Made by a program: the position numbers and the translations under genes. The notes under the pieces were generated by a model. The model was not told where the DNA came from. It was given only the letters and a program-made list of their open reading frames with translations, and made no database searches. Below are positions 1-64,000 of a stretch of 64,000 nt of DNA, piece after piece. This DNA comes from Temperatibacter marinus (lineage in GTDB: Bacteria > Pseudomonadota > Alphaproteobacteria > Sphingomonadales > Kordiimonadaceae), in NCBI RefSeq assembly GCF_031598375.1, contig NZ_CP123872.1:1717001-1781000 (forward strand). The letters run 5' to 3'. Every line of letters starts with the position of its first letter. Within the stretch, counting starts at the first letter, position 1.

Positions 1-13
1 CTAAGGAGTGTAG

Positions 14-1432
<1,419 letters not shown>

Positions 1433-1449
1433 GGTAAGGGACGGACATC

Positions 1450-1857
1450 ATGACTGATACATTGCGCCTTGAAATTGTGTCGCCAGAGCGTCTTTTAAAA
1501 GACACAACAGCTGCACAGGTAGTGGTGCCAGGAACTGACGGTGATTTCGCTGTTCTCCCTGCCCATGCGCCTATGATGTCCACCATTCGTCCTGGTGTTA
1601 TTGAAATCTTCGCTGATGAAGCAGGGGACGCAGAGCGTCTGTTTGTTAAAGGCGGCCTTGCTCAAGTAAGCCCTGAAGGACTTACTCTGCTTGCTGAAGA
1701 AACAATTGATCTCGGTTCTGTTGATTCTTCTGACTTGGCACAGAAAATCGCTGCCGTTCGTGAAGACATTGAAGACGCAAAAGACGATGTAGAAAAGGCT
1801 GGATTCGAGAAGGATCTTGATTGGATGCTGGCTCTACAGGATGTGGTGGCTTCATAA
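1450..1857 (+). CDS. atpC: F1Fo ATP synthase subunit epsilon
   Basis: Epsilon subunit of the F1 central stalk, which couples rotation and inhibits ATP hydrolysis. It is 135 residues long. The N-terminal beta-sandwich is recognisable (LRLEIVSPERLL, VVVPGTDGDFAVLPAHAPM, LFVKGGLAQVSPEGLTLLAE), followed by the C-terminal helical part. It is the last gene of the atp operon, 17 bases after atpD, and a strong intrinsic terminator follows at 1881-1920. In many alphaproteobacteria atpC is next to rppH; here three minus-strand genes lie between them. Confidence 0.97.
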   Translation: MTDTLRLEIVSPERLLKDTTAAQVVVPGTDGDFAVLPAHAPMMSTIRPGVIEIFADEAGDAERLFVKGGLAQVSPEGLTLLAEETIDLGSVDSSDLAQKIAAVREDIEDAKDDVEKAGFEKDLDWMLALQDVVAS

Positions 1858-1880
1858 AGCCGACCTGAACATATAAAGAT

Positions 1881-1920
1881 AAAGGCCCTGCTCTTAATTG
1901 TGCGGGGCCTTTTCTATTTT
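1881..1920 (+). terminator. Terminator of the atp operon (bidirectional)
   Basis: Perfect 8-bp stem AAAGGCCC (1881-1888) / GGGCCTTT (1905-1912) followed by a T-rich run. It ends the atp operon. The opposite strand also carries a T-rich tract, so it can end the convergent AHSA1 gene whose stop lies at 1919. Confidence 0.9.
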
Positions 1921-2362
1921 AAGCTAAGAGCTCTTCTAGGTTCGTGAGACCGCCCATCCAGCCTTCGTGGTGCGCTTGACATCCATCGCTGAAGGAGCCT
2001 TGAACGAGGTCTAGTCGAGTGCCATTTTCAACAGCAGTAAATTTTAAATTTACAGTGGTTTCCTGACCACGTTGTCCATCCTCAAGCCACGCCCATGTGA
2101 ATTCTAACTCAATTGGACTGTTTATTTTGGTATAAACACCAGAGACTGTAAATTCTTCACCCTCATCATTCACCATCATTGTTTTCCATTTTCCGCCCAG
2201 CTTAGCATCTAACTCGCACAGTGGAACGGTCATGGAAGCAGGGCCCCACCATTGTTTCATTAATGAAGGTGTTATAAAGGCTTCGAATACACGGGCCGGT
2301 GATACTTTGAAGACTTTTGTAATTTCTAATACAGGGGTTGTTGTTAAATCGATCGCATTCAT
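1919..2362 (-). CDS. AHSA1/SRPBCC-family protein
   Basis: Predicted START-like (SRPBCC) hydrophobic-pocket protein of the AHSA1 (activator of Hsp90 ATPase homologue 1-like) group, 147 residues, cytoplasmic. Family hallmarks are the opening segment ITKVFKVSPARVFEAFITP, the MKQWWGPASMT loop, and the C-terminal DGCQAHHEGWMGGLTNLEELL. Ligand and exact role are unknown. A GAGGA Shine-Dalgarno precedes the ATG. It lies 31 bases after the ArsR-family gene on the same strand. ArsR-AHSA1 pairing is a common operon arrangement, in which the regulator probably controls both genes. Confidence 0.9.
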   Translation of the reverse strand: MNAIDLTTTPVLEITKVFKVSPARVFEAFITPSLMKQWWGPASMTVPLCELDAKLGGKWKTMMVNDEGEEFTVSGVYTKINSPIELEFTWAWLEDGQRGQETTVNLKFTAVENGTRLDLVQGSFSDGCQAHHEGWMGGLTNLEELLA

Positions 2363-2393
2363 TATTCGTTCCTCGCTTATTATGTAACTCGGG

Positions 2394-2720
2394 TTAATCT
2401 TTTTTTGTCTCTTGTTGAATAAGAAGATTTTCTAAGCGGTCAAAGCTAGACCGCCAAAATTCTCCATATGTTTCCAGCCAGTCAATGGCTGTTTTTAAGT
2501 TCTTTCCGTTAATTGAACAGTAGATGGTTTGGGCGTTTCTTTCGCGGTGTATTAGCTCTGCCTTTTCTAACACCTTAAGGTGTCTTGATATCGCTGGAGC
2601 ACTCATACTATGAGGGGCTGCAAGAGAGGCCACAGTATGCTTTCCGGACTGTAACTGCTCGAGAATAGCGCGTCTCGTTGGATCAGCTAGAGCTGAAAAG
2701 GTTGCTGAAAGTCTATCCAT
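2394..2720 (-). CDS. ArsR-family winged-helix transcriptional regulator
   Basis: A 108-residue ArsR/SmtB-type winged helix repressor. The signature is clear: LADPTRRAILEQLQSG, then the recognition helix region SMSAPAISRHLKVLEKAELI and the wing RERNAQTIYCSING. No metal-binding cysteines of the ArsR type are seen (there is only one Cys), so it probably belongs to the non-metal branch that pairs with AHSA1 proteins. First gene of a two-gene operon. A symmetric palindrome directly upstream (2732-2771) is a likely autoregulatory operator. Confidence 0.92.
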   Translation of the reverse strand: MDRLSATFSALADPTRRAILEQLQSGKHTVASLAAPHSMSAPAISRHLKVLEKAELIHRERNAQTIYCSINGKNLKTAIDWLETYGEFWRSSFDRLENLLIQQETKKD

Positions 2721-2731
2721 GTGCGTCTCTT

Positions 2732-2771
2732 CTATTTAACCAAATACTTAATTAACGTATGAGTTAAATAG
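2732..2771. promoter_or_regulatory. Nested palindrome, likely ArsR operator
   Basis: A perfect 9-bp inverted repeat, CTATTTAAC (2732-2740) and GTTAAATAG (2763-2771), shares its exact centre with an inner palindrome TTAATTAA (2748-2755). It lies 11-51 bases upstream of the ArsR-family start codon, where an autorepressor would bind. The sequence is direct; the binding role is inferred. Confidence 0.6.
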
Positions 2772-2817
2772 AAGGCATCTGTATAAAAGTCAACTACTAT
2801 TGTTTGAAAAGAAGTAT

Positions 2818-3282
2818 TTATTTATAGTGTACAACACCGATAATGTGAGCTAACTCGCCTGAGTGATCATCTGCAATTGGTAGACCAATGGTATGATATG
2901 TGTCATATGCATCATGGTGGGCTTCAAGCTTATCATAGGTGACTAGGACAGGCTTTTTATGTTCAATAATACAGGCGATACGTTGATTGAAAACGTCAGC
3001 ACCCGCCATGAGACGTACGGGTTTTCCAGAATTATCACGCTGATGAATTTCAGTGATGAATGTGCCATGTAAACGCATGATATGGTCACCGGACTCTAAA
3101 TCAAGTGTTATCAGGTAAATTTTATCTAAGTAGGAGACGTGGTCGGAAGGGTTTATTTCTGATTTTCGTGGGAATTTTCCATTCTTCCTGAATAAAGTAT
3201 GCCACCATCTATAGAGCGCCAGCCCATCTTCAAATGGGATATCTGCCTCTGAAAAATTCATGGTTGTCGCCCGCGGCATCAT
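2818..3282 (-). CDS. PAS_5-type PAS domain protein
   Basis: A 154-residue protein matching the PAS_5 pattern common in alphaproteobacteria: LYRWWHTLFRKNGKFPRKSEINPSDHVSYLDKIYLI has the family layout (YRYW, P.+.DIDP), then a PAS-like body (RLHGTFITEIHQRDNSGKPV) and a hydrophobic final strand ELAHIIGVVHY. There is no output domain. Its function is unknown; single-domain PAS_5 proteins are often annotated as sensors without evidence. Two adjacent ATGs lie at the 5' end, and a later in-frame ATG six codons on (MNFSEAD) is a possible alternative. It is transcribed alone, upstream of rppH. Confidence 0.75.
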   Translation of the reverse strand: MMPRATTMNFSEADIPFEDGLALYRWWHTLFRKNGKFPRKSEINPSDHVSYLDKIYLITLDLESGDHIMRLHGTFITEIHQRDNSGKPVRLMAGADVFNQRIACIIEHKKPVLVTYDKLEAHHDAYDTYHTIGLPIADDHSGELAHIIGVVHYK

Positions 3283-3396
3283 AAGTGATTTCCAATTGTA
3301 GTATTCAGATCATTTATAAAATAATGGTCACGATGAATACTAGGAACATCTCTCCCCACCGTCCGATATCAGAATAATGATTAAACTTAAAATACC

Positions 3397-3891
3397 TCAA
3401 GAAGGCAAGTAATTTCCGAATTGTTTACAGACGGAAAGATAGATCTCTCGCTTAAAGGGGACAATATCTTTTATGAGCCTCTGAGGAGATGTCCAGCGCC
3501 ACGCAGAAAACTCTGGATGGGGTTGGTCTATCGTAATCAATGAATCAGCTGCATCCAATCGATAAAGAAACCAGCGTTGCTTTTGTCCGCGAAATTTTCC
3601 TTTCCAAACTTTACCAGAAAGAACAAGCTCTTGTGGAAGATCGTAGGTCAGCCAATCTTTGGTTTGGTCGACGAGAGTGACATGTTCGGCTGCTATGCCA
3701 GTCTCTTCTTCGAGTTCTCTGGTAGCTGCACTCAAAGGGGTTTCATCTGGATCGATACCCCCTTGCGGCATTTGCCAAGCCCCAGGGGTGTCTATGCGCT
3801 CTCCTACCCAAATCTTACCGTCTGCATTGATAAGCATAACACCGACGCAAGGACGGTAGGGTAGATGGCTGGTTGATGAAGCGTTGTCCAT
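3397..3891 (-). CDS. rppH: RNA 5'-pyrophosphohydrolase
   Basis: Nudix hydrolase that removes pyrophosphate from 5' triphosphorylated mRNA and triggers decay; cytoplasmic. It is 164 residues. The complete Nudix box occupies residues 44-66 (G44, E50, R58-E59, E62-E63, G65), preceded by the RppH hallmark LPYRPCVGVMLIN and followed by the WRWTSPQRLI.DIVPFKREIY C-terminal segment. There is no strong Shine-Dalgarno before this ATG, but the domain needs essentially the whole frame. It is the last gene of the minus-strand block and starts 15 bases after the polysaccharide deacetylase-like gene. Confidence 0.95.
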   Translation of the reverse strand: MDNASSTSHLPYRPCVGVMLINADGKIWVGERIDTPGAWQMPQGGIDPDETPLSAATRELEEETGIAAEHVTLVDQTKDWLTYDLPQELVLSGKVWKGKFRGQKQRWFLYRLDAADSLITIDQPHPEFSAWRWTSPQRLIKDIVPFKREIYLSVCKQFGNYLPS

Positions 3892-3906
3892 GAGGGAAAA
3901 TAACTT

Positions 3907-4857
3907 TTACAAAGGCTGTTTAGATGCGATGGCTGAGACAGGTACGAGCAGGATGCCTTTGGCCCTCAATTCTTTCGCCCACGCAGAAACTTGACGCATC
4001 GTGACAAGCTTGCTGGAGCCGACTCCTAACGCAAAACCATTTGTCAGGGCTCTTTCTTCTAAATTGCGGAGCTTTGTTCTAATTTCGACAGGGTTTTTAT
4101 CATTATCAATTTCGATGTCTCTATAAGCCATTGGCACTTGTTCAGTCGCTGCTAGATTTGGCCCTTGTGTATAATTGGTTGTCTTAAGATCCAGATACAT
4201 CAACCCTCTTTTTTTGAGCTCATCGATTATGGGCCTCATGGCATTTCGCTGAGACGTGAATCGCGATCCATGTGTGCTCATAATGCCTACATACCCGCTC
4301 ATCTGCGACATAACAACACGCATGTTTCTCATATTATCTGCGGTGCTGTTTCCTGTAGTGAGGGCCAGATTTCCAGCGTCAGATTTTTCTGGGTCAAGTG
4401 GTTCCATTGGCAATTCGATGAAAACTTCATGCCCTTGTTCGCGGGCCAGTTCTGCCCATCTTGAGAGATCACTGGCATAGGGTGTAAAAGAAAGGCTGAC
4501 TTCTTTAGGTAATTCATTGATTGCGTATGTTATATCTCGTTGGCGCATACCCAATCGGTTAATCACAAGAGCAACTTTTGGAACATTGAGGGCTGAAGGT
4601 TGAACTTCAGCAGCATAGACATCAAAAGGACGTCTTCCATCTTCTGCGATCTTAGGCAGCAGGCTTCCGTCTTCATCTTCTTCTAAAAGTTCTGAGACAG
4701 CCTTAACGGCAAGTTTAGGCTTGGGTTTTTCTTTACTTGCGGCTTCAGCGTTTTTTACAGCCTCAGCGTCGTAACTCATTTCGGCCCAGAAATAAATACC
4801 ACCAAATATCAAAAAACTAGTAACCCATGCAAAGAGTATTATGCGTAGAGAAGACAT
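3907..4857 (-). CDS. Divergent polysaccharide deacetylase family protein (YibQ-like)
   Basis: A 316-residue member of the divergent polysaccharide deacetylase family (DUF610/YibQ). One N-terminal membrane segment (about residues 4-24, LRIILFAWVTSFLIFGGIYF) anchors a periplasmic domain with VALVINRLGMRQRDITYAI, SLSFTPYASDLSRWAE, EVFIELPMEP and GIMSTHGSRFTSQ. It normally sits with envC and ctpA in a cell-wall cluster, as here. The substrate has not been established for the family. An AAGGA ribosome site precedes the ATG. It is 53 bases downstream of ctpA and 15 bases upstream of rppH, probably the same transcript. Confidence 0.9.
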   Translation of the reverse strand: MSSLRIILFAWVTSFLIFGGIYFWAEMSYDAEAVKNAEAASKEKPKPKLAVKAVSELLEEDEDGSLLPKIAEDGRRPFDVYAAEVQPSALNVPKVALVINRLGMRQRDITYAINELPKEVSLSFTPYASDLSRWAELAREQGHEVFIELPMEPLDPEKSDAGNLALTTGNSTADNMRNMRVVMSQMSGYVGIMSTHGSRFTSQRNAMRPIIDELKKRGLMYLDLKTTNYTQGPNLAATEQVPMAYRDIEIDNDKNPVEIRTKLRNLEERALTNGFALGVGSSKLVTMRQVSAWAKELRAKGILLVPVSAIASKQPL

Positions 4858-4910
4858 GCTTATCCTTTGTTGTCAGATGACAGAATATCCCTAGAGTACT
4901 CTAGGAGACC

Positions 4911-6329
4911 CTATTTATTCAAGGATTTCTTCTGCTCAACATTTTTATCGGGCAGTTCAGCTTTGGCAACAGTTTGCTCAGGGGCTGGCTCATAGAGGCC
5001 TTTTAAGAGTCGAATAGCATATTTCAACTGTATGTCTTCTTGTGCAGGCTCAATCTTAGCATCTTTATCAAAGGTCATTTCTTCTAACTCGCCAGAGCGG
5101 TCATAGGCATCTGAATCATTTGAAATTGTATTTCTTAGATCAGCTTCACGGCGCATTTTATATCGCTGTTCTGCTGGGAAGAGAACTTCAATGTCAGGCT
5201 CGATACCGCGCCCTTGAATGCTGTTGCCACTCGGTGTGTAATAGCGTGCAGTCGTTAGTCTCAAAGCGCGATTAAAGATTTTATACTGACTCTGTACTGT
5301 GCCTTTCCCAAAGCTTCTATCTCCCAGGATAATAGCTCTGCGATGATCTTGAAGGGCGCCGGCAACGATTTCACTGGCAGAAGCACTTCCAGCATTTGTG
5401 AGGACAACCATTGGAAGGCCATTCACCAAATCACCTTCAACGGGATCACAGTATTTTCCTGGCATGCAATAGCCACTGTAATCGGCAAACCACGTTTCAT
5501 TGTCTGTGCGGTGTCGCCCGCGGGTTGAGACAATCTCACCCTGTTCGAGAAAAGTATCAGATACTTTAATGGCTTGAGATAATAAACCTCCGGGATTATT
5601 GCGGAGATCTAGGACAACGCCTTGCATTTTATCGCCGAGTTCAGCATGAAGTGCATCAATTGATTTCTTCAGGCTAGGCCATGTCTGCATATTGAAAGTT
5701 GAAATGCGAATATAGCCGATCGTATCGTCTTCAACTCTGTGGCGAGCACTGCGTATTTTGATATTGTCACGAACAATCTTTACATCAAAGGGGTCCTCTA
5801 CACCTACACGAACAATCGTAATATTAATAGGTTCACCCACGGCGCCGCGCATTTTACTAATGGCATAATCAAGCCCTTTCCCCAAAATGTCTTCACCGTT
5901 AATATGTGTGATATAATCATTTGATTTAATGCCAGCACGCTGTGCAGGCGTGTCATCAATAGGGGAAACAACTTTTACCACATCTTTTTCTTCAGACACT
6001 TCTATGCCTAAGCCGCCGTATTCACCACGGACTTGCATTTGGACATTCTTAAGGTTATCCATATTGATATAATTTGAATGGGGATCCAAAGATTTAAGCA
6101 TGGCTTGAATGGCAGATTCTAAAGCTTTTTTGTCATCGATATCAGCGTCGACATAATCTTCACGCATATGCTTTAGAACCCGAATAAGAACATCAAGCTC
6201 TGTGTAGAGTTCTTCACCTTTAAGCCGTTTACCATCTGCCTGGAGGGGGCTTGCCAGCATGGTGGTTCCCAAAGTCGCAGCGATTAATGCAGATTTTATA
6301 AGTGTAAATGGCTTTTTAAGTGTCATCAT
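4911..6329 (-). CDS. ctpA: S41-family carboxy-terminal processing peptidase
   Basis: Periplasmic tail-specific serine protease. At 472 residues it has the usual length for proteobacterial CtpA. The order is signal peptide (about 1-31), N-terminal helical part, PDZ domain (about 100-190, GGLGIEVSEEKD ... GIKSNDYITHINGE), then the S41 catalytic domain with DLRNNPGGLL, TNAGSASASE (Ser317 proposed nucleophile) and FGKGTVQ (Lys342 general base, 25 residues later as in Prc). In related bacteria it works with EnvC-type factors in cell-wall remodelling. Here it is separated from envC by purU. Two consecutive ATGs could serve as start. Confidence 0.95.
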   Translation of the reverse strand: MMTLKKPFTLIKSALIAATLGTTMLASPLQADGKRLKGEELYTELDVLIRVLKHMREDYVDADIDDKKALESAIQAMLKSLDPHSNYINMDNLKNVQMQVRGEYGGLGIEVSEEKDVVKVVSPIDDTPAQRAGIKSNDYITHINGEDILGKGLDYAISKMRGAVGEPINITIVRVGVEDPFDVKIVRDNIKIRSARHRVEDDTIGYIRISTFNMQTWPSLKKSIDALHAELGDKMQGVVLDLRNNPGGLLSQAIKVSDTFLEQGEIVSTRGRHRTDNETWFADYSGYCMPGKYCDPVEGDLVNGLPMVVLTNAGSASASEIVAGALQDHRRAIILGDRSFGKGTVQSQYKIFNRALRLTTARYYTPSGNSIQGRGIEPDIEVLFPAEQRYKMRREADLRNTISNDSDAYDRSGELEEMTFDKDAKIEPAQEDIQLKYAIRLLKGLYEPAPEQTVAKAELPDKNVEQKKSLNK

Positions 6330-6474
6330 ATCTTTCCCGTCATCTATTGGCAGTAGAGCCTGTCTTTTATGGACTCTCTTTATACACTTCTATCATGGCA
6401 TGAAGGGGGCAGGCCTTCCACTCTAAAATGTATATATTCAGTCTTTCGTTTATTCTGATGAGGAAAAAATCATT

Positions 6475-7338
6475 TTATTGGAAGACAACAGTCCGTTTTC
6501 CGGAAAGTAATACTCGTCTTTCCGCATGCCAGCGTACAGCACGGTTCAACGCAATGGATTCGGTATCTCGTCCAATATTCATAAATTCTTCAACAGAAAC
6601 AGAGTGATCAACGCGCTCAATGGATTGCTCAATAATTGGACCTTCATCTAAATCTGTTGTGACATAATGTGCCGTCGCTCCAATAATTTTCACCCCTTTT
6701 TCATGGGCTTGGCTATAGGGTTTTGCCCCTTTGAAACTGGGAAGGAAAGAGTGGTGGATATTGATGGCTTTTCCATTGAACTCAGCGCACATTTCTTTCG
6801 ATAAGATTTGCATATAGCGAGCAAGTATTAAGAGCTCAGCCTCTGAATTTTCAACGATCGCTCGAATTTGAGCTTCTTGTTCTTGTTTTTTCCCTTTTTC
6901 CATTGGCACGTAGTGGAAAGGAATATCTGCCCATTCTACAAAACTTCTCCAAGTCTCATGGTTAGAAACCACAGCACATATTTCGATGGGCAGAGCTCCA
7001 GACTGTGTTCTTAGGATGAGATCTTGTAGACAGTGCCCAAATTTGGAGACAGCAATCACAACCTTCATTGGATGACTGACATCATAGACATTCAAAGTGC
7101 CCTTGAATTTCTTTTCAAGGTATTTCCCTTTTTCGCGCCATTCATCTATGGTTTTTACAGTACCAAGTTCCTTAAATGAAAACCTAAGAAGCGCTTCTCC
7201 CGTTTGGGTTTCTGTATGATGATTTGCCTCTGTAATGTTCACATTTTCCTGAGCAAGAAAAGTTGAAATTTCTGCAACGAGTCCTGAACTATCTGGACAG
7301 GTGAAAGTGATGACGCGGTTTGTATCGAGGGTTTGCAT
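6475..7338 (-). CDS. purU: Formyltetrahydrofolate deformylase
   Basis: Hydrolyses 10-formyl-THF to formate and THF, feeding formate to PurT and balancing one-carbon pools. It is 287 residues. The N-terminal ACT domain (VITFTCPDSSGLVAEISTFLA, residues about 8-80) is followed by a formyltransferase-like catalytic domain with the His/Asn/Asp core: INIHHSFLPSFKGAKPYSQAH and GATAHYVTTDLDEGPIIEQ. It sits 20 bases after envC and 145 bases before ctpA, on the same strand. That is an unusual place, since envC and ctpA are normally adjacent in alphaproteobacteria. The call is firm. Confidence 0.96.
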   Translation of the reverse strand: MQTLDTNRVITFTCPDSSGLVAEISTFLAQENVNITEANHHTETQTGEALLRFSFKELGTVKTIDEWREKGKYLEKKFKGTLNVYDVSHPMKVVIAVSKFGHCLQDLILRTQSGALPIEICAVVSNHETWRSFVEWADIPFHYVPMEKGKKQEQEAQIRAIVENSEAELLILARYMQILSKEMCAEFNGKAINIHHSFLPSFKGAKPYSQAHEKGVKIIGATAHYVTTDLDEGPIIEQSIERVDHSVSVEEFMNIGRDTESIALNRAVRWHAERRVLLSGKRTVVFQ

Positions 7339-7358
7339 ATACCTAAGCCTATATTTGT

Positions 7359-8651
7359 TTAATTACTTTTTAACCATGGAAGAGGGTTGAAGGGGCCATC
7401 CTTTCCTCTTAGTTCGAAATAGAGTTGACTGGTGCGACTTGCCCCCCCAGCGACTTGCCCTACAGGTTCGCCAAGCAATACCCATTGATTGAGGGCGGTA
7501 TAGAGCGTGCTAATGCCGGCCAACAGGCCGTGATAGCCATCTTTATGAGCGATTATAACAAGCTGTCCATATTCTCTGAAAGGGCCAGCATAGACTACGC
7601 GCCCTTCAAAGGGTGAAATTACCTGTGAACCAGATCTGACACTAAGGCGAATCCCTTTCGCCCTTCCCACGCCGTCCCGTTGCCCGTATTTTAAAATCAG
7701 CTTACCATAAGAAGGATAGGGCATCTTTCCTCGAAGAGATCTGAAGCTGACACCAGACGGTGTAGGGGCAACTGTTTGCGGTTGAACAGCGGGGTTATTT
7801 TGTCGCCGCTCTGCCGCCGCTCGAGCTTCCGAAGCACGTTTTAGACGGGCTTGTCTCGCTTGGAATCGTTTACTCTCTTCTTCTAATTTTTGCAATAAAT
7901 CGCGGGTGTCACGGCTGCTTCTCACAAGTCTTGATATGCGCAAGCTTTCGCCTCTTGCTGCAGCGCGTGCGTCTGTTTCTTCAATCTCTCGTCGTGCGAC
8001 TAAATTTTTTAATATCACTTGTTGTTGGGCAAGGTCAGATAAGTTTGTTTTTAATGAAAATCGCTTGTCAGAAAGCTCAGTATACAGATCCGCCAGATAG
8101 CTAATATCACGTTTTAAGGCAGCAGCTTTAATATCAATATGAGGCAATAGTGTTGAGAGTAGTGAAGCAGATCGAGCCGTATCTAAGGCCTCTCCAGGTT
8201 TTAGCAGACTTGCCGCAGCCGGGCGTCTTCCCATACGTTGGAGTGCAGCAATCAATTCAACCATACTGTCTTTATTGTTTAACAGCTCATCTCTCTTTTC
8301 GTTGGTCAATTCTTGTAACTTTCCAATGCGACTGTCTAATAGGAAAATACTTTGTTCTGTGCTTTGCAATTTCCGACCAATGGAGACCATTTGAACTTGC
8401 AGAGATTGCCGTTCCTTTAAGGCTTCTGCGGCCTTCTGCTCCAGTTGTTTTTTGCTGGCTTCTCGTTTGTCTATCTCAGTTTCTAGCTTCTTGAGTTGTT
8501 CTTTGGTCTGCGATGCATCCTGTACGTCTTTTGCCAAAGCTTCAGCGTGAGCTTGGAGAGGCGCCGTCAACGCCTGCGTAAAGATCAATGTTGAAACCAG
8601 GGAAGCTTTCAATTTCTGCGATCGTGATATGGGAGGGGAATGAACCATCAT
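7359..8651 (-). CDS. envC: EnvC-like murein hydrolase activator, degenerate M23/LytM
   Basis: A 430-residue exported protein. The N-terminal signal/anchor (about 15-36) is followed by long coiled coils (about 40-290, rich in K, E, Q, R and L, e.g. QTKEQLKKLETEIDKREAS), a basic/Pro-rich linker, and a C-terminal LytM fold (about 305-425). The metal ligands of an active M23 endopeptidase are missing: the ends read KGIRLSVRSG and SQLYFELRGKDGPFNPLPWL, as in EnvC. It should therefore act as an amidase activator rather than an enzyme. It lies 3 bases after gpmI and 20 bases before purU. Confidence 0.9.
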   Translation of the reverse strand: MMVHSPPISRSQKLKASLVSTLIFTQALTAPLQAHAEALAKDVQDASQTKEQLKKLETEIDKREASKKQLEQKAAEALKERQSLQVQMVSIGRKLQSTEQSIFLLDSRIGKLQELTNEKRDELLNNKDSMVELIAALQRMGRRPAAASLLKPGEALDTARSASLLSTLLPHIDIKAAALKRDISYLADLYTELSDKRFSLKTNLSDLAQQQVILKNLVARREIEETDARAAARGESLRISRLVRSSRDTRDLLQKLEEESKRFQARQARLKRASEARAAAERRQNNPAVQPQTVAPTPSGVSFRSLRGKMPYPSYGKLILKYGQRDGVGRAKGIRLSVRSGSQVISPFEGRVVYAGPFREYGQLVIIAHKDGYHGLLAGISTLYTALNQWVLLGEPVGQVAGGASRTSQLYFELRGKDGPFNPLPWLKSN

Positions 8652-8654
8652 ACG

Positions 8655-10184
8655 TTATGCCAGTAAGGAAGTCCCAGTCATATCTTTAGGTTGCTCAATG
8701 CCGACTAATTCTAAAATTGTGGGTGCAATGTCAGAAAGCGCACCGTCCTGAAGATTTCTATCAAGCCCTAGAGCGACAAGCGGTACGTCGAAACTCGTAT
8801 GGGCAGTATGAGGGGCACCCGTCTCTTGGTTTTTCATGAGCTCCACATTGCCATGATCTGCGGTGATGAGCAATTGGCCGCCGGCTGCTGTGACAGCTTC
8901 TTCAACGCGACCCAAGCTTTTGTCAACAGCCTCAACGGCTGCGATTGCAGCACTTAATACACCTGTATGACCAACCATATCAGGGTTGGCATAGTTGACA
9001 ATGATCGTACTATACTTCCCACTTGAAATGGCTTTCACTAAATTGTCAGTTAATTCAGGTGCGGACATTTCTGGTTGGAGATCATAGGTCGCGACATCTG
9101 GAGAGGGGATTAAAATCCGATCTTCGCCGTTGAAAATATCTTCTTTACCCCCGTTGAAGAAGAAGGTTACATGGGCATATTTTTCTGTTTCTGCAATGCG
9201 GAGTTGCTTCATACCTGCATTTGAAATGATTTCACCTAGGCTATTATTGATTTCTGGGCTCGGAAAAACAGTCGTCATGAATTGAGCTAAGTGGCTTGAA
9301 TATTCTACCATGCCAGTTCGAGAAACGAGAGTTGATGCAATAGAATCTAAAGGAAAGCCATTAAAGTCCGGATCGACAAAGCAAGCTAAAATTTCACGCG
9401 CTCTATCGGCACGGAAGTTGGCCATCAGCAGGCCGTCGCCAGGCTTCATCCCTTCATAATCACCTATAACTGTGGCAGGGACAAATTCATCGAATTTTTC
9501 TTCTGCATAGGCTTTCTCAAGTGCTTCTGATGCTGAGGCGGCAGTTGCTTGCCCTTTTGCTTCTGCAATAGCACGATAGGCTGTTTCGACACGATCCCAT
9601 CGCTCATCCCGATCCATGGCATAATAGCGCCCTGTCATTGTTGCGATTGAGATCTCTTCTAAAGCATGAATTGCTTCTTCAAAGCGAGAGAGAAAGTCAG
9701 AGGCACTCTTTGGCGGGGTGTCTCTGCCATCCAGAAAAGCATGGATGGCAACTGGAATGCCTGCATCGCTGAAAATTTTCGCCAGAGCGACTATATGGTC
9801 TTGATGACTATGCACACCGCCAGGCGATAACAGACCCATCAGGTGGCATGTGCCGCCTGAAGTTTTTAGTGCATGAATATGCGCTTGAATTTCTTCCTCA
9901 TGCACTAACATATTATTTGAAATAGAGTCATCAATTCGAGGCAGATCTTGTAGAACAACACGGCCAGACCCAATATTCATATGCCCGACTTCGCTATTGC
10001 CCATCTGTCCTTCAGGAAGTCCCACAGCAAGCCCACTAGTTTTAAGCCAGCACCGATTGCCCTGTTCCCAGAATTTGGTGTAGTTTGGTAGGGTCGCCAG
10101 CTTAATAGCATTATCAACGCTGTCTTCTCTATATCCCCATCCATCAAGAATGCATAATACTACAGGTGCGTTACTCATTGTCAT
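8655..10184 (-). CDS. gpmI: 2,3-bisphosphoglycerate-independent phosphoglycerate mutase
   Basis: Glycolytic/gluconeogenic interconversion of 3- and 2-phosphoglycerate using two Mn ions; cytoplasmic. It is 509 residues, the normal length. The alkaline-phosphatase-superfamily core shows VVLCILDGWGYRE at the N-terminus, the phosphoserine site MGNSEVGHMNIGSGR with Ser64, then HAFLDGRDTPPKSA, NFRADRAREI, HVTFFFNGG, and C-terminal LLITADHGNVE and GAPHTAHTSFDVPL metal ligands. It lies 27 bases downstream of rlmH and 3 bases upstream of envC, so it is co-transcribed with them. Start could be codon 1 or codon 3 (both ATG). Confidence 0.98.
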   Translation of the reverse strand: MTMSNAPVVLCILDGWGYREDSVDNAIKLATLPNYTKFWEQGNRCWLKTSGLAVGLPEGQMGNSEVGHMNIGSGRVVLQDLPRIDDSISNNMLVHEEEIQAHIHALKTSGGTCHLMGLLSPGGVHSHQDHIVALAKIFSDAGIPVAIHAFLDGRDTPPKSASDFLSRFEEAIHALEEISIATMTGRYYAMDRDERWDRVETAYRAIAEAKGQATAASASEALEKAYAEEKFDEFVPATVIGDYEGMKPGDGLLMANFRADRAREILACFVDPDFNGFPLDSIASTLVSRTGMVEYSSHLAQFMTTVFPSPEINNSLGEIISNAGMKQLRIAETEKYAHVTFFFNGGKEDIFNGEDRILIPSPDVATYDLQPEMSAPELTDNLVKAISSGKYSTIIVNYANPDMVGHTGVLSAAIAAVEAVDKSLGRVEEAVTAAGGQLLITADHGNVELMKNQETGAPHTAHTSFDVPLVALGLDRNLQDGALSDIAPTILELVGIEQPKDMTGTSLLA

Positions 10185-10211
10185 TTTCTAAACTCTCGTT
10201 TTATATATGGA

Positions 10212-10673
10212 TTAATCTCTGTGATAAGGGTGTCCAGCCCCTATGGACCATATGCGGTAAATTTGCTCGGCGAGCATAACCCGCAAAAGCATATGAGGCC
10301 ACGTATTTTTTCCTAATGAGAGCAAAAGATTTGCTTTCTTCCGGACAGTCTCATCAAGGCCGTCAGCACCACCAATGATGAATGTTAGCTGATTAAATCC
10401 TTGTAGATGGATGCTATCAATTTTTTCAGCAAGAGACCGGCTGGAATAATCTTTGCCTCTTTCATCGAGTACGATCACAGCAGAGCCGTCTGGAATGGCT
10501 GCCAGTAATTTTTCTGCTTCCTCTTTTTTTCTAAGGTCTGGGGTTGCGGCAGGTTTCTTTATCTCAAACTCTTGGACGTCAACTTTCCAAGGTAAGCGGG
10601 ATATATACTCCTGAAAGAGTGTATATTCAGGGCCTCTGCCCATTTTTCCAAATGCTAAAAGTTTAATGCGCAA
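10212..10673 (-). CDS. rlmH: 23S rRNA (pseudouridine1915-N3)-methyltransferase
   Basis: SPOUT methyltransferase that methylates pseudouridine 1915 in helix 69 of 23S rRNA. It is 153 residues. Hallmarks are the opening segment IKLLAFGKM, VIVLDERGKDYSSRSLAEKI, the knot FIIGGADGLDETVRKKA, and the invariant C-terminus LAEQIYRIWSIGAGHPYHRD. The start codon is TTG (frame TTG-CGC-ATT-AAA). No ATG in this frame lies early enough for a full domain, and no clear Shine-Dalgarno is seen, so initiation may be weak. A strong terminator separates it from rsfS. Confidence 0.95.
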   Translation of the reverse strand: MRIKLLAFGKMGRGPEYTLFQEYISRLPWKVDVQEFEIKKPAATPDLRKKEEAEKLLAAIPDGSAVIVLDERGKDYSSRSLAEKIDSIHLQGFNQLTFIIGGADGLDETVRKKANLLLSLGKNTWPHMLLRVMLAEQIYRIWSIGAGHPYHRD

Positions 10674-10727
10674 AAGACACCAGCCATCCCAAAAGGGAAT
10701 AGATTGTAATGTATATGTTTAGCCCTA

Positions 10728-10754
10728 TAAAAAAGCCTGCTACTGCAGGCTTTT
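10728..10754 (-). terminator. Intrinsic terminator after rsfS
   Basis: Perfect hairpin AAAAGCCTGC (10731-10740) / GCAGGCTTTT (10745-10754) with a 4-base loop. Read on the minus strand it begins two bases after the rsfS stop codon and runs into a T tract. It implies that rlmH and genes below it have their own promoter or rely on read-through. Confidence 0.9.
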
Positions 10755-10755
10755 A

Positions 10756-11184
10756 TCAATTTAAAGGCTGTGCTTCTTCTTCATCGGTATCGCTCGCCCA
10801 AAGCTTATCGAGATTATAGAATTCTCTAACTTCTGGGCGGAACAGGTGAACGATGATGTCTCCTGTGTCTACAAGAACCCAATCTGCTTGATCCAAGCCT
10901 TCTACGCGTGCACCAGTGATACCAGCTTCTTTCAAGGCCTTCATTAAATAATCAGTGAGAGCCGCGACTTGACGATTTGATCGCCCAGAAGCAATAACCA
11001 TATAGTCTGCGATTCCGCTTTTCCCTGAAAGATTGATAGGAACGATTTCTTCAGCTTTGTTAGAATCAAGGGTCGATGTAATCGTCTCAAGAAGGTCCGA
11101 TAGCGCGATCTGCGCGACGGGTGCTGTGCTGACTGTGTCAGTCTGAGATGCTGTCTGCAACGAAGTCTCCTTTAAGTGTTGCAT
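10756..11184 (-). CDS. rsfS: Ribosomal silencing factor RsfS
   Basis: Binds ribosomal protein L14 and blocks 30S-50S joining when nutrients run low. It is 142 residues with an unusually long non-conserved N-terminal tail (about 25 residues, rich in T, S, Q) before the conserved core LSDLLETITSTLDSNKAEEIVPINLSGKSGIADYM. Then come VIASGRSNRQVAALTDYL, RVEGLDQADWVLVDTGDIIVHLFRPEVREFY and a short acidic tail. It is usually next to nadD and rlmH, as here. It lies 50 bases after nadD and is followed directly by a terminator. Confidence 0.95.
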   Translation of the reverse strand: MQHLKETSLQTASQTDTVSTAPVAQIALSDLLETITSTLDSNKAEEIVPINLSGKSGIADYMVIASGRSNRQVAALTDYLMKALKEAGITGARVEGLDQADWVLVDTGDIIVHLFRPEVREFYNLDKLWASDTDEEEAQPLN

Positions 11185-11234
11185 TACGGGGAGTATTCCC
11201 CTTCAAGAGCCACTCACTTTATTGCCCGAGTGCT

Positions 11235-11870
11235 CTAATGACCCCACCAGTCGCATTTTAACTGTTGACGGATCATAGATGCCGATGATGCATTTCTCAC
11301 AAGAGGTACAAAACACCAGCTGGGCGCGATGCTCTTTGTCACATCTTTAGGCTTTTGTCGATCTTTATAAAATTCACGAGTCAGTCTATTGTGACGCCCA
11401 GCCATAGAATAGCCTGTTCTATCAAAAATCGCAATGGGAAGAATGTGAACAATATCGCGCCACTGAGCCCATAAATGAAAAATTTCTGCATTATCAGCCC
11501 CCATAATCCAGACGAAGGAAGATTTAGGAAAGCGTTTTCGGATTTCTTTGACCGTATCCACAGAATAGCGTGTTTTCAAAGCTTTCTCTAACCCAAGTAC
11601 TTTGATTCGGGGCGCTGTGAAAAATTGAGAACAGACTTCTAATCGCCGGTCAAAGGGGGCCATATCCTTAGAAGCTTCTTTTAAAGGATTGCCTGGGCTC
11701 ACTAGAATCCATACTTCATCAAGGTCAAGTTTTTGCAAGGCGCTTTTTGCGATATGAAGGTGACCGCTATGTGGAGGATTAAAACTCCCTCCGTAAAGGC
11801 CAATTTTTTTTCCTTGAGCGCTGAGTGAAAGTCCCGCTAAATTCATATGCCCTTTTTGAGTAGGGATCAT
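11235..11870 (-). CDS. nadD: Nicotinate-nucleotide adenylyltransferase
   Basis: Converts nicotinate mononucleotide plus ATP to deamido-NAD in NAD biosynthesis. Nucleotidyltransferase motifs are KIGLYGGSFNPPHSGHLHIA (GSFNPPHxGH), MGADNAEIFHLWAQW, and the C-terminal NASSASMIRQQL (ISSTxIR-like). The frame is open further upstream to 11927, but those residues overlap proA and are not domain-like. The ATG at 11870 overlaps the proA stop codon as ATGA, a coupling arrangement, and is chosen here. A second ATG at 11846, preceded by AAAGGG, is an alternative. Confidence 0.93.
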   Translation of the reverse strand: MIPTQKGHMNLAGLSLSAQGKKIGLYGGSFNPPHSGHLHIAKSALQKLDLDEVWILVSPGNPLKEASKDMAPFDRRLEVCSQFFTAPRIKVLGLEKALKTRYSVDTVKEIRKRFPKSSFVWIMGADNAEIFHLWAQWRDIVHILPIAIFDRTGYSMAGRHNRLTREFYKDRQKPKDVTKSIAPSWCFVPLVRNASSASMIRQQLKCDWWGH

Positions 11871-13126
11871 AGGCGTAGCTGGCCTTGACCTAGGACACGA
11901 TATTTGAAAGTTGTAAGTTGTTCGCATCCTACAGGTCCGCGTGCATGAATGCGGCCTGTCGCGATGCCGATTTCAGCACCCATGCCAAATTCTCCTCCAT
12001 CGGCAAACTGCGTAGAGGCGTTATGCATGACAATGGCACTATCCACATCACGTAGGAAGCGATCAGCATTTTCTTGAGTTTCTGTAATGATGCAATCTGT
12101 ATGATGGCTGCTGTGAAGACTGATAAAGTCAAGAGCCCTATCCATATTTGAGACAGTTCTAACTGCAACGATTGTATCTAGATATTCTGTGTCCCAATCA
12201 TCGTTTGTTGCCAACTCTGCATAAGGGATATGTGCCATCACAGAGGTTCCACCTCGAATTCTGCAGCCGGCCTTTTTGAGTTCTGAACAAATATGCTTCA
12301 TCATCTCAATTTCATCTTGATGGATGAGAACAGTTTCAACGGCTCCACAAACTCCAGGGCGTCGCATTTTAGAATTGACGATTATTTCTGCTGCGCGGTC
12401 CTGATCGGCTCCTTTGTCCACATAGATATGATTAACCCCTTCTAAATGGGCAAAGACTGGAACACGGGCTTCTTCTTGGACACGGGAGACAAGTGATTTG
12501 CCGCCGCGGGGGACTATGACATCAATTTTGCCACTGGCTTTCAGCATATGGCCCACAGCCTCACGGTCTGTCATCGGGACAAGTTGGGCAATAAATTTGG
12601 GCAGCCCTGCATGATCAAATCCATCAAGCATGGCTGTAAGAATGGCTTTGTTTGAATGAAGGCACTCACTGCCCCCGCGCAAGATGACAGCGTTTCCAGC
12701 TTTTAAGCAAAGGGCTGCTGCATCGGCGGTCACATTAGGTCGACTTTCATAAATCACACCAACTACCCCTAGCGGCGTTCTAACCCGTTGGATATCTAAT
12801 CCATTTGGGCGGGACCATTGGTCCATGATTTGTCCCACAGGATCTTCAAGTCTGGTGATGGCTTCCAAGCCCTGTGCCATGGCATCTATTCGGTCCTGAT
12901 CCAAGTAGAGGCGATCGAGCATCGAACTTGAAAGCCCTTTCTCTGCGCCTGTTTGCATATCTTGCAGGTTGGCTTCAAGGATGAGATGGGCATTGTGCCG
13001 CAGTGACTTAGCAGCCTCTAGCAGGGCTTTGTTTTTGAGGTCTGCAGAACAAACTGCCAGGCCTTTAGCCGCAATGACTGCTTGATCGCAGAGCCTATCT
13101 ATCGTTTGTTTTATCAATTCATCCAT
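11867..13126 (-). CDS. proA: Glutamate-5-semialdehyde dehydrogenase (gamma-glutamyl phosphate reductase)
   Basis: NADPH-dependent reduction of gamma-glutamyl phosphate, the second step of proline synthesis. It is 419 residues, normal length. Aldehyde-dehydrogenase-fold motifs are VRTPLGVVGVIYESRPNVT, CLKAGNAVILRGGSE, DVIVPRGGKSLV, the catalytic Cys region MRRPGVCGAVETVLI, and HNASTQFADGGEFGMGAEIG. Its ATG overlaps the last base of the proB stop codon (TAATG), and its own stop overlaps nadD, so proB-proA-nadD is a tightly coupled unit. Confidence 0.98.
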   Translation of the reverse strand: MDELIKQTIDRLCDQAVIAAKGLAVCSADLKNKALLEAAKSLRHNAHLILEANLQDMQTGAEKGLSSSMLDRLYLDQDRIDAMAQGLEAITRLEDPVGQIMDQWSRPNGLDIQRVRTPLGVVGVIYESRPNVTADAAALCLKAGNAVILRGGSECLHSNKAILTAMLDGFDHAGLPKFIAQLVPMTDREAVGHMLKASGKIDVIVPRGGKSLVSRVQEEARVPVFAHLEGVNHIYVDKGADQDRAAEIIVNSKMRRPGVCGAVETVLIHQDEIEMMKHICSELKKAGCRIRGGTSVMAHIPYAELATNDDWDTEYLDTIVAVRTVSNMDRALDFISLHSSHHTDCIITETQENADRFLRDVDSAIVMHNASTQFADGGEFGMGAEIGIATGRIHARGPVGCEQLTTFKYRVLGQGQLRL

Positions 13127-14262
13127 TAGAAGAGTACCAAATCATCTCTGTGTATAAGGGTAGATCTGACAGAGGCTCCTAAGATTTTAGAGATTGCTTC
13201 ACTGCTCGACCCAATTATTTTTTGTGCGTCAACACTATCAAAATTTGCTAAACCTTGTCCAATTAAATGGCCAGTTTCTCCCATAATGCCAACTAAATCA
13301 CCACGATTAAACTGACCGTCAGCACGAACGACACCCACAGGGAGAAGACTTGCCCCTTTTGTGAGAGCGTTGGCAGCACCAGTGTCAATATGTACAAACC
13401 CTCGGGGCGTTTGCATAGTAGACAACCATTGCTTGCGGAGTGCAAGAGGTGTCTGACTAGCAGGAAATAAAGTTGCGCGGCCTGTTGCTATCATTTGGGA
13501 GAGGGGATGAGGTTCCGTGCCACGAGCAATAGCAAGAGAACAGCCGGCCTTGGTGGCCATTTTTGCGGCCATGATCTTGGTCGTCATTCCGCCAGTCCCG
13601 ACGGATGAATTTGTGCTGACGGCAGGGCCTGCCATTTTTTCAATCTCTTCAGTAATTTCAGGCACGCACTCGATAAAATGTGCCTGAGAATCAAGTTTTG
13701 GATTGGCTGTATAAAGACCGTCAATATCAGAAAGCAGGACGACGAGGTCCGCCTTGGCTAGGCTGCCAACACGGGCTGCGAGACGATCATTATCTCCAAA
13801 CCGAATTTCACTGGTTGCAACGGTATCATTTTCATTGATGACAGGGATAATGCGCCGACTAAGAAGGGCCTCAACAGTGCCGCGCGCATTTAAATGGCGA
13901 GGCCTGTCTTCTAAGTCATCTAACGTCAACAGCATTTGTGCTACAGTAATGCCAAAAGGTGCAAAGGCATCAGCATATGATTGGGCGAGAAGAACTTGTC
14001 CAATGGCTGCAGAGGCTTGTGCTTCTTCAAGTTTGTTGGGGCGCCCGAACAGACCTAGGTCTTTTTTCCCTAGCGCAATAGAACCACTGGAAACGATGAG
14101 AATATCGATCCCTTTTTGACGGAGTTCATTGATATCTTGTGCAAGAGAATTAAGCCAATCCTGCTTGATTTGGCCGGAATCCGGGTCAACGAGGAGGGCA
14201 GAGCCGATCTTTATAATCAGTCTGTTGCAAGTCTCTTTACTGAGTGTCTTAAGATCTTGCAT
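13126..14262 (-). CDS. proB: Glutamate 5-kinase with PUA domain
   Basis: Phosphorylates glutamate at the gamma carboxylate, the first and usually feedback-inhibited step of proline synthesis. It is 378 residues. The amino-acid kinase domain (about 10-260) shows RLIIKIGSALL, ILIVSSGSIALGKKDLG, IPVINENDTVATSEIRFGDND and VGTGGMTTKIMAAKMATKAG. The C-terminal PUA domain (about 280-370) shows GFVHIDTGAANALTKGASLLPVGV. A GAGGA ribosome site precedes the ATG. It lies 9 bases after obgE. Confidence 0.98.
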   Translation of the reverse strand: MQDLKTLSKETCNRLIIKIGSALLVDPDSGQIKQDWLNSLAQDINELRQKGIDILIVSSGSIALGKKDLGLFGRPNKLEEAQASAAIGQVLLAQSYADAFAPFGITVAQMLLTLDDLEDRPRHLNARGTVEALLSRRIIPVINENDTVATSEIRFGDNDRLAARVGSLAKADLVVLLSDIDGLYTANPKLDSQAHFIECVPEITEEIEKMAGPAVSTNSSVGTGGMTTKIMAAKMATKAGCSLAIARGTEPHPLSQMIATGRATLFPASQTPLALRKQWLSTMQTPRGFVHIDTGAANALTKGASLLPVGVVRADGQFNRGDLVGIMGETGHLIGQGLANFDSVDAQKIIGSSSEAISKILGASVRSTLIHRDDLVLF

Positions 14263-14271
14263 AAATCCTCG

Positions 14272-15348
14272 CTATACTGGTGACCAATCACCGTCATCCT
14301 CATGTACGTCATCTGGAAGTTGCTCTAAGTCAGCTTGATCACCCAGTCGACGTGCTGTAATATCATTCTTAACAATTTTCCATAGTGCGCCTAGTGTTTC
14401 CTCAACACCTTCTCCTGTAACGCCAGAGAGAACAACTATGGGATGGGGACAGACTTCTTTAAGAAGTTCAAGCTTTTCTTCGATGTCTTCTTCTATCGTC
14501 GCGTCGCATTTATTCAGGCCCACAATCATAGGACGGTCTTTAAGTTCCTCAGCATAGGCCTCTAACTCATTCATGATTGTTGTGTATGCATCCACGACAT
14601 CATCTTGAACGGCATCTATCAGGTGCAGGAGAACACCGCATCGTTCAACATGTCCAAGAAAGCGATGGCCTAGGCCAACACCTTCGCTTGCTCCTTCAAT
14701 TAAACCAGGGATATCTGCGATCACGAACTCATTGCCTTTAAAACCAACGACGCCTAATTGGGGCGCAATGGTCGTGAAGGGGTAATCAGCAATTTTTGGC
14801 TTAGCCCGGGTAACCGCAGAGAGGAAAGTTGATTTCCCTGCATTTGGTAGACCAAGAAGGCCCGCATCTGCAATTAATTTAAGACGCAAGACAATATAGA
14901 GCTCTTCGCCTTCGCCCCCCTTGGTCGCTGTTCGCGGGGCTTGGTTTGTCGCTGATTTGAAATTTGTATTGCCCAAACCGCCTTCACCGCCTTCAGCAAT
15001 GACGACTTCCTGATCCAATTTAGTTAAATCCGCCAAGAGAAATTCTTGGTCTTCGTCCCAGACTTGGGTGCCAATGGGAACTTCCATGATTAGGTCTTCA
15101 CCATACCGGCCTGTCATGTTTCTTCCAGAGCCATCAATGCCGCGCTGAGCCTTGTAGTGACGTTTATAACGATAATCAACGAGAGTATTGAGGCCTTGAA
15201 CAGCGCGAATGATTACATGAGCACCACGGCCACCATCACCGCCGTTTGGGCCACCAAATTCTACAAATTTCTCCCGGCGAAAGGAGACACATCCATTCCC
15301 ACCAGGGCCTGATTTAACAAATACTCTTGTTTGATCTACGAACTTCAT
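14272..15348 (-). CDS. obgE: Obg/CgtA ribosome-associated GTPase
   Basis: Essential GTPase of late 50S assembly and stress signalling. It is 358 residues. The glycine-rich Obg domain (1-158; MKFVDQTRVFVKSGPGGNGCVSFRREK, GGRGAHVIIRA) is followed by a G domain with GLPNAGKST (G1), the switch region, DIPGLIEG (G3), NKCD (G4) and a short acidic C-terminus (EDDGDWSPV). An AAGGA ribosome site lies ahead of the ATG. It normally follows rplU-rpmA; here two unrelated genes lie between. The 82-base gap upstream holds a long inverted repeat. Confidence 0.98.
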   Translation of the reverse strand: MKFVDQTRVFVKSGPGGNGCVSFRREKFVEFGGPNGGDGGRGAHVIIRAVQGLNTLVDYRYKRHYKAQRGIDGSGRNMTGRYGEDLIMEVPIGTQVWDEDQEFLLADLTKLDQEVVIAEGGEGGLGNTNFKSATNQAPRTATKGGEGEELYIVLRLKLIADAGLLGLPNAGKSTFLSAVTRAKPKIADYPFTTIAPQLGVVGFKGNEFVIADIPGLIEGASEGVGLGHRFLGHVERCGVLLHLIDAVQDDVVDAYTTIMNELEAYAEELKDRPMIVGLNKCDATIEEDIEEKLELLKEVCPHPIVVLSGVTGEGVEETLGALWKIVKNDITARRLGDQADLEQLPDDVHEDDGDWSPV

Positions 15349-15363
15349 CGTTCTTTCCTTATA

Positions 15364-15422
15364 TTTTCTGCGCGCCTTCTAGCAGATCAAGAGCGGAAGG
15401 GGAAGGGAAGGTTCGCAGAAAA
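15364..15422 (-). repeat. Inverted repeat in obgE 5' gap
   Basis: TTTTCTGCG (15364-15372) and CGCAGAAAA (15414-15422) form a perfect 9-bp inverted repeat. Complementary CCTTC and GAAGG stretches lie inside it. It fills most of the gap between the alkylsulfatase-like gene and obgE. It lacks a downstream T tract on the minus strand, so it is not a standard terminator; it could be an mRNA stabiliser or 5' structure. Confidence 0.45.
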
Positions 15423-15430
15423 CGCCCTTT

Positions 15431-17182
15431 TTATCGAATTACAAGGTTTATTTCTGTTGGTTCAGTATCTAAAGAGCTGAGAAGGCTTAAAGCATCCAGT
15501 CGGCTGCCTTCCAAGTCAATATCACCAGAGATCATTTCGCCGAGGAATTCCTTTTCTCCACTAAGTATTTGATCAAAAAGACTGCGGTTCATGATGAGGC
15601 TTGCAGTCGCAGAAGAATCTTCTCCAGAGCGAATATCAAGAATTTGGTTTCTAAGATGGAGAGTGAATGTCTCATTTCTATCGGGAAAGCGGAATTGTAT
15701 CTTAATATCTTTTCCTTCTGCCTTCTCGCCGTCCACATTATAGCGCAAGAGATTGAGCAACCGAATTGAATCGATGAATTTGGGAGAGAACATGGATTGT
15801 AGATGTTTCTGAAAGGCGATGCTGTCGACTTTATTTTCTAATTCCAGGGCGCCGGTCAGATAAAAACCTTGCCAATTGGTATTAATCGTTTGACGCGCCA
15901 TTACCCGGAAAGACCAAGCCTTCAGGCGGCGTGCATCAATGTCGTCATGATCAATTCGGATGAGATGGGTCGTGAGCTCGGCTACCCACTGTGGGTCATT
16001 TGTATCTTTTGCGGCTAAAGCTGCTGCTAAGATTGCCTCTCTGCCGCCCATCATTTTGACATAGCGCCTAGACCTCTCTACGCGAGGTGTCGGATTAAGC
16101 GTTGCTGGATCCCCGTCGAACCAGCTGATGTACCCAGTGAAATAATTCCGTACACTATGTTTTACTGTGCCGTAAAACTCTTTTGTATAAGGATAAAGTT
16201 GCAAGCTTTCAGGCAGTGCCGGTAAGGCTTCTGCCAATTCTTCTTGTGTGTAGCCTTTGTTGATGAGGCGAATGGCTTGATCGTGGGTCCATTGAATGGC
16301 ATCCCTGTAGGTGCGAATGACTGTTTCGATCTCGTCTGCGCCTTCAACAATATTGCCGTGACTTGGCACCATGATTTTAGGTTCGAAAGCACGGATTCTA
16401 TCGAGCGCGGTTATCCATTTGTTCGCATCTCTTGGTTTTGTGCCTCGTAAACTATGAAGGTTAGGAAAACTAGGCCCTTGCATCTCATCACCAGAGAATA
16501 TTACGCCGTGATCTTCCATATAGACAGCAATATGAGAGCCCGCCTCACCGCCCGTTGGAAAGAGGATGAAATTTTCTCCAGCTAACTCAACCTTACTCTC
16601 TTTTGTGATGACGCGTGTCGTTGGAAGAAATCCAGTCTTCCCGCTTTGGACTTTGCCGGAGAGGCCAATGCGATACGCCTTCGTCTCTTCCTCATCATAA
16701 AGGGACATGCCGTACATATAATAAGCCCGCATGCCCATAATACGTCCGACAACATTATTCTCGTCTTGCATTTCTTCATTTAAGTGCTCAGATCCAATGA
16801 TCGCCATATTTGGGTCAGCAATTTCCAAGAAAGAAGCTGCCCCGCCTGTGTGATCAATATGATGGTGCGTATAAATGAGAGCCTTAACAGGTTTATCAAA
16901 TTTGGATTTGATATCATCTACAACTTTTTTAGAATCATTGAGGGAAAGGCCTGTATCAATAATGATTAAACCCTCTTTCCCATCAATCAATATTATATTG
17001 GGTAAATTGCCATTCACATTACGGTAGGACCATATCGGTAGATCGGTTACTTTTTGTAGAACCTCTTCCCCTTTTAGAGCGGGGTCAGAAACAAGCGGGC
17101 GATCGATTGGAATAGGAGCAGGGCCCTTTTCTTCACAGCCAACTAAAAGCAAAGCAAATGTTAGTAATACTATTCCGCGCAT
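15431..17182 (-). CDS. Lipoprotein MBL-fold alkylsulfatase-like hydrolase
   Basis: 583-residue metallo-beta-lactamase-fold protein with the architecture of alkyl (SDS-type) sulfatases: MBL domain (about 50-290) with the metal motif THHHIDHTGG (residues 105-114), a helical dimerisation domain (about 290-440), and an SCP2-like C-terminal domain (about 460-580). The N-terminus is a lipoprotein signal ending in LLVGC with Cys16, so it is likely membrane-tethered in the periplasm. The frame extends to a GTG at 17212, but the codons AGG-AGG there are the Shine-Dalgarno for the ATG at 17182, which fixes the start. Substrate is not certain; a sulfatase ester substrate is inferred from the family. Confidence 0.85.
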   Translation of the reverse strand: MRGIVLLTFALLLVGCEEKGPAPIPIDRPLVSDPALKGEEVLQKVTDLPIWSYRNVNGNLPNIILIDGKEGLIIIDTGLSLNDSKKVVDDIKSKFDKPVKALIYTHHHIDHTGGAASFLEIADPNMAIIGSEHLNEEMQDENNVVGRIMGMRAYYMYGMSLYDEEETKAYRIGLSGKVQSGKTGFLPTTRVITKESKVELAGENFILFPTGGEAGSHIAVYMEDHGVIFSGDEMQGPSFPNLHSLRGTKPRDANKWITALDRIRAFEPKIMVPSHGNIVEGADEIETVIRTYRDAIQWTHDQAIRLINKGYTQEELAEALPALPESLQLYPYTKEFYGTVKHSVRNYFTGYISWFDGDPATLNPTPRVERSRRYVKMMGGREAILAAALAAKDTNDPQWVAELTTHLIRIDHDDIDARRLKAWSFRVMARQTINTNWQGFYLTGALELENKVDSIAFQKHLQSMFSPKFIDSIRLLNLLRYNVDGEKAEGKDIKIQFRFPDRNETFTLHLRNQILDIRSGEDSSATASLIMNRSLFDQILSGEKEFLGEMISGDIDLEGSRLDALSLLSSLDTEPTEINLVIR

Positions 17183-17266
17183 GAGTCCATTCCTCCTGAA
17201 TTGAAGGTTCACTATACTGAGTGAAATCTCGTGATCAAGGATGAACTTACTGGTTTGAAGGTGTTC

Positions 17267-18070
17267 TTATTTTAGCAGGGGTAAGCCCTGCACAGTGAAA
17301 AGTAAATTGAGTTCATTTTTTGCATGGGCGTGAAAATGGGAATTTAGCTCATCCAAAAATTTCTGATTATTGGGTGTGTTCTTACAAACAATCGTTAGGC
17401 TAGCGGCAACATTTGGGGTGCTGGCATCATAGGGAGGAAGTTGCATGCCTAATTGTTTGAAGACAATCGCTATATCGGGGATTGTACCAGAGACATAATC
17501 AACTCTTTTAGAAATTAACATGCGGGCCTTACTGGTTTCATCAGAGGCTGAGATAAAAGTGATATTTCTGTCAGCCCAGACTTTCGGCATATTAGAGCCG
17601 ATAGGAACAGCAATGCGCTTTCCTGAGAAATCCGAGAATTTATTCACAGGCTCTTCGCCGTACTGACTGAAGAAATAAGCGGCAACTTTGTTTAAGGTTG
17701 GTCCATGCAGGTAGTTAGACGGGGCTTGGTTGTAATGTGATTTTACAAGATTTGGACTAAAGGGATAGATGCAGCTTTCCTTGTCTTTACTAAATGTAGC
17801 GATCGCTCTTTTATGCGGCAGAATGGAATAGTCAAGAGTGCTGTCCAATTCGCGGGTAACGATGTTGAAGATTGCATTATACAGCCCTGTTCCATCTTCA
17901 CTCAGAGTTAAGCCCCATGCCGTTCCATAAACTGTAATTCTATCTTCAGTTTGTTGTCCTTCAGTTTGCCTCTCGTCAGCCAGCACATTAAGAAATGAGG
18001 CAAGAACAAGGGCTATCAGAAGTATAACACCTGACAGTGATCCGAGAGTGTATGGTTTATTGATATGCAT
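17267..18070 (-). CDS. Periplasmic solute-binding protein family 3-like
   Basis: 267-residue exported protein with an N-terminal signal/anchor (about 9-31) and a bilobal binding-protein fold of the SBP_bac_3 type: ITVYGTAWGLTLSEDGTGLYNAIFNIV, the middle segment FSDFSGKRIAVPIGSNMP, and RMLISKRVDYVSGTIPDIAIVF. No ABC permease or ATPase is adjacent, so it is an orphan. Such proteins in marine bacteria may be sensors or degenerate transport components. The ligand cannot be told. It is downstream of the rpmA terminator and upstream of the alkylsulfatase-like gene, same strand, 84 bases apart. Confidence 0.75.
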   Translation of the reverse strand: MHINKPYTLGSLSGVILLIALVLASFLNVLADERQTEGQQTEDRITVYGTAWGLTLSEDGTGLYNAIFNIVTRELDSTLDYSILPHKRAIATFSKDKESCIYPFSPNLVKSHYNQAPSNYLHGPTLNKVAAYFFSQYGEEPVNKFSDFSGKRIAVPIGSNMPKVWADRNITFISASDETSKARMLISKRVDYVSGTIPDIAIVFKQLGMQLPPYDASTPNVAASLTIVCKNTPNNQKFLDELNSHFHAHAKNELNLLFTVQGLPLLK

Positions 18071-18095
18071 TTAAGTCAATACAATCCATTAATCG

Positions 18096-18130
18096 AAAAA
18101 GGGAACAAGCAGTTATTCCGCTTGTTCCCT
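18096..18130 (-). terminator. Intrinsic terminator of rplU-rpmA
   Basis: Perfect 10-bp stem GGGAACAAGC (18101-18110) / GCTTGTTCCC (18120-18129). On the minus strand it is followed by a T run (complement of 18096-18100). It lies 25 bases past the rpmA stop. Confidence 0.9.
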
Positions 18131-18154
18131 AAAAATTTCTATTACAAAGCTTGA

Positions 18155-18427
18155 TTACTCAGCAGCTTCGTTGGCAATCTTGTCAATTGAAACGAATTGT
18201 TTCTTGTTTTTGCCTTTGTAGAATTTAACGTTTCCATCAACCAGTGCAAATAGAGTGTGATCTTTACCCATTCCAACATTTTCACCAGCATAGAATTTTG
18301 TTCCACGCTGACGAACAATGATGTTACCAGGAACAACAAGTTCACCACCATATTTTTTGACACCTAAGCGGCGACCTTCAGAGTCGCGACCGTTACGGGA
18401 ACTACCACCAGCTTTTTTGTGAGCCAT
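18155..18427 (-). CDS. rpmA: 50S ribosomal protein L27
   Basis: 90-residue L27, a component of the 50S subunit near the peptidyl transferase centre. Typical sequence: [20 protein letters not shown], then [20 protein letters not shown] and [19 protein letters not shown]. It begins directly with MAHKK, so there is no cleavable N-terminal extension of the Firmicutes type. A strong AAAGGAG ribosome site precedes it. It lies 35 bases after rplU and is ended by the hairpin at 18096-18130. Confidence 0.98.
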
Positions 18428-18462
18428 TTGATTTCTCCTTTAAACCTTCTTACGAACTCTAA

Positions 18463-18774
18463 TTACGCAGCAATTTTAGTCACACGTAGCACAGTAATGA
18501 GCTGACGATGACCTTTTTTACGGCGATAGTTGTGACGACGTTTCTTTTTGAAAACAGTAACTTTGTCGCCCTTGATTTGATCAAGAATTTCAGCTGTTAC
18601 TTTTGCACCTTTCACAAGGGGCGATCCAACTTTTACGCCAGACTCATCACCAACCATCAGAATATCTTTAAATGTGATTGAGGAACCATTGTCGCCTTCA
18701 AGTTTTTCAACTTTAAGAACGTCACCCTCGTTAACACGGTATTGCTTACCGCCAGTTTTAACAATTGCGAACAT
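18463..18774 (-). CDS. rplU: 50S ribosomal protein L21
   Basis: 103-residue L21 of the 50S subunit. It starts MFAIVKTGGKQYRVNEGDVL and ends in the basic VTVFKKKRRHNYRRKKGHRQ segment and TVLRVTKIAA. The frame is open upstream to 18915, but those 47 codons are not L21-like and overlap structured leader RNA. An AAGGAC ribosome site lies just ahead of the ATG at 18774, so that start is chosen. Expressed with rpmA from the promoter at 18958-18985. Confidence 0.97.
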   Translation of the reverse strand: MFAIVKTGGKQYRVNEGDVLKVEKLEGDNGSSITFKDILMVGDESGVKVGSPLVKGAKVTAEILDQIKGDKVTVFKKKRRHNYRRKKGHRQLITVLRVTKIAA

Positions 18775-18808
18775 TGTTTTGTCCTTTACTAGTGCCGCAA
18801 ATAACCGG

Positions 18809-18904
18809 GTGAGGTCATACCCTATATCATCAAGATAACCTGATGATGCCTCACACTTTAGGCGGTTTCCGCTGGCTGTTACACCAGTGCTTTTTATAAA
18901 GCAC
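18809..18904 (-). promoter_or_regulatory. Structured 5' leader of rplU-rpmA (candidate r-protein leader)
   Basis: Three stem-loops lie in the transcribed leader. The first has outer stem GTGAGG (18809-18814) / CCTCAC (18849-18854) enclosing inner stem ATCATCA (18826-18832) / TGATGAT (18841-18847). The second is GCGG (18862-18865) / CCGC (18869-18872). The third is GTGCTTT (18887-18893) / AAAGCAC (18898-18904) with a 4-base loop. R-protein operons are often controlled by leaders bound by one of their products. The pairing is visible; the regulatory role is inferred. Confidence 0.5.
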
Positions 18905-18957
18905 AAAAGCAGCATACAGGTGGGCTCATGCTCATCTGTGTTGCTGTTCTTGCGCGT

Positions 18958-18985
18958 GTTATACAGAGATTCGATTTAGAGTCAA
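18958..18985 (-). promoter_or_regulatory. Sigma-70-type promoter of rplU-rpmA
   Basis: Read on the minus strand: -35 TTGACT (18985-18980), 16-base spacer, -10 TATAAC (18963-18958). Transcription would begin near 18950 and give a leader of about 175 bases before rplU. A near-consensus promoter is expected for a ribosomal protein operon. Confidence 0.75.
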
Positions 18986-19078
18986 CTGAAAAGCAGTGTT
19001 TCACTGGGGTTTGGCAATCTTCCTGCTTGATAGTTAGGCTGCTTTCAGTCAGAGTGAGGTCGATTTTTAGGAGGGCCT

Positions 19079-19855
19079 ATGTCAGATCAGAAAGAGAAAC
19101 TTGAACGAGAGGAATTGCTTCCTGTACCGGCAGCAAAACCAAAAGGAAAAGCTGTTTGGGCAATTGGCCTTATATTAATAGTTCTTTATGCTTTGTTGCC
19201 CGATCAAGGCTCTGAACCGCTTGTTTCACTTCTGATAGAGCCAGCAAAAAGCACATCGGAGATTGGTACAGCCTCTGATTATAGCCGCCTGAAAGGGGTG
19301 AAGCATATTTTGTCTCTTGATCTAAGACTTGGTCAAGGCGTTACCGTGTATGATGCCTTGGAAAAAGGCGAGGGACACTTGGCACGCACACCGTATATTT
19401 TGAGTATGTCTGCTTATTCCTCTCAAGCTCTTGAAATATCTTTAAAGGAGGGGGCTTCTGCGAGAGATGGACAATCATCAAAGGGATCTCAACTTTTTAA
19501 TCATACCTATACAGACTTGAATTCCAATGCGGTTGGTGTCTACAAAAGTATGAAAGCTACGCTCTATTCTATTTTAGAGCTTACCCCTCACTCTTATAAA
19601 CTCTTACCTGAAAACGAGCTGTTATGGGATGGGTATTTTCTAGCAAAAGGAACACAGGACTGTACCGCTGTTATCCCTCTGCTTGATCATATACTCAAAA
19701 CAGAAGAGAGTTTCATTCTTGGATGGTATGATTTGGCAAAATGTCTGGAAAGGGTTGGGGAGTCGCAGAAAGCTCGGATTTCATATATGCAGAGCGTCTC
19801 TCTAGATCCAAAAATATCTAAACTATTGCCTGATTGGGTTTTACAGGTAAAGTGA
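19079..19855 (+). CDS. Membrane-anchored TPR-like protein of unknown function
   Basis: 258 residues, not recognised as a named family. A charged N-terminus (about 1-27, rich in K, E, P) precedes one membrane helix (about 28-44, VWAIGLILIVLYALLP), so the rest should face the periplasm. The C-terminal third (about 175-250) has tetratricopeptide-like helices: LLWDGYFLAKGTQDCTAVIPLLDHIL and WYDLAKCLERVGESQKARISYMQSVSLDP. It has a strong AGGAGG ribosome site and sits 26 bases before the gamma-glutamyltransferase gene, so the two are probably co-transcribed. Function cannot be assigned. Confidence 0.7.
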   Translation: MSDQKEKLEREELLPVPAAKPKGKAVWAIGLILIVLYALLPDQGSEPLVSLLIEPAKSTSEIGTASDYSRLKGVKHILSLDLRLGQGVTVYDALEKGEGHLARTPYILSMSAYSSQALEISLKEGASARDGQSSKGSQLFNHTYTDLNSNAVGVYKSMKATLYSILELTPHSYKLLPENELLWDGYFLAKGTQDCTAVIPLLDHILKTEESFILGWYDLAKCLERVGESQKARISYMQSVSLDPKISKLLPDWVLQVK

Positions 19856-19881
19856 GTGTGAAATTTTAATAGGAAGTATCA

Positions 19882-21663
19882 ATGTCTATAAAGCGCTTAA
19901 TCAAACTAACCTTCGTTAGCCTATTTGCTCTAACACCTTTGGCTTCATCTGTCGTCTCCGCACAGGAGACAAAAGCAGCGAAGAAAAAAATCGAAGTTCC
20001 ATTGCACGATTATCTTAATCGATTCCACCCAGTAATGGCCAGAAAAGGCATGGTCGTCGCACAAGAAAAACATGCGACAGAGGCTGGATACGCCATGATA
20101 GCTCAAGGGGGAAATGCCATAGATGCAGCAGTGGCAACAGGATTTGCCCTTGCCGTGACTTATCCACAAGCTGGTAACATCGGTGGGGGAGGCTTTTTGC
20201 TGGCATATATTGCCAAGGAAGACAAGGTCATCGCCCTTGATTTTCGCGAAATGGCCCCAGGCAGCGCCCATAGAGATATGTTCCTCAAGGAGGACGGGAG
20301 TGTAGATCGCAGGAAGGCGATGTTTTCCGCTCATTCAAGTGGGGTGCCAGGAACTGTAAAAGGCTTAATTCAGGCCCATAAGAAATATGGATCTTTGCCC
20401 TTGCAGACAGTGATGGGCCCGGCTATCAAACTGGCGGAAGAAGGCTTTTTAATGCCCTGGGGTATTGCTTCTTCTATTGCGGGACGGATGAAACGTTTAA
20501 GTGCGGATAAAGATACAGCTCGCTATTTCTTTAAAGCGGATGGGTCTGCCTACGAGGCTGGAGAACTGTTTGTTCAAAAGGATTTGGCAAAGACCCTTCA
20601 ATCTATAGCGGATAAGGGAGCAGACGGGTTTTATCGCGGCTGGGTCGCTGATAAGATCGTTGAGAAGATGAAAGAAACAGGGGGAATTATCTCTCATGAG
20701 GATTTGAAAAATTATAAAGCAGTGGAACGAACAGCTGTGAGAAGTCCATACAGGGGCTATGAAGTCGTTTCCATGCCGCCGCCTTCGTCTGGCGGCGTTC
20801 ACATTGTCCAAATGATGAATGTATTAGAAGGGTATGACTTGAGGTCCTTCGGTCATAATAGTGCTGATTATATCCATACAGTTACAGAGGCAATGAAGCA
20901 CGCCTATGCAGATAGAAGCGAATATCTCGGGGACCCTGATTATTGGGATGTGCCTGTGGAGAAATTAACGAGCAAAGCTTATGCAGCTCAAATTCGTGCT
21001 AAGATCATGAGCGAGAAAGCAACACCTTCACAGGATATTAAGCCAGGCATGCATATGGTTGCTGAAAGTCCTCAAACGACACATCTTTCTAGTATGGATG
21101 CTGCTGGTAATGCTGTTTCTCTAACCTACACTCTGAACTTCTCATATGGCAACGGTATGTCTGTTGGGGGTGCAGGGTTTTTGTTGAACAATGAAATGGA
21201 TGACTTTTCGGCAAAACCGGGTGTACCAAATGGTTTTGGCCTCTTGGGGGGCGAAGCCAATGCCATTGCTGCAGGGAAACGGCCCTTGTCTTCAATGACA
21301 CCCACAATGGTCCTTAAAGAGGGTAAGCCTTTCTTTGTTACTGGAAGCCCGGGAGGCAGCCGTATTATTAATGCTGTGCTCCAGACAATTTTGAATACAA
21401 CTGACTTTAATATGGGGGCAGCTTCAGCGGTGTCTGTTCCGCGTTTCCACCATCAATGGATGCCGGACGAAATTCTAGTCGAGAGCGGGATCTCCATAGA
21501 TACAATCCGTATTCTGCAGTCGCGTGGCCAAAATATAGATCCTTATAAAAAAGGCGGTTGGCGCACAATCGGTGCAGTGCAGGCCATCATGAGAACACCG
21601 GATGGTCTCATGCACGGGGCTGCTGATCCAAGACGTCAGGGTGCCATTGCCATCGGTGAATAA
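19882..21663 (+). CDS. ggt: Gamma-glutamyltransferase
   Basis: Periplasmic N-terminal nucleophile hydrolase that cleaves or transfers the gamma-glutamyl group of glutathione and related peptides. It is 593 residues with a signal peptide (about 1-27). The large-subunit segment shows GYAMIAQGGNAIDAAVATGF and NIGGGGFLLAY. Autoprocessing would occur before Thr399 in the TTHLS motif, producing the small subunit with GNAVSLTYTLNFSYGNGM, and later PLSSMTPTM and GSPGGSRI. It lies 26 bases after the TPR protein and is followed by a strong terminator. Confidence 0.96.
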   Translation: MSIKRLIKLTFVSLFALTPLASSVVSAQETKAAKKKIEVPLHDYLNRFHPVMARKGMVVAQEKHATEAGYAMIAQGGNAIDAAVATGFALAVTYPQAGNIGGGGFLLAYIAKEDKVIALDFREMAPGSAHRDMFLKEDGSVDRRKAMFSAHSSGVPGTVKGLIQAHKKYGSLPLQTVMGPAIKLAEEGFLMPWGIASSIAGRMKRLSADKDTARYFFKADGSAYEAGELFVQKDLAKTLQSIADKGADGFYRGWVADKIVEKMKETGGIISHEDLKNYKAVERTAVRSPYRGYEVVSMPPPSSGGVHIVQMMNVLEGYDLRSFGHNSADYIHTVTEAMKHAYADRSEYLGDPDYWDVPVEKLTSKAYAAQIRAKIMSEKATPSQDIKPGMHMVAESPQTTHLSSMDAAGNAVSLTYTLNFSYGNGMSVGGAGFLLNNEMDDFSAKPGVPNGFGLLGGEANAIAAGKRPLSSMTPTMVLKEGKPFFVTGSPGGSRIINAVLQTILNTTDFNMGAASAVSVPRFHHQWMPDEILVESGISIDTIRILQSRGQNIDPYKKGGWRTIGAVQAIMRTPDGLMHGAADPRRQGAIAIGE

Positions 21664-21698
21664 CGTCCCTAGAATTCAAGATTACATCTCAAACAAGA

Positions 21699-21730
21699 AA
21701 AGGGCTGCCCGTGGCAGCCCTTTAATTTTT
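21699..21730 (+). terminator. Intrinsic terminator after ggt (bidirectional)
   Basis: Perfect 11-bp stem AAAGGGCTGCC (21699-21709) / GGCAGCCCTTT (21713-21723) with a 3-base loop and a T-rich run. It lies between the convergent ggt and RND permease genes and can serve both. Confidence 0.9.
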
Positions 21731-21745
21731 TCTATGCTGAAAGGA

Positions 21746-24700
21746 TTATTCAGCCGGCGCATCACCAGATTTTTTAGTCAGTGTGGCGGCTTCCTTGCCT
21801 TCACGCCACGGTGCCATGAACCATGCTTTAAAGCGCTGGATGTCAACACCGATTGAACACATTGCAGGAACAAGCATTAAGGTTACAAAGAAAGCGATCA
21901 AAACACCGAAAGCTAAGGAAATAACAACCGGCTTAAGAAAGGCAGCCTGGATTGATTTCTCAGCCATCATAGGCATGAGCCCCACACAGGTGGTTACTGT
22001 TGTCAGCATAATAGGGCGGAAACGTACAACCCCTGCTTCAACAATCGCTTCTCTTGCTTCCATGCCGCGATCTTTCAATCTGTTATAATAGTCAACAAGG
22101 ACCAGATTGTCGTTCACCACAACGCCCGCAGCTGCAGCAATTCCAAAGTAGCTGAAGAGCGCCATCGCATCACCCATAACAAAGTGACCTAACACAGCGC
22201 CAATATAGGCGAATGGAATGGCAACTAAGATCAAAATAGGCTGGCTATAGGATTTAAAGGCGATCGCAAGAAGCATATACATGCCAAACAGCACAAGAGT
22301 GTATAAACCTTGGATCTCCTCGAAGAACTTACGCTCTCCTTCAGCGTTGCCGATAGCCCCACGCTTAAGACCTGGGTATTTAGCTTCCATGTCAGGCCAG
22401 AAGTTTTCATTCATATCTTTCATGATAGTTTGACGTTCTTCTGTCTTCAAACTTGCGGTTACGATAGCAGCACGATCACGGTCCCAGTGAAGAATACGGC
22501 TGATGCCTTGCTGGAATTTAAGATCGACAATTGCTGTAAGAGGCACTTCGGACCCATTTGGTGTACGGATGCGGAAGTTTTCTAAACTCTCCATGTTCCG
22601 ACGGCTTTCAAGGGGATAGCGAACATAGACGCGCACATCAGTGCCCTCACGTGGCAGCCGCTGAACTTCCTCACCGAAATAGGCTTGACGAACTTGGCGG
22701 GAAACATCAGTTAGTGTCAGGCCTAATTTCTGAGCACCTGGAAGAAGTTCCATGCTCATCTCTTGCCCGGCAGACTGAAGATTGTTTCTTACGTCGAAGG
22801 CTTCGTCAAATGTTCTAAGTTTGTCTTCAACCTCATTCACAATAGAGTTAAGAAGGTCAAGGTCATTATGACGAACTGCAAATTGAACACTTGGGCTGCT
22901 GTTATTAAATGTATAGTTTACATTCACTTCTTCAGCCTCAGGAATTTCACCAATCAATTCACGTAGACGCAGTGAAATTTCTTTTGCTGATTTCTCGCCT
23001 CTTAGCTCAGGAGGGGATAGTTTAATCAACGCAAGAACACTGTCACGACGAGATCGTGTATACCAGTTTTCGATCAGTTCAATATCTGCTGATTCAGCTT
23101 TCGCCTCATCAATAAGTTGTTTCTCAGCATCTTGTACTTTTTTCAGAATGCGCAGTGATGTCTCATAAGTCGTCCCTTGCGGGAAATCAATATTCACACT
23201 GATCTGATCAGATTCGATCTCAGGCATGAAACCAAACTTTACATAACCCATTGTCTGCAAGGAGAATGTTGTAACGAAAAGTCCAATGAATGAGAGTAGG
23301 ACAAGATAGCGTTTGCGAACAACCCAATTACCGATTCTGCGGTAGACTGTGTTTGCGAAATTGATGATAGAGTCAGCAATTTTTTTCTGAACACGATCAA
23401 ATGCATTCTTATTTTCACGGGGTTTCATTTTTGAAAGGTGAGCTGGCAAAATCAGCAGCGATTCAATCAAAGAGAAAGCAAGAGCAAGAATAACGACCCA
23501 TGTAATATGACGGGTGAATTCACTTGTTTCTCCAGTAATGAAGATCCACGGTAAAAAGGCAAGAATAGTTGTTAAAACCGCAAAGATAACTGGTTTCGCA
23601 ACAAGTTGAGTGCCAAGGATAGCAGCAGAAAGACCGCCGCCGGTAGAGGAACTTTCGTGGTGAATGCTTTCACCGACGACAATCGCATCATCCACGACAA
23701 TACCAAGCACCAGCAAGAAGGCAAAAGTGGAAATCATATTGAGCGAAACACCTACTGCATCCATAAGGACGAAAGCACCGAAATAGGCTGTGGCAATTCC
23801 TGTACAAACCCAGAATGCGACTTTCGGGCGCAGAGTGAGAAGAAGGACAATCATCACTAGACCAAGACCAGCGAATGCTGCACTCGATATTGTTTCAATA
23901 CGGCCTTCGAAGGTTTCAGCAGCATCATCCCATAATGTTAGCTTTGCACCAGCAGGAAGGGTTTTGCTACGCTCTTTAATCCATTCTTTGACACCATTCG
24001 ACGCTGTAACGACATCCATGATCTCTGTGGTCATAACCTGAATGAGAACCGCTGGGTCACCGTTCATGGTTGCAAGAATAGGATTGTCTTCAAAACCATC
24101 GATTACAGTGGCGACATCACCAACGCGAATTGTTGCGCCAGAATCTGTTTGACGAATAATGATGTCACTGAAAGCGGACTTTGTATTCGCCATATTGCGA
24201 GTGATCATTCTCAACTCACCAGCATTCGTACGAATTGTACCAGACGACAAGTTCACTGAAGAGGAACGGATCGCAGACGCCACTTGAGAGAAAGTCAGGT
24301 TATAACGACGCAGAGCATCTTCACTGACTTCGATAGAGACTTCTTCTTGACGTGTACCAAAAAGACCCACTTTAGAAATGGCAGGAAGATTAGCCACTTC
24401 GCGGCGCATCACTTGCCCAAGGCGGGTCAGTTCTTTTTCACTTAAGTCACCATGCAGGCCAATACGAATAAACTCTTGACTATTTTCCCAGCGCGAGACC
24501 CTAGGAGGCTCCATATCGCGAGGGAAAGAAGAGATACTATCAATGCGGCTTTTCACCTCATTCATGGTAGTCTCAAAAACTTCTGAGTTCCGTACATCAC
24601 CGCGAACATAAATTCCGGCAAAGCCCTCACTAGACTCTGAGCGGATCCAGTCCACGTTATCTAAATCAGAGAGGCGCTCTTCAATTTTAGAAACAATTTG

Positions 24701-24886
24701 TTCCTCAATCTCTTTCGGAGAAGCCCCAGGCCAGAAAGCGTTAATCGCTAGGCCAGTGAAGTTTACTTTAGGGTCAATCTCGCGTTCAAGCTTATTGTAC
24801 CCAACGATACCTGCGACGATAATAAATAGCATCAACAGGTTGGCAGCAACAGTATTGCGTGCCCACCATGCAATTAATCCATTCAT
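21746..24886 (-). CDS. RND-family efflux transporter, inner membrane permease
   Basis: 1046-residue AcrB/MexB-superfamily proton-driven permease. The N-terminal membrane helix (about 12-30) is followed by a first porter domain, helices 2-6 with the proton-relay helix GIVVDDAIVVGESI (two adjacent Asp), a second periplasmic domain, and the last helices (about 870-1010, with AAGVVVNDNLVLVDYYNRL). The protein resembles the broad HAE1/heavy-metal-like RND group; the substrate cannot be told. It is the second gene of an adaptor-permease operon, 12 bases after the adaptor. No TolC-like gene is present in the window. Confidence 0.94.
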   Translation of the reverse strand: MNGLIAWWARNTVAANLLMLFIIVAGIVGYNKLEREIDPKVNFTGLAINAFWPGASPKEIEEQIVSKIEERLSDLDNVDWIRSESSEGFAGIYVRGDVRNSEVFETTMNEVKSRIDSISSFPRDMEPPRVSRWENSQEFIRIGLHGDLSEKELTRLGQVMRREVANLPAISKVGLFGTRQEEVSIEVSEDALRRYNLTFSQVASAIRSSSVNLSSGTIRTNAGELRMITRNMANTKSAFSDIIIRQTDSGATIRVGDVATVIDGFEDNPILATMNGDPAVLIQVMTTEIMDVVTASNGVKEWIKERSKTLPAGAKLTLWDDAAETFEGRIETISSAAFAGLGLVMIVLLLTLRPKVAFWVCTGIATAYFGAFVLMDAVGVSLNMISTFAFLLVLGIVVDDAIVVGESIHHESSSTGGGLSAAILGTQLVAKPVIFAVLTTILAFLPWIFITGETSEFTRHITWVVILALAFSLIESLLILPAHLSKMKPRENKNAFDRVQKKIADSIINFANTVYRRIGNWVVRKRYLVLLSFIGLFVTTFSLQTMGYVKFGFMPEIESDQISVNIDFPQGTTYETSLRILKKVQDAEKQLIDEAKAESADIELIENWYTRSRRDSVLALIKLSPPELRGEKSAKEISLRLRELIGEIPEAEEVNVNYTFNNSSPSVQFAVRHNDLDLLNSIVNEVEDKLRTFDEAFDVRNNLQSAGQEMSMELLPGAQKLGLTLTDVSRQVRQAYFGEEVQRLPREGTDVRVYVRYPLESRRNMESLENFRIRTPNGSEVPLTAIVDLKFQQGISRILHWDRDRAAIVTASLKTEERQTIMKDMNENFWPDMEAKYPGLKRGAIGNAEGERKFFEEIQGLYTLVLFGMYMLLAIAFKSYSQPILILVAIPFAYIGAVLGHFVMGDAMALFSYFGIAAAAGVVVNDNLVLVDYYNRLKDRGMEAREAIVEAGVVRFRPIMLTTVTTCVGLMPMMAEKSIQAAFLKPVVISLAFGVLIAFFVTLMLVPAMCSIGVDIQRFKAWFMAPWREGKEAATLTKKSGDAPAE

Positions 24887-24898
24887 GATTAGCTCCCC

Positions 24899-26095
24899 TT
24901 AGCGTGCAAGATTTTCAGATGAAGTATCTGTTTCGCTGGCATAAGTTTTTACCTTCATGCCATTCACAACTTTCTGAACGCTTGAAACAACAACACGGTC
25001 ACCAATGTTCACACCGCTTTCCACATAAAGTTGTTTGCTATCTGTCGCAAGAACGTTGACTTGACGGCTTTCCAGCTTGTCTTCTGCATTAACAATGAAG
25101 ACACGGTCGGTGCCGCGAAGAGCGACGCGAGGCATAACGAGCGCTTGAACGCTGTTTACATTTTGAATCTCAGCTTTAACAAAAAGACCAACAGCAAGAG
25201 GCATTTTTGCAGCTGAAGCAGCTTTAGTATAGGGGTCTCTTACTTCTGCAACAGCATACATCAAGCGTGTGTTTTGATCGACTGCAGCGTGAGTTCGGAT
25301 GATTTTCCCTTCCCACTTACGAAGTGATCCAGCAATAGACGCTGAGAATGTCACAGTCGGTTCGCTTCCCTTTTCAGCAATAAAACCAATAGAAAGACCC
25401 AGTTCAGCCATTTGCGTATCAGTTAAAGCCAATTGAACTTCAACAACGTCTGTCGCAAAGACACGACCAAGGCGGGTGCCGGCGTTTACAAACTGACCAA
25501 GGTCAGCAAGTTTTTCACGCACGCGACCGTCGTAAGGCAAAGTGATTTTTGTACGAGACAGGTTAAGCTCTGCATTTTCTAAGTCTGCTTTTGCGGCAAG
25601 AAGCTTTGCTTCTGCTTCAGCAACTTGAGGCTTGTTCAGTGCGAGATCTGTAGGCTTGCTGCCGTCCTTCACCCATTCTTTCCACTGTTTTGCTTTAATT
25701 TTAGCATCGGCAAGCTGTCTTTGAAGACGCACCTCAGCTTCGGCTACTCGGGCTTGGGCACTTGTTACTGCCAACTTATAGTCACGATCATCAATTTGAA
25801 TAAGTGTCTCGCCTGCTTTAAAGGCACCGCCAGCGCCAAAAGAATCAGAAACTTTTACGATCCGTCCTGCGACTTGTGGGATCAGATCAACTTCTGTGCG
25901 GGCACGAACTTCCCCTTGAGCTTGAACGGCGAAGTTTACGTCTCTTTGCACAACTGTATCAACGGCGAGTGAAATTAGACGGGCTTCAACTTCATTCTTT
26001 TGTGGCTGGGGCTTGTTTGCACCTAGAATAGATATGATGATGAAAAAAAATGCTAGTACGCCTATAGGCGCAAGAATACGGATGAGCTTCCTCAC
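24899..26095 (-). CDS. RND efflux periplasmic adaptor subunit (membrane fusion protein)
   Basis: 398 residues. N-terminal membrane segment (about 4-27, ILAPIGVLAFFFIIISILGA), a lipoyl-like beta domain (ARTEVDLIPQVAGRIVKVSDSFGAGG), a helical hairpin (about 100-165, LAVTSAQARVAEAEVRLQRQ and VAEAEAKLLAAKADLENAEL), and the closing lipoyl half TKITLPYDGRVREKLADLGQ. Beta-barrel and membrane-proximal domains complete it. It should bridge the adjacent RND permease to an outer-membrane channel encoded elsewhere. First gene of the operon, with a promoter-like sequence at 26172-26199. Confidence 0.94.
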   Translation of the reverse strand: MRKLIRILAPIGVLAFFFIIISILGANKPQPQKNEVEARLISLAVDTVVQRDVNFAVQAQGEVRARTEVDLIPQVAGRIVKVSDSFGAGGAFKAGETLIQIDDRDYKLAVTSAQARVAEAEVRLQRQLADAKIKAKQWKEWVKDGSKPTDLALNKPQVAEAEAKLLAAKADLENAELNLSRTKITLPYDGRVREKLADLGQFVNAGTRLGRVFATDVVEVQLALTDTQMAELGLSIGFIAEKGSEPTVTFSASIAGSLRKWEGKIIRTHAAVDQNTRLMYAVAEVRDPYTKAASAAKMPLAVGLFVKAEIQNVNSVQALVMPRVALRGTDRVFIVNAEDKLESRQVNVLATDSKQLYVESGVNIGDRVVVSSVQKVVNGMKVKTYASETDTSSENLAR

Positions 26096-26150
26096 TGTAT
26101 TATCCTCTTCGTGTCGTTTTCGCCGATTATTCGGCTTATTATTTTTATAT

Positions 26151-26199
26151 GATCACTTCTTTGGTGATCGGTTTATAACTTTTGTATAATCTATATCAA
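26151..26199 (-). promoter_or_regulatory. Promoter and dyad upstream of the RND operon
   Basis: On the minus strand: -35 TTGATA (26199-26194), 16-base spacer, -10 TATAAA (26177-26172). Immediately downstream lies the dyad GATCAC (26151-26156) / GTGATC (26164-26169), which would overlap the transcription start and could be a repressor site. A second small dyad GCCGA/TCGGC lies at 26122-26135. No repressor gene is adjacent. Confidence 0.5.
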
Positions 26200-26380
26200 A
26201 CGCCCTGTCACGTAGAATCCCTCTCATTATAGTGATGAACTGTGATTTTGCGATAAACTGTTCCAAATATGCGACAAAATGATTTGCATATGAAGGGATC
26301 CGTTCACGGGGCTTGGCTTAAACTTGACTCTCTCAAGGGAGCATGACAGACATAGACTTATGTTTAGGAGTTCAGATTAA

Positions 26381-27889
26381 ATGTCTAAAGACATGTTGGT
26401 GTTTAAACTATCATCAATGTTTAATCTATCGGATAAGCCAGTCCTTGTGTTTCATGAGAGTAGCGTGGTTTTTGCGAATGATGCTCTCTTGTCTTATCTA
26501 GGGGAAAAACCGAGTCAGTTGTTTGGGCAATCAGCTCAAATTCTGCATAATTATCTTAAAAAAGAAGATCACGATAGACTGTCAAATTTCATGGGGGAGG
26601 AAAGCGATATTCCCCAAGAAGGATTGTTATCATTCCTTAATAAGTCAGGAACTTACATTGAATTTTCAGTCTCGATGCTCTCGATAGATATAGAACAACA
26701 CCCGTTGAAGATACTTACGTTGGATGAAGAAAAAAATGAAACTTTCTCGACTCAGGACCTTTTAGGATCTAACAGCCTATTCAAACAAGTCTTTAAACTT
26801 TCCCCAGACCCTATTGTGATCACGCGTTTAGGCACAGGGGAAATGGTTGATGGCAATTCAGCCTTTTGGAACTTAATTGGTCCAGGCCAAGAGGGCTTAA
26901 CCAGTATGTTTGATCTATGGGCCGATGATACGGCAGGCCGTATGATGCATCATGAATTGGTTAACAAATCATCTATATATAATATGCCAGCTACATTAAA
27001 AACACGGGGTGGCATATATAGAGAACTTAGGTTTTTTGCTGAGAAAATCCATGTGGAGCATGAAGAGCTTGTTTTGATCATCGCACGAGATGTTACGGAT
27101 GAATTGGACAGAGAGCGCGAATTAGAAAAAAATAAAGAGTTTGCTGAAATTGCTAGTCGAAGTAAGTCAGAGTTTTTGGCGAATATGAGCCACGAACTAA
27201 GAACGCCTTTAAATGCCATCATAGGGTTCTCAGAAATTCTGCAAGGGGAAATATTTGGCCCTCTTGGACAGGAAAAATACAAAGAATATGCCGATGACAT
27301 CTTTACAAGTGGTCAGCACCTTCAGGACATCGTGAACGATATTTTGGACCTCTCGAAAATTGAAGCGGGCCGCCTAGAGACAGACCTTAAAGTCATTGAT
27401 CCAACGGAAGGGATCAATCAATGTCTCCGTCTGATACAGGCAAAGACAGATAATAGTGAAATTCGCATTGAAAGTGCCTTTAACCAAAATATTTTCCTCC
27501 GAACTGACGAGCGGCTTCTCAAGCAAATTGTTCTGAATATTCTCTCAAATGCAGTGAAATTCACACAAGAAGGCGGCCAGATTGTACTTTCTTTGCAGGA
27601 AGGACTAGACGGCACTGCAACACTGGCAGTTGCTGATACTGGAATTGGTATGTCCCCAGAGGAAATTCGTCAGGCTATTCAACCTTTCGGGCAGGTGGAT
27701 AGTTCCTATACACGCAAGATGCAGGGGACTGGTCTGGGATTGCCACTTGTCAAGGCGATTGCTGAGAAATTGGGAGCTCGGTTTCTTTTGGACAGCGCAA
27801 AAGATCAAGGTACTCAAGTGAGAATAATTTGGCCTGCCGCTTATGTAGAACAAGCAGATACAGTAGATCTTAGTATCGACACTCTATAA
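26381..27889 (+). CDS. Soluble PAS-domain sensor histidine kinase
   Basis: 502 residues, no membrane segment, so it senses a cytoplasmic signal. Two PAS-like regions (about 12-115 and 130-240; the second with DPIVITRLGTGEMVDGNSAF) are followed by a HisKA dimerisation helix with phosphorylatable His271 (FLANMSHELRTPLNAIIGFS). The HATPase domain shows LNILSNAVKF (N box), DTGIGM (G1) and GTGLGLPLV (G2). The H-box and linker resemble the PleC/DivJ group of alphaproteobacterial kinases. There is no response regulator beside it. AGGAG lies about 10 bases ahead of the ATG. Confidence 0.9.
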   Translation: MSKDMLVFKLSSMFNLSDKPVLVFHESSVVFANDALLSYLGEKPSQLFGQSAQILHNYLKKEDHDRLSNFMGEESDIPQEGLLSFLNKSGTYIEFSVSMLSIDIEQHPLKILTLDEEKNETFSTQDLLGSNSLFKQVFKLSPDPIVITRLGTGEMVDGNSAFWNLIGPGQEGLTSMFDLWADDTAGRMMHHELVNKSSIYNMPATLKTRGGIYRELRFFAEKIHVEHEELVLIIARDVTDELDRERELEKNKEFAEIASRSKSEFLANMSHELRTPLNAIIGFSEILQGEIFGPLGQEKYKEYADDIFTSGQHLQDIVNDILDLSKIEAGRLETDLKVIDPTEGINQCLRLIQAKTDNSEIRIESAFNQNIFLRTDERLLKQIVLNILSNAVKFTQEGGQIVLSLQEGLDGTATLAVADTGIGMSPEEIRQAIQPFGQVDSSYTRKMQGTGLGLPLVKAIAEKLGARFLLDSAKDQGTQVRIIWPAAYVEQADTVDLSIDTL

Positions 27890-27895
27890 AGAGAA

Positions 27896-27916
27896 AGGCC
27901 CTGAAGAACAGGGCCT
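27896..27916. terminator. Hairpin between convergent kinase and dipeptidase genes
   Basis: Perfect 8-bp stem AGGCCCTG (27896-27903) / CAGGGCCT (27909-27916) with a 5-base loop. The T tract is weak on both sides, so efficiency is uncertain. It lies between stop codons of the two convergent genes. Confidence 0.6.
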
Positions 27917-27924
27917 GATGTCAT

Positions 27925-29136
27925 TTAATTTTTTGCAGCATACTCTTCTGTTTGTTTCCAAACTCGTAGAATGTTGCCGGATAATATTTTCCCAATATCC
28001 TCTTCTGTGTAGCCACGTTCCAGCAAGCCCTTTACAAGGTTAGGATAACTTGCAGCATCTTTCAGGCCTGTGGGCAATGTGTTTCCAACCCCGTCATAAT
28101 CGGAGCCAAGACCAACTCCATCAACGGTCCCAGTGACTTTTACGACATGGTCAATATGGTTGAGAACATCACTGATGTCTGCAAATGGATATGGATTTTC
28201 ACTAGTCCAATTTTTTATGAATTCTTTTCTAAGCTCATCGGAGTCTTCTGATCCAGCTACTTGAAGGGAGGCTTCATAAGCTGCTGTGCCTCTTGAGCGA
28301 TAGGTGTTTGCATCTTCTGTTAAAAAAGCTGAGCCATAATTAATCATAATCAGGCCACCAGTTTCGACGAGTTTTTTAATCATTTCGTCACTCATATTGC
28401 GCTCAAAACCCGGTGTGAAATGACGGGCACTGGAATGAGTTGCTATGACAGGGACTTTTGACAATTCTACCGCACGGTAAAAGGCTTTATCAGAGACATG
28501 ACTGATATCAACCATAATTCCCATGCGATTCATATGGCCAATGAGATTTTCGCCAAACTGACTCAAGCCTGTCTCATATTGGCGCTCTTTGTCATAGCTA
28601 CTGTCTGAAATATGATTGGTTTTACTATGGGCAAGCGTAATATAGCGAATGCCCCTTTCATAAAATTTCTCAAGATTTTCAAGACTGTTATTGATAGGAG
28701 ATCCATTTTCCATGCCAAGCGGTAGGGCAATTTTGCCTTCTTTAAAAGCTTTCTCAGCCTCAGCGACGGTTTTGACAACTGTAAATTTATTGGGAGCGAC
28801 TTTTGCCATTTTTTCTACGATATCAATCATTTTATGGGCATGATCTGTTGAAGCTTGACTATCCCCAAGATTGGCGGGCGTATAGATTGACATAAAGGGG
28901 ACATTCAATCCCCCCTGTTGAGCCCGTGGGAAATCGAAGTCCCCCTTTTCTGTTGCAAGATGAACGTCTTCCCAGCCATCATTGAGTCGATAAGGCACAT
29001 CTATATGTGTATCAACGATCAAGACATTCTGGGCAATCCGATTGGCTTTTTCATCAAGAGTTTCTTGTTTTGTATCACAGGCCGTCAAAGAGAAGGCGAT
29101 GAGTAAGGTTGCCGTTAAGCGATTGAATTTTTCCAT
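27925..29136 (-). CDS. M19 (renal dipeptidase-type) lipoprotein dipeptidase
   Basis: 403-residue zinc dipeptidase of family M19. It has a lipoprotein signal ending LTAC with Cys20. Metal ligands start with the VDTHIDVPYR motif (His44, Asp46). Other family segments are LPLGMENGSPI, RYITLAHSKTNHI, MGIMVDISHVSDKAFYRA, VIATHSSARHF, and VGLGSDYDGVG near the C-terminus. It is expected to cleave dipeptides, including some with D-residues, in the periplasm. It lies 62 bases downstream of feoB on the same strand, possibly by chance. Confidence 0.93.
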   Translation of the reverse strand: MEKFNRLTATLLIAFSLTACDTKQETLDEKANRIAQNVLIVDTHIDVPYRLNDGWEDVHLATEKGDFDFPRAQQGGLNVPFMSIYTPANLGDSQASTDHAHKMIDIVEKMAKVAPNKFTVVKTVAEAEKAFKEGKIALPLGMENGSPINNSLENLEKFYERGIRYITLAHSKTNHISDSSYDKERQYETGLSQFGENLIGHMNRMGIMVDISHVSDKAFYRAVELSKVPVIATHSSARHFTPGFERNMSDEMIKKLVETGGLIMINYGSAFLTEDANTYRSRGTAAYEASLQVAGSEDSDELRKEFIKNWTSENPYPFADISDVLNHIDHVVKVTGTVDGVGLGSDYDGVGNTLPTGLKDAASYPNLVKGLLERGYTEEDIGKILSGNILRVWKQTEEYAAKN

Positions 29137-29198
29137 GATCTAGTGATCCCCTATTATTGCTAAATTTGGTTTAGCAAGGGAAGAGGGTAGTTACAAGC

Positions 29199-31028
29199 CT
29201 AGCTCACAAAAAAGAGTGTCCCATGATAAGTTAAGAAAGACATTACATAAGCTAGTCCAAACATATATCCCATCATGATTAAGGGCCACTTCCAGCCATT
29301 TGTTTCCCTGCGGACAACAGCAATTGTAGATATGCACTGCGGGGCATAAACAAACCAAACAAGAAAAGAGAGCGCTGTTGCAAGAGACCATTTTTGCGCT
29401 AAAACATCTCTTAACTGTGTAGCAATCATATCTTCACTGCCACTCAAGCTATAGACTGTTCCAAGAGCAGCGACGGCCACCTCTCGGGCTGCCATGCCAG
29501 GAATGAGCGCAATTGACATTTCCCAGTTGAAGCCGATTGGTGCAAAGATCACTTCTAACCATGATCCGAGTATGCCGATGAAACTATAGTGGATTGCAGG
29601 GCCAGAGGCTCCTTCGGGAGCCAGTGGATAAAGGGAGAGTACCCAGAGAATGATGGTCGAATAGAAAATGATAGTCCCGGCACGGTGCAAGAATAATTTT
29701 GCGCGCTCATAGAGGCCTGTCATGATAAATCTGAGGTTTGGCATTTGATATTTTGGCAGTTCCATCATGAACGTCTTCATGCGGTTTTCCGTCATAACAC
29801 GTTTCATAACATAAGCCACGATAAGGGCTGAGAGAATGCCTAAAAGATAGAGTGCGAACATCACAATGCCCTGAAAATTGAAGGGACCGATTGATGATGC
29901 AGGAATGAAGGCTCCTATCAGAAGCTGATAAACCGGCAATCTGGCTGAGCATGCCATCAGTGGAGCGATCATGATTGTTGCAAGACGATCTCGTTCATTA
30001 CTAATGGTGCGTGCTGCCATGATGCCAGGAATGGCACATGCAAAACTTGATAAGAGGGGAATAAAGGCACGCCCATTTAAACCAACTGTGGCCATTAATT
30101 TGTCCATAAGAAAGGCTGCTCTAGCCATATAGCCCGTGCTTTCTAAAATAAGGATAAATAGGAAAAGAATAATGATTTGAGGTAAGAAAACAATCACTGC
30201 GCCAACCCCAGCCAGAAGGGCGTCTATAAGGATGCTTTTCACCCATCCATCAGCCAGACTTTCCTCGGCAATAGTCTGCAAGGTAGCGATTGCTTCCTCA
30301 ATGAGGTCCATTGGCAGAGCGGCCCAGCTAAAGACAGCTTGGAACATAAAAAATAGAATGCTCAATAGAATGAACAAGCCAGCTCCTTTATGAAGAAGAA
30401 GGGCGTCAAGATTCCGTGTTAGTGTATGTTGAATGCCTTGATTAATGAGAGATTGCTTTGCTGTGATCGTTGCTTTTTGCTGAAGTTCTTTTGTTGATAA
30501 GCGGGTGTTATTTGGGGTGTTATGGTCTACCTGCAAGGCACCGAATGCAGCATCGCAAAGGGCTTGGAGGCCCTTTTTTCTAACGGCGACTGTTTCAATG
30601 ACAGGAAGGCCTACCAGTTCAGATAATTTTTTGAGGTCAATTTCAATCTGATCTCTTGCGGCCAAATCAGCCATATTCAAAGCCATAACCATTGGAATAC
30701 CAAGTTGCTTGACCTCGAAAGCAAAGCGTAAATTTTGTTGAAGGTTTGTCGCGTCTACAGTCAGGATTAGAGCATCGGGCTTAGCTTCGCCACTTTGCTC
30801 TCCTAAGAGGACACTGCGTGTAACCGCTTCATCTTGACTTCTTGGACTGAGGCTATAAGTCCCGGGCAAATCAATAAGACTGATGTCATCATGTCCTGGA
30901 AGTGGCCCTGTGCGGCGTTCCACCGTAGCCCCAGGATAGTTGGCTACTTTTTGCTTTAGGCCGGTTAAGGCGTTAAAGAGCGCCGATTTTCCGCAATTCG
31001 GATTACCAATAATAGCAATGGTTTTCAT
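29199..31028 (-). CDS. feoB: Ferrous iron transport protein B
   Basis: Fe(II) uptake across the inner membrane. The N-terminal G domain has GNPNCGKSALFNALTG (G1, from residue 8), DLPGTYSL (G3) and NMAD (G4), followed by a helical spacer. Two Gate domains and about eight to ten membrane helices follow (AAFLMDKLMATVGLNGRAFIPL, SSFACAIPGIMAARTI, GMAAREVAVAALG, the last carrying the FeoB core motif). At 609 residues it is shorter than E. coli FeoB (773) but within the range of compact forms. It lies 11 bases after feoA with an AAGGAT ribosome site. Confidence 0.97.
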   Translation of the reverse strand: MKTIAIIGNPNCGKSALFNALTGLKQKVANYPGATVERRTGPLPGHDDISLIDLPGTYSLSPRSQDEAVTRSVLLGEQSGEAKPDALILTVDATNLQQNLRFAFEVKQLGIPMVMALNMADLAARDQIEIDLKKLSELVGLPVIETVAVRKKGLQALCDAAFGALQVDHNTPNNTRLSTKELQQKATITAKQSLINQGIQHTLTRNLDALLLHKGAGLFILLSILFFMFQAVFSWAALPMDLIEEAIATLQTIAEESLADGWVKSILIDALLAGVGAVIVFLPQIIILFLFILILESTGYMARAAFLMDKLMATVGLNGRAFIPLLSSFACAIPGIMAARTISNERDRLATIMIAPLMACSARLPVYQLLIGAFIPASSIGPFNFQGIVMFALYLLGILSALIVAYVMKRVMTENRMKTFMMELPKYQMPNLRFIMTGLYERAKLFLHRAGTIIFYSTIILWVLSLYPLAPEGASGPAIHYSFIGILGSWLEVIFAPIGFNWEMSIALIPGMAAREVAVAALGTVYSLSGSEDMIATQLRDVLAQKWSLATALSFLVWFVYAPQCISTIAVVRRETNGWKWPLIMMGYMFGLAYVMSFLTYHGTLFFVS

Positions 31029-31039
31029 CTGGCGATCCT

Positions 31040-31288
31040 TTATTTTGAAACAGCTATAATAATATGAGAAGCGTCTTTACGCCTTAAAGCTATGGTCATC
31101 TGTTCAACCTGGACGACCATAGGGTCACGACCAAACAAACTTTCATTAATGACTTCCACCCTGAAATCTTCTGAAAAACCGATTTCTCTCAGCCTCTCAG
31201 TGATTTCATGGTCATTAGAAAACTCTTTGATCACGCCTTTATCTCCGGGTGAGAGTGTATCGAGAGAGTGTAGGGATGTCTGTACCAT
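31040..31288 (-). CDS. feoA: Ferrous iron transport protein A
   Basis: 82-residue SH3-like cytoplasmic partner of FeoB. It carries the family pattern LSPGDKGVIKEF, ITERLREIGFSEDFRVEVI, and the final strand VEQMTIALRRKDASHIIIAV. First gene of feoAB. I do not see a convincing Fur or Irr box upstream, and the ATG lacks a strong Shine-Dalgarno. Confidence 0.95.
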   Translation of the reverse strand: MVQTSLHSLDTLSPGDKGVIKEFSNDHEITERLREIGFSEDFRVEVINESLFGRDPMVVQVEQMTIALRRKDASHIIIAVSK

Positions 31289-31389
31289 GTGAAGCCCATT
31301 TGCAATTCATTCTTAATAACGAAAGAGGTAGCACGCTTTAGGAAGCATGGCAAGGCAGACTGTTTCAATAATTGATGAGATTGAGCCAT

Positions 31390-31416
31390 AAAAAAAGGCC
31401 CCTTAAAGGAGCCTTT
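31390..31416 (-). terminator. Intrinsic terminator of the LuxR-family gene
   Basis: Stem AAAGGC-CCT (31394-31403) / AGG-GCCTTT (31407-31416) with one internal mismatch, then a T run on the minus strand (complement of 31390-31396). It lies 22 bases after the regulator's stop. Confidence 0.8.
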
Positions 31417-31437
31417 GAGAAAATCTAAGAGAGAAGG

Positions 31438-32139
31438 TTAGCTAATCGCCATTGCCATCTCATAGGTGTTGTTGCTCATCGTTTGTGATCCAGAATATTG
31501 CAAGACAGCCTGAGTTCTATTGGTGACGCCAAGGACTTTAAAAATTGCGTGCATATGTGCTTTGACAGTGCCTTCAGCGATTTCGAGGCGCGCTGCGATT
31601 TCCTTGTTCGGTAATCCATCTGCAGCCATCGCCAAAATCTGACGCTGGCGGAAAGAAAGACGTGATAAATCTGAGGCGCTGCGTTTAATTTGACGTCCTT
31701 CAGGTAAGGCTGCCGCTTTAATGGCGGAAACAAGGTTTGACTTTGGCAAGTCGCTTTGCTGCGCCGAGTATGAGGGCTGGGACACATTCATGATGCGTCT
31801 AATTGTTGCCATGGTTTGATGTACGCTGGCATCTCTTGGAAGCATTTCGCAGAGTCCATCACCGTGGAGCAGGGAAGCAGGCTTCTCTCGATTAAAGAAA
31901 GACAGGATGGCTGCATTCGGGAAAAGGCGTCTGGCTAGATGTAACCACTTTTGACCATCTGTTCCAAGCTGATGCGGTGTCAAAAGGATGAGGTCAATGT
32001 CGCTCTCTTGAGCCGTTTTTGACAGAAATTCCTGTTCGCTATTGGCAGTAATGATGTTGCTGAAAGGTGTTGACATGTTCACAACTTCTTTCAGTGTTAA
32101 ACGGAATAGTTCCTGTGTTTCTATAATGAGGGCTTTCAT
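31438..32139 (-). CDS. LuxR/NarL-type regulator with degenerate receiver domain
   Basis: 233 residues. The C-terminal HTH of LuxR type is intact (about 165-222: LSRLSFRQRQILAMAADGLP, then NKEIAARLEIAEGTVKAHMH and VTNRTQAV). The N-terminal half has the shape of a response-regulator receiver, but the acidic pocket reads IIETQE instead of the usual Asp pair. The phosphoacceptor position holds Thr54 (LILLTPHQLG), and the conserved Lys is replaced in CEMLPRDAS. Phosphorylation is therefore unlikely; it may act constitutively or bind another signal. No partner kinase is adjacent. A terminator follows. Confidence 0.88.
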   Translation of the reverse strand: MKALIIETQELFRLTLKEVVNMSTPFSNIITANSEQEFLSKTAQESDIDLILLTPHQLGTDGQKWLHLARRLFPNAAILSFFNREKPASLLHGDGLCEMLPRDASVHQTMATIRRIMNVSQPSYSAQQSDLPKSNLVSAIKAAALPEGRQIKRSASDLSRLSFRQRQILAMAADGLPNKEIAARLEIAEGTVKAHMHAIFKVLGVTNRTQAVLQYSGSQTMSNNTYEMAMAIS

Positions 32140-32439
32140 AGATAATCTCGCTGCGATTGTTATTTTATTATGTGCCTTTTTGGCGCTTAGTTTATTTATT
32201 CCTAAACTATAGACATTCTGATTAAAACTTTTAGTGGTCTGCGATTAATGGAGTGCCTTTTGCGATAAACTGATTGGTCAGGAAATCTTGGCCATAGTGG
32301 CAACTTCTGAGTTAGACGGTTTTTAAGGAGTAAAACTTCTTGACCTAGCTTTCCGTTCGTTGCTAAGTGAACGGAGAGGGTAATACATTCCTGCTGGCAG
32401 AATGTGTCATGTCGGCGTCTCGTATTTCTAATCTTTAAA
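32140..32439. other. Divergent intergenic region ahead of the AST operon
   Basis: About 300 bases between the LuxR-type gene and the M20 hydrolase. It is AT-rich near 32150-32220. The clearest structure is a hairpin at 32349-32378 (inner perfect stem TCCGTTC/GAACGGA, extended to 10 pairs with one wobble, 10-base loop), which could be an operator or leader structure for the arginine operon. I see no tRNA and no confident promoter. Confidence 0.45.
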
Positions 32440-33705
32440 ATGGATACGACACTCACTTCCTTTATTAAAAGCGAAGACTGTACAAATACATTGGACTGGA
32501 TATCAAAGCAGCACGACTTGATGGTGCAAACAGTTCAAGAATGGTCTCTTATCAATAGCGGTAGCCGAAATTTAAGCGGCCTAGAGAAAATGACGCAGAT
32601 AGTTGCTGACTTTGCAAGACCTCTAGGCGCTGACATTGACTATATTTCCCTTGAGGATACAGAGGTGGTCAATGATAGAGGCGAAGCAATAGGGTTTCAG
32701 AACGCACCTATCTTAAGGCTTCGTAAGAGGCCAAAAGCTAATCGAAGATTATTGCTAACAGGGCATCTGGATACTGTTTTTCCTGTTGAAAGTGATTTTC
32801 AATCGCCGACATGGCTCAATGACTCACTCCTTAATGGTCCAGGGGTTGCTGACATGAAGGGTGGCATTATTGTCATGTTGATGGCTTTGATGGCCCTAGA
32901 AAAGTCCCCTTTTGCAGAGCGGATTGGATGGGAGATCTTACTTTCTCCTGATGAAGAGACAGGCTCTCTTGCCTCGGCGCCTGTGTTGATGCAAAGAGCG
33001 AAAGCAGCAGATATGGGATTGACCTATGAGCCTGCAATGCCTGATGGCACGATGGCTGGCGAGCGTAAAGGCAGTGGCAATTTTACATGCGTTGTTTTCG
33101 GTAAAGAAGCTCATGCTGGCCGTGCCTTTTACGAAGGCCGAAACGCGGTCGTTGCTCTTGGGGATCTGATAGGGAAATTAGCTGCCTTGTCTGGCCAACG
33201 CGAAGGTCTTACAGTTAACCCTGCTGTCATCCAAGGAGGAACCGCTGCGAATGTAGTACCGGATTTGGCTCAATGTAAATTTAACGTTAGGTTGGAAAGG
33301 GTGGAAGATCAGCAGTGGTTTGAAACGGCTCTTGAAAATATGATCGACACAGCCAACAAGCAAGACGGGATAACAGTAAAATTATATGGCGGAATAAACC
33401 GCCCGCCCAAAGTTATTACTGCAGAAAACCAGCTTATGATGGATTTAATTGCGGCCTGCGGGGCTGAGCTTGGTCAGTCGATTCAGTATATTCCTACGGG
33501 GGGGTGCTGTGAAGGCAATAACCTTGCTGCTGCCGGGCTGCCAAATGTTGATACTTTAGGGGTGATAGGGGGGTATATTCATAGTGATCAGGAATATGTA
33601 GACGTGACCTCTTTTGTACCGCGAGTGCAGTTGTCAGCTTGTATTATGATGGCTTTTGCAGAGGGGTATTTTAATGATGTGCTCAGAAAAGGAGGGAAGT
33701 CATGA
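32440..33705 (+). CDS. M20-family metallohydrolase of the AST operon
   Basis: 421-residue zinc amidohydrolase of family M20 (carboxypeptidase G2/ArgE/DapE fold). Metal-site motifs are LLLTGHLDTVFP (first His/Asp), GPGVADMKGGIIV (bridging Asp), SPDEETGS (general-base Glu-Glu) and the late GGYIHSDQEYV His; the dimerisation domain lies between. It overlaps astA by four bases (ATGA), so it belongs to the arginine succinyltransferase operon, where it could take the place of the missing AstE (M14 family) desuccinylase. That role is inferred. A GTG at 32404 in frame is an alternative start; neither has a good Shine-Dalgarno. Confidence 0.85.
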   Translation: MDTTLTSFIKSEDCTNTLDWISKQHDLMVQTVQEWSLINSGSRNLSGLEKMTQIVADFARPLGADIDYISLEDTEVVNDRGEAIGFQNAPILRLRKRPKANRRLLLTGHLDTVFPVESDFQSPTWLNDSLLNGPGVADMKGGIIVMLMALMALEKSPFAERIGWEILLSPDEETGSLASAPVLMQRAKAADMGLTYEPAMPDGTMAGERKGSGNFTCVVFGKEAHAGRAFYEGRNAVVALGDLIGKLAALSGQREGLTVNPAVIQGGTAANVVPDLAQCKFNVRLERVEDQQWFETALENMIDTANKQDGITVKLYGGINRPPKVITAENQLMMDLIAACGAELGQSIQYIPTGGCCEGNNLAAAGLPNVDTLGVIGGYIHSDQEYVDVTSFVPRVQLSACIMMAFAEGYFNDVLRKGGKS

Positions 33706-34730
33706 TTGTAGTGAGGCCTGTTGAGGATCGCGACTTAGAAGGGCTGCTTGCTTTAGCTGCAAGCACAGGGACAGGGCTCACCACCTTGCCGCACGATGCT
33801 GACGCACTTAAATATAAAATAGAACAGTCTAACCTAGCTTTCGATAGTATGACTCCTTTGGATGGAAAGCATGCATACCTCTTTGTCCTTGAGGATTGTG
33901 AGAATGGGGTTATTGCTGGGACAAGCGCCATTGTGGCAGGTGTAGGGTTGGACCGGCCATTCTATAGCTACCGCTTGCTTCATTTAACACAAGTATCTAC
34001 GGAACCTCAGATGCGGACTGATATGGAACTTCTACAGCTTTCCAATGATTATGTTGGCGCGACCGAGGTTGCAACACTATTCTTGAGTGAGGCGTATCGG
34101 CGTGACCAGCTTGGTAAATTGCTGTCAAAGGCGCGTTATCTTTTCATGGCAGCACATTTAGATCGATTTAGCGATAAAGTTATTTCTGAAATTCGAGGCT
34201 GGGTTGATGAAAAAGGCAATTCACCGTTTTGGGAAGCCATTGGGCGCCATTTTTTTGGTATGGATTTTAAAACAGCCGATGAAATAAATGGTATGGGCAA
34301 TAGTCAGTTTATTGCAGATTTAATGCCTAAATTTCCAATCTACACTGCTTTATTATCTAGGGAAGCACGAGATGTCATCGGAACGCCTCATGAAAGTGCG
34401 ACACCCGCTATACGGCTTTTAGAAAAAGAAGGGTTTAGATTTTCAGGTGCTGTGGATATTTTTGACGCGGGCCCCGCTCTGGAAGCGCATAAACGCGGAA
34501 TTTATACTGTGCGAAAGTCAGAGCGAAGATCTTTTGCAGGTGCCATAGAAGGGAGTGTTTCTAAGGCAGATCATCTGGTGTCAAATGAAAGCCTTAAAGA
34601 TTTCCGAGTTGTGTTGTCTAATGTTGCGGACACAGATAGTGGCTTATGGTTGCCAGAAGAAAGTGCTGTCGCATTACGGATAAAAAGAGATGATGTGGCT
34701 TTTGTCGCTCCGCTTCACATAGAAGAATAA
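33702..34730 (+). CDS. astA: Arginine N-succinyltransferase
   Basis: First enzyme of the AST pathway: arginine plus succinyl-CoA gives N2-succinylarginine. It is 342 residues. It aligns by eye with E. coli AstA over most of its length: IVVRPVEDRDLEGLLALAAS, TGTGLTTLP, GTSAIVAGVGLDRPFYSYR, LSNDYVGATEVATLFL, SKARYLFMAAHLDRFSDKVI, EIRGWVDEKGNSPFWEAIG, FFGMDF, LMPKFPIYTALLS and DIFDAGPALE. The ATG overlaps the M20 hydrolase stop as ATGA. The gene is 16 bases ahead of astD. Confidence 0.96.
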   Translation: MIVVRPVEDRDLEGLLALAASTGTGLTTLPHDADALKYKIEQSNLAFDSMTPLDGKHAYLFVLEDCENGVIAGTSAIVAGVGLDRPFYSYRLLHLTQVSTEPQMRTDMELLQLSNDYVGATEVATLFLSEAYRRDQLGKLLSKARYLFMAAHLDRFSDKVISEIRGWVDEKGNSPFWEAIGRHFFGMDFKTADEINGMGNSQFIADLMPKFPIYTALLSREARDVIGTPHESATPAIRLLEKEGFRFSGAVDIFDAGPALEAHKRGIYTVRKSERRSFAGAIEGSVSKADHLVSNESLKDFRVVLSNVADTDSGLWLPEESAVALRIKRDDVAFVAPLHIEE

Positions 34731-34746
34731 AGAGTAAGGAATAAAG

Positions 34747-36213
34747 ATGTTATTTATTGATGGGCATTGGATCGAAGGGCGCGGGATCGATATGAGCTCC
34801 CATAGCCCGCATAACGGTACGCAACTTTGGACTGGAGCGTCAGCAACTGACAATCAGGTGAATGCAGCTTTAGAGGCGGCGACTGAAGCCTTTCAAGTCT
34901 GGTCATTCCAAAGCTTTGAAGCACGTTTAGAGATAGCTCGTGCTTATGCGGGTATCTTGAAAGAGAATAAAGATAAGTTGACAGAACTGATCTCTATGGA
35001 AGCTGGAAAGACCGGTTGGGATGCCGCTGGAGAAGCTACAGCTATGATCAACAAGGTTGAGATCTCTGTCACGGCCTATCAGGAAAGAACAGGATCGAAG
35101 GAAGCCGTGAACGGAACGCTTAGATCCAAACTTTCACATCGCCCTTATGGTGTCATGGCTGTTTTTGGTCCCTATAATTTTCCTGGCCATTTACCAAATG
35201 GGCATATTGTTCCTGCCTTGTTGGCAGGCAATACAATTGTATTTAAACCGAGTGAACTGACACCTGCTGTTGCAGAGTTCATGGTGAGCTGTTGGGAGAA
35301 AGCTGGGCTGCCTCACGGTGTTCTAAACCTTGTGCATGGCGGCAAGGAAACAGGTGTTGCCCTGACGTCTAGCCCTCTCATCCAAGGGGTTCTTTTCACG
35401 GGAAGTGCTCAAACAGGTATTGCGATTAATAAATCGCTCGCCGGACGTCCTGAAGTAATTTCAGCATTAGAGATGGGGGGTAATAATCCCTTGATCGTGC
35501 ACAAAGTCGATGATCTGGAAGCCGCAGCAACGCTGACAATATTATCGGCCTATATTTCAAGTGGTCAGCGGTGTACATGTGCTCGGCGTTTGATTGTACC
35601 TGAAGGCCCTGAAGGTGATGCTTTCATTGCGACACTCGCTAATATGATCGATCGGATTCATGTTGATCAAGTTACGAGTGATGAGACGGCTTTTATGGGG
35701 CCTGTCATTACCAAAGAAGCCGCAGATCATGTTCTTAAAGAACAGGAGCGGTTGATTGCAAAGGGGGGCGCCGTTATTAGGAAGTCTGAGCGCCTCTCAG
35801 CTCTTGGTGACGCCTTCCTTTCACCTGGACTTATTGATGTATCTGTTGCAACGGATGTCCCAGATGAAGAGATTTTTGGGCCGCTGCTTCAACTGACACG
35901 CGTTTCGGATTTTGATGAAGCTATTAAAACTGCCAATCGGACAAAATACGGACTCGCATCAGGATTAATTTCTGATGACAGAGATCTTTACGAGTATTTT
36001 TACCCACGCGCTCAGGCTGGTATTGTGAATTGGAACCAGCAATTAACTGGAGCAGCATCTACAGCTCCCTTCGGTGGATTAGGCCATAGCGGAAATCATC
36101 GTCCAAGTGCTTATTATGCCGCAGATTACTGTGCATACGGCGTTGCTACAATTGAACAGGCAGAGGGTAAAGTGGTGGTCGCCTCAGCACCCTTGGGGTT
36201 GAAGGATAAGTAA
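34747..36213 (+). CDS. astD: N-succinylglutamate 5-semialdehyde dehydrogenase
   Basis: NAD-dependent oxidation of succinylglutamate semialdehyde to succinylglutamate, fourth step of the AST pathway. It is 488 residues with the aldehyde dehydrogenase fold: FGPYNFPGHLPNGHIVPALL (AstD-typical), FKPSELTP, VLFTGSAQTG (cofactor loop), ALEMGGNNPLIV (general-base Glu) and SSGQRCTCARRL (catalytic Cys), then DEEIFGPLLQL. An AAGGA ribosome site precedes the ATG. Its stop codon abuts the astB start with no spacer. Confidence 0.96.
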   Translation: MLFIDGHWIEGRGIDMSSHSPHNGTQLWTGASATDNQVNAALEAATEAFQVWSFQSFEARLEIARAYAGILKENKDKLTELISMEAGKTGWDAAGEATAMINKVEISVTAYQERTGSKEAVNGTLRSKLSHRPYGVMAVFGPYNFPGHLPNGHIVPALLAGNTIVFKPSELTPAVAEFMVSCWEKAGLPHGVLNLVHGGKETGVALTSSPLIQGVLFTGSAQTGIAINKSLAGRPEVISALEMGGNNPLIVHKVDDLEAAATLTILSAYISSGQRCTCARRLIVPEGPEGDAFIATLANMIDRIHVDQVTSDETAFMGPVITKEAADHVLKEQERLIAKGGAVIRKSERLSALGDAFLSPGLIDVSVATDVPDEEIFGPLLQLTRVSDFDEAIKTANRTKYGLASGLISDDRDLYEYFYPRAQAGIVNWNQQLTGAASTAPFGGLGHSGNHRPSAYYAADYCAYGVATIEQAEGKVVVASAPLGLKDK

Positions 36214-37542
36214 ATGACAGTGCATGAAGTGAATTTCGATGGCCTGATTGGGCCGACTCATAACTATGCTGGTTTAAGTTATGGCAACCTTGCCGCGACG
36301 GGCAATAAAGGGAATATATCAAATCCTCTTGAGGGTGTTCTTCAAGGGATTGATAAAATGATGCATGTACGCTCTTTAGGGTTGGTGCAAGGATTATTTC
36401 CTCCTGTGGATCGTCCAAGCTTACGTGTGTTAAGAGAACTCGGATTTAAGGGCAGTGATGAAGAGATGTTAGTATCCGCTTGGACTACATCTCCTGAACT
36501 GGTGCTAAACTTAATGAGTGCGAGCAGTATGTGGACAGCAAATGCTGCGACTGTGACACCTTTTTCGGATAGTGAAGACGGACGGACTCACTTTACTGCT
36601 GCGAATTTAGCCGCCATGTATCATCGCTCGACAGAACATCCAACAACGGCACGAATGCTGAAGACAATTTTCTCAGATGAGAGCCGGTTTGTGCACCATA
36701 CTCCCTTACCAGGAGGAACCCACATGGGCGATGAGGGGGCTGCCAACCATAATAGATTTTGTGCTGATTACGGGGAAGAAGGCCTCTCTCTCTATATTTA
36801 CGGTCGCCGTGCCTTTGAGAATACGAGAGATTTAACATTCCCAGGGCGTCAAACTCTAGAAGCTTCAGAGGCGGTTGCCCGACAGCACGGTGCTAAGCAA
36901 GCTCTTTTCTATAGGCAAAGTGCAGCAGCGATTAATGCAGGAGCCTTTCATAATGATGTCGTGGCCGTCTGTAACAAGAATGTATTCTTCTTTCATGAAG
37001 AAGCTTTTGAAGATAAAGCAGGATTGCTGACTGCTGTGCAAAAGTCCTTCCCTGATCTTGAAATTGAATTTGTTGAGGTGCCGACAGCACAGGTTTCACT
37101 GAATGATGCAGTGAAAAGTTATTTGTTTAATTCCCAGCTAATTTGCGAAGCGGGAGCAGAAAAGATGACACTGATCGCGCCATCTGAATCTGCAGAAACA
37201 TCCTCGGTGAAGGCGTATTTAGAAGAGTTACTCGATCAAGGCGGCCCTATAGGGAAAGTGGATTTTATGGATGTCCGTCAGAGTATGCGCAATGGAGGAG
37301 GGCCAGCATGCCTCCGGCAGCGTGTTGTCCTAAGTGATGAAGATTTAGCCTCAATGACGGGGCGAGTGATTATGGATGATCAGCTAGCGCATGATTTGAG
37401 GGCTTGGGCGAGACGCCATTATAGAGATCAACTGGACCCCAAAGATTTGGGAGATCCTCTGCTTATGCGAGAGAGTTTTACGGCTCTTGATGAGTTAACA
37501 TCTCTTCTTGAACTCGGTACTCTTTATGATTTTCAGCGCTAA
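36214..37542 (+). CDS. astB: N-succinylarginine dihydrolase
   Basis: Second step of the AST pathway: succinylarginine to succinylornithine, 2 ammonia and CO2. It is 442 residues. The family opening HEVNFDGLIGPTHNYAGLSYGNLAA is complete. Then come FTAANLAAMYHRSTEH, HHTPLPGGTHMGDEGAANHNRFC, NAGAFHNDVVAVCN, and the catalytic Cys motif RNGGGPACLRQRVVL. It begins directly after the astD stop codon and uses AAGGA inside astD. It is the last gene of the cluster; succinylornithine transaminase (astC) is not in the window. Confidence 0.97.
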   Translation: MTVHEVNFDGLIGPTHNYAGLSYGNLAATGNKGNISNPLEGVLQGIDKMMHVRSLGLVQGLFPPVDRPSLRVLRELGFKGSDEEMLVSAWTTSPELVLNLMSASSMWTANAATVTPFSDSEDGRTHFTAANLAAMYHRSTEHPTTARMLKTIFSDESRFVHHTPLPGGTHMGDEGAANHNRFCADYGEEGLSLYIYGRRAFENTRDLTFPGRQTLEASEAVARQHGAKQALFYRQSAAAINAGAFHNDVVAVCNKNVFFFHEEAFEDKAGLLTAVQKSFPDLEIEFVEVPTAQVSLNDAVKSYLFNSQLICEAGAEKMTLIAPSESAETSSVKAYLEELLDQGGPIGKVDFMDVRQSMRNGGGPACLRQRVVLSDEDLASMTGRVIMDDQLAHDLRAWARRHYRDQLDPKDLGDPLLMRESFTALDELTSLLELGTLYDFQR

Positions 37543-37632
37543 CAATCCCTAAGATCGCAACCCAGTAACTGATTTGTTATTTTGCCCGTTCTGTGAACTG
37601 TCCTATCTATATAGAGAGTTAGGAGATAGTGA

Positions 37633-38574
37633 ATGTTGATCAAGTCGCGTGAAAGCTGGATGCTTAGTGAAAATGATGTCACCGATAAAGATATTTATCT
37701 TAATCGTAGAAGTTTTATGAAAATGTCAGGGGCTGCCGCACTGGCAGGAACTATTGCATCACACGCGCAGGCAGTTGACCGCGATATTGCTGGGTATAAA
37801 AAGGATCCATCGTCTTTAAGCTCTGAATTGACGTCCTATGAGGCTGTGACGGGCTATAACAATTTTTATGAATTCGGCATGGGCAAGGACGATCCTGCTA
37901 AATATGCGCATAAGCTTACAACAGACCCTTGGACAGTAAAAGTCTCGGGCCTTGCTGAAAAAACGGGCACATATGCGCTTGAGGATCTTATCGATTTTAA
38001 AGCTGTTGAAGAGCGTATATACCGATTGCGCTGCGTAGAAGCTTGGTCAATGGTGGTGCCATGGATTGGCATACCTCTTAAGGACATTATTAAAAAACTA
38101 GAACCGAAATCCGAAGCGAGATATGTCGCGTTCAAAACCTTGAAACGCAAAAGCGAAATGCGGGGACTGCGTTGGCCTGTCTTAGATTGGCCCTATCAAG
38201 AAGGGCTGCGGCTGGACGAAGCGATGAATCCTCTCACTTTGATGGCAGTCGGCTTGTATGGGGACTTACTGCCAAACCAAAACGGCGCACCCTTGCGTCT
38301 TGTTGTGCCTTGGAAATATGGGTTCAAATCCATTAAATCAGTAGTGAATATTGATTTTACCCGCCGGGAACCAATGACCAGTTGGAAACGGTCAGCACCT
38401 CGGGAGTATGGATTTTATTCTAATGTCAATCCAGAGGTCGATCATCCTAGATGGTCTCAATCGACTGAGCGCCGTATTGGAGAATGGGGACGCAGAGATA
38501 CTTTAATGTTTAATGGCTATGAAGAGCAAGTTGCTGAAATGTATACCGGTATGGATTTGAAGAAATATTTCTGA
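37633..38574 (+). CDS. msrP: Protein-methionine-sulfoxide reductase, molybdopterin catalytic subunit
   Basis: Periplasmic repair of oxidised methionine in envelope proteins (MsrPQ/YedYZ system). It is 313 residues. The Tat signal has the twin-Arg motif NRRSFMKMSG (about residues 25-34) followed by an Ala-rich h-region. The sulfite-oxidase-fold domain contains the molybdenum ligand Cys in YRLRCVEAWSMVVPWIG and the later segment NGAPLRLVVPWKYGFKSIKS. AGGAG ribosome site. Its stop shares bases with the msrQ start (TGATG), so the two are coupled. Confidence 0.97.
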   Translation: MLIKSRESWMLSENDVTDKDIYLNRRSFMKMSGAAALAGTIASHAQAVDRDIAGYKKDPSSLSSELTSYEAVTGYNNFYEFGMGKDDPAKYAHKLTTDPWTVKVSGLAEKTGTYALEDLIDFKAVEERIYRLRCVEAWSMVVPWIGIPLKDIIKKLEPKSEARYVAFKTLKRKSEMRGLRWPVLDWPYQEGLRLDEAMNPLTLMAVGLYGDLLPNQNGAPLRLVVPWKYGFKSIKSVVNIDFTRREPMTSWKRSAPREYGFYSNVNPEVDHPRWSQSTERRIGEWGRRDTLMFNGYEEQVAEMYTGMDLKKYF

Positions 38575-39209
38575 TGATTCCTTCTTATCAATTTAGGCTT
38601 ATTGTTAAACCCCTACTTTTCTTCGCTATGGCCTGGCCAGGAGTGTGGGTCATTTTGCAGTGGCGCTATGCGCGCCGCGGTCTGTCTCATGAACTCGGCT
38701 TTAACCCAGTAGAATATATTCATCACTATACGGGAGACTGGGCCATTTACTTTTTATTGATTGGATTGGCCATCTCGCCGCTTTCTCGTATCAAGCAGAT
38801 GCGGCAGTTGATCTCTATGAGGCGAATGGTGGGCCTGTTTGCTGCCTTTTATGTTGTCTTACATATATTAGGATATCTTTGGCTTGATTTACGGTTTGAT
38901 ATGCGAGATTTTTTGCAAGATATTTTAAAGAGGAATTATATCACCGTCGGGGTGATCGCATTTTTGATGCTGATACCTCTGGTCCTGACCAGTACAAAAT
39001 TTGCCATGAGAGGCATGGGAGCTCGAGCATGGAAGAGACTTCATACTCTTGTGTATTGGATTACAGGACTCGCGCTTATGCATTTCTTTATGATGAGAAA
39101 AGGCTTCCAACTAGAGCCGCTCATATTCATCGGGATTTACCTGATTCTCATGAGCTTTCGTTGGAAGCCAAATTGGTTGAAACTCTTATTTAAGAGTAAA
39201 ATTGCTTAA
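38574..39209 (+). CDS. msrQ: Haem-binding membrane subunit of MsrPQ
   Basis: Inner membrane b-type haem protein that passes electrons from the respiratory chain to MsrP. It is 211 residues with about six membrane helices. Family segments are NPVEYIHHYTGDWAIYFLLI, ISPLSRIKQMRQLISMRRMVGL, FAAFYVVLHILGYLWLD, and ARAWKRLHTLVYWITGLALMH, with conserved His residues for haem. It overlaps msrP by one base. Its stop codon shares the four bases TTAA with the stop of the convergent gene at 39206. Confidence 0.96.
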   Translation: MIPSYQFRLIVKPLLFFAMAWPGVWVILQWRYARRGLSHELGFNPVEYIHHYTGDWAIYFLLIGLAISPLSRIKQMRQLISMRRMVGLFAAFYVVLHILGYLWLDLRFDMRDFLQDILKRNYITVGVIAFLMLIPLVLTSTKFAMRGMGARAWKRLHTLVYWITGLALMHFFMMRKGFQLEPLIFIGIYLILMSFRWKPNWLKLLFKSKIA

Positions 39210-39622
39210 GCTTTCTCAAATTTTGACTGGTCGAGATCAAATTTCAGAGTAACGCCGTCACATTGGTTTTCAACTTTATTAGCAGCCTTCTCCAAGCGTT
39301 TCGCCATCAGAAGTAAATCAAGAATTGATTTATCCATGATCATCTCGCCCACAACCTCACCTTGATCTTTGATAGCAAAGGTCATGAGGGTCATCAGAAA
39401 TTTATAATCTTTTCCCTTGAGTTCTTGCTTGAGACCATTCAGGACGCACTTGCACTCAGCAGGATCATTGTCCTTTTCTTCAAGGCAGGCCTTCATTAGA
39501 TCTTTTTCGGTTTGTTCAATGGATTGCTCGCTTAGAATTTTATCATCAAGGGCGCTGGCGCCTGAGAAGGCAGGCATGACAAGACTTAAAGCGACAACTA
39601 CAGCTGTCAGTGTTTTTTTCAT
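39206..39622 (-). CDS. Small secreted protein, unknown function
   Basis: 138 residues with a clear signal peptide (about 1-25, ending GASALDD). The mature part is helical and charged with a CxC pair: KACLEEKDNDPAECKCVLNG, then VENQCDGVTLKFDLDQSKF. It is probably a periplasmic helical protein with a disulfide. I do not recognise a named domain. It lies 62 bases (from stop to start) after the MaoC-type gene on the same strand and converges on msrQ with shared stop bases TTAA. Confidence 0.75.
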   Translation of the reverse strand: MKKTLTAVVVALSLVMPAFSGASALDDKILSEQSIEQTEKDLMKACLEEKDNDPAECKCVLNGLKQELKGKDYKFLMTLMTFAIKDQGEVVGEMIMDKSILDLLLMAKRLEKAANKVENQCDGVTLKFDLDQSKFEKA

Positions 39623-39684
39623 GGGTGGTTTCCCTCGCTATTGAACCTATGGTTCTTATTGTTGTGTCGTCGTGCTGTCGTTTC

Positions 39685-40140
39685 TTATGGTTGCATCCGC
39701 TTTAAAATCATTGCATTGGCAATAACGGACATGACAGTCACTCCTTTAGAGTTAAATACTTCAGTCTTAAATTTCAAGAGGCCAATGTTTTTTCGGGACT
39801 TACTTTCTCGCTTATCAATACATTCTTGTCTGACTGTGAGAATGTCGCCAGGCATGACGGGCTTTAGCCATTTTAATTCATCAAGACCAGGGGATCCCAT
39901 GCTGGCAAAGCCTTCTTCCATCATATGTTGCACAAGCATCGACATCATCATTGATCCTGTATGCCACCCGCTGGCGCAGAGCCCTCCAAAAACAGATTGC
40001 TTAGCTATTTCTTCATTGATATGAAAGGGTTGCGGGTCATATTTTGTTGCAAAATCAACAACTTCTTCCTTGGTGACCTCATAGGATCCAAAATCGGATT
40101 GATCTCCTATCGTAATGTCTTCGTAAAAAATTTTAAACAC
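39685..40140 (-). CDS. MaoC-like acyl dehydratase
   Basis: 151-residue hot-dog-fold enoyl-CoA hydratase-like protein. The start is FKIFYEDITIGDQSDFGSYE, then the active-site loop TKYDPQPFHINEEIAKQSVFGGLCASGWHT (Asp/His of the MaoC hydratase motif) and DELKWLKPVMPGDIL. A GTG at 40140 with AGGAGG four bases upstream fits the domain start better than ATG codons further up (frame open to 40188), which lack a ribosome site. Substrate is unknown; this is the stand-alone short MaoC type. Confidence 0.88.
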   Translation of the reverse strand: MFKIFYEDITIGDQSDFGSYEVTKEEVVDFATKYDPQPFHINEEIAKQSVFGGLCASGWHTGSMMMSMLVQHMMEEGFASMGSPGLDELKWLKPVMPGDILTVRQECIDKRESKSRKNIGLLKFKTEVFNSKGVTVMSVIANAMILKRMQP

Positions 40141-40216
40141 AATGCCTCCTGTCCTTGGTCTGGACATAATCTTAAGTACTCTTGACATAAAGGCAAATAT
40201 TATTAACTCAGGATCT

Positions 40217-41134
40217 ATGATGAAATTTTTTTTGATACTCGCATTGCTACTTACGAATGCTGCCGCTTCGGCACAAGATACATCCTTTTCAGCGACCTAT
40301 GATGTGTATTGGAAAGGCTTTCGGGTTTTTTCTAGTGATATCAAATCAGAAATTAAAGGCGAACACTATCATGCGGCAGCAAGTTTTTACCCACGCGGAA
40401 TGGCCAAAATCTTTGTTAACGGGCGCAGTGATGTTTCTTCTAAAGGTTTGATTAATGAAAGAGGTGCCATTACAGCGAGAGAATATAAAGTGAATGGGAA
40501 GTGGGGCGGCGATATCAGTGAACGTCATATCCTATTTGATGAGAATGGTAGAGTTCAATCTGTCCAGCTCAATTTGCCGGAGGATTGGAGTGAATATCCT
40601 TTACAGCCTATTCCGGATGAATTTAACCGTGGACCAGACCCCATGTCTATGTTGGTGGCAGTGCTAAGAGATCCTTGGCAGAAACATGGTTTTGGACCCC
40701 TTGATGAACTGACCCCCTATGACATTGATGTGATTGATGGTCGCGGGGTGATGAAATATTCGATGAAATGTCAGGCAGAATCCACAGATCTGAAGATACG
40801 AAAGAGCAGAAGTCCTTACGGTGGTGAAACAATTGAATGCTCTATTGCTTTTAAGCAGATGGCAGGCTTTATAGATGAATCGCAACTTGAGGGCAAAAAG
40901 CTTAAGAAATATCTCAAGCGAAAAAAGAAAGCGGAAAAAGCCAAGGCAAAGCGCGAGGCGCGCCTTAAAAAAGGCAAAAAAGTTGAAAAAGACGAAATTT
41001 TAATTTGGTTTCAGAAATTTGATGATATGAATATCTATCTTCCAATCCGTGCTGAAGCTAAAGGTAGTCGCGGCAACGCAAAAATCTATCTTGCCAAAAT
41101 GGAAGAGATAACTGAAACAATAACGGCCAGATAA
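40217..41134 (+). CDS. DUF3108 family secreted protein
   Basis: 305-residue exported protein (signal peptide about 1-19, ending ASAQD) with a DUF3108 pattern: FSATYDVYWKGFRVFSSDIK, GRSDVSSKGLINERG, LQPIPDEFNRGPDPMSMLVAVL, DVIDGRGVMKYSM, and the basic stretch KYLKRKKKAEKAKAKREARL. The function of DUF3108 is not established. The start is ATG 40217 or the adjacent ATG 40220, the latter six bases after AGGA; the frame is open to 40142, but that stretch has no signal-like sequence. It is followed after 20 bases by an unknown gene, probably in one transcript. Confidence 0.8.
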   Translation: MMKFFLILALLLTNAAASAQDTSFSATYDVYWKGFRVFSSDIKSEIKGEHYHAAASFYPRGMAKIFVNGRSDVSSKGLINERGAITAREYKVNGKWGGDISERHILFDENGRVQSVQLNLPEDWSEYPLQPIPDEFNRGPDPMSMLVAVLRDPWQKHGFGPLDELTPYDIDVIDGRGVMKYSMKCQAESTDLKIRKSRSPYGGETIECSIAFKQMAGFIDESQLEGKKLKKYLKRKKKAEKAKAKREARLKKGKKVEKDEILIWFQKFDDMNIYLPIRAEAKGSRGNAKIYLAKMEEITETITAR

Positions 41135-41154
41135 TATTGGCTTAAGAGGCCATA

Positions 41155-41673
41155 ATGGGTAAAAAATTATCACAATCGTTGAAAGAAGCAGGTGCAGCAC
41201 TCATCGGTAGAAATCCGGACTATAGTTGGAAAGATACTGCAGATACTGTTATGTCCAATACAACAGAAAGCCTGAAAGGCCTAGGCTCAGGAACCCTGAC
41301 AGGGACGGCTGAAAAATTTAATGAGATAGCGCCTTATTTAGCGCGTGCTGGCTTTTCTGTCATAGAGATTGAGGTGGGAATCGGCCTCAGCCCTAAAGTG
41401 ACGACCCATCTCCAAATGGAAGAAAATATCTCTGATGAAGAGAAACAGTTATTGTTGATTGAAGTTGCTGAAAAGAAGCTTGTTTCGACTGTATTGTCCT
41501 CTCTTTTCAAAGCTGTAGAAGCGAGAGAAAAACTCAAATTTAAGAAGTTTCATTTTACCCATTTGGAATTAGAACTCTCCATTTTGCCGAGTGTGATGCT
41601 TAAGTTTCGGCCAGATCAATCAAATGCCCTGCCGGATGATGCAGAAGATCCCTTACTAATAGAAAAAGACTAG
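41155..41673 (+). CDS. Hypothetical protein
   Basis: 172 residues, no signal peptide or membrane segment, not recognised. The N-terminal part is amphipathic and Thr/Ser-rich, the middle has two hydrophobic strands (FSVIEIEVGIGLSPKV), then an acidic helix (EENISDEEKQLLLIEVAEKK), and the C-terminus is acidic. It may be a membrane-peripheral helper of the preceding DUF3108 protein, only an inference from the 20-base spacing. AAGAGG lies a few bases ahead of the ATG. Confidence 0.6.
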   Translation: MGKKLSQSLKEAGAALIGRNPDYSWKDTADTVMSNTTESLKGLGSGTLTGTAEKFNEIAPYLARAGFSVIEIEVGIGLSPKVTTHLQMEENISDEEKQLLLIEVAEKKLVSTVLSSLFKAVEAREKLKFKKFHFTHLELELSILPSVMLKFRPDQSNALPDDAEDPLLIEKD

Positions 41674-41699
41674 ACAGTAGGAATAAGACGACTGTCTAG
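41670..41699. terminator. Hairpin between convergent genes near malQ
   Basis: Perfect 9-bp stem CTAGACAGT (41670-41678) / ACTGTCTAG (41691-41699), 12-base loop; it includes the stop codon of the gene at 41155. It is followed by a short T tract some bases later. Probably a weak shared terminator for the convergent unknown gene and malQ. Confidence 0.5.
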
Positions 41700-41720
41700 C
41701 CTAAGGTAATTTTGGTTCAT

Positions 41721-43262
41721 CTATGTAGGTAATCGCTTTGATTGTTCGGTGAAGTTACGCATGGTTTGTCTAATTTGATCTGTAAGGGCGTCTTTTTGAA
41801 GGCGCCACTGCCATTGTCCTTCTGCAGTTCCTGGGATGTTCATTCGCCCTTCCGTGCCTTGACCCAACAAGTCTTGCATCTGGAAGATCACCATGTTGGA
41901 ATTTGATTTTACAGCAACATCGATCATTGCCCAGTGCTGGCCATAAGCCTCTAGAATTTTGGTGTCCATAATGGCACGAAACCAATTTCTATACCGCTGG
42001 CTTTCTTCTTCTGTTTTGCCAGGATCACAGTCCTTATTAAGCCAACCAAGTCCGGTATCATTGTCATGGGTTCCGATGTAGCATACAGAGCCTTTTGGAT
42101 AGTGCCGTGGATGACGGTCCCCTTGGAAATCGCCTTCTTCAGACAAGAAGTTCAGGACCTTCATGCCAAAAATATCAAAACTGTCTCTGAGATCTATCAC
42201 ATCAGGGGTGATATGACCGAGATCCTCGGCAATCAGGGGTAAGTCTTGCCCAAATTCATCACGTAAGGCATTAAATAAGGCATGGCCTGGTGCTTTAATC
42301 CATTCGCCGTCAATCGCCGTTGGACAAGAGGCTGGAATGGACCAGTAAGCGGCGAAAGCACGAAAGTGATCTACACGCACAAAATCCATAAGTTCAACGG
42401 CTCTGGCAATGCGGTGTTTCCACCAGCCAAATTTATCTTTTTCCATGGCATCCCAGTTGTATATAGGATTGCCCCATCGCTGTCCTTCATGGCAGAAATT
42501 ATCTGGGGGACATCCCGCGATGTGTGTTGGTTCTCCAGTTTCTCTGTCAAGAAGAAAGTCTGCTTGAGAACTCCAGACATCGGCACTGTCTTGAGCCACA
42601 TAGATTGGCACATCTCCAAAGATTTCTATGCCCCGCTCGTTGGCATATTTGCGTAAGTCTTGCCAGTAATGTTCGAACAGGAACTGCCCCGCCTTAATTA
42701 GTAGAATTTTTTCTATGTGAGCATCTCGCGCTTCTTGGATCGCTTGAGTATCAAAGCGCGCAAGGGCTTTTGGCCAGTCAGTCCAAGATTTGTTATATTT
42801 CTCTTTCAAGACGGCATAAAGGGCATAATCATCTAACCAAACTGAATCGTGTTTCTTGCAGTATTGAGCAAAGTCACTTAACCATTCAGGCTTACTGCCA
42901 TTCAGGAAATTTTGACAGGCCTTGCGCAACACTGGGGTTCGAACGGTAACAATTTTATCATAATCCATGATTTCGTCGGATAACTGATCGAGATTTTCTA
43001 AATCCGTTTTGTCCAATAGTCCGTCTTTAACGAGGTCATTAAAAGATACCAAGAGTTCAAAATTTGCAAAAGTGGAACTGGCAGAATACGGGCATCCTAA
43101 TCCATTTGGTGGATTTATAGGGAGAATTTGCCAAATTGATTGGCCCATCTCGACCATTTGATCTATGAATTGCCGTGCAACGACCCCCATCGTGCCAACG
43201 CCGTGAGCGCTAGGAAGGGAGGTGATATGCATTAGAATTCCACTGGATCTTTTATGAGGCAT
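41721..43262 (-). CDS. malQ: 4-alpha-glucanotransferase (amylomaltase)
   Basis: GH77 disproportionating enzyme that transfers maltodextrin segments and releases glucose; cytoplasmic. It is 513 residues. Family segments are SGILMHITSLPSAHGVGTMG, QILPINPPNGLGCPYSA, IFGDVPIYVAQDSADVW, FVRVDHFRAFAAYW (nucleophile Asp region), LIAEDLGHITPDV (acid/base Glu), and YIGTHDNDTGLGWL. Ribosome site AAAGGA. It lies 66 bases downstream of the MFS carrier on the same strand, so carrier and enzyme form a maltodextrin uptake/utilisation pair. Confidence 0.95.
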   Translation of the reverse strand: MPHKRSSGILMHITSLPSAHGVGTMGVVARQFIDQMVEMGQSIWQILPINPPNGLGCPYSASSTFANFELLVSFNDLVKDGLLDKTDLENLDQLSDEIMDYDKIVTVRTPVLRKACQNFLNGSKPEWLSDFAQYCKKHDSVWLDDYALYAVLKEKYNKSWTDWPKALARFDTQAIQEARDAHIEKILLIKAGQFLFEHYWQDLRKYANERGIEIFGDVPIYVAQDSADVWSSQADFLLDRETGEPTHIAGCPPDNFCHEGQRWGNPIYNWDAMEKDKFGWWKHRIARAVELMDFVRVDHFRAFAAYWSIPASCPTAIDGEWIKAPGHALFNALRDEFGQDLPLIAEDLGHITPDVIDLRDSFDIFGMKVLNFLSEEGDFQGDRHPRHYPKGSVCYIGTHDNDTGLGWLNKDCDPGKTEEESQRYRNWFRAIMDTKILEAYGQHWAMIDVAVKSNSNMVIFQMQDLLGQGTEGRMNIPGTAEGQWQWRLQKDALTDQIRQTMRNFTEQSKRLPT

Positions 43263-43328
43263 TTAACAGTCCTTTATGCTTGCTCAAAACAGTTCTATAC
43301 TTTTACGTTTCGTCTCATAGCTTTCGTC

Positions 43329-44906
43329 TTATTCGCCGCGTTCTCTGCGCACTTCTGCTGGAGCGATGAAGAGAACGACAAGAGCGGCTATTGCCCAGGA
43401 TGCGGCACCAATAACCAAAGCCATGATTGGCTCCTCGGTGAATAATGCATTCAAGATAAATGCGAGAATTGAGGCGGCTAAAATTTGTGGGATGACAATG
43501 AAGAAATTAAATATGCCCATATAGAGCCCCATCTTGCTTGTTGGAAGCACACCAGCAAGGATTGTATAGGGGAGGGCGAGAATGGACGACCATGCAAAGC
43601 CAACGCCGATCATGGGCACCCAGAGCCATGTTGGATCTTTTATGACAAAGAAACCAGCAAATCCTGCAGCACCCAGAAGCAGATTAAAAGCATGTGTCTT
43701 CCGTAGACCCATTTTCATAACCAAGAGCGGGATGATAAAGGCTGCTACAGCTGCTGCAGCATTTCTAACAGAGTGCAGTAACCCAACCCAGTTAGCACCC
43801 TCATTGTAGATTGGGTTTGTAGTATCCACTATGCCATTCAATATCTCTACACCGTAGTGATAGCTTGTGACACCGGGGGTCATATAAATCCACATGGAGA
43901 AGAGAGCGAACCAACTGAAAAACTGCACGAGAGCAAGTTGACGCATTGTGAGCGGCATAGCCATCATATCATGCATAATTTCATAAAAAGCTGACTCTAT
44001 TTTCTTTCGTTTTTGAAGCCAGCTGCAAAAAACCAGAAGAAGGGCAAAAATGATAATTCCATCGGCGAGGATGTGAAGCTCTTTAGCAAGACCTTGTGTA
44101 GCAATGATATAGCCAAGTCCTAGGCCAATGAACAGAAGTGTTCCCCAAATAAGAATACCACCAAAATTCGCTGTCTTTTTTGTATCCTTACGACCTGTGT
44201 CCATAGCTTCTCGTTCAGCTTGCTCAAACGATGCCATATCTTCTGGGCTATATTCGGTGCTTTTAAAGACTGTCCACATGACAGCAATAAAAAGGACGGC
44301 AGACCCGAAATAAAAACTATATTTCACATTGTCTGGGACGACACCAGTTGCTGCCGTAGCACTGACATCAAGCCAGTTAGTAAAAATCCAAGGCAACGCT
44401 GCTGCAACAATTGCGCCTGTACCAATGAAGAATGACTGCATAGCATAACCAGTAGCACGCTGTTTTTCTGGCAACTTGTCGCCAACGAAAGCACGGAACG
44501 GTTCCATTGCGATATTAAAGCTGGCATCCATGATCCACAACATTCCGGCAGCGATCCATAGACTCGGACTGTTTGGCATGATGATTAAGGCGATTGAGCT
44601 GAGAATAGCTCCCCAAAAGAAGTAAGGCCGGCGACGCCCCATCTTGGTCCATGTACGATCGCTCATATAGCCAATAATTGGTTGGACCAAGAGGCCTGTT
44701 AAAGGTGCGGCCACCCATAAAATAGGCAGCGTATCCATATCTGCATTTAAGGTCTGAAAGATACGGCTCACATTGCCGATTTGTAATTCGAATCCAAATT
44801 GGATCCCTAAGAAACCAAAACACATATTCCAAATTTGCCAGAAAGACAGTTCAGGCCGTTGCTTAGCTGATTGGGATGTTCCCTTTAGATCCTGTTGATC
44901 ACTCAT
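43329..44906 (-). CDS. MFS sugar transporter (SLC45/maltose-type)
   Basis: 525-residue, about 12-helix major facilitator. The MFS signature between helices 2 and 3 is of the sucrose/maltose type: QPIIGYMSDRTWTKMGRRRP; other hallmarks are WQIWNMCFGFLGIQFGFELQ and MEPFRAFVGDKLPEKQRATG. The frame extends to a TTG at 44921, but that codon and the next two overlap the AGGGAG Shine-Dalgarno of the ATG at 44906, which I use. Gene order with malQ and a LacI-type regulator suggests maltose or maltodextrin import; substrate not proven. Confidence 0.92.
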   Translation of the reverse strand: MSDQQDLKGTSQSAKQRPELSFWQIWNMCFGFLGIQFGFELQIGNVSRIFQTLNADMDTLPILWVAAPLTGLLVQPIIGYMSDRTWTKMGRRRPYFFWGAILSSIALIIMPNSPSLWIAAGMLWIMDASFNIAMEPFRAFVGDKLPEKQRATGYAMQSFFIGTGAIVAAALPWIFTNWLDVSATAATGVVPDNVKYSFYFGSAVLFIAVMWTVFKSTEYSPEDMASFEQAEREAMDTGRKDTKKTANFGGILIWGTLLFIGLGLGYIIATQGLAKELHILADGIIIFALLLVFCSWLQKRKKIESAFYEIMHDMMAMPLTMRQLALVQFFSWFALFSMWIYMTPGVTSYHYGVEILNGIVDTTNPIYNEGANWVGLLHSVRNAAAAVAAFIIPLLVMKMGLRKTHAFNLLLGAAGFAGFFVIKDPTWLWVPMIGVGFAWSSILALPYTILAGVLPTSKMGLYMGIFNFFIVIPQILAASILAFILNALFTEEPIMALVIGAASWAIAALVVLFIAPAEVRRERGE

Positions 44907-45225
44907 TTTTTTCTCCCTCAAACCCTGGGGTCATTCTTGTGTTGCTTTCCTCAGGTGGATATGGTTCTCATTGTGAGAAAAGTACAAATCTTTCGAGGCA
45001 CCTCAAGGCTTAAAGGAACTTGTAATTGGTTTAAGGGATGAATCAAGGAAAATTAATGCAAAAAATTATACAAAAATTCACTAATCCCATCTATTATAAT
45101 GCTATTAATGCAACAATTATTATACAACATTCATAAATATCAGTGATTTAACGGTTGTAAAATTATGCAATAATATATAAATATTGTTATGCAAATTATG
45201 AAAAATATTTTAGGGACCCTGTCTT
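44907..45225. promoter_or_regulatory. Control region between MFS/malQ and lacI-type regulator
   Basis: 319 bases, very AT-rich, between divergent genes. It contains six related octamer/nonamer elements in the same orientation: TTAATGCAA at 45053 and 45105, TTATACAA at 45066 and 45120, TTATGCAA at 45163 and 45187. The TGCAA core is common in LacI-family half-sites, so these are plausible regulator contacts, but a clear palindromic operator is not seen. Confidence 0.4.
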
Positions 45226-46239
45226 ATGCCAAATAAAATTACCCGTTTAGAGGATTTAGCACATCTTGCAGGTGTCTCAACTGCGACTGTTTCTCGGGCG
45301 CTGAATGATAGTCCGAAGGTGAATCAGGAAACAAAACGTCGGGTCTGGCGACTTGCCCAAGAGCATGATTATAATTTTAGACCAAATATGCCAGCGATAA
45401 TGAGCGGATCAGACAGTACGATTGCTATTGTTATCCCCATGCACCCTGGGCGTGATGGTAAGACCAGTGACCCGTTTTACATGGAGCTTATCGGCGGTGT
45501 GGCAGAGGCTGCTCGCGAGGTGGATTGTGATATTGTTATTTCACACTTTGCCCCTAAAAATTATGATGATTTGACCCACCTTGTAGAAACAAGCCGATCA
45601 GAGGGGATTATTTTCCTTGGGCAATCATTTTTACATGAGCGTTTTAATCGCTTAGCAAAGCAGGATGGTCGCTTTGTCGTTTGGGGCGCTAATTTACCTG
45701 GACAGCAATATTGTTCTGTGGGGTCTGATAATATCAGAGGAGGAGAGAAGGCTGTGTCGCATTTGTTGCGCCTTGGCCGTCGAAAAATTGTCTTCCTCGG
45801 GGATGTGGAAGCCCCTGAATTTTATCAGCGGTATCAGGGCTATCTCAGGGCGATGGAAAAGGCAGATTTAGATATTGATGATCGACTAATCTCAAGTGCA
45901 CATTTGCAGCCTGAAAGTGCTGAATCGTCCGTCGATGCGATGATTGCAAGCGGGTATGAATTTGATGCAATTTTTGCAGCATCGGATCTTATAGCATTTG
46001 GCGCAATTGCTGCGCTAAATAGGGCTGGCATGCGTGTGCCTGAGGATGTGGCGGTCGTTGGTTATGATAATATTGTCATGGGGCAATATTCTAATCCACC
46101 CTTGACCACCATTTCTCAGGATATGATGAAGGCGGGGCGCATTTTAGTATCGAAATTATTGAATTCAAGAAGCAATAAAGAATTGCTTTCTGAACGGTTG
46201 CCAACAGAATTGATTGTCCGCTCTTCCTGTGGGGCTTAA
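45226..46239 (+). CDS. LacI-family transcriptional regulator
   Basis: 337 residues. N-terminal LacI HTH and hinge (residues about 5-55: LEDLAHLAGVSTATVSRALN, QETKRRVWRLAQEHDYNFRP) is followed by a periplasmic-binding-protein-like effector domain (SDSTIAIVIPMHP, FFLGQSF-type segments, VGSDNIRGGEKAVSHLLRLG, FAASDLIAFGAIAALNRAG). It is divergent from the MFS-malQ operon and so is its likely regulator, as is usual for maltodextrin systems. Its stop shares four bases (TTAA) with the convergent ABM-domain gene. Confidence 0.93.
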   Translation: MPNKITRLEDLAHLAGVSTATVSRALNDSPKVNQETKRRVWRLAQEHDYNFRPNMPAIMSGSDSTIAIVIPMHPGRDGKTSDPFYMELIGGVAEAAREVDCDIVISHFAPKNYDDLTHLVETSRSEGIIFLGQSFLHERFNRLAKQDGRFVVWGANLPGQQYCSVGSDNIRGGEKAVSHLLRLGRRKIVFLGDVEAPEFYQRYQGYLRAMEKADLDIDDRLISSAHLQPESAESSVDAMIASGYEFDAIFAASDLIAFGAIAALNRAGMRVPEDVAVVGYDNIVMGQYSNPPLTTISQDMMKAGRILVSKLLNSRSNKELLSERLPTELIVRSSCGA

Positions 46240-46574
46240 TCGCCTAACCCGTAATCTCGTGTGACTGTGGAAATCCGTGTTTTGTAGGCGCGGTACCAAG
46301 TTTTCCGACCTGCTTTTTGTGCAGCTTGGTGATCTGCATTGGCCTTCCAGTTTTTGATGGCGTCTTCGTCTCTCCAGTAACTAACCGTGATGCCAAATCC
46401 TGTTTCATCCCTTACACTTTCGATTCCAAGATATCCATCCTGTTTGCTAGCAAGAGCTACCATTTCATCGGCTGTTTGTGCATAGCCTTTCTCATCGACT
46501 TCTTCGCGTTGATTTGAAAATATGACGGCGATGTAGGGTGGTCTTGGTGTAGGAGAGATGGACATAGTGATCAT
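46236..46574 (-). CDS. ABM-domain (antibiotic biosynthesis monooxygenase-like) protein
   Basis: 112-residue ferredoxin-like dimeric alpha-beta barrel protein: YIAVIFSNQREEVDEKGYAQ, MVALASKQDGYLGIES, then the family tail TVSYWRDEDAIKNWKANADH and GRKTWYRAYKTRI. This subgroup is usually annotated as ABM or stress-responsive; heme or quinone roles occur in the wider family, and none can be assigned here. Start ATG 46574 or ATG 46565. Its stop overlaps the stop of the lacI-type gene. Confidence 0.82.
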   Translation of the reverse strand: MITMSISPTPRPPYIAVIFSNQREEVDEKGYAQTADEMVALASKQDGYLGIESVRDETGFGITVSYWRDEDAIKNWKANADHQAAQKAGRKTWYRAYKTRISTVTRDYGLGD

Positions 46575-46766
46575 TCTTTCTTAATGAGGGCGGGCTTTGC
46601 TGTATCCTGCGAAGCTGCTTAGCATTTATCAAAGGAGTATAGGGGATAAAATGTGGGCTGAAAAATCCTTTCTCTTAGGTCGATGGTTTATTGCGCTTGA
46701 ATATGGCAAAGCTCTCCCCTAGATATAAAGAAAGGGCTCGTCATAGAGTTCGAAAATTGGGTAGAT

Positions 46767-47366
46767 ATGAAAAAAATTGTCATTACAGCTGTTCTAACGT
46801 CCGTTCTGATGGGGTGTGCACCTACACCACCAAAATCTGTCACCAATAGTTGTGTCATGCTCGACGATAAATCAAGTTGGTATAAGTCTTTAAAAAAAGT
46901 ACGAAAAGAATATGGAACACCAATCCATGTCCTACTTGCCATGATGCGTCAGGAATCATCCTTTAAACATAATGCTAAAACTCCTAGAAAATATATCCTA
47001 GGCTTTATCCCCTGGGGTCGGCAATCTACGGCCTATGGATATGCTCAAGTAAAAGACATGACTTGGGATTGGTATCAACAGCGTACAGGAAGAAAGAGTG
47101 CGGATCGTGATGATTTTTACGATGCTGTACGATTTATGGGATGGTATTCGACTGTAAGTCAGCGAACCTTAGGTATTTCTAAATGGGACGCTTATAATCA
47201 GTATTTAGCCTACCATGAAGGCCATGGGGGATGGAAAAGAAAATCATTTAATAAAAAACCATGGCTTCTTAAAGTCGCACGTAAAGTTGAAGGCTATGCC
47301 CAGACATATGCTGTACAACTTAAGGGGTGTGAAGATGACTTGGATAGTGGGTGGTGGCCATTCTAA
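46767..47366 (+). CDS. Lytic transglycosylase-like lipoprotein
   Basis: 199-residue SLT/lysozyme-fold protein. Lipoprotein signal MKKIVITAVLTSVLMGCAPT with Cys17. The core is VLLAMMRQESSFKHNAK (Glu in the ESSF motif as expected for the catalytic acid), TAYGYAQVKDMTWDWYQ, YNQYLAYHEGHGGWK. Likely cleaves or binds peptidoglycan glycan strands at the envelope. It is a short version without accessory domains. Terminator at 47373-47398 follows. Confidence 0.85.
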   Translation: MKKIVITAVLTSVLMGCAPTPPKSVTNSCVMLDDKSSWYKSLKKVRKEYGTPIHVLLAMMRQESSFKHNAKTPRKYILGFIPWGRQSTAYGYAQVKDMTWDWYQQRTGRKSADRDDFYDAVRFMGWYSTVSQRTLGISKWDAYNQYLAYHEGHGGWKRKSFNKKPWLLKVARKVEGYAQTYAVQLKGCEDDLDSGWWPF

Positions 47367-47372
47367 GGAAAA

Positions 47373-47398
47373 AAAAGGACTGATGAATCAGCCCTTTT
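47373..47398. terminator. Bidirectional terminator between transglycosylase and M56 gene
   Basis: Stem AAAAGG-CTGAT (47373-47384) / ATCAG-CCTTTT (47387-47398) with one mismatch and a 2-base loop. T run is stronger on the minus strand (complement of about 47369-47376), so it mainly ends the BlaI/M56 operon. Confidence 0.8.
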
Positions 47399-47410
47399 AA
47401 AAAAATTAAA

Positions 47411-49942
47411 TCAAGTTTTCTGACCCTTTCGTCGTTCCAAAATTTTCTTAACTTTTTTTGCTTCATAGCTGCTGTTAACTTTCTCAGCTGCACGAGAAAG
47501 CGCTTGGTTGATTTTGTCATTCCGAGGGGCTTTGGAGGCGATCGCGGCCAGTGTCCGAGACAATTCAGAATCGCTCTTCATTTGATCAAGAGCTTCAATC
47601 ATTAGAAGCCAGGATGTTGATGTCATGCCCCCAGAGTTAATGATGGCCATACACGCTTGTCTGAATTCATAATCACTATTGAGAGTTTCTAAGAGGACGA
47701 TTGCCTTTTCAGTTGCGCGGTCAGATTTATCTTTACGGTCGGCAATCGCCTCGATGATATGCCGCATTTCGTAATCGCTGCTGACTTTATCAATGGTCAT
47801 ATCTAGAAGGCGAAGTAAGTTTTTATCGCTAATTTTTTTCTGGTTTAGTGCGCTCATGAAAAGCTGTCTCATTTCATAGTCACTTTCAATGGTTTCCATC
47901 AGTTCAATGAGAATGGCAAAGCTATTATCATCTAGTGCCTTCTTTGTGACGAGCGGCGTTATCATCTGACGCATCTCATAGTCGCTTTCAATTTTCTTAG
48001 CGGCTTTTAGGACATCTGGTAAACTGCCTTTTGGAAGGTCATAGTTGGTTAAAAGCATGCCGAAAGTTTGACGCATTTCGTAATCGCTCTCAATTTTCGA
48101 TAAGACTTTAATGAGACCTCTTACGTCCTTTGATTTTAACTTTCTCGCCTCGAGAAGGGCTCTGGTATATTTTCTCAAAGCATAGTCAGTTATTTGTTCC
48201 ATTTCAGCTAAGACAGCTTTAACACCGCCTTTTTTAAGGTAATTTTGGACACGGTTTTCAGCGTTTAACCCTGTTCTACGCAGCACCTTTGTTAGGGTTT
48301 CTTTTAACCACTCTTTATCCTCATTTGTCATGAGGCGTTTATCGCCATCATAACGGAACTGGGTAAGGATTTCCCCGTCTTTCATGGTGAATTTAATGCT
48401 TCTTTCAAGGTCGTCATCTTCCTCGATTAACCGAAAATATCCGTCTTCAGCTACTTTTGTTATTGTGCTATCATCAGTGGCAATTTCAAACTGTCCATCC
48501 CATTTGACCCGTATTTCATAGTCATCTTCTGACCAATTCAAGTTGCCTCTTGGGTGCTTTTTATCACCGCTCATGCTCATACTGACACTGGCTCTGTCAG
48601 AGAGGGTAGATTTTTGGGCTTTTGGTGCTTTTGGCGCTTCTGGTGCTTTTGGCGCTTCTGGTGCTTTTTGCGCTTCTGGTGCTTTTGGTGCTTTTGGTGC
48701 TTTTGGCGCTTCTGGTGATTTTGGCGCTTTTGGTGCTTTTGGTTCTTTTGGTGCTTTTGGGGCGCTCTGTCCATCCTCAGTTTGGCCCGAATGGGTGACT
48801 ACTGATTTTGGCTCAATCTTTGCCGCTAAGCCGAAGGTTGGCATTGACATGGATGTGGCGATTAGACCTGCAACCATGCTGATTTTAATGAAAGAGGATG
48901 TGTTTTTAAAGTCGCTATCGTTCGCAGCAAGCAGTCTTTCCACTCTTGCTTTTAGTTTTGATTTGTCTTTAGCCATTGCTAGACCCCACTGTGGTTGTTT
49001 TCTATTTGTTATTTTTTTGGCACAGGTAAAAAGGGCTTCAGCAACAGATTTCGGGTTGTCACTATGGCTGGAGGCCCACTCGTCGGCTGCTAATTCCGCG
49101 AGATCTGCCAGCCGCTTTTGTGCCAATGAAAAAAGCGGTTGCAGGAAGAAAAGCCTTGATAAGGCGTGTAAGATGAGAAGGATAATTGGATCATTACGCT
49201 TTAAATGGGCAACTTCATGCCCAATGAGACCCTTAAGTTCATGTGTGCTGATTGCCTCTTCTAAAGCCCAAGCGGGGAGAACAATCTCACCAGAAGGGAG
49301 GCAAAGCGGACTATCAATAGAGGAAGTCCATGTAAGATAGGGCGTGCGTTTAATATTTGCTCGCTCACATATTGTAAATAAAATTGCAAAAGCGCGGTGC
49401 TCTGGTCTGACACGTTCGCGTTTGCCTAGAGATTTGATCGCTAAGCCATACGTCAAGATCAAACTTAAGAGGCCAAGGCCCGCAAGCACAGAGGGAAGAA
49501 CTAAAAACCTAGGGAAAGCAATTGTAGATTTCGAGGATGCAGAGCCAGATGATAAAGGGTCTTGGTTGCCTTGAGGTGAGAGGGTGCTATCGCGCTCGGC
49601 CTGTTCTTTTATTCTTAAAATATCTGGCCCTGCATCTAGAGTGAAATCCTTTGGGATATTGAGTTTTTGTGCCGTGAAGTCGTCTTGAGGGAGGATCCAT
49701 TCGCCTATTTTAGAACTGGCAGATGTTGTTAGGGTTACTTCCTTTGCATATTCACTGCTTATTGGGATTAAAAGTGTGAAAGAGGCTATAATGGCTGCTT
49801 TCCAAGCGGTGTCTGCTAAGTCACGATTTTTTAACAGGCCCACTTTTTCGATCACTAGAACCAGGCAGAAAATGAGAGTGCTGCCTCCTAAAAACCGAGC
49901 AAGAAGAAGAAAAAGTTCCACAGAGTCGAAAGGATAGGTCAT
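47411..49942 (-). CDS. BlaR1-type M56 membrane protease with alpha-solenoid-like C-terminus
   Basis: 843 residues. The N-terminal half is a BlaR1/MecR1-like M56 protease: membrane helices (about 7-31, 45-62, 143-168, 352-370) with GHEVAHLKR (zinc His242, Glu243, His246) and AELAADEWA. Then comes a low-complexity Ala-Pro-Lys linker (about 395-443), a small beta-rich segment (about 460-540), and eight repeats of about 34 residues carrying an S-D-Y-E-x-R core, with the Tyr (or equivalent) at 587, 621, 655, 689, 724, 758, 792, 826. No penicillin-binding sensor domain. It overlaps the BlaI-type gene by four bases, so it is likely the sensor/antirepressor for it; the signal is unknown. Confidence 0.9.
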   Translation of the reverse strand: MTYPFDSVELFLLLARFLGGSTLIFCLVLVIEKVGLLKNRDLADTAWKAAIIASFTLLIPISSEYAKEVTLTTSASSKIGEWILPQDDFTAQKLNIPKDFTLDAGPDILRIKEQAERDSTLSPQGNQDPLSSGSASSKSTIAFPRFLVLPSVLAGLGLLSLILTYGLAIKSLGKRERVRPEHRAFAILFTICERANIKRTPYLTWTSSIDSPLCLPSGEIVLPAWALEEAISTHELKGLIGHEVAHLKRNDPIILLILHALSRLFFLQPLFSLAQKRLADLAELAADEWASSHSDNPKSVAEALFTCAKKITNRKQPQWGLAMAKDKSKLKARVERLLAANDSDFKNTSSFIKISMVAGLIATSMSMPTFGLAAKIEPKSVVTHSGQTEDGQSAPKAPKEPKAPKAPKSPEAPKAPKAPKAPEAQKAPEAPKAPEAPKAPKAQKSTLSDRASVSMSMSGDKKHPRGNLNWSEDDYEIRVKWDGQFEIATDDSTITKVAEDGYFRLIEEDDDLERSIKFTMKDGEILTQFRYDGDKRLMTNEDKEWLKETLTKVLRRTGLNAENRVQNYLKKGGVKAVLAEMEQITDYALRKYTRALLEARKLKSKDVRGLIKVLSKIESDYEMRQTFGMLLTNYDLPKGSLPDVLKAAKKIESDYEMRQMITPLVTKKALDDNSFAILIELMETIESDYEMRQLFMSALNQKKISDKNLLRLLDMTIDKVSSDYEMRHIIEAIADRKDKSDRATEKAIVLLETLNSDYEFRQACMAIINSGGMTSTSWLLMIEALDQMKSDSELSRTLAAIASKAPRNDKINQALSRAAEKVNSSYEAKKVKKILERRKGQKT
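48614..48763. repeat. Nine-base tandem repeat encoding an Ala-Pro-Lys linker
   Basis: About 150 bases of imperfect nine-base units (plus strand TTTTGGTGC and TCTGGTGCT-type units) encode the APK/APE linker of the M56 protein. Such in-frame tracts can change length by slippage. The plus-strand complement is also open and reads Phe-Gly-Ala, but that is a mirror of the repeat, not a gene. Confidence 0.85.
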
Positions 49943-50313
49943 TTGGGATCCCCTTTCTTCAGCATATCTTCAATGTCGGAGAGATCTTCTTTGCCAATTT
50001 CCCCTTCCTGAAGAAGGTGTGCAAGAAGGGCCTTTGGGTCCCCTTTAAATAAATTCGTAACTAAGCCTGATACCATTGATTTTTTCACATCACTCTGTGC
50101 GATTAGAGGCGTGAAGATTTTTTCTCTTCCAAGGGTCTCAGAAGAGAGGATGTTTTTCTTCTCAAGTCGCGAGAGGACTGTTCCGACAGTCGTCAAAGCC
50201 CAGTTTTCATGACAAAGGGCCTGTTGGACATCCCTTGTGCTTTTTGGGCCGAGTTCCCATAGAACTTGCATAATGGCGTATTGTTGATCACTTAATTTAA
50301 CAGATCCTGACAT
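49939..50313 (-). CDS. BlaI/MecI/CopY-family repressor
   Basis: 124-residue winged-helix repressor: KLSDQQYAIMQVLWELGPKS, STRDVQQAL, the recognition/wing segment LTTVGTVLSRLEKKNILSSE and the C-terminal dimer helices. In the family, an M56 protease partner leads to cleavage of the repressor. First gene of the operon, overlapping the M56 gene (ATGA). AAGGAAG ribosome site. Two matching operators and a promoter lie directly upstream. Confidence 0.95.
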   Translation of the reverse strand: MSGSVKLSDQQYAIMQVLWELGPKSTRDVQQALCHENWALTTVGTVLSRLEKKNILSSETLGREKIFTPLIAQSDVKKSMVSGLVTNLFKGDPKALLAHLLQEGEIGKEDLSDIEDMLKKGDPK

Positions 50314-50336
50314 TTTTCTTCCTTAAAGGCTCGAAA

Positions 50337-50383
50337 ACTACATGTGTAGTACAAAGTAATACTACAAGTGTAGTTAAAGTCAA
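50337..50383 (-). promoter_or_regulatory. Promoter with two BlaI-type operators
   Basis: Minus-strand promoter TTGACT (50383-50378), 16-base spacer, TATTAC (50361-50356). Two operators of form ACTACA-N2-TGTAGT lie at 50337-50350 and 50361-50374, 24 bases apart. The upstream one sits inside the promoter spacer, the other covers the start region. This is the classic TACA/TGTA pattern of BlaI/MecI sites and supports autoregulation. Confidence 0.85.
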
Positions 50384-50767
50384 GTTTCTAATTTTTTTGA
50401 CCTTGCATTAGTTAGTTTGGGTGCGGTTATTCCGAGGTAAGAGGGCTATAATACTTGGACCTTGACAGTGGAGGTATCAAGGTAAGTCAGGGGCTCTGGA
50501 TAACTCCATCGAGCATTAGTTTTTATTTCTTTTTATGCCAGAAGTTCTATGACTAACTAATCTACCTGTGGCTTTTGTGTAACCCTTGTAGGTTCTTTTG
50601 CCTTTCTACGAGAGCAAATCTCTAATTTTCCTTGTTTTTTTAAGATGTTGCATTAAGTTTTTTGATGAAGCCACTCACGAGGGGGAGAGGCCCAACATAG
50701 TATATACACTCATGTTTTTACACCACAGATGTGTGAGAACTATTATGTCTATTTAGGAGGAGCTAAA
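50384..50767. other. Intergenic region upstream of TonB-dependent receptor
   Basis: 384 bases without a recognised gene. It holds a perfect 10-bp inverted repeat, ATTAGTTAGT (50408-50417) / ACTAACTAAT (50552-50561), 134 bases apart, and the start-proximal AGGAGG at about 50756-50761 for the receptor. The long leader may contain a 5' regulatory region, but I cannot identify a known riboswitch. Confidence 0.4.
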
Positions 50768-53032
50768 ATGAGGGATACGATAAAAGAGACGATTGCGAAA
50801 GCATCTGTATCGACAGCTATGCTTTTAACTTTGGCTGTTACTGGCGCTCATGGTGCAATCGCACAGGACAGTGACGAAAAGAAAAAAGGATCTGCAGCCA
50901 GCATTCTGGAAGAAATTGAAGTTTATGGAACAAAGAGATCATCTGCAGAGAAAGCGCAAGATGTTGCAGCTCAAATCTCAGCATATGGATCTGATAAACT
51001 TGAAGCGATGAAAGTGGTACGCCTGACAGACTTAAGTATGTCTACGCCTTCAGTAACACTTGATGATATTGGGACCGTTCCAGGGACTGCGAATTACTCA
51101 ATCCGTGGCATGGGGGTTAACAGCTCTATCCCCACAGTCGAGCCCTCAGTTGCTCTTTTTGTGAACGGCGCTTATGTGGGTGCAGGTCAAGGCGCAATCC
51201 TGTCCATGGTTGATATGGAATCGGTTGAAATCCATAAAGGACCTCAAGGAGTTCTTTTCGGTCGGAACGTGACGGGTGGGGCGCTACTCCTTAGAACAGC
51301 GCGTCCAACAGATGATTTCTCTGTTAAAGGGAGTTTTGGCCTTGAAACAGGGTTGATGAAAACAACTCGTTTTGCTGTGTCCGGCGCTTTGTCAGATAGC
51401 TTGTCAGCGCGCATGGCTTTTTACATGAATGATGATAATGGGTATTTTAATAATGATACTCTAGGTTTTGATATAGGCCGTGAATTTACATGGGTGATGC
51501 GTCCAACAATCACATTTAAACCCAGTGATGACTTTGACCTTACTGTCATCTATGAGCATGGTGAAACAGAAGGCGACGGCCCAGTAGATCAATTCGCTCA
51601 GGGCGGCAATACACGAGAGCCGTTTGATACGCTTACGACACGCCAGGATTTTGCAGGTAAGATTGATCTTAGATGGGATCAACTGACAGTCGAAGCCAAC
51701 ATGGCAATCGGCGAAGGGACACTGACAAACATATTCTCATACCGTGAAGTGGATCAAGATTCCCGTAGTGACATTGATGGATCTCACTTGTGGCTGTTTC
51801 ACTCTACATCAGGTAATGACTCGGATATTCTTTCTAATGAGCTTCGCTATAACACAAGGGTGAATGATACCTGGGAAGTCACAGCGGGTGTCTACTACTC
51901 AACAAGTGACTTAGACTATGATGAAGGTCGATCTTTGTTCCAGGATGCTTCCCTGAATTTCTTTGCTAGAATTGGCGCTATTCCTCGGGTTGAATACGGC
52001 GGTGGCGGTGTTCAGTCTGCCAAAAACTGGGGTATCTTTGTTAATAACTATGTTGATGTGAACGAAGATCTGACATTACAATTCGGTGGACGCTACAGTT
52101 GGAATGAAAAAGAAGGTGTTCTCAATCCTTTGACGACCTGTACCTTTGATTACACATGTTTCGTAGACATTGATTTGACATTCAAGTCAGACAATTTCTC
52201 CCCTAAAATTGGCTTGGACTATGACCTGTCTGATACAGCCAAAGTCTATACTCATTGGTCTCGGAGCTACCGAGCGGGTGGGTTCAATTTCCGGATGCCT
52301 CTTTCGCTGGTCCAGTCTAAACTCGCAGCAGGGCAGGATCTCGCCTTTGATGATGAGCGTGTTGACAATTTTGAGGTTGGATTTAAGTCTGACCTAATGG
52401 ATCGTAAGCTTCGCCTGAACGGCGCAATCTATGTTAATTACCTCAGTGACATGCAGCGGGAAATTAACCTTCCAGATCCAAACGGCGGTGTTCTTCAAGA
52501 TATCGAGAATACAGGGGATGCCCGCATCCTTGGTCTTGAATTTGATGCCATCGCTTTGGTTGGTGAGAATACAGCGCTGAATTTTGGTATCGGTTACATA
52601 GACGGGAAGTATACGGATATTATTTATGATCTAACAGGTGACGGCGTTGTAACAGATGCTGACCTTGATCTTGATATCCCACGTCTTGCAAAATGGACTC
52701 TGACAGCTGGAATTACACATGACGTTAATGTTGCAGATTATGGTGTTTTGACTTTGCGCGGGGAATATTCCTATCGCTCTAAGTCGGCTTATACAGACAA
52801 TAATGCGGGGCTCTTTAATTCATATTCAATGATGAATGCGAGCGTTGATTTCGCTCCGAATGACGCAAACTGGAAAGTGTCTCTCTATGCCAAGAACTTG
52901 ACAGACGAATCTGTTTTAGGCGGCATGACAGTGCTACCATTTGCAATTCCAGCCTTGGGACTTGATTACCCATACTTTGCTCCAATGGGCAAAGGACGCC
53001 GCTATGGTGCAGAAATCAGCTACTCCTTCTAA
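50768..53032 (+). CDS. TonB-dependent outer membrane receptor
   Basis: 754-residue outer-membrane beta-barrel for TonB-energised uptake. Signal peptide (about 1-33), TonB-box-like IEEIEVYGTKR region, plug domain (about 45-165; NYSIRGMGVNSSIPTVEPSV, VEIHKGPQGVLFGRNVTGGA), then a barrel of about 22 strands ending in GRRYGAEISYSF with the expected C-terminal Phe. The start ATG at 50768 is fixed by AGGAGG seven bases upstream; an earlier in-frame ATG at 50729 lies before that site. Substrate unknown; iron or aromatic/complex organic compounds are both possible. Confidence 0.93.
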   Translation: MRDTIKETIAKASVSTAMLLTLAVTGAHGAIAQDSDEKKKGSAASILEEIEVYGTKRSSAEKAQDVAAQISAYGSDKLEAMKVVRLTDLSMSTPSVTLDDIGTVPGTANYSIRGMGVNSSIPTVEPSVALFVNGAYVGAGQGAILSMVDMESVEIHKGPQGVLFGRNVTGGALLLRTARPTDDFSVKGSFGLETGLMKTTRFAVSGALSDSLSARMAFYMNDDNGYFNNDTLGFDIGREFTWVMRPTITFKPSDDFDLTVIYEHGETEGDGPVDQFAQGGNTREPFDTLTTRQDFAGKIDLRWDQLTVEANMAIGEGTLTNIFSYREVDQDSRSDIDGSHLWLFHSTSGNDSDILSNELRYNTRVNDTWEVTAGVYYSTSDLDYDEGRSLFQDASLNFFARIGAIPRVEYGGGGVQSAKNWGIFVNNYVDVNEDLTLQFGGRYSWNEKEGVLNPLTTCTFDYTCFVDIDLTFKSDNFSPKIGLDYDLSDTAKVYTHWSRSYRAGGFNFRMPLSLVQSKLAAGQDLAFDDERVDNFEVGFKSDLMDRKLRLNGAIYVNYLSDMQREINLPDPNGGVLQDIENTGDARILGLEFDAIALVGENTALNFGIGYIDGKYTDIIYDLTGDGVVTDADLDLDIPRLAKWTLTAGITHDVNVADYGVLTLRGEYSYRSKSAYTDNNAGLFNSYSMMNASVDFAPNDANWKVSLYAKNLTDESVLGGMTVLPFAIPALGLDYPYFAPMGKGRRYGAEISYSF

Positions 53033-53055
53033 AAAGAAGAGCAGCCTTATAAAAG

Positions 53056-53084
53056 AAGGGCGGTCTTTTGGGCCGCCCTTTTTC
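53056..53084 (+). terminator. Intrinsic terminator after first TonB receptor
   Basis: Perfect 8-bp stem AAGGGCGG (53056-53063) / CCGCCCTT (53073-53080) followed by a T run. Ends the receptor gene ahead of the convergent TetR-family gene. Confidence 0.9.
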
Positions 53085-53113
53085 GTCTATAAAGAAAGCA
53101 TTCTAGGCTCGTA

Positions 53114-53710
53114 TTATTTTAACCCCTTGAGGCCATTCAAGAATATATTGGCTATCATATCAGCAAGATCATCAGACGTCATAGGCCCCCCCGGCTTGAA
53201 CCAGATATAGGTCCAATTCATCATGCCCAGCATCAGCATAGAGACAACAGTTTTACCCTTATGGGCTTCTAAGGGGGCCGGAGAGAGGTCATGGGCCAAG
53301 TCGGCAAACACTTGAACAACACTATTTTGTATGGAAACAACTTCTTCTTTTTGCCCTGCAGATAAATTAGAGAGTTCATTGATCAGGAGATGATGTTCAG
53401 CAACCGTATCCTGATAAATCTTTAAATAACGCCGAATGATGCGTTTCAGTTTTTTTTCAGCAGGAAGCGTATCGGCCAGTACCTCCTGAGCAAGTTTATC
53501 AAGCTCTTTCACGTGATCAATCATACTATGATAGAGAATGTCCTGCTTCGAAGAAAAATAATGATAGATGAGCGATTTAGACATGTCGCATTGTGCTGCG
53601 ATCGTATTCACAGAAGCTTTATGATAGCCTTCATCTGCAAAAACCTTTGCAGCCGTGCGAAGGATCTTTTCTTTTCTCTCATCGTAATTTGCGGCTTGCG
53701 GTCGTGCCAT
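53114..53710 (-). CDS. TetR/AcrR-family transcriptional regulator
   Basis: 198 residues. N-terminal TetR HTH (about 10-55: DERKEKILRTAAKVFADEGY, KASVNTIAAQCDMSKSLIYH, YYFSSK-type YHYFSSKQDILYHS) and a helical ligand domain. It is divergent from the PaaZ-like gene and a palindrome TGACCGGTCA at 53798-53807 lies in between; PaaR-type regulators of phenylacetate degradation recognise similar sequences. Role in controlling the neighbouring gene is inferred. Confidence 0.92.
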   Translation of the reverse strand: MARPQAANYDERKEKILRTAAKVFADEGYHKASVNTIAAQCDMSKSLIYHYFSSKQDILYHSMIDHVKELDKLAQEVLADTLPAEKKLKRIIRRYLKIYQDTVAEHHLLINELSNLSAGQKEEVVSIQNSVVQVFADLAHDLSPAPLEAHKGKTVVSMLMLGMMNWTYIWFKPGGPMTSDDLADMIANIFLNGLKGLK

Positions 53711-53797
53711 AATTCTATCCCTTTTACCCTTCCTAGATATGGAGGAACTCGCTCAAGAATCCCCTTTGGAATACCCTATAAAATATAATTCATTGAC

Positions 53798-53807
53798 TGA
53801 CCGGTCA
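53798..53807. promoter_or_regulatory. TetR-type operator in the TetR/paaZ divergent region
   Basis: Perfect palindrome TGACCGGTCA within GACTGACCGGTCAATTAA. It lies midway in the 137-base gap between divergent genes. A wider 7-bp inverted repeat AATACCC (53770-53776) / GGGTATT (53814-53820) flanks it. Binding by the adjacent TetR protein is inferred. Confidence 0.6.
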
Positions 53808-53847
53808 ATTAATGGGTATTCTCTGAGTGTAGTAAGGGAGATATTTT

Positions 53848-55875
53848 ATGAATTTGTCAAGTTTCGCATACGGAAAATGGATTTCACCAGAGACACAGGG
53901 CACTGCAATTAAAGATGCGTCGACAGGGGAAGTTCTTGCAACTGTCTCAAGTGATGGACTTGATTTTAAGGCAATGCTCGAATTTGGTCGAGAGCACGGC
54001 GGTCCTGCGTTGCAACAGATGACCTTTCATGAAAGAGCTCTTCTTTTGAAAGAACTTGCCCTTTACCTATCAAAATTTAAGGATGAGCTTTACGATATCT
54101 CTTATCAAACCGGCGCGACAAAAGCTGATACTTGGATTGATGTGGATGGCGGCATTCAGACCTTTTTTGTTTATTCTTCAAAAGGGCGCCGTGAGCTCCC
54201 AAACCAGCCGTGGTATGTTGACGGCGATGTGGAACAGCTCTCCCGGAACGGTAGCTTTATTGGGCAACATATCATGGTGCCTCGTCGCGGCGTTGCTTTG
54301 CATATTGACGCATATAATTTCCCTGTTTGGGGGATGATGGAAAAGCTTGCACCAACACTTTTGGCAGGGATGCCCGCTATTGTGAAGCCGGCTTCAAGTA
54401 CAGCTCAGCTAACTGAGCAAGCTGTAAAAAGAATGATCGAAAGCGGTATTCTACCTGAGGGCGCTTTGCAGCTTATAAGCGGCCGTACAGGGGATTTGTT
54501 TGATCACCTGACCTGTCAAGATATCGTGACCTTCACAGGATCAGCTGCGACGGCTCACTATCTGCAAAATCACCCTGCTATCATTAAAAATGCTGTTCCT
54601 TTTGTAGCAGAGTGCGATAGTTTAAATTGTTCAATTCTGGGACCAGATGCTGTTGAAGGCTCTGAGGAATTCGATTTATTTGTGAAAGAAGTGGCGAGAG
54701 AAGTTACAACTAAGGCCGGCCAGAAATGTACTGCAATCAGGCGATCGATTGTCCCAAGAGGACAAGTTGAGGCTGTAAAGAAGGCGTTAGTGGATCGCTT
54801 GAAGAAAGTCACGGTCGGTGACCCCCGTGCAGAGGGGGTGCGTATGGGACCTTTGGCCTCCCTTGCACAACGGCAAGAGGTTGTTGAACGAGTGGCGGAG
54901 CTATCGAAAGAAGCTGAGATTGTTCTTGATGGGACGAAGCCGTTTGATGTGGTTGGTGCACACTTTGATAGCGGGGCTTTTGTAGGGCCTACAGTTTTGT
55001 GTTGTGATCAACCGCTTCAGTCAGGATTGATTCATGAGGTTGAAGCTTTTGGGCCTGTCACCACATTAATGCCTTATGACAGTTTGGACGAGGCAATTGA
55101 ACTTGCCAATAAAGGAGAGGGTTCTCTTGTTGCTTCTCTCTTTACTTTTGATCCAGAGGTTGTTTTTAAAGTGACCATGGGTGTGGGCGCTTACCATGGG
55201 CGTTTAGTCGTGCTTGATCGTACCTCCGCTGGAGAAAGTACCGGACATGGTTCGCCGCTTCCTCATATGAAACACGGTGGTCCTGGGCGCGCTGGCGGCG
55301 GCGAAGAACAAGGGGGAATTCGTGCAGTAAAACACTACCTTCAACGCGTGGCAATCCAAGGGTCTCCCGATGTATTGACAACAGTTACAAACAGGTGGGC
55401 TGGCGGTACGGCAAATACAATGGATGCGCATCCCTTCCGTAAATCATTTGATGAAATAAAAATTGGTGACGCTTTATACACCAAACCGAGAGTTGTCACT
55501 CTTGAGGATGTTGAACATTTCGCAAATTTCACAGGCGATACTTTTTATGCACATATGGATGAGGAAGCTGCAACGGCCAATCCAATCTTCGGGGGCCGAG
55601 TGGCTCACGGCTACCTGCTTCTTTCATTTGCGGCTGGATTATTTGTAGATCCTGCCCCAGGCCCTGTTCTTGCTAATGTTGGGCTAGAGAACCTAAGATT
55701 TACAAAACCAGTTTACCCTGGCGACACAATGTATGTTCGCCTTGTTTGTATGCAGAGAACAGCTCGAGAAAATGAAGACTTCGGGGAAGTGCGCTGGGAT
55801 GTTACTGTAACAAATCAGGACGACGAAGAGTGTGCGAACTATGAGTTGCTGACTCACAACACCCGTGTTCAATAA
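53848..55875 (+). CDS. paaZ: PaaZ-like bifunctional aldehyde dehydrogenase / enoyl-CoA hydratase
   Basis: 675 residues, same two-domain order as PaaZ. The N-terminal aldehyde dehydrogenase domain (about 1-520) has YNFPVWGMMEKLAPTLLAGM, FTGSAATAHYL, the FVAECDSLN Glu and the TKAGQKCTAIRR Cys. The C-terminal MaoC/(R)-hydratase domain (about 530-675) has FTGDTFYAHMDEEAA and GRVAHGYLLLSFAAGLFV. In phenylacetate catabolism it opens the oxepin-CoA ring and oxidises the resulting semialdehyde. No other paa gene is adjacent, so substrate may differ. Strong GGGAG ribosome site. Confidence 0.9.
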   Translation: MNLSSFAYGKWISPETQGTAIKDASTGEVLATVSSDGLDFKAMLEFGREHGGPALQQMTFHERALLLKELALYLSKFKDELYDISYQTGATKADTWIDVDGGIQTFFVYSSKGRRELPNQPWYVDGDVEQLSRNGSFIGQHIMVPRRGVALHIDAYNFPVWGMMEKLAPTLLAGMPAIVKPASSTAQLTEQAVKRMIESGILPEGALQLISGRTGDLFDHLTCQDIVTFTGSAATAHYLQNHPAIIKNAVPFVAECDSLNCSILGPDAVEGSEEFDLFVKEVAREVTTKAGQKCTAIRRSIVPRGQVEAVKKALVDRLKKVTVGDPRAEGVRMGPLASLAQRQEVVERVAELSKEAEIVLDGTKPFDVVGAHFDSGAFVGPTVLCCDQPLQSGLIHEVEAFGPVTTLMPYDSLDEAIELANKGEGSLVASLFTFDPEVVFKVTMGVGAYHGRLVVLDRTSAGESTGHGSPLPHMKHGGPGRAGGGEEQGGIRAVKHYLQRVAIQGSPDVLTTVTNRWAGGTANTMDAHPFRKSFDEIKIGDALYTKPRVVTLEDVEHFANFTGDTFYAHMDEEAATANPIFGGRVAHGYLLLSFAAGLFVDPAPGPVLANVGLENLRFTKPVYPGDTMYVRLVCMQRTARENEDFGEVRWDVTVTNQDDEECANYELLTHNTRVQ

Positions 55876-56071
55876 ACGAAAGATAGCGACAAAATTGAAA
55901 CTATTTCACTAAAGTAGGGTATTAATATCGCTATAGTGATCTATTTGTCACAAGCAGGAAGCTTTTCCCTTTTTTGTAGGGATATCATGATAAATTGAAT
56001 ATATTTTTTTAGTTTCTTCGAGCATTCTTTTGCCAGATTACGGTGTGTAATCAAAACTTAAGGAAGAAAAA

Positions 56072-58447
56072 ATGAAAAAAAATATGCAAATGATGCTTAA
56101 ATCAGCTTCAGCGATAGCTTTATTAGCTCACAGCGTACCTTTGATTGTCTCTGCCCAAGAGGAGCAATCTCTTGAAGAAATTACTGTAACAGCCACAAAA
56201 AGGGCCTCATCGATCAAAGATGTTCCATTCTCCATTAACGCGCAAACAGCGAATGACATTCGCCGTTCAGGAGCACAATCTCTCGAAGATCTTTCTCGAA
56301 ATGTTGCGGGCTTGATGATCCAAAACTTGGGCCCTGGCCAAAGCCAAGTGGCTATTCGCGGTGTTTCTGCGGGTCAAGTTGTGCGCGACCAACCAGGCGT
56401 TAAAGAGCAAGTGGGTGTCTATCTTGATGAAAGCGTAATTTCTCTCTCTCTTTTTACACCAGATCTTGATTTTTATGATCTCAACAGAGTTGAAACATTG
56501 CGCGGCCCGCAAGGGACACTGTTTGGCTCAGGATCTATTGGCGGGACACTAAGATATATCACCAATCAGCCTTTATTGAATACAACAGAAGGAAGCATGG
56601 AAGTTGACATCAACAACATGAAGGATGGTGAAACGGGCGGGCATATTAAAGCGATGGCAAACTTGCCTCTGTCAGATAAAGCGGCGGTAAGACTCGTGGC
56701 TTATCATACCGAATATGCAGGCTATATCGATGCCATTCTTAATAAAAAAGGGGCGCGTAATAAAGACGTGAATGATGGCACAAGAACTGGCCTGAGAATG
56801 GCAATGAAGTTCGAAGCTTCTGAGGCGGTTTCTGTAACCCCGCGTGTTATTTATCAGAAGATAGATATGAATGGCTTTAACCGTCAGGAAGTCTTTAATC
56901 TCTATGCTAATGAATATACAACGCCTGCTTATGAGTATAAAGAACGCGAGCAGTTTAGAAAGTTGGAAGAAAAATTTGAAGATGAGACACTGATTGCGGA
57001 TTTGCTCGTCGAAGCGGAATTCGATGGCTTTGATCTGACCTCTATCTCTAGCTATACGGACCGCAGCATTCTTGTAAGCCGTGATGCTTCTGGTTTAACG
57101 GGGTCTGTCTCTATCGACCTTGGTTTCCCTGCTGCGGGCGTTCGCCTGCCTTCGAATTTAAGGGATACAACAGAATTAGAGCAATTTACTCAAGAGATCA
57201 GATTATCTTCGAACGATGATGGACCTCTTCAGTGGATCGTGGGCGGCTATTATGCCAATACAGATCGCTTTTATGAGCAATACTTGCCTACGCCAGGGTA
57301 TGATGCTGTGACCGATGCCACCTTAGGGGCTGGAACATCTGCAGGAGCAGGCGCAGGAGTAGCCCCCGCAGATTCACCGTATTTCTCACAACTTCCATAC
57401 TCCTTAGAGCAGTTTGCCGGGTTTGGTGAGTTGACATATGATATGAATGACAAATTGCAGCTGACAGCTGGGGCGCGTTATTATGATTATAGCGAAGAAC
57501 GCACGGCTACCATTGTTGGATTATTTGGGAGTGGCATTGTTGATCAAGAAGATCCAACAACGTCGAATGGATTAACAACACGCTTCATGGCCAGTTATGA
57601 TATGAATGAAGATGTAACGTTAAATGCTCAAATCTCTAAAGGATTCCGTCTTGGCGGCGTTAATGATCCCCTTAATGTCGGTTTATGTGATGCAAGCGAT
57701 TTGGATACTTTCGGTAATTTCCAAGCCTATGACGACGAAACTATGTGGAACTATGAAGCTGGTGTGAAAGTAAATAAAGGGTCTTTCTCATTTAACGCAG
57801 CTGCATACTATAATAAGATCAACAACCTTCAGGTCACACTGGATGCAGGATCTTGTTCCTCACGCGTGGTCTTTAACGTTGAAGATGCCACAACAAAAGG
57901 TATCGAAGCAGAGTTTAAAGCCGTTGTGTCTGACAACTTAGATGTAACTTTTGCCGGAAGTATTGTGGATGCTAAATTTGGCTCTGACGTCTATGCGGGT
58001 GGAAGTTTGATCATTGCTGATGAAGATCGTTTACCTTCAGTCCCGAAAGTAAATCTTGGGGCAACCTTCTATCTTCATTTCCCGGTAGACTATTTTGGGG
58101 GCAGTGAGCTGTTTATGACAAGTACGCTTCAGCATCGTGGGTCCGTCTATACACAGCCTGCGGATCAGCGGAACGGTGGTATAGCTACCTTTAACCATGG
58201 TCTAGCTTTTGCTGGTATGGATGGTAGCGAGTCTACAACGCTTGACTTGTTGCTTGGATCATACACGACGATCAATGTTTCTGTTGGAATTGCGACGGAA
58301 GAGTGGGAGCTTGTGGGGTATGTGAAAAACCTAACTGATACGAATGTTAATCTTTCCTTTGATCGGGAAAGAGGTGGTCGTGCTCGGCTTGGATACCGCA
58401 CCAACGAGCCTGCAACAGCTGGTATTACCTATCGTCGTAAATTCTAA
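56072..58447 (+). CDS. TonB-dependent outer membrane receptor
   Basis: 791-residue receptor distinct from the one at 50768. Signal peptide (about 1-28), TonB-box-like LEEITVTATKRASSIKDVPF, plug (about 35-170; SQVAIRGVSAGQVVRDQPGV, LNRVETLRGPQGTLFGSGSI), then the barrel, ending GITYRRKF with the terminal Phe. The plug and TonB box place it in the group often linked to complex organic uptake (not obviously siderophore). It follows paaZ by about 200 bases with an AAGGAAG ribosome site; sharing of a transcript is unsure. Terminator follows at 58466-58490. Confidence 0.93.
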   Translation: MKKNMQMMLKSASAIALLAHSVPLIVSAQEEQSLEEITVTATKRASSIKDVPFSINAQTANDIRRSGAQSLEDLSRNVAGLMIQNLGPGQSQVAIRGVSAGQVVRDQPGVKEQVGVYLDESVISLSLFTPDLDFYDLNRVETLRGPQGTLFGSGSIGGTLRYITNQPLLNTTEGSMEVDINNMKDGETGGHIKAMANLPLSDKAAVRLVAYHTEYAGYIDAILNKKGARNKDVNDGTRTGLRMAMKFEASEAVSVTPRVIYQKIDMNGFNRQEVFNLYANEYTTPAYEYKEREQFRKLEEKFEDETLIADLLVEAEFDGFDLTSISSYTDRSILVSRDASGLTGSVSIDLGFPAAGVRLPSNLRDTTELEQFTQEIRLSSNDDGPLQWIVGGYYANTDRFYEQYLPTPGYDAVTDATLGAGTSAGAGAGVAPADSPYFSQLPYSLEQFAGFGELTYDMNDKLQLTAGARYYDYSEERTATIVGLFGSGIVDQEDPTTSNGLTTRFMASYDMNEDVTLNAQISKGFRLGGVNDPLNVGLCDASDLDTFGNFQAYDDETMWNYEAGVKVNKGSFSFNAAAYYNKINNLQVTLDAGSCSSRVVFNVEDATTKGIEAEFKAVVSDNLDVTFAGSIVDAKFGSDVYAGGSLIIADEDRLPSVPKVNLGATFYLHFPVDYFGGSELFMTSTLQHRGSVYTQPADQRNGGIATFNHGLAFAGMDGSESTTLDLLLGSYTTINVSVGIATEEWELVGYVKNLTDTNVNLSFDRERGGRARLGYRTNEPATAGITYRRKF

Positions 58448-58465
58448 GGCGTGGTTTAATCTCAG

Positions 58466-58490
58466 AAAGGGCGGCTTTTTGCCGCCCTTT
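58466..58490. terminator. Bidirectional intrinsic terminator
   Basis: Perfect 10-bp stem AAAGGGCGGC (58466-58475) / GCCGCCCTTT (58481-58490) with a 5-base loop, T-rich on the plus strand. Between the convergent TonB receptor and the PhoD-like phosphatase. Confidence 0.9.
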
Positions 58491-58504
58491 TTATATTCTT
58501 CTTG

Positions 58505-59647
58505 TTAATCGGCATTCACAGTCATACTTCTCACTGTTTTTCCCTGAACATCTTTTATATCAACAGACACAGTCATGGCGTCCCAATCAATGGACAGGAG
58601 ACCAAAGTTCACGGGCCCATATAAAGTCCCAATCTGATGCTCTTTGTCCCATTCCTCCTGAATAGAGGTGAAACTATTGTATGATTTATTCAGGGAACTG
58701 GCTGTGACCTCAATCAAGGGTTTTTTCATGCCTGACGTCTTTTGGTATAGGCCGGCTACATGACGGTCGCCGGTAATAAGAAAAGTTCGGCCAGTCTTTA
58801 TAGTATTGAGTGTTTCATATAGTTTTTTTCGCTCAAGAGGCATTGTCCGCCATGATTCCCAGCCATGCGAATTTGCGATAACTTGAATGGTTGAGACGAT
58901 AATCCTGACATCTGCAGGCTTTTCAAGTTGGCGCTCAAACCAAGCCCATTGCTGATCGCCTAGCATAGTTTGATCAGGATCTTGACTTGGCACATACCGT
59001 TCTTTGCCAGGGCCAGGATTTTTAGCGTGCGTTAAGGGGCTTCTGAAATATCGGGTATCGAGCATAATGACCTGAACCTTTTTGCCGTCCTCTCCAAAAG
59101 TTTTTGAGTAATAAACACCTTCTCTCTCTCTGACTTTATGTGTTTGGGATACATTGAAAAAGTCGAGCATCTTATCTTTAGCAAGTTTTTTGAGTGGATA
59201 TTCACTCCCTGCGTCATCTTTGCCAAAATCATGATCATCAAATGTTGCCATCATCGGAACCTGAGCCGCTACTTTTGAAAAAAGTTTATTTTCAGCCAGT
59301 TTTCCATAAGCAAAATCGAAATCTGAAGGTTTTGGGTCTGTAATCCACTTATCATTATTTATGTCAACATAGACATTGTCACCTGTGAAAAGAAAAAGGT
59401 CAGGCTTTGCTTCGTAAATTGACTGCCAGATTGGCATGGGCGATTCTTCATCATTGCAAGACCCGAAAGCAATCCGGCTAAGGTTTTGAGACTTCTTAGG
59501 CCATGGGGCCATTTTTGGCGTTTTAAAAGGAAAGGAAGGCCCACCCATTTGATTTTCAGACTCAGCATTCACTTGATAAGCTGGGAAGGTGATCATAGTG
59601 AGTGAGAGAGAAAAGAGAAAAATAGCTGGGATCATACTGCGCGTCAT
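58505..59647 (-). CDS. PhoD-like phosphatase/metallophosphoesterase
   Basis: 380-residue exported alkaline-phosphatase-D-type metallophosphatase. Signal peptide (about 1-28). The metal site shows IAFGSCNDEESPMPIW, FLFTGDNVYVDIN (first Asp/Asn), MATFDDHDFG (the DDHD motif of PhoD), IMLDTRYFRSP, and FLITGDRHVAGL for the last His cluster. Expected to act on phosphate mono- or diesters in the periplasm. It may be phosphate-regulated, but I see no clear Pho box. AGGA lies about 10 bases ahead of the ATG. Confidence 0.9.
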   Translation of the reverse strand: MTRSMIPAIFLFSLSLTMITFPAYQVNAESENQMGGPSFPFKTPKMAPWPKKSQNLSRIAFGSCNDEESPMPIWQSIYEAKPDLFLFTGDNVYVDINNDKWITDPKPSDFDFAYGKLAENKLFSKVAAQVPMMATFDDHDFGKDDAGSEYPLKKLAKDKMLDFFNVSQTHKVREREGVYYSKTFGEDGKKVQVIMLDTRYFRSPLTHAKNPGPGKERYVPSQDPDQTMLGDQQWAWFERQLEKPADVRIIVSTIQVIANSHGWESWRTMPLERKKLYETLNTIKTGRTFLITGDRHVAGLYQKTSGMKKPLIEVTASSLNKSYNSFTSIQEEWDKEHQIGTLYGPVNFGLLSIDWDAMTVSVDIKDVQGKTVRSMTVNAD

Positions 59648-59874
59648 AGAAAATGTTCCTGTACTGTGTTACATGGGCTGTGGGTTTCTTAGCTTACATT
59701 GGTGATTTAATGCGTCAAAAGTCAAGGTAAGTTGTTTACCAAATATTCAGACCCTATCTCTATTATAGAGTATAGCTTTTCTTTTTGCAGGTTTTCTGCT
59801 AAACGGACGCACTTTATTAATTTTGACCAATTAGGGAACCCTGACCTGCACTCAGGGGCTGAAAGAGAACTAAA

Positions 59875-61596
59875 ATGGCCACTGCTACGATTAATCCGTC
59901 TGATAGGTCGGAACTCCTCATGCCTGCGGGCAGCCTTGATAAACTTAAGACAGCTATCTTGTATGGTGCTGACGCTTGTTATTTGGGTACACCAGATATG
60001 AGTCTCAGAACAAAGTCGGCTTTCACGCTGACAGAAGTGTTAGAAGGGATCGAATTTGCCCATCAGTATGGCAAGAAAGTTTACCTCACACTGAATTTAT
60101 TTTCTCACAATAAGGATATCGATAAATTACCTGAATTTGTTGAGACTGTAAAAAAAGTACAGCCTGATGGATTGATTGTGGCTGACCCAGGCGTGTTCAT
60201 GTATGTGCGCGAACATGCTCCTGAACTTGAACTGCATGTCTCAACTCAAGCGAATGTCTGTTCTTTCCAGTCGGTAAAATTTTGGCAGGATCTGGGGGCT
60301 AAACTCGTGGTCCTTGGTAGAGAAGTCTCTTATGAAGAGCTCGCCGAAATAAGAGGGAAATGTCCTGATATCAAAATCGAAGCCTTTGTGCATGGGTCTA
60401 TGTGCATGACCTATTCAGGTCGGTGTTTGCTCTCTAATTTTATGGTTGAACGCGGTGCAAACCAAGGTGCTTGTGCGAACAGCTGCCGTTGGAAATACAA
60501 AGTCCATATGCGCCTTAAGGATGGGACTGTTCAGGAATTGAAGCTTACAGAAGAGAATCTTGAACTCTTTGAATTTCTTCTAGAAGAAGAACATCGTCCT
60601 GGTGATTTCATGCCAATTGAGGAAAGCGATAAAGGCGCATATATTCTTAATTCTAAAGACTTATGCATTATGCCAAAGCTTGATGATTATCTAAAAATTG
60701 GTGTGGACAGTCTGAAAGTCGAAGGACGAGGAAAAAGCCCTTACTATGTTGCAATGGTAGCACGGGCATACCGTATGGCTGTTGACGATTGGTATGCAGA
60801 TCCAGCCAATTGGAAGGCTGATCCCTATATGAAAGAGTTAAATACTGTGCCATCGCGCGGATATACGCTTGCTTTTCACGAAGGACGATTAACCAATTAT
60901 GATCATGGTTATGAAGAAACCAGCACGATGGCTGACTATGAGATCGCTGGTATCGTCAGTGAAGTCAGAGATGATTGTTTAATACTTGATGGTAAAAATA
61001 AGCTTGAAGCGGGAGACGTGCTTGAATTCGTTTCTCCGTTCGATCGTGAAATTACTCTTCTCCGTATCTATGAATTTGAAGATGTTAGTCGCAGGGGAAA
61101 AGACGGCAGGGGTAAGATAACAGACGTTGTCCATGCTGGCGCTCAACCGAAAATTCGTATTCCGTTCAGCCTTTTTGACCGGGAAGATCGCGACCGCATT
61201 CAACAAGATTTTCCTCCTTTCACCATTGTGAGAAAAGAAAGAGCCCTCACTGAAGCACAGTGGGCGCGCCTTAAGTTAGACTTGGAAGCTCAGAAAATTC
61301 AAATGGGCAAAGGCAATAGTGATAAATATGATAAGAAGCGCGAAATTGTCCGCGTAACCATGGAAGAAGCGATCAAAGGCAAGTCCTTTAGGACACCGCG
61401 TCTCGGCAAAGAAGGATGCTGTGGTAAAGGATGTAATGGATGTTTGGTCTTCTGGCAGTCTGATGAATATGCCAAGGCTCGAGAGTTATTAGCTCAGAAA
61501 AAGCAAGGGGAAATGCTTCACAAACGCGGAAGACTTGAGACCGCAACAGATTATGTAGAAGCAACAGAGTCTGCGACAGTTACCGCAGCTGAGTAA
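59875..61596 (+). CDS. U32-family peptidase-like protein (TrhP/RlhA type)
   Basis: 573 residues. The U32 core (about 1-310) shows ELLMPAGSLDKLKTAILYGA and the signature EAFVHGSMCMTYSGRCLLSN; four Cys at 177, 184, 200, 204 are suited to an iron-sulfur cluster. A U32 C-terminal beta domain follows (about 355-460), then an extra tail of about 100 residues with GCCGKGCNGCLVFW near residue 514. E. coli homologues of this family hydroxylate uridine in tRNA (TrhP) or 23S rRNA (RlhA) using prephenate-linked chemistry; which RNA is the target here cannot be told. The tail is longer than in TrhP. Confidence 0.85.
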   Translation: MATATINPSDRSELLMPAGSLDKLKTAILYGADACYLGTPDMSLRTKSAFTLTEVLEGIEFAHQYGKKVYLTLNLFSHNKDIDKLPEFVETVKKVQPDGLIVADPGVFMYVREHAPELELHVSTQANVCSFQSVKFWQDLGAKLVVLGREVSYEELAEIRGKCPDIKIEAFVHGSMCMTYSGRCLLSNFMVERGANQGACANSCRWKYKVHMRLKDGTVQELKLTEENLELFEFLLEEEHRPGDFMPIEESDKGAYILNSKDLCIMPKLDDYLKIGVDSLKVEGRGKSPYYVAMVARAYRMAVDDWYADPANWKADPYMKELNTVPSRGYTLAFHEGRLTNYDHGYEETSTMADYEIAGIVSEVRDDCLILDGKNKLEAGDVLEFVSPFDREITLLRIYEFEDVSRRGKDGRGKITDVVHAGAQPKIRIPFSLFDREDRDRIQQDFPPFTIVRKERALTEAQWARLKLDLEAQKIQMGKGNSDKYDKKREIVRVTMEEAIKGKSFRTPRLGKEGCCGKGCNGCLVFWQSDEYAKARELLAQKKQGEMLHKRGRLETATDYVEATESATVTAAE

Positions 61597-61672
61597 AGTC
61601 TTGAACTCTTGATCGATCTGGTTAGACTATGATTTTAATGGGGCCATAAATTCATGAGAGACGATTGTATCT

Positions 61673-62995
61673 ATGATTGAGATGTTAAAAATATTATCTG
61701 ATGAAGATCAAATTCTATATAAAAAACGTCAAAAGAAAGCAAACAGTCGTTACTCCTTTGCCTCATCGATTACTCTGTTTTTAATCCTGCTAGTTGTAAG
61801 CTATCCACATTTATACACTGTCTTTATTGATGGGGCGTATCATAGGTATACCTCCTTTAGTTATGCGACGATATTCATTACCTATTTGTTCATTTATTTG
61901 GGCTTTAGCCTTCTATTCAAGTTTTATAGAGGAAGATATCTTCATGCGTTGAGTCAGCTGCTTATGCTGGCTGTACTCTCAATGACCTTTATTCTTGGTG
62001 TTATGGATGTTTTGAATGATCAAGGCACAATGGCCTTTGCCTTAGGCGCTTTATTTGTTGTGAGCGTATATTCAATGAGCATTCTCGGGGGGCTCATATT
62101 CTATACGCTTTATTTGGCTTTGTTTTACCTTGTTGTCTCTAGTCAAGGGCCGTTCAATTACTTCGCCGAATATATTGCACTGATTGGATTAACTCTTCTA
62201 CTTTCTGTCGTGATGGAAGTGAACAGACAGCGTCAATTTCGAGATCGACTACTCATTAGAAAACAAGTCAGAGAATTACGTGAAAAAAATGATCAGCTAG
62301 AAGATGCCATGCAGCTGAAAGATAAGTTTATCTCTCAAATTAGCCATGATTTTAAAACGCCTCTGAATGCTATTCTCGGTTTTTCTGGGTTTTTAAAAGA
62401 GACGACAGTAAACAAGTTGGACTATGCTACCATCGAGGAATACGGACGCTATATAAATGATAGTGGTAATCACCTTTTAAGCTTAATAAATAATCTCCTT
62501 CTCCTCAATAAAAACAAGGCTGGGAAACTGAATCCCAAGATTTCAAAAGTTGAAATGACTGAGGTGATCAACCACTGCGTGTCCGTGGTGAATATACAAG
62601 CGACGGCTAAGTCACAAATTTTAGCAGTGAGAATATCAGATACCATACCTACTGTGCAGACGGATAAGCTCATGCTGTCTCAAATTCTGCTGAATATTGT
62701 CTCAAACGCTGTAAAATATACGCCAGATGGAGGAACCATTTATTTGTCGTGCGACCATCTTGGCGAACGCCTCGTCTTTAAATGTATGGATAGCGGTGTG
62801 GGTATGGATGATGAAGAAGTGAAACATGCCTTACAACCTTTCAATCAGATTGAAAGTCATCTCTCAGATGGATCAGAGGGCACGGGATTAGGGTTGCCAA
62901 TCGTTGTGGAACTATGTGATTTGCTCGCTATTGATTTTACAGTTTATTCAAACAAGGATGAGGGAACAACCGTGACTTTGGAATTCCCGATTTAA
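61673..62995 (+). CDS. Membrane sensor histidine kinase
   Basis: 440 residues. About six membrane helices (residues 28-52, 62-84, 92-113, 120-135, 136-156, 166-183) form the sensor part with short loops, then a coiled coil (about 190-212), HisKA with His225 (FISQISHDFKTPLNAILGFS), and a HATPase domain (LLNIVSNAVKYTPDGG, DSGVGMD, GTGLGLPIV). The signal is unknown; short loops suggest membrane or internal signals. No response regulator is adjacent. The stop codon lies inside a hairpin at 62982-63004. Confidence 0.9.
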   Translation: MIEMLKILSDEDQILYKKRQKKANSRYSFASSITLFLILLVVSYPHLYTVFIDGAYHRYTSFSYATIFITYLFIYLGFSLLFKFYRGRYLHALSQLLMLAVLSMTFILGVMDVLNDQGTMAFALGALFVVSVYSMSILGGLIFYTLYLALFYLVVSSQGPFNYFAEYIALIGLTLLLSVVMEVNRQRQFRDRLLIRKQVRELREKNDQLEDAMQLKDKFISQISHDFKTPLNAILGFSGFLKETTVNKLDYATIEEYGRYINDSGNHLLSLINNLLLLNKNKAGKLNPKISKVEMTEVINHCVSVVNIQATAKSQILAVRISDTIPTVQTDKLMLSQILLNIVSNAVKYTPDGGTIYLSCDHLGERLVFKCMDSGVGMDDEEVKHALQPFNQIESHLSDGSEGTGLGLPIVVELCDLLAIDFTVYSNKDEGTTVTLEFPI

Positions 62996-63004
62996 TCGGG
63001 AATT
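62982..63004. terminator. Hairpin spanning the kinase stop codon
   Basis: Perfect 10-bp stem AATTCCCGAT (62982-62991) / ATCGGGAATT (62995-63004) with a 3-base loop, between convergent genes ending at 62995 and 63008. A T-rich tail is weak, so it may act more as an mRNA end-structure than as a strong terminator. Confidence 0.55.
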
Positions 63005-63007
63005 GTA

Positions 63008-64000
63008 TCATTTGAGATAGTGGATGATGCCTTCTGCAGCAGCTTTACCCGTAGCCCAACATGCAGTTAAAAGATATCCTCCAGTAGGTGCATCCCAGTC
63101 AAGCATTTCTCCTGCAGCAAAACAGCCATCCAAGGATGTGATCATCCAGTTTTTATTCAGGGCCTCCATAGGCAGTCCGCCTGATGTACTGATGGCTTGG
63201 TCAAGGGGTTGGGGTCCGATTATATCGAGTGATAAGCTCTTTATGGTTTGAGCAAGAACAGTTGGATTGTTCATTTCTTCGGCGGCTAAAACCTCACGCA
63301 GAAGGGCCAGCTTAACACCTTTGATATTCACCCTTTTTCTTAAAAAATTGGACAGGCTCTCTTTCCCTCTGGGCTTTGAGAGTTGTTCCACTAGATGGGC
63401 ATAAGATCGCTGAGGCGATAAATCAATCTGGAGGTTTTTTGTTTCAAGCAGGGCATTAGAAAGACTATAGATAGCGCTGCCCTCGATGCCTGATCGGGTG
63501 ATGACAAATTCAGCTGAGGATCTTTGCGATCCTGAGCCAAGCTGACATGCTTTGACAGGTATTCCTGCCCATTTGTCAACCATGAAGGTGCTCCAGTTTA
63601 CCTGGAAGCCACAGTTTGAGGGCCGAAATGGGTCGCACGGGACGGAATTTTTTTCCAATATTGTTGACCAGTTGCCATCACTGCCTAGACGCGCCCAGCT
63701 TCCCCCACCACAGGCAAATAAAATAACATCAGCTTGAACAGTACTTTCTTTACCCTGAGCTAGAATTGTGAGCGTCTTATCTTGGCTGAGGCCTGTGACT
63801 TTATGACGGGTTTTTATGGTGATGCCTCGTTCAGATAAATCTGTGAGCCAGGCACGCAGAAAAGGCGCTGTCTTCATAACTTCAGGAAATACTCTCCCCG
63901 AACTGCCTGTGAATGTCTTTAAGTCATAGCGATGAAATAACTCCATGGCTGAGGTATTGGGGAAGCCATTCAGCGCTTCTTTCAGCATATGAAGACGATT
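63008..64000 (-). CDS. HI0933/TIGR03862-type flavoprotein, 5' end cut by window
   Basis: At least 330 residues, open to the end of the window, so the N-terminal FAD-binding Rossmann part lies beyond 64000. The visible part is characteristic: YDLKTFTGSSGRVFPEVMKT, LFACGGGSWARLGSDGNWS, GFQVNWSTFMVDKWAGIPV, and at the C-terminus the FAD-binding closure GCFAAGEMLDWDAPTGGYLL. This family of NAD(P)/FAD-dependent oxidoreductases has no well-proven reaction. It converges on the sensor kinase gene. Confidence 0.88.
   Translation of the reverse strand, partial: NRLHMLKEALNGFPNTSAMELFHRYDLKTFTGSSGRVFPEVMKTAPFLRAWLTDLSERGITIKTRHKVTGLSQDKTLTILAQGKESTVQADVILFACGGGSWARLGSDGNWSTILEKNSVPCDPFRPSNCGFQVNWSTFMVDKWAGIPVKACQLGSGSQRSSAEFVITRSGIEGSAIYSLSNALLETKNLQIDLSPQRSYAHLVEQLSKPRGKESLSNFLRKRVNIKGVKLALLREVLAAEEMNNPTVLAQTIKSLSLDIIGPQPLDQAISTSGGLPMEALNKNWMITSLDGCFAAGEMLDWDAPTGGYLLTACWATGKAAAEGIIHYLK

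Follow-up and report, generated by a model that had tools for sequence, protein, structure and literature searches.

A BlaI–M56 gene pair of Temperatibacter marinus with a predicted SDYE-repeat solenoid in the sensor position of a BlaR1-type protease

Signalling in which a repressor is cut directly has BlaR1 as its model, and this protein is viewed as a drug sensor. In Staphylococcus and Bacillus, the BlaR1/MecR1 and BlaI/MecI systems (PF05569 and PF03965) combine a membrane M56 protease carrying an HExxH...E motif, a repressor gene that overlaps the receptor gene and palindromic operators located in the repressor promoter. According to excerpts of three papers (PMC9834060; PMC7593790; PMC3305447), the protease of the BlaR1 system cuts BlaI once the signal reaches the outer domain. 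M56 receptors without a penicillin sensor are already known, since an excerpt of PMC9834060 describes a BlaR1 homologue from Mycobacterium tuberculosis that has no equivalent sensor domain. The receptor analysed here is likewise an M56 protease without a penicillin sensor but differs from that homologue, as a specific large solenoid is predicted to replace the sensor. A search of the open-licence literature by title or abstract opening found no description of an SDYE-solenoid BlaR1-type receptor, and neither this specific solenoid sensor nor its operator family was found described.

The gene pair, its protease and its repressor

The window, i.e. the whole stretch of 64,000 nucleotides that was analysed, contains a Penicillinase_R repressor gene (PF03965) adjoining an M56 protease gene (PF05569), in other words a BlaI–M56 regulatory pair. 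Its features are the following:

47373..47398, minus strand: terminator-like hairpin (11 pairs, then T-rich) after the M56 gene, by consensus match
47411..49942, minus strand: M56 receptor-protease gene, 843 aa, by ORF and Pfam
47414..48325, minus strand: predicted alpha-solenoid, residues ~540–843, with eight repeats of 34–35 residues and SDYE-x-R cores, by model and sequence
48323..48577, minus strand: small beta domain with eight predicted strands, residues ~456–535, by AlphaFold2 model
48605..48769, minus strand: Ala-Pro-Lys-rich linker, residues 392–446, by sequence
48821..48883, minus strand: last hydrophobic segment, residues 354–374, followed by the presumed periplasmic part, by hydropathy
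48935..49465, minus strand: M56 protease domain, residues 160–336, by Pfam and alignment to BlaR1
49523..49942, minus strand: N-terminal hydrophobic segments (13–31 and 43–63) and a loop equivalent to the BlaR1 extracellular loop, by hydropathy scan, with topology by analogy to BlaR1
49939..50313, minus strand: blaI, encoding a 124-aa winged-helix repressor of the Penicillinase_R family, by ORF and Pfam
50337..50350, no strand: BlaI-type operator 2 (candidate), 24 bp from operator 1 and 23 bp before the blaI start codon, by pattern search
50361..50374, no strand: BlaI-type operator 1 (candidate), ACTACA-N2-TGTAGT, 3 bp after a -35-like TTGACT, by pattern search

The ORF coordinates confirm the overlap of the two genes proposed in the initial annotation, the start of the M56 gene and the stop of blaI sharing 4 bp. 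The terminator-like hairpin comes from a scan that found 5 such hairpins against a mean of 4.0 in shuffles; given its position after the M56 gene, the operon appears to consist of two genes. Rfam gave no match.

The M56 protein had been described as a BlaR1/MecR1-type zinc protease on the basis of its GHEVAHLKR motif, and this assignment holds: Peptidase_M56 matches residues 160–336 with an E-value of 7.2e-19 (Pfam), and the N-terminal part matches the Staphylococcus aureus BlaR1 structures 8exs and 8exp over residues 190–349 (E 2e-4, comparison with PDB). The zinc motif begins at residue 241. HEVAH (242–246) aligns with His201 and His205 of the zinc helix of BlaR1, and E283, the candidate third zinc ligand, aligns with Glu242, which an excerpt of PMC9834060 gives as the third ligand in BlaR1. 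Judging from this alignment, the gluzincin motif HExxH...E is intact and the protease is therefore probably active. NCBIfam adds weak BlaR1 models that cover the protease part only and score far under their cut-offs. No transpeptidase or beta-lactamase domain was found in the M56 protein among Pfam, NCBIfam and PDB sequences, where the sole matches are to the protease part of BlaR1, in agreement with the initial annotation, which had reported no beta-lactam-binding domain. The C-terminal half has no credible Pfam match. Because it has no C-terminal penicillin-binding or class D beta-lactamase-like domain, the receptor is, as judged from its sequence and predicted fold, a relative of BlaR1 and not a BlaR1/MecR1 beta-lactam receptor in the strict sense: a beta domain and an SDYE solenoid are predicted where BlaR1/MecR1 have their class D beta-lactamase-like sensor.

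The repressor matches Penicillinase_R (E 1.5e-28, Pfam) and aligns with the MecI/BlaI structures of S. aureus. The cleavage site of S. aureus BlaI, between Asn and Phe, aligns with His99-Leu100 of BlaI here, a His-Leu pair that was counted against the proposed cleavage of this repressor.

The SDYE-repeat C-terminus and its distribution

The Ala-Pro-Lys linker (residues ~392–446), the small beta-rich segment (eight predicted strands, residues ~456–535) and the eight repeats announced in the initial annotation were all recovered. The repeat motifs start at residues 585, 619, 653, 687, 722, 756, 790 and 824, their third (Tyr) position falling, exactly as claimed, at 587, 621, 655, 689, 724, 758, 792 and 826, i.e. 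34–35 residues apart. The last two repeats (SDSE and SSYE) are degenerate as noted earlier, and so is the first one (TDYA). Six strict SD[YFS]E motifs form a single chain with a spacing of 33–36 residues, and a chain of even two arose in 0 of 20,000 shuffles of residues 561–843. Alignment of 311 repeats from 51 proteins with at least four motifs, a set that includes some duplicates and close relatives and from which proteins with fewer motifs were dropped, gives the consensus I-x-S-D-[YF]-E-x-R-x-x-L, with conservation of S (91%), D (96%), Y or F (94%), E (93%) and R (73%). An HExxH motif is also present in 50 of these 51 proteins. The exception (L084) is a stand-alone protein of 421 aa with an N-terminal hydrophobic segment and without protease; the beta/solenoid unit therefore also occurs outside receptors.

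The alpha-solenoid suggested earlier is borne out by modelling, with no disorder. For residues 456–843, AlphaFold2 (22 aligned sequences) predicts eight strands followed by a continuous helical solenoid, with a pLDDT of 92 and a pTM of 0.83. When the whole protein was predicted without relatives, the mean pLDDT was 46, and the repeats from ~640 onwards already formed helix pairs (pLDDT ~67–88). In the solenoid model, each stretch of 34–35 residues folds as two helices stacked into a superhelix, and each motif helix starts directly after the Ser of the motif, as it would if this residue were a helix N-cap. S-x-x-E is a helix-capping box. The conserved S and E of SDYE thus occupy capping-box positions in the model, which suggests a structural role for them.

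The nearest solved folds are all helical solenoids, namely VPS35, importins, the PP2A scaffold, Puf proteins and designed armadillo proteins (Foldseek, VIA-align). The best match has a Z of 14.0 and an rmsd of 5.9 over 312 residues with 9% identity, although a Z near 14 for a repeat protein may reflect a mere common arrangement. This comparison supports the predicted solenoid and points to no particular function. The predicted helix-pair superhelix would be shared with HEAT/ARM-type solenoids such as VPS35, importins, the PP2A scaffold and designed armadillo repeats, whereas the SDYE-x-R signature is particular to the repeats described here and the fold matches are generic. Sequence profiles gave no ligand domain, the best PDB match having an E-value of 0.59 and Pfam nothing credible; no HEAT/ARM model appeared at E-values up to 0.1 among the Pfam families listed for 22 members (25 of 28).

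A search with the whole protein matched 42 of 98 relatives somewhere. Of the 29 genomes searched in the window's family, which comprises Kordiimonas and relatives, 21 have an SDYE-type C-terminus when only matches that reach the C-terminal region are counted. A scan with species names found 21 loci, including Kordiimonas gwangyangensis, K. aquimaris, K. sediminis, K. laminariae, K. marina and Eilatimonas milleporae, as well as one Lysobacterales and one unplaced pseudomonadotal assembly. The receptor was found in 6 of 398 genomes of a phylum sample. Two matches were obtained in a class sample of 385 genomes, one being the genome of the window; the other, a weak match in G756, was rejected as spurious, as it lies in a permease-like ORF. 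In the gammaproteobacterial order to which genome G473 belongs, 29 of 299 genomes carry a locus (a second match of one genome, which would be the thirtieth, was left out). BlaI is encoded directly upstream in 22 of these 29 loci, the remaining 7 being loci with insufficient DNA on that side or with no match to BlaI or M56. The association of M56 and SDYE repeats beside BlaI thus recurs in two proteobacterial classes, which bears out the recurrence anticipated in the initial annotation. No match was found among plasmids, and 21 stretches of viral contigs fitted the search pattern, none of them a relative. SDYE-like repeats also occur in other phyla; the searches made here covered the phylum of the window, plasmids and viral contigs.

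Operators and candidate target genes

As in BlaR1/MecR1 systems, palindromic candidate operators are found at the repressor's own promoter, where twin sites are present. The -35-like TTGACT (50383–50378, minus strand) was recognised by eye only, and a promoter scan found no sigma-70 promoter at blaI. Two operator-like sites (up to 2 mismatches) lie upstream of the pair in 23 of the 24 loci examined, the single miss being a locus where the ORF call had split the gene. In the gammaproteobacterial set, which included the locus of the stand-alone protein, a site with at most one mismatch precedes the receptor in 18 of 22 loci with a called gene; the four misses are the stand-alone protein, a contig edge, a locus with one two-mismatch site and a locus without site. 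By sequence, the operator spelling is thus conserved across two classes along with the SDYE receptor type. In the family genomes, the promoters of paralogous BlaI pairs carry other candidate operators (TTTACA-N2-TGTAAA, ATTACA-N2-TGTAAT or variants), so that the SDYE system is the one to which the ACTACA sites can most likely be assigned.

The initial annotation had asked which genes carry ACTACA-N2-TGTAGT. In the genome of the window, the answer is the blaI promoter only: with up to 1 mismatch, there are 2 sites, both at blaI, and the pair therefore looks self-regulated. In contrast to BlaR1/MecR1 systems, no beta-lactamase or PBP target was found at this threshold outside blaI. Besides the blaI pair, this genome contains 54 two-mismatch sites, of which 49 were inspected and 4 left out, the remaining one being at position 35230 of the window. 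Among the inspected sites, 43 fall in ORFs of at least 60 aa, and none of the others precedes a PF00144-like gene, going by visual inspection of the first residues. A divergent TonB receptor gene at 50729 was considered as a target and set aside, as this arrangement is not conserved.

Across the 29 family genomes, the relaxed pattern WCTACA-N2-TGTAGW has 49 sites, 34 of which were assigned by position to blaI promoters, and a reversed control pattern has 24. The 15 non-blaI sites are thus about background in number. Four of them sit 22–54 bp upstream of PF00144 genes, G008 and G011 sharing one ortholog and G016 and G025 a different one. As the 29 genomes contain 548 PF00144 matches, 0.008 sites would be expected within 100 bp of such a gene, giving a P of ~1e-10 for four cases or 3e-5 for two independent ones; PF00144 was picked post hoc, although a BlaI would be expected to control a beta-lactamase family. 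The association spans two gene groups in five Kordiimonas genomes, of which two are closely related. In the fifth genome (G014), a third ortholog of the G016/G025 group has the site with a single mismatch, while in G025 the site is present twice at a distance of 25 bp, as at blaI. The encoded proteins have their best scores with AmpH and class C beta-lactamase models, far under cut-off. By eye, a pseudouridine-synthase-like gene runs divergently from the G016/G014/G025 group and could be the one served by the operator instead.

In G009 and G002, whose M56 protein has another C-terminus, a site lies upstream of DUF547 genes. Several other sites look like chance occurrences: those inside genes in G007, G028, G018, G000 and, for one of its two sites, G005; the second G005 site, which falls within the start of an ORF, 192 bp away from another gene; a site in G020, which has no BlaI match at all, preceding a Rid-family gene; and one located 199 bp before a RepB-like ORF in G012. 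A further site, in G027, lies across the start of a gene encoding a propeller-repeat protein.

Kordiimonas loci share neighbouring genes for an M19 dipeptidase, MAPEG, hydantoinase, ketoacyl-ACP-synthase-III-like proteins, TerB/DnaJ and GGDEF. A function was not deduced from them, as they reflect genus-level synteny and are absent beside the pair of the window. Gammaproteobacterial loci have few recurring neighbours, between close relatives only, in a comparison in which 4 of 26 loci lost their gene through crude ORF calling.

A model for signalling and its alternatives

It seems fairly probable that the pair is a BlaR1-type proteolytic receptor system in which a periplasmic solenoid, probably one that monitors the cell envelope, has taken the place of the drug sensor. 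By analogy with BlaR1, from which we infer the topology and the cleavage of BlaI, its functioning could be as follows. BlaI would repress its own two-gene operon by binding the twin operators. The M56 protein would lie in the inner membrane with its zinc protease facing the cytoplasm, the beta domain and the SDYE solenoid being exposed in the periplasm, past the last membrane segment and the long linker. Engagement of the beta/solenoid unit by a periplasmic partner would switch on the protease, which would cut BlaI and thereby derepress the operon. In several related Kordiimonas, the operator would also release a PF00144 serine hydrolase resembling AmpH or class C beta-lactamases. Solenoids often bind peptides or proteins. 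Since, in addition, the sole candidate targets in relatives are AmpH/class C-like, the likeliest input would be a protein, a peptide or a piece of murein in the periplasm that signals the state of the envelope. As no target beyond its own operon was found in the genome of the window, the envelope role proposed there is drawn from the relatives.

The main rival, which we regard as rather unlikely, holds that the solenoid is a structural part rather than a ligand sensor: it would make dimers or hold the protease inactive by clamping a periplasmic loop of the receptor itself, the signal entering elsewhere (membrane state, another protease or phosphorylation). S, D and E are among the best-conserved residues of the SDYE motif and the helices start right after S, which fits a capping box better than a binding site, and an excerpt of PMC9834060 reports that, in the basal state, the sensor domain of BlaR1 binds the extracellular loop. 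However, D (96%), Y/F (94%) and R (73%) are also kept over the 311 repeats, beyond the needs of capping, and the version without M56 (L084) implies that the unit has a use outside the receptor. That rows of Asp and Glu along the solenoid bind Ca2+ or a transition metal, in line with the metal control exerted by CopY-type relatives of BlaI, appears improbable. BlaI does score against the CopY/TcrY model (E 2.9e-19, under the cut-off of the model) and the repeats present D and E in register, but this E sits as a helix-cap residue, the repeats show no His/Cys pattern and no metal transporter is found at the operators or in the shared neighbourhood. Direct binding of a beta-lactam by an ordinary receptor would account for the presence of BlaI, M56 and, in relatives, PF00144 targets. 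We give it hardly any credence and have rejected it, as neither a penicillin-binding nor a class D beta-lactamase domain was detected by sequence (Pfam, NCBIfam, PDB) and the model is a solenoid instead.

Under the envelope-reporting receptor favoured here, the same BlaR1 engine would be coupled in Gram-negative bacteria to a conserved sensor of quite another kind, associated with a distinct operator code. The input of M56 receptors that lack a penicillin sensor thereby becomes open to experiment, and Kordiimonas would be expected to have inducible serine hydrolases controlled by a receptor that is probably unable to perceive the drug directly. A broader view, put forward tentatively and at somewhat less than an even chance, sees in M56 proteases a large and modular class of membrane receptors. 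Interchangeable solenoids built from different repeats (SDYE, ankyrin, others) would stand in for the penicillin sensor and detect proteins, peptides or pieces of murein in the periplasm, and every such receptor would work with a BlaI and an operator spelling of its own; the SDYE branch would then be an undescribed envelope-stress pathway, which in some species induces AmpH/class C-like hydrolases without itself binding beta-lactams. The sensors of M56 proteins appear interchangeable in view of a second pair encoded by the same genome. It likewise has BlaI alongside and a repeat solenoid in the sensor position, but its M56 protein (L059:5491-7104) carries ankyrin repeats (Ank_2, E 1.4e-24) and its candidate operator reads ACTAAT-N2-ATTAGT.

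Genes flanking the blaI-M56 pair

The pair formed by blaI and the M56 receptor-protease gene is flanked in the window by two genes:

46767-47366, convergent with the M56 gene: lytic transglycosylase (SLT_4, E 9.1e-76) whose N-terminus resembles that of a lipoprotein
50729-53032, divergent from blaI: TonB-dependent receptor

A terminator-like hairpin separates the lytic transglycosylase gene from the M56 gene, and the ACTACA-N2-TGTAGT operators lie between blaI and the TonB-dependent receptor gene, which is not conserved as a neighbour of blaI.

Operators of other BlaI-M56 pairs

The own genome carries an additional BlaI-M56 pair (L059:5491-7493; C1 about 1218490-1220492), whose M56 protein ends in ankyrin repeats (Ank_2, E 1.4e-24). 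The palindrome at the promoter of this pair is ACTAAT-N2-ATTAGT, unlike the ACTACA-N2-TGTAGT of the main pair. Promoters of paralogous blaI genes (loci L188-L191 and L195-L197) harbor twin sites of the TTTACA-N2-TGTAAA or ATTACA-N2-TGTAAT type, which looks as though every BlaI-M56 pair uses a distinct operator sequence. A perfect operator-like site found within an RTX repeat gene (L095, G018 C9) probably arose by chance.

Other C-termini and a stand-alone SDYE protein

In the related genome G009, a BlaI-adjoining M56 protein (L054:5309-8464) has a C-terminus of a third kind, made of long repeats (about three, as judged by eye). DUF547 genes of G009 and of another family member, G002, are preceded by the ACTACA operator. 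Another alphaproteobacterium encodes a stand-alone 421-aa protein (L084:1354-2619; L233) that lacks M56, has no adjoining BlaI at that locus and contains an N-terminal hydrophobic segment, the beta domain and eight SDYE-type repeats.
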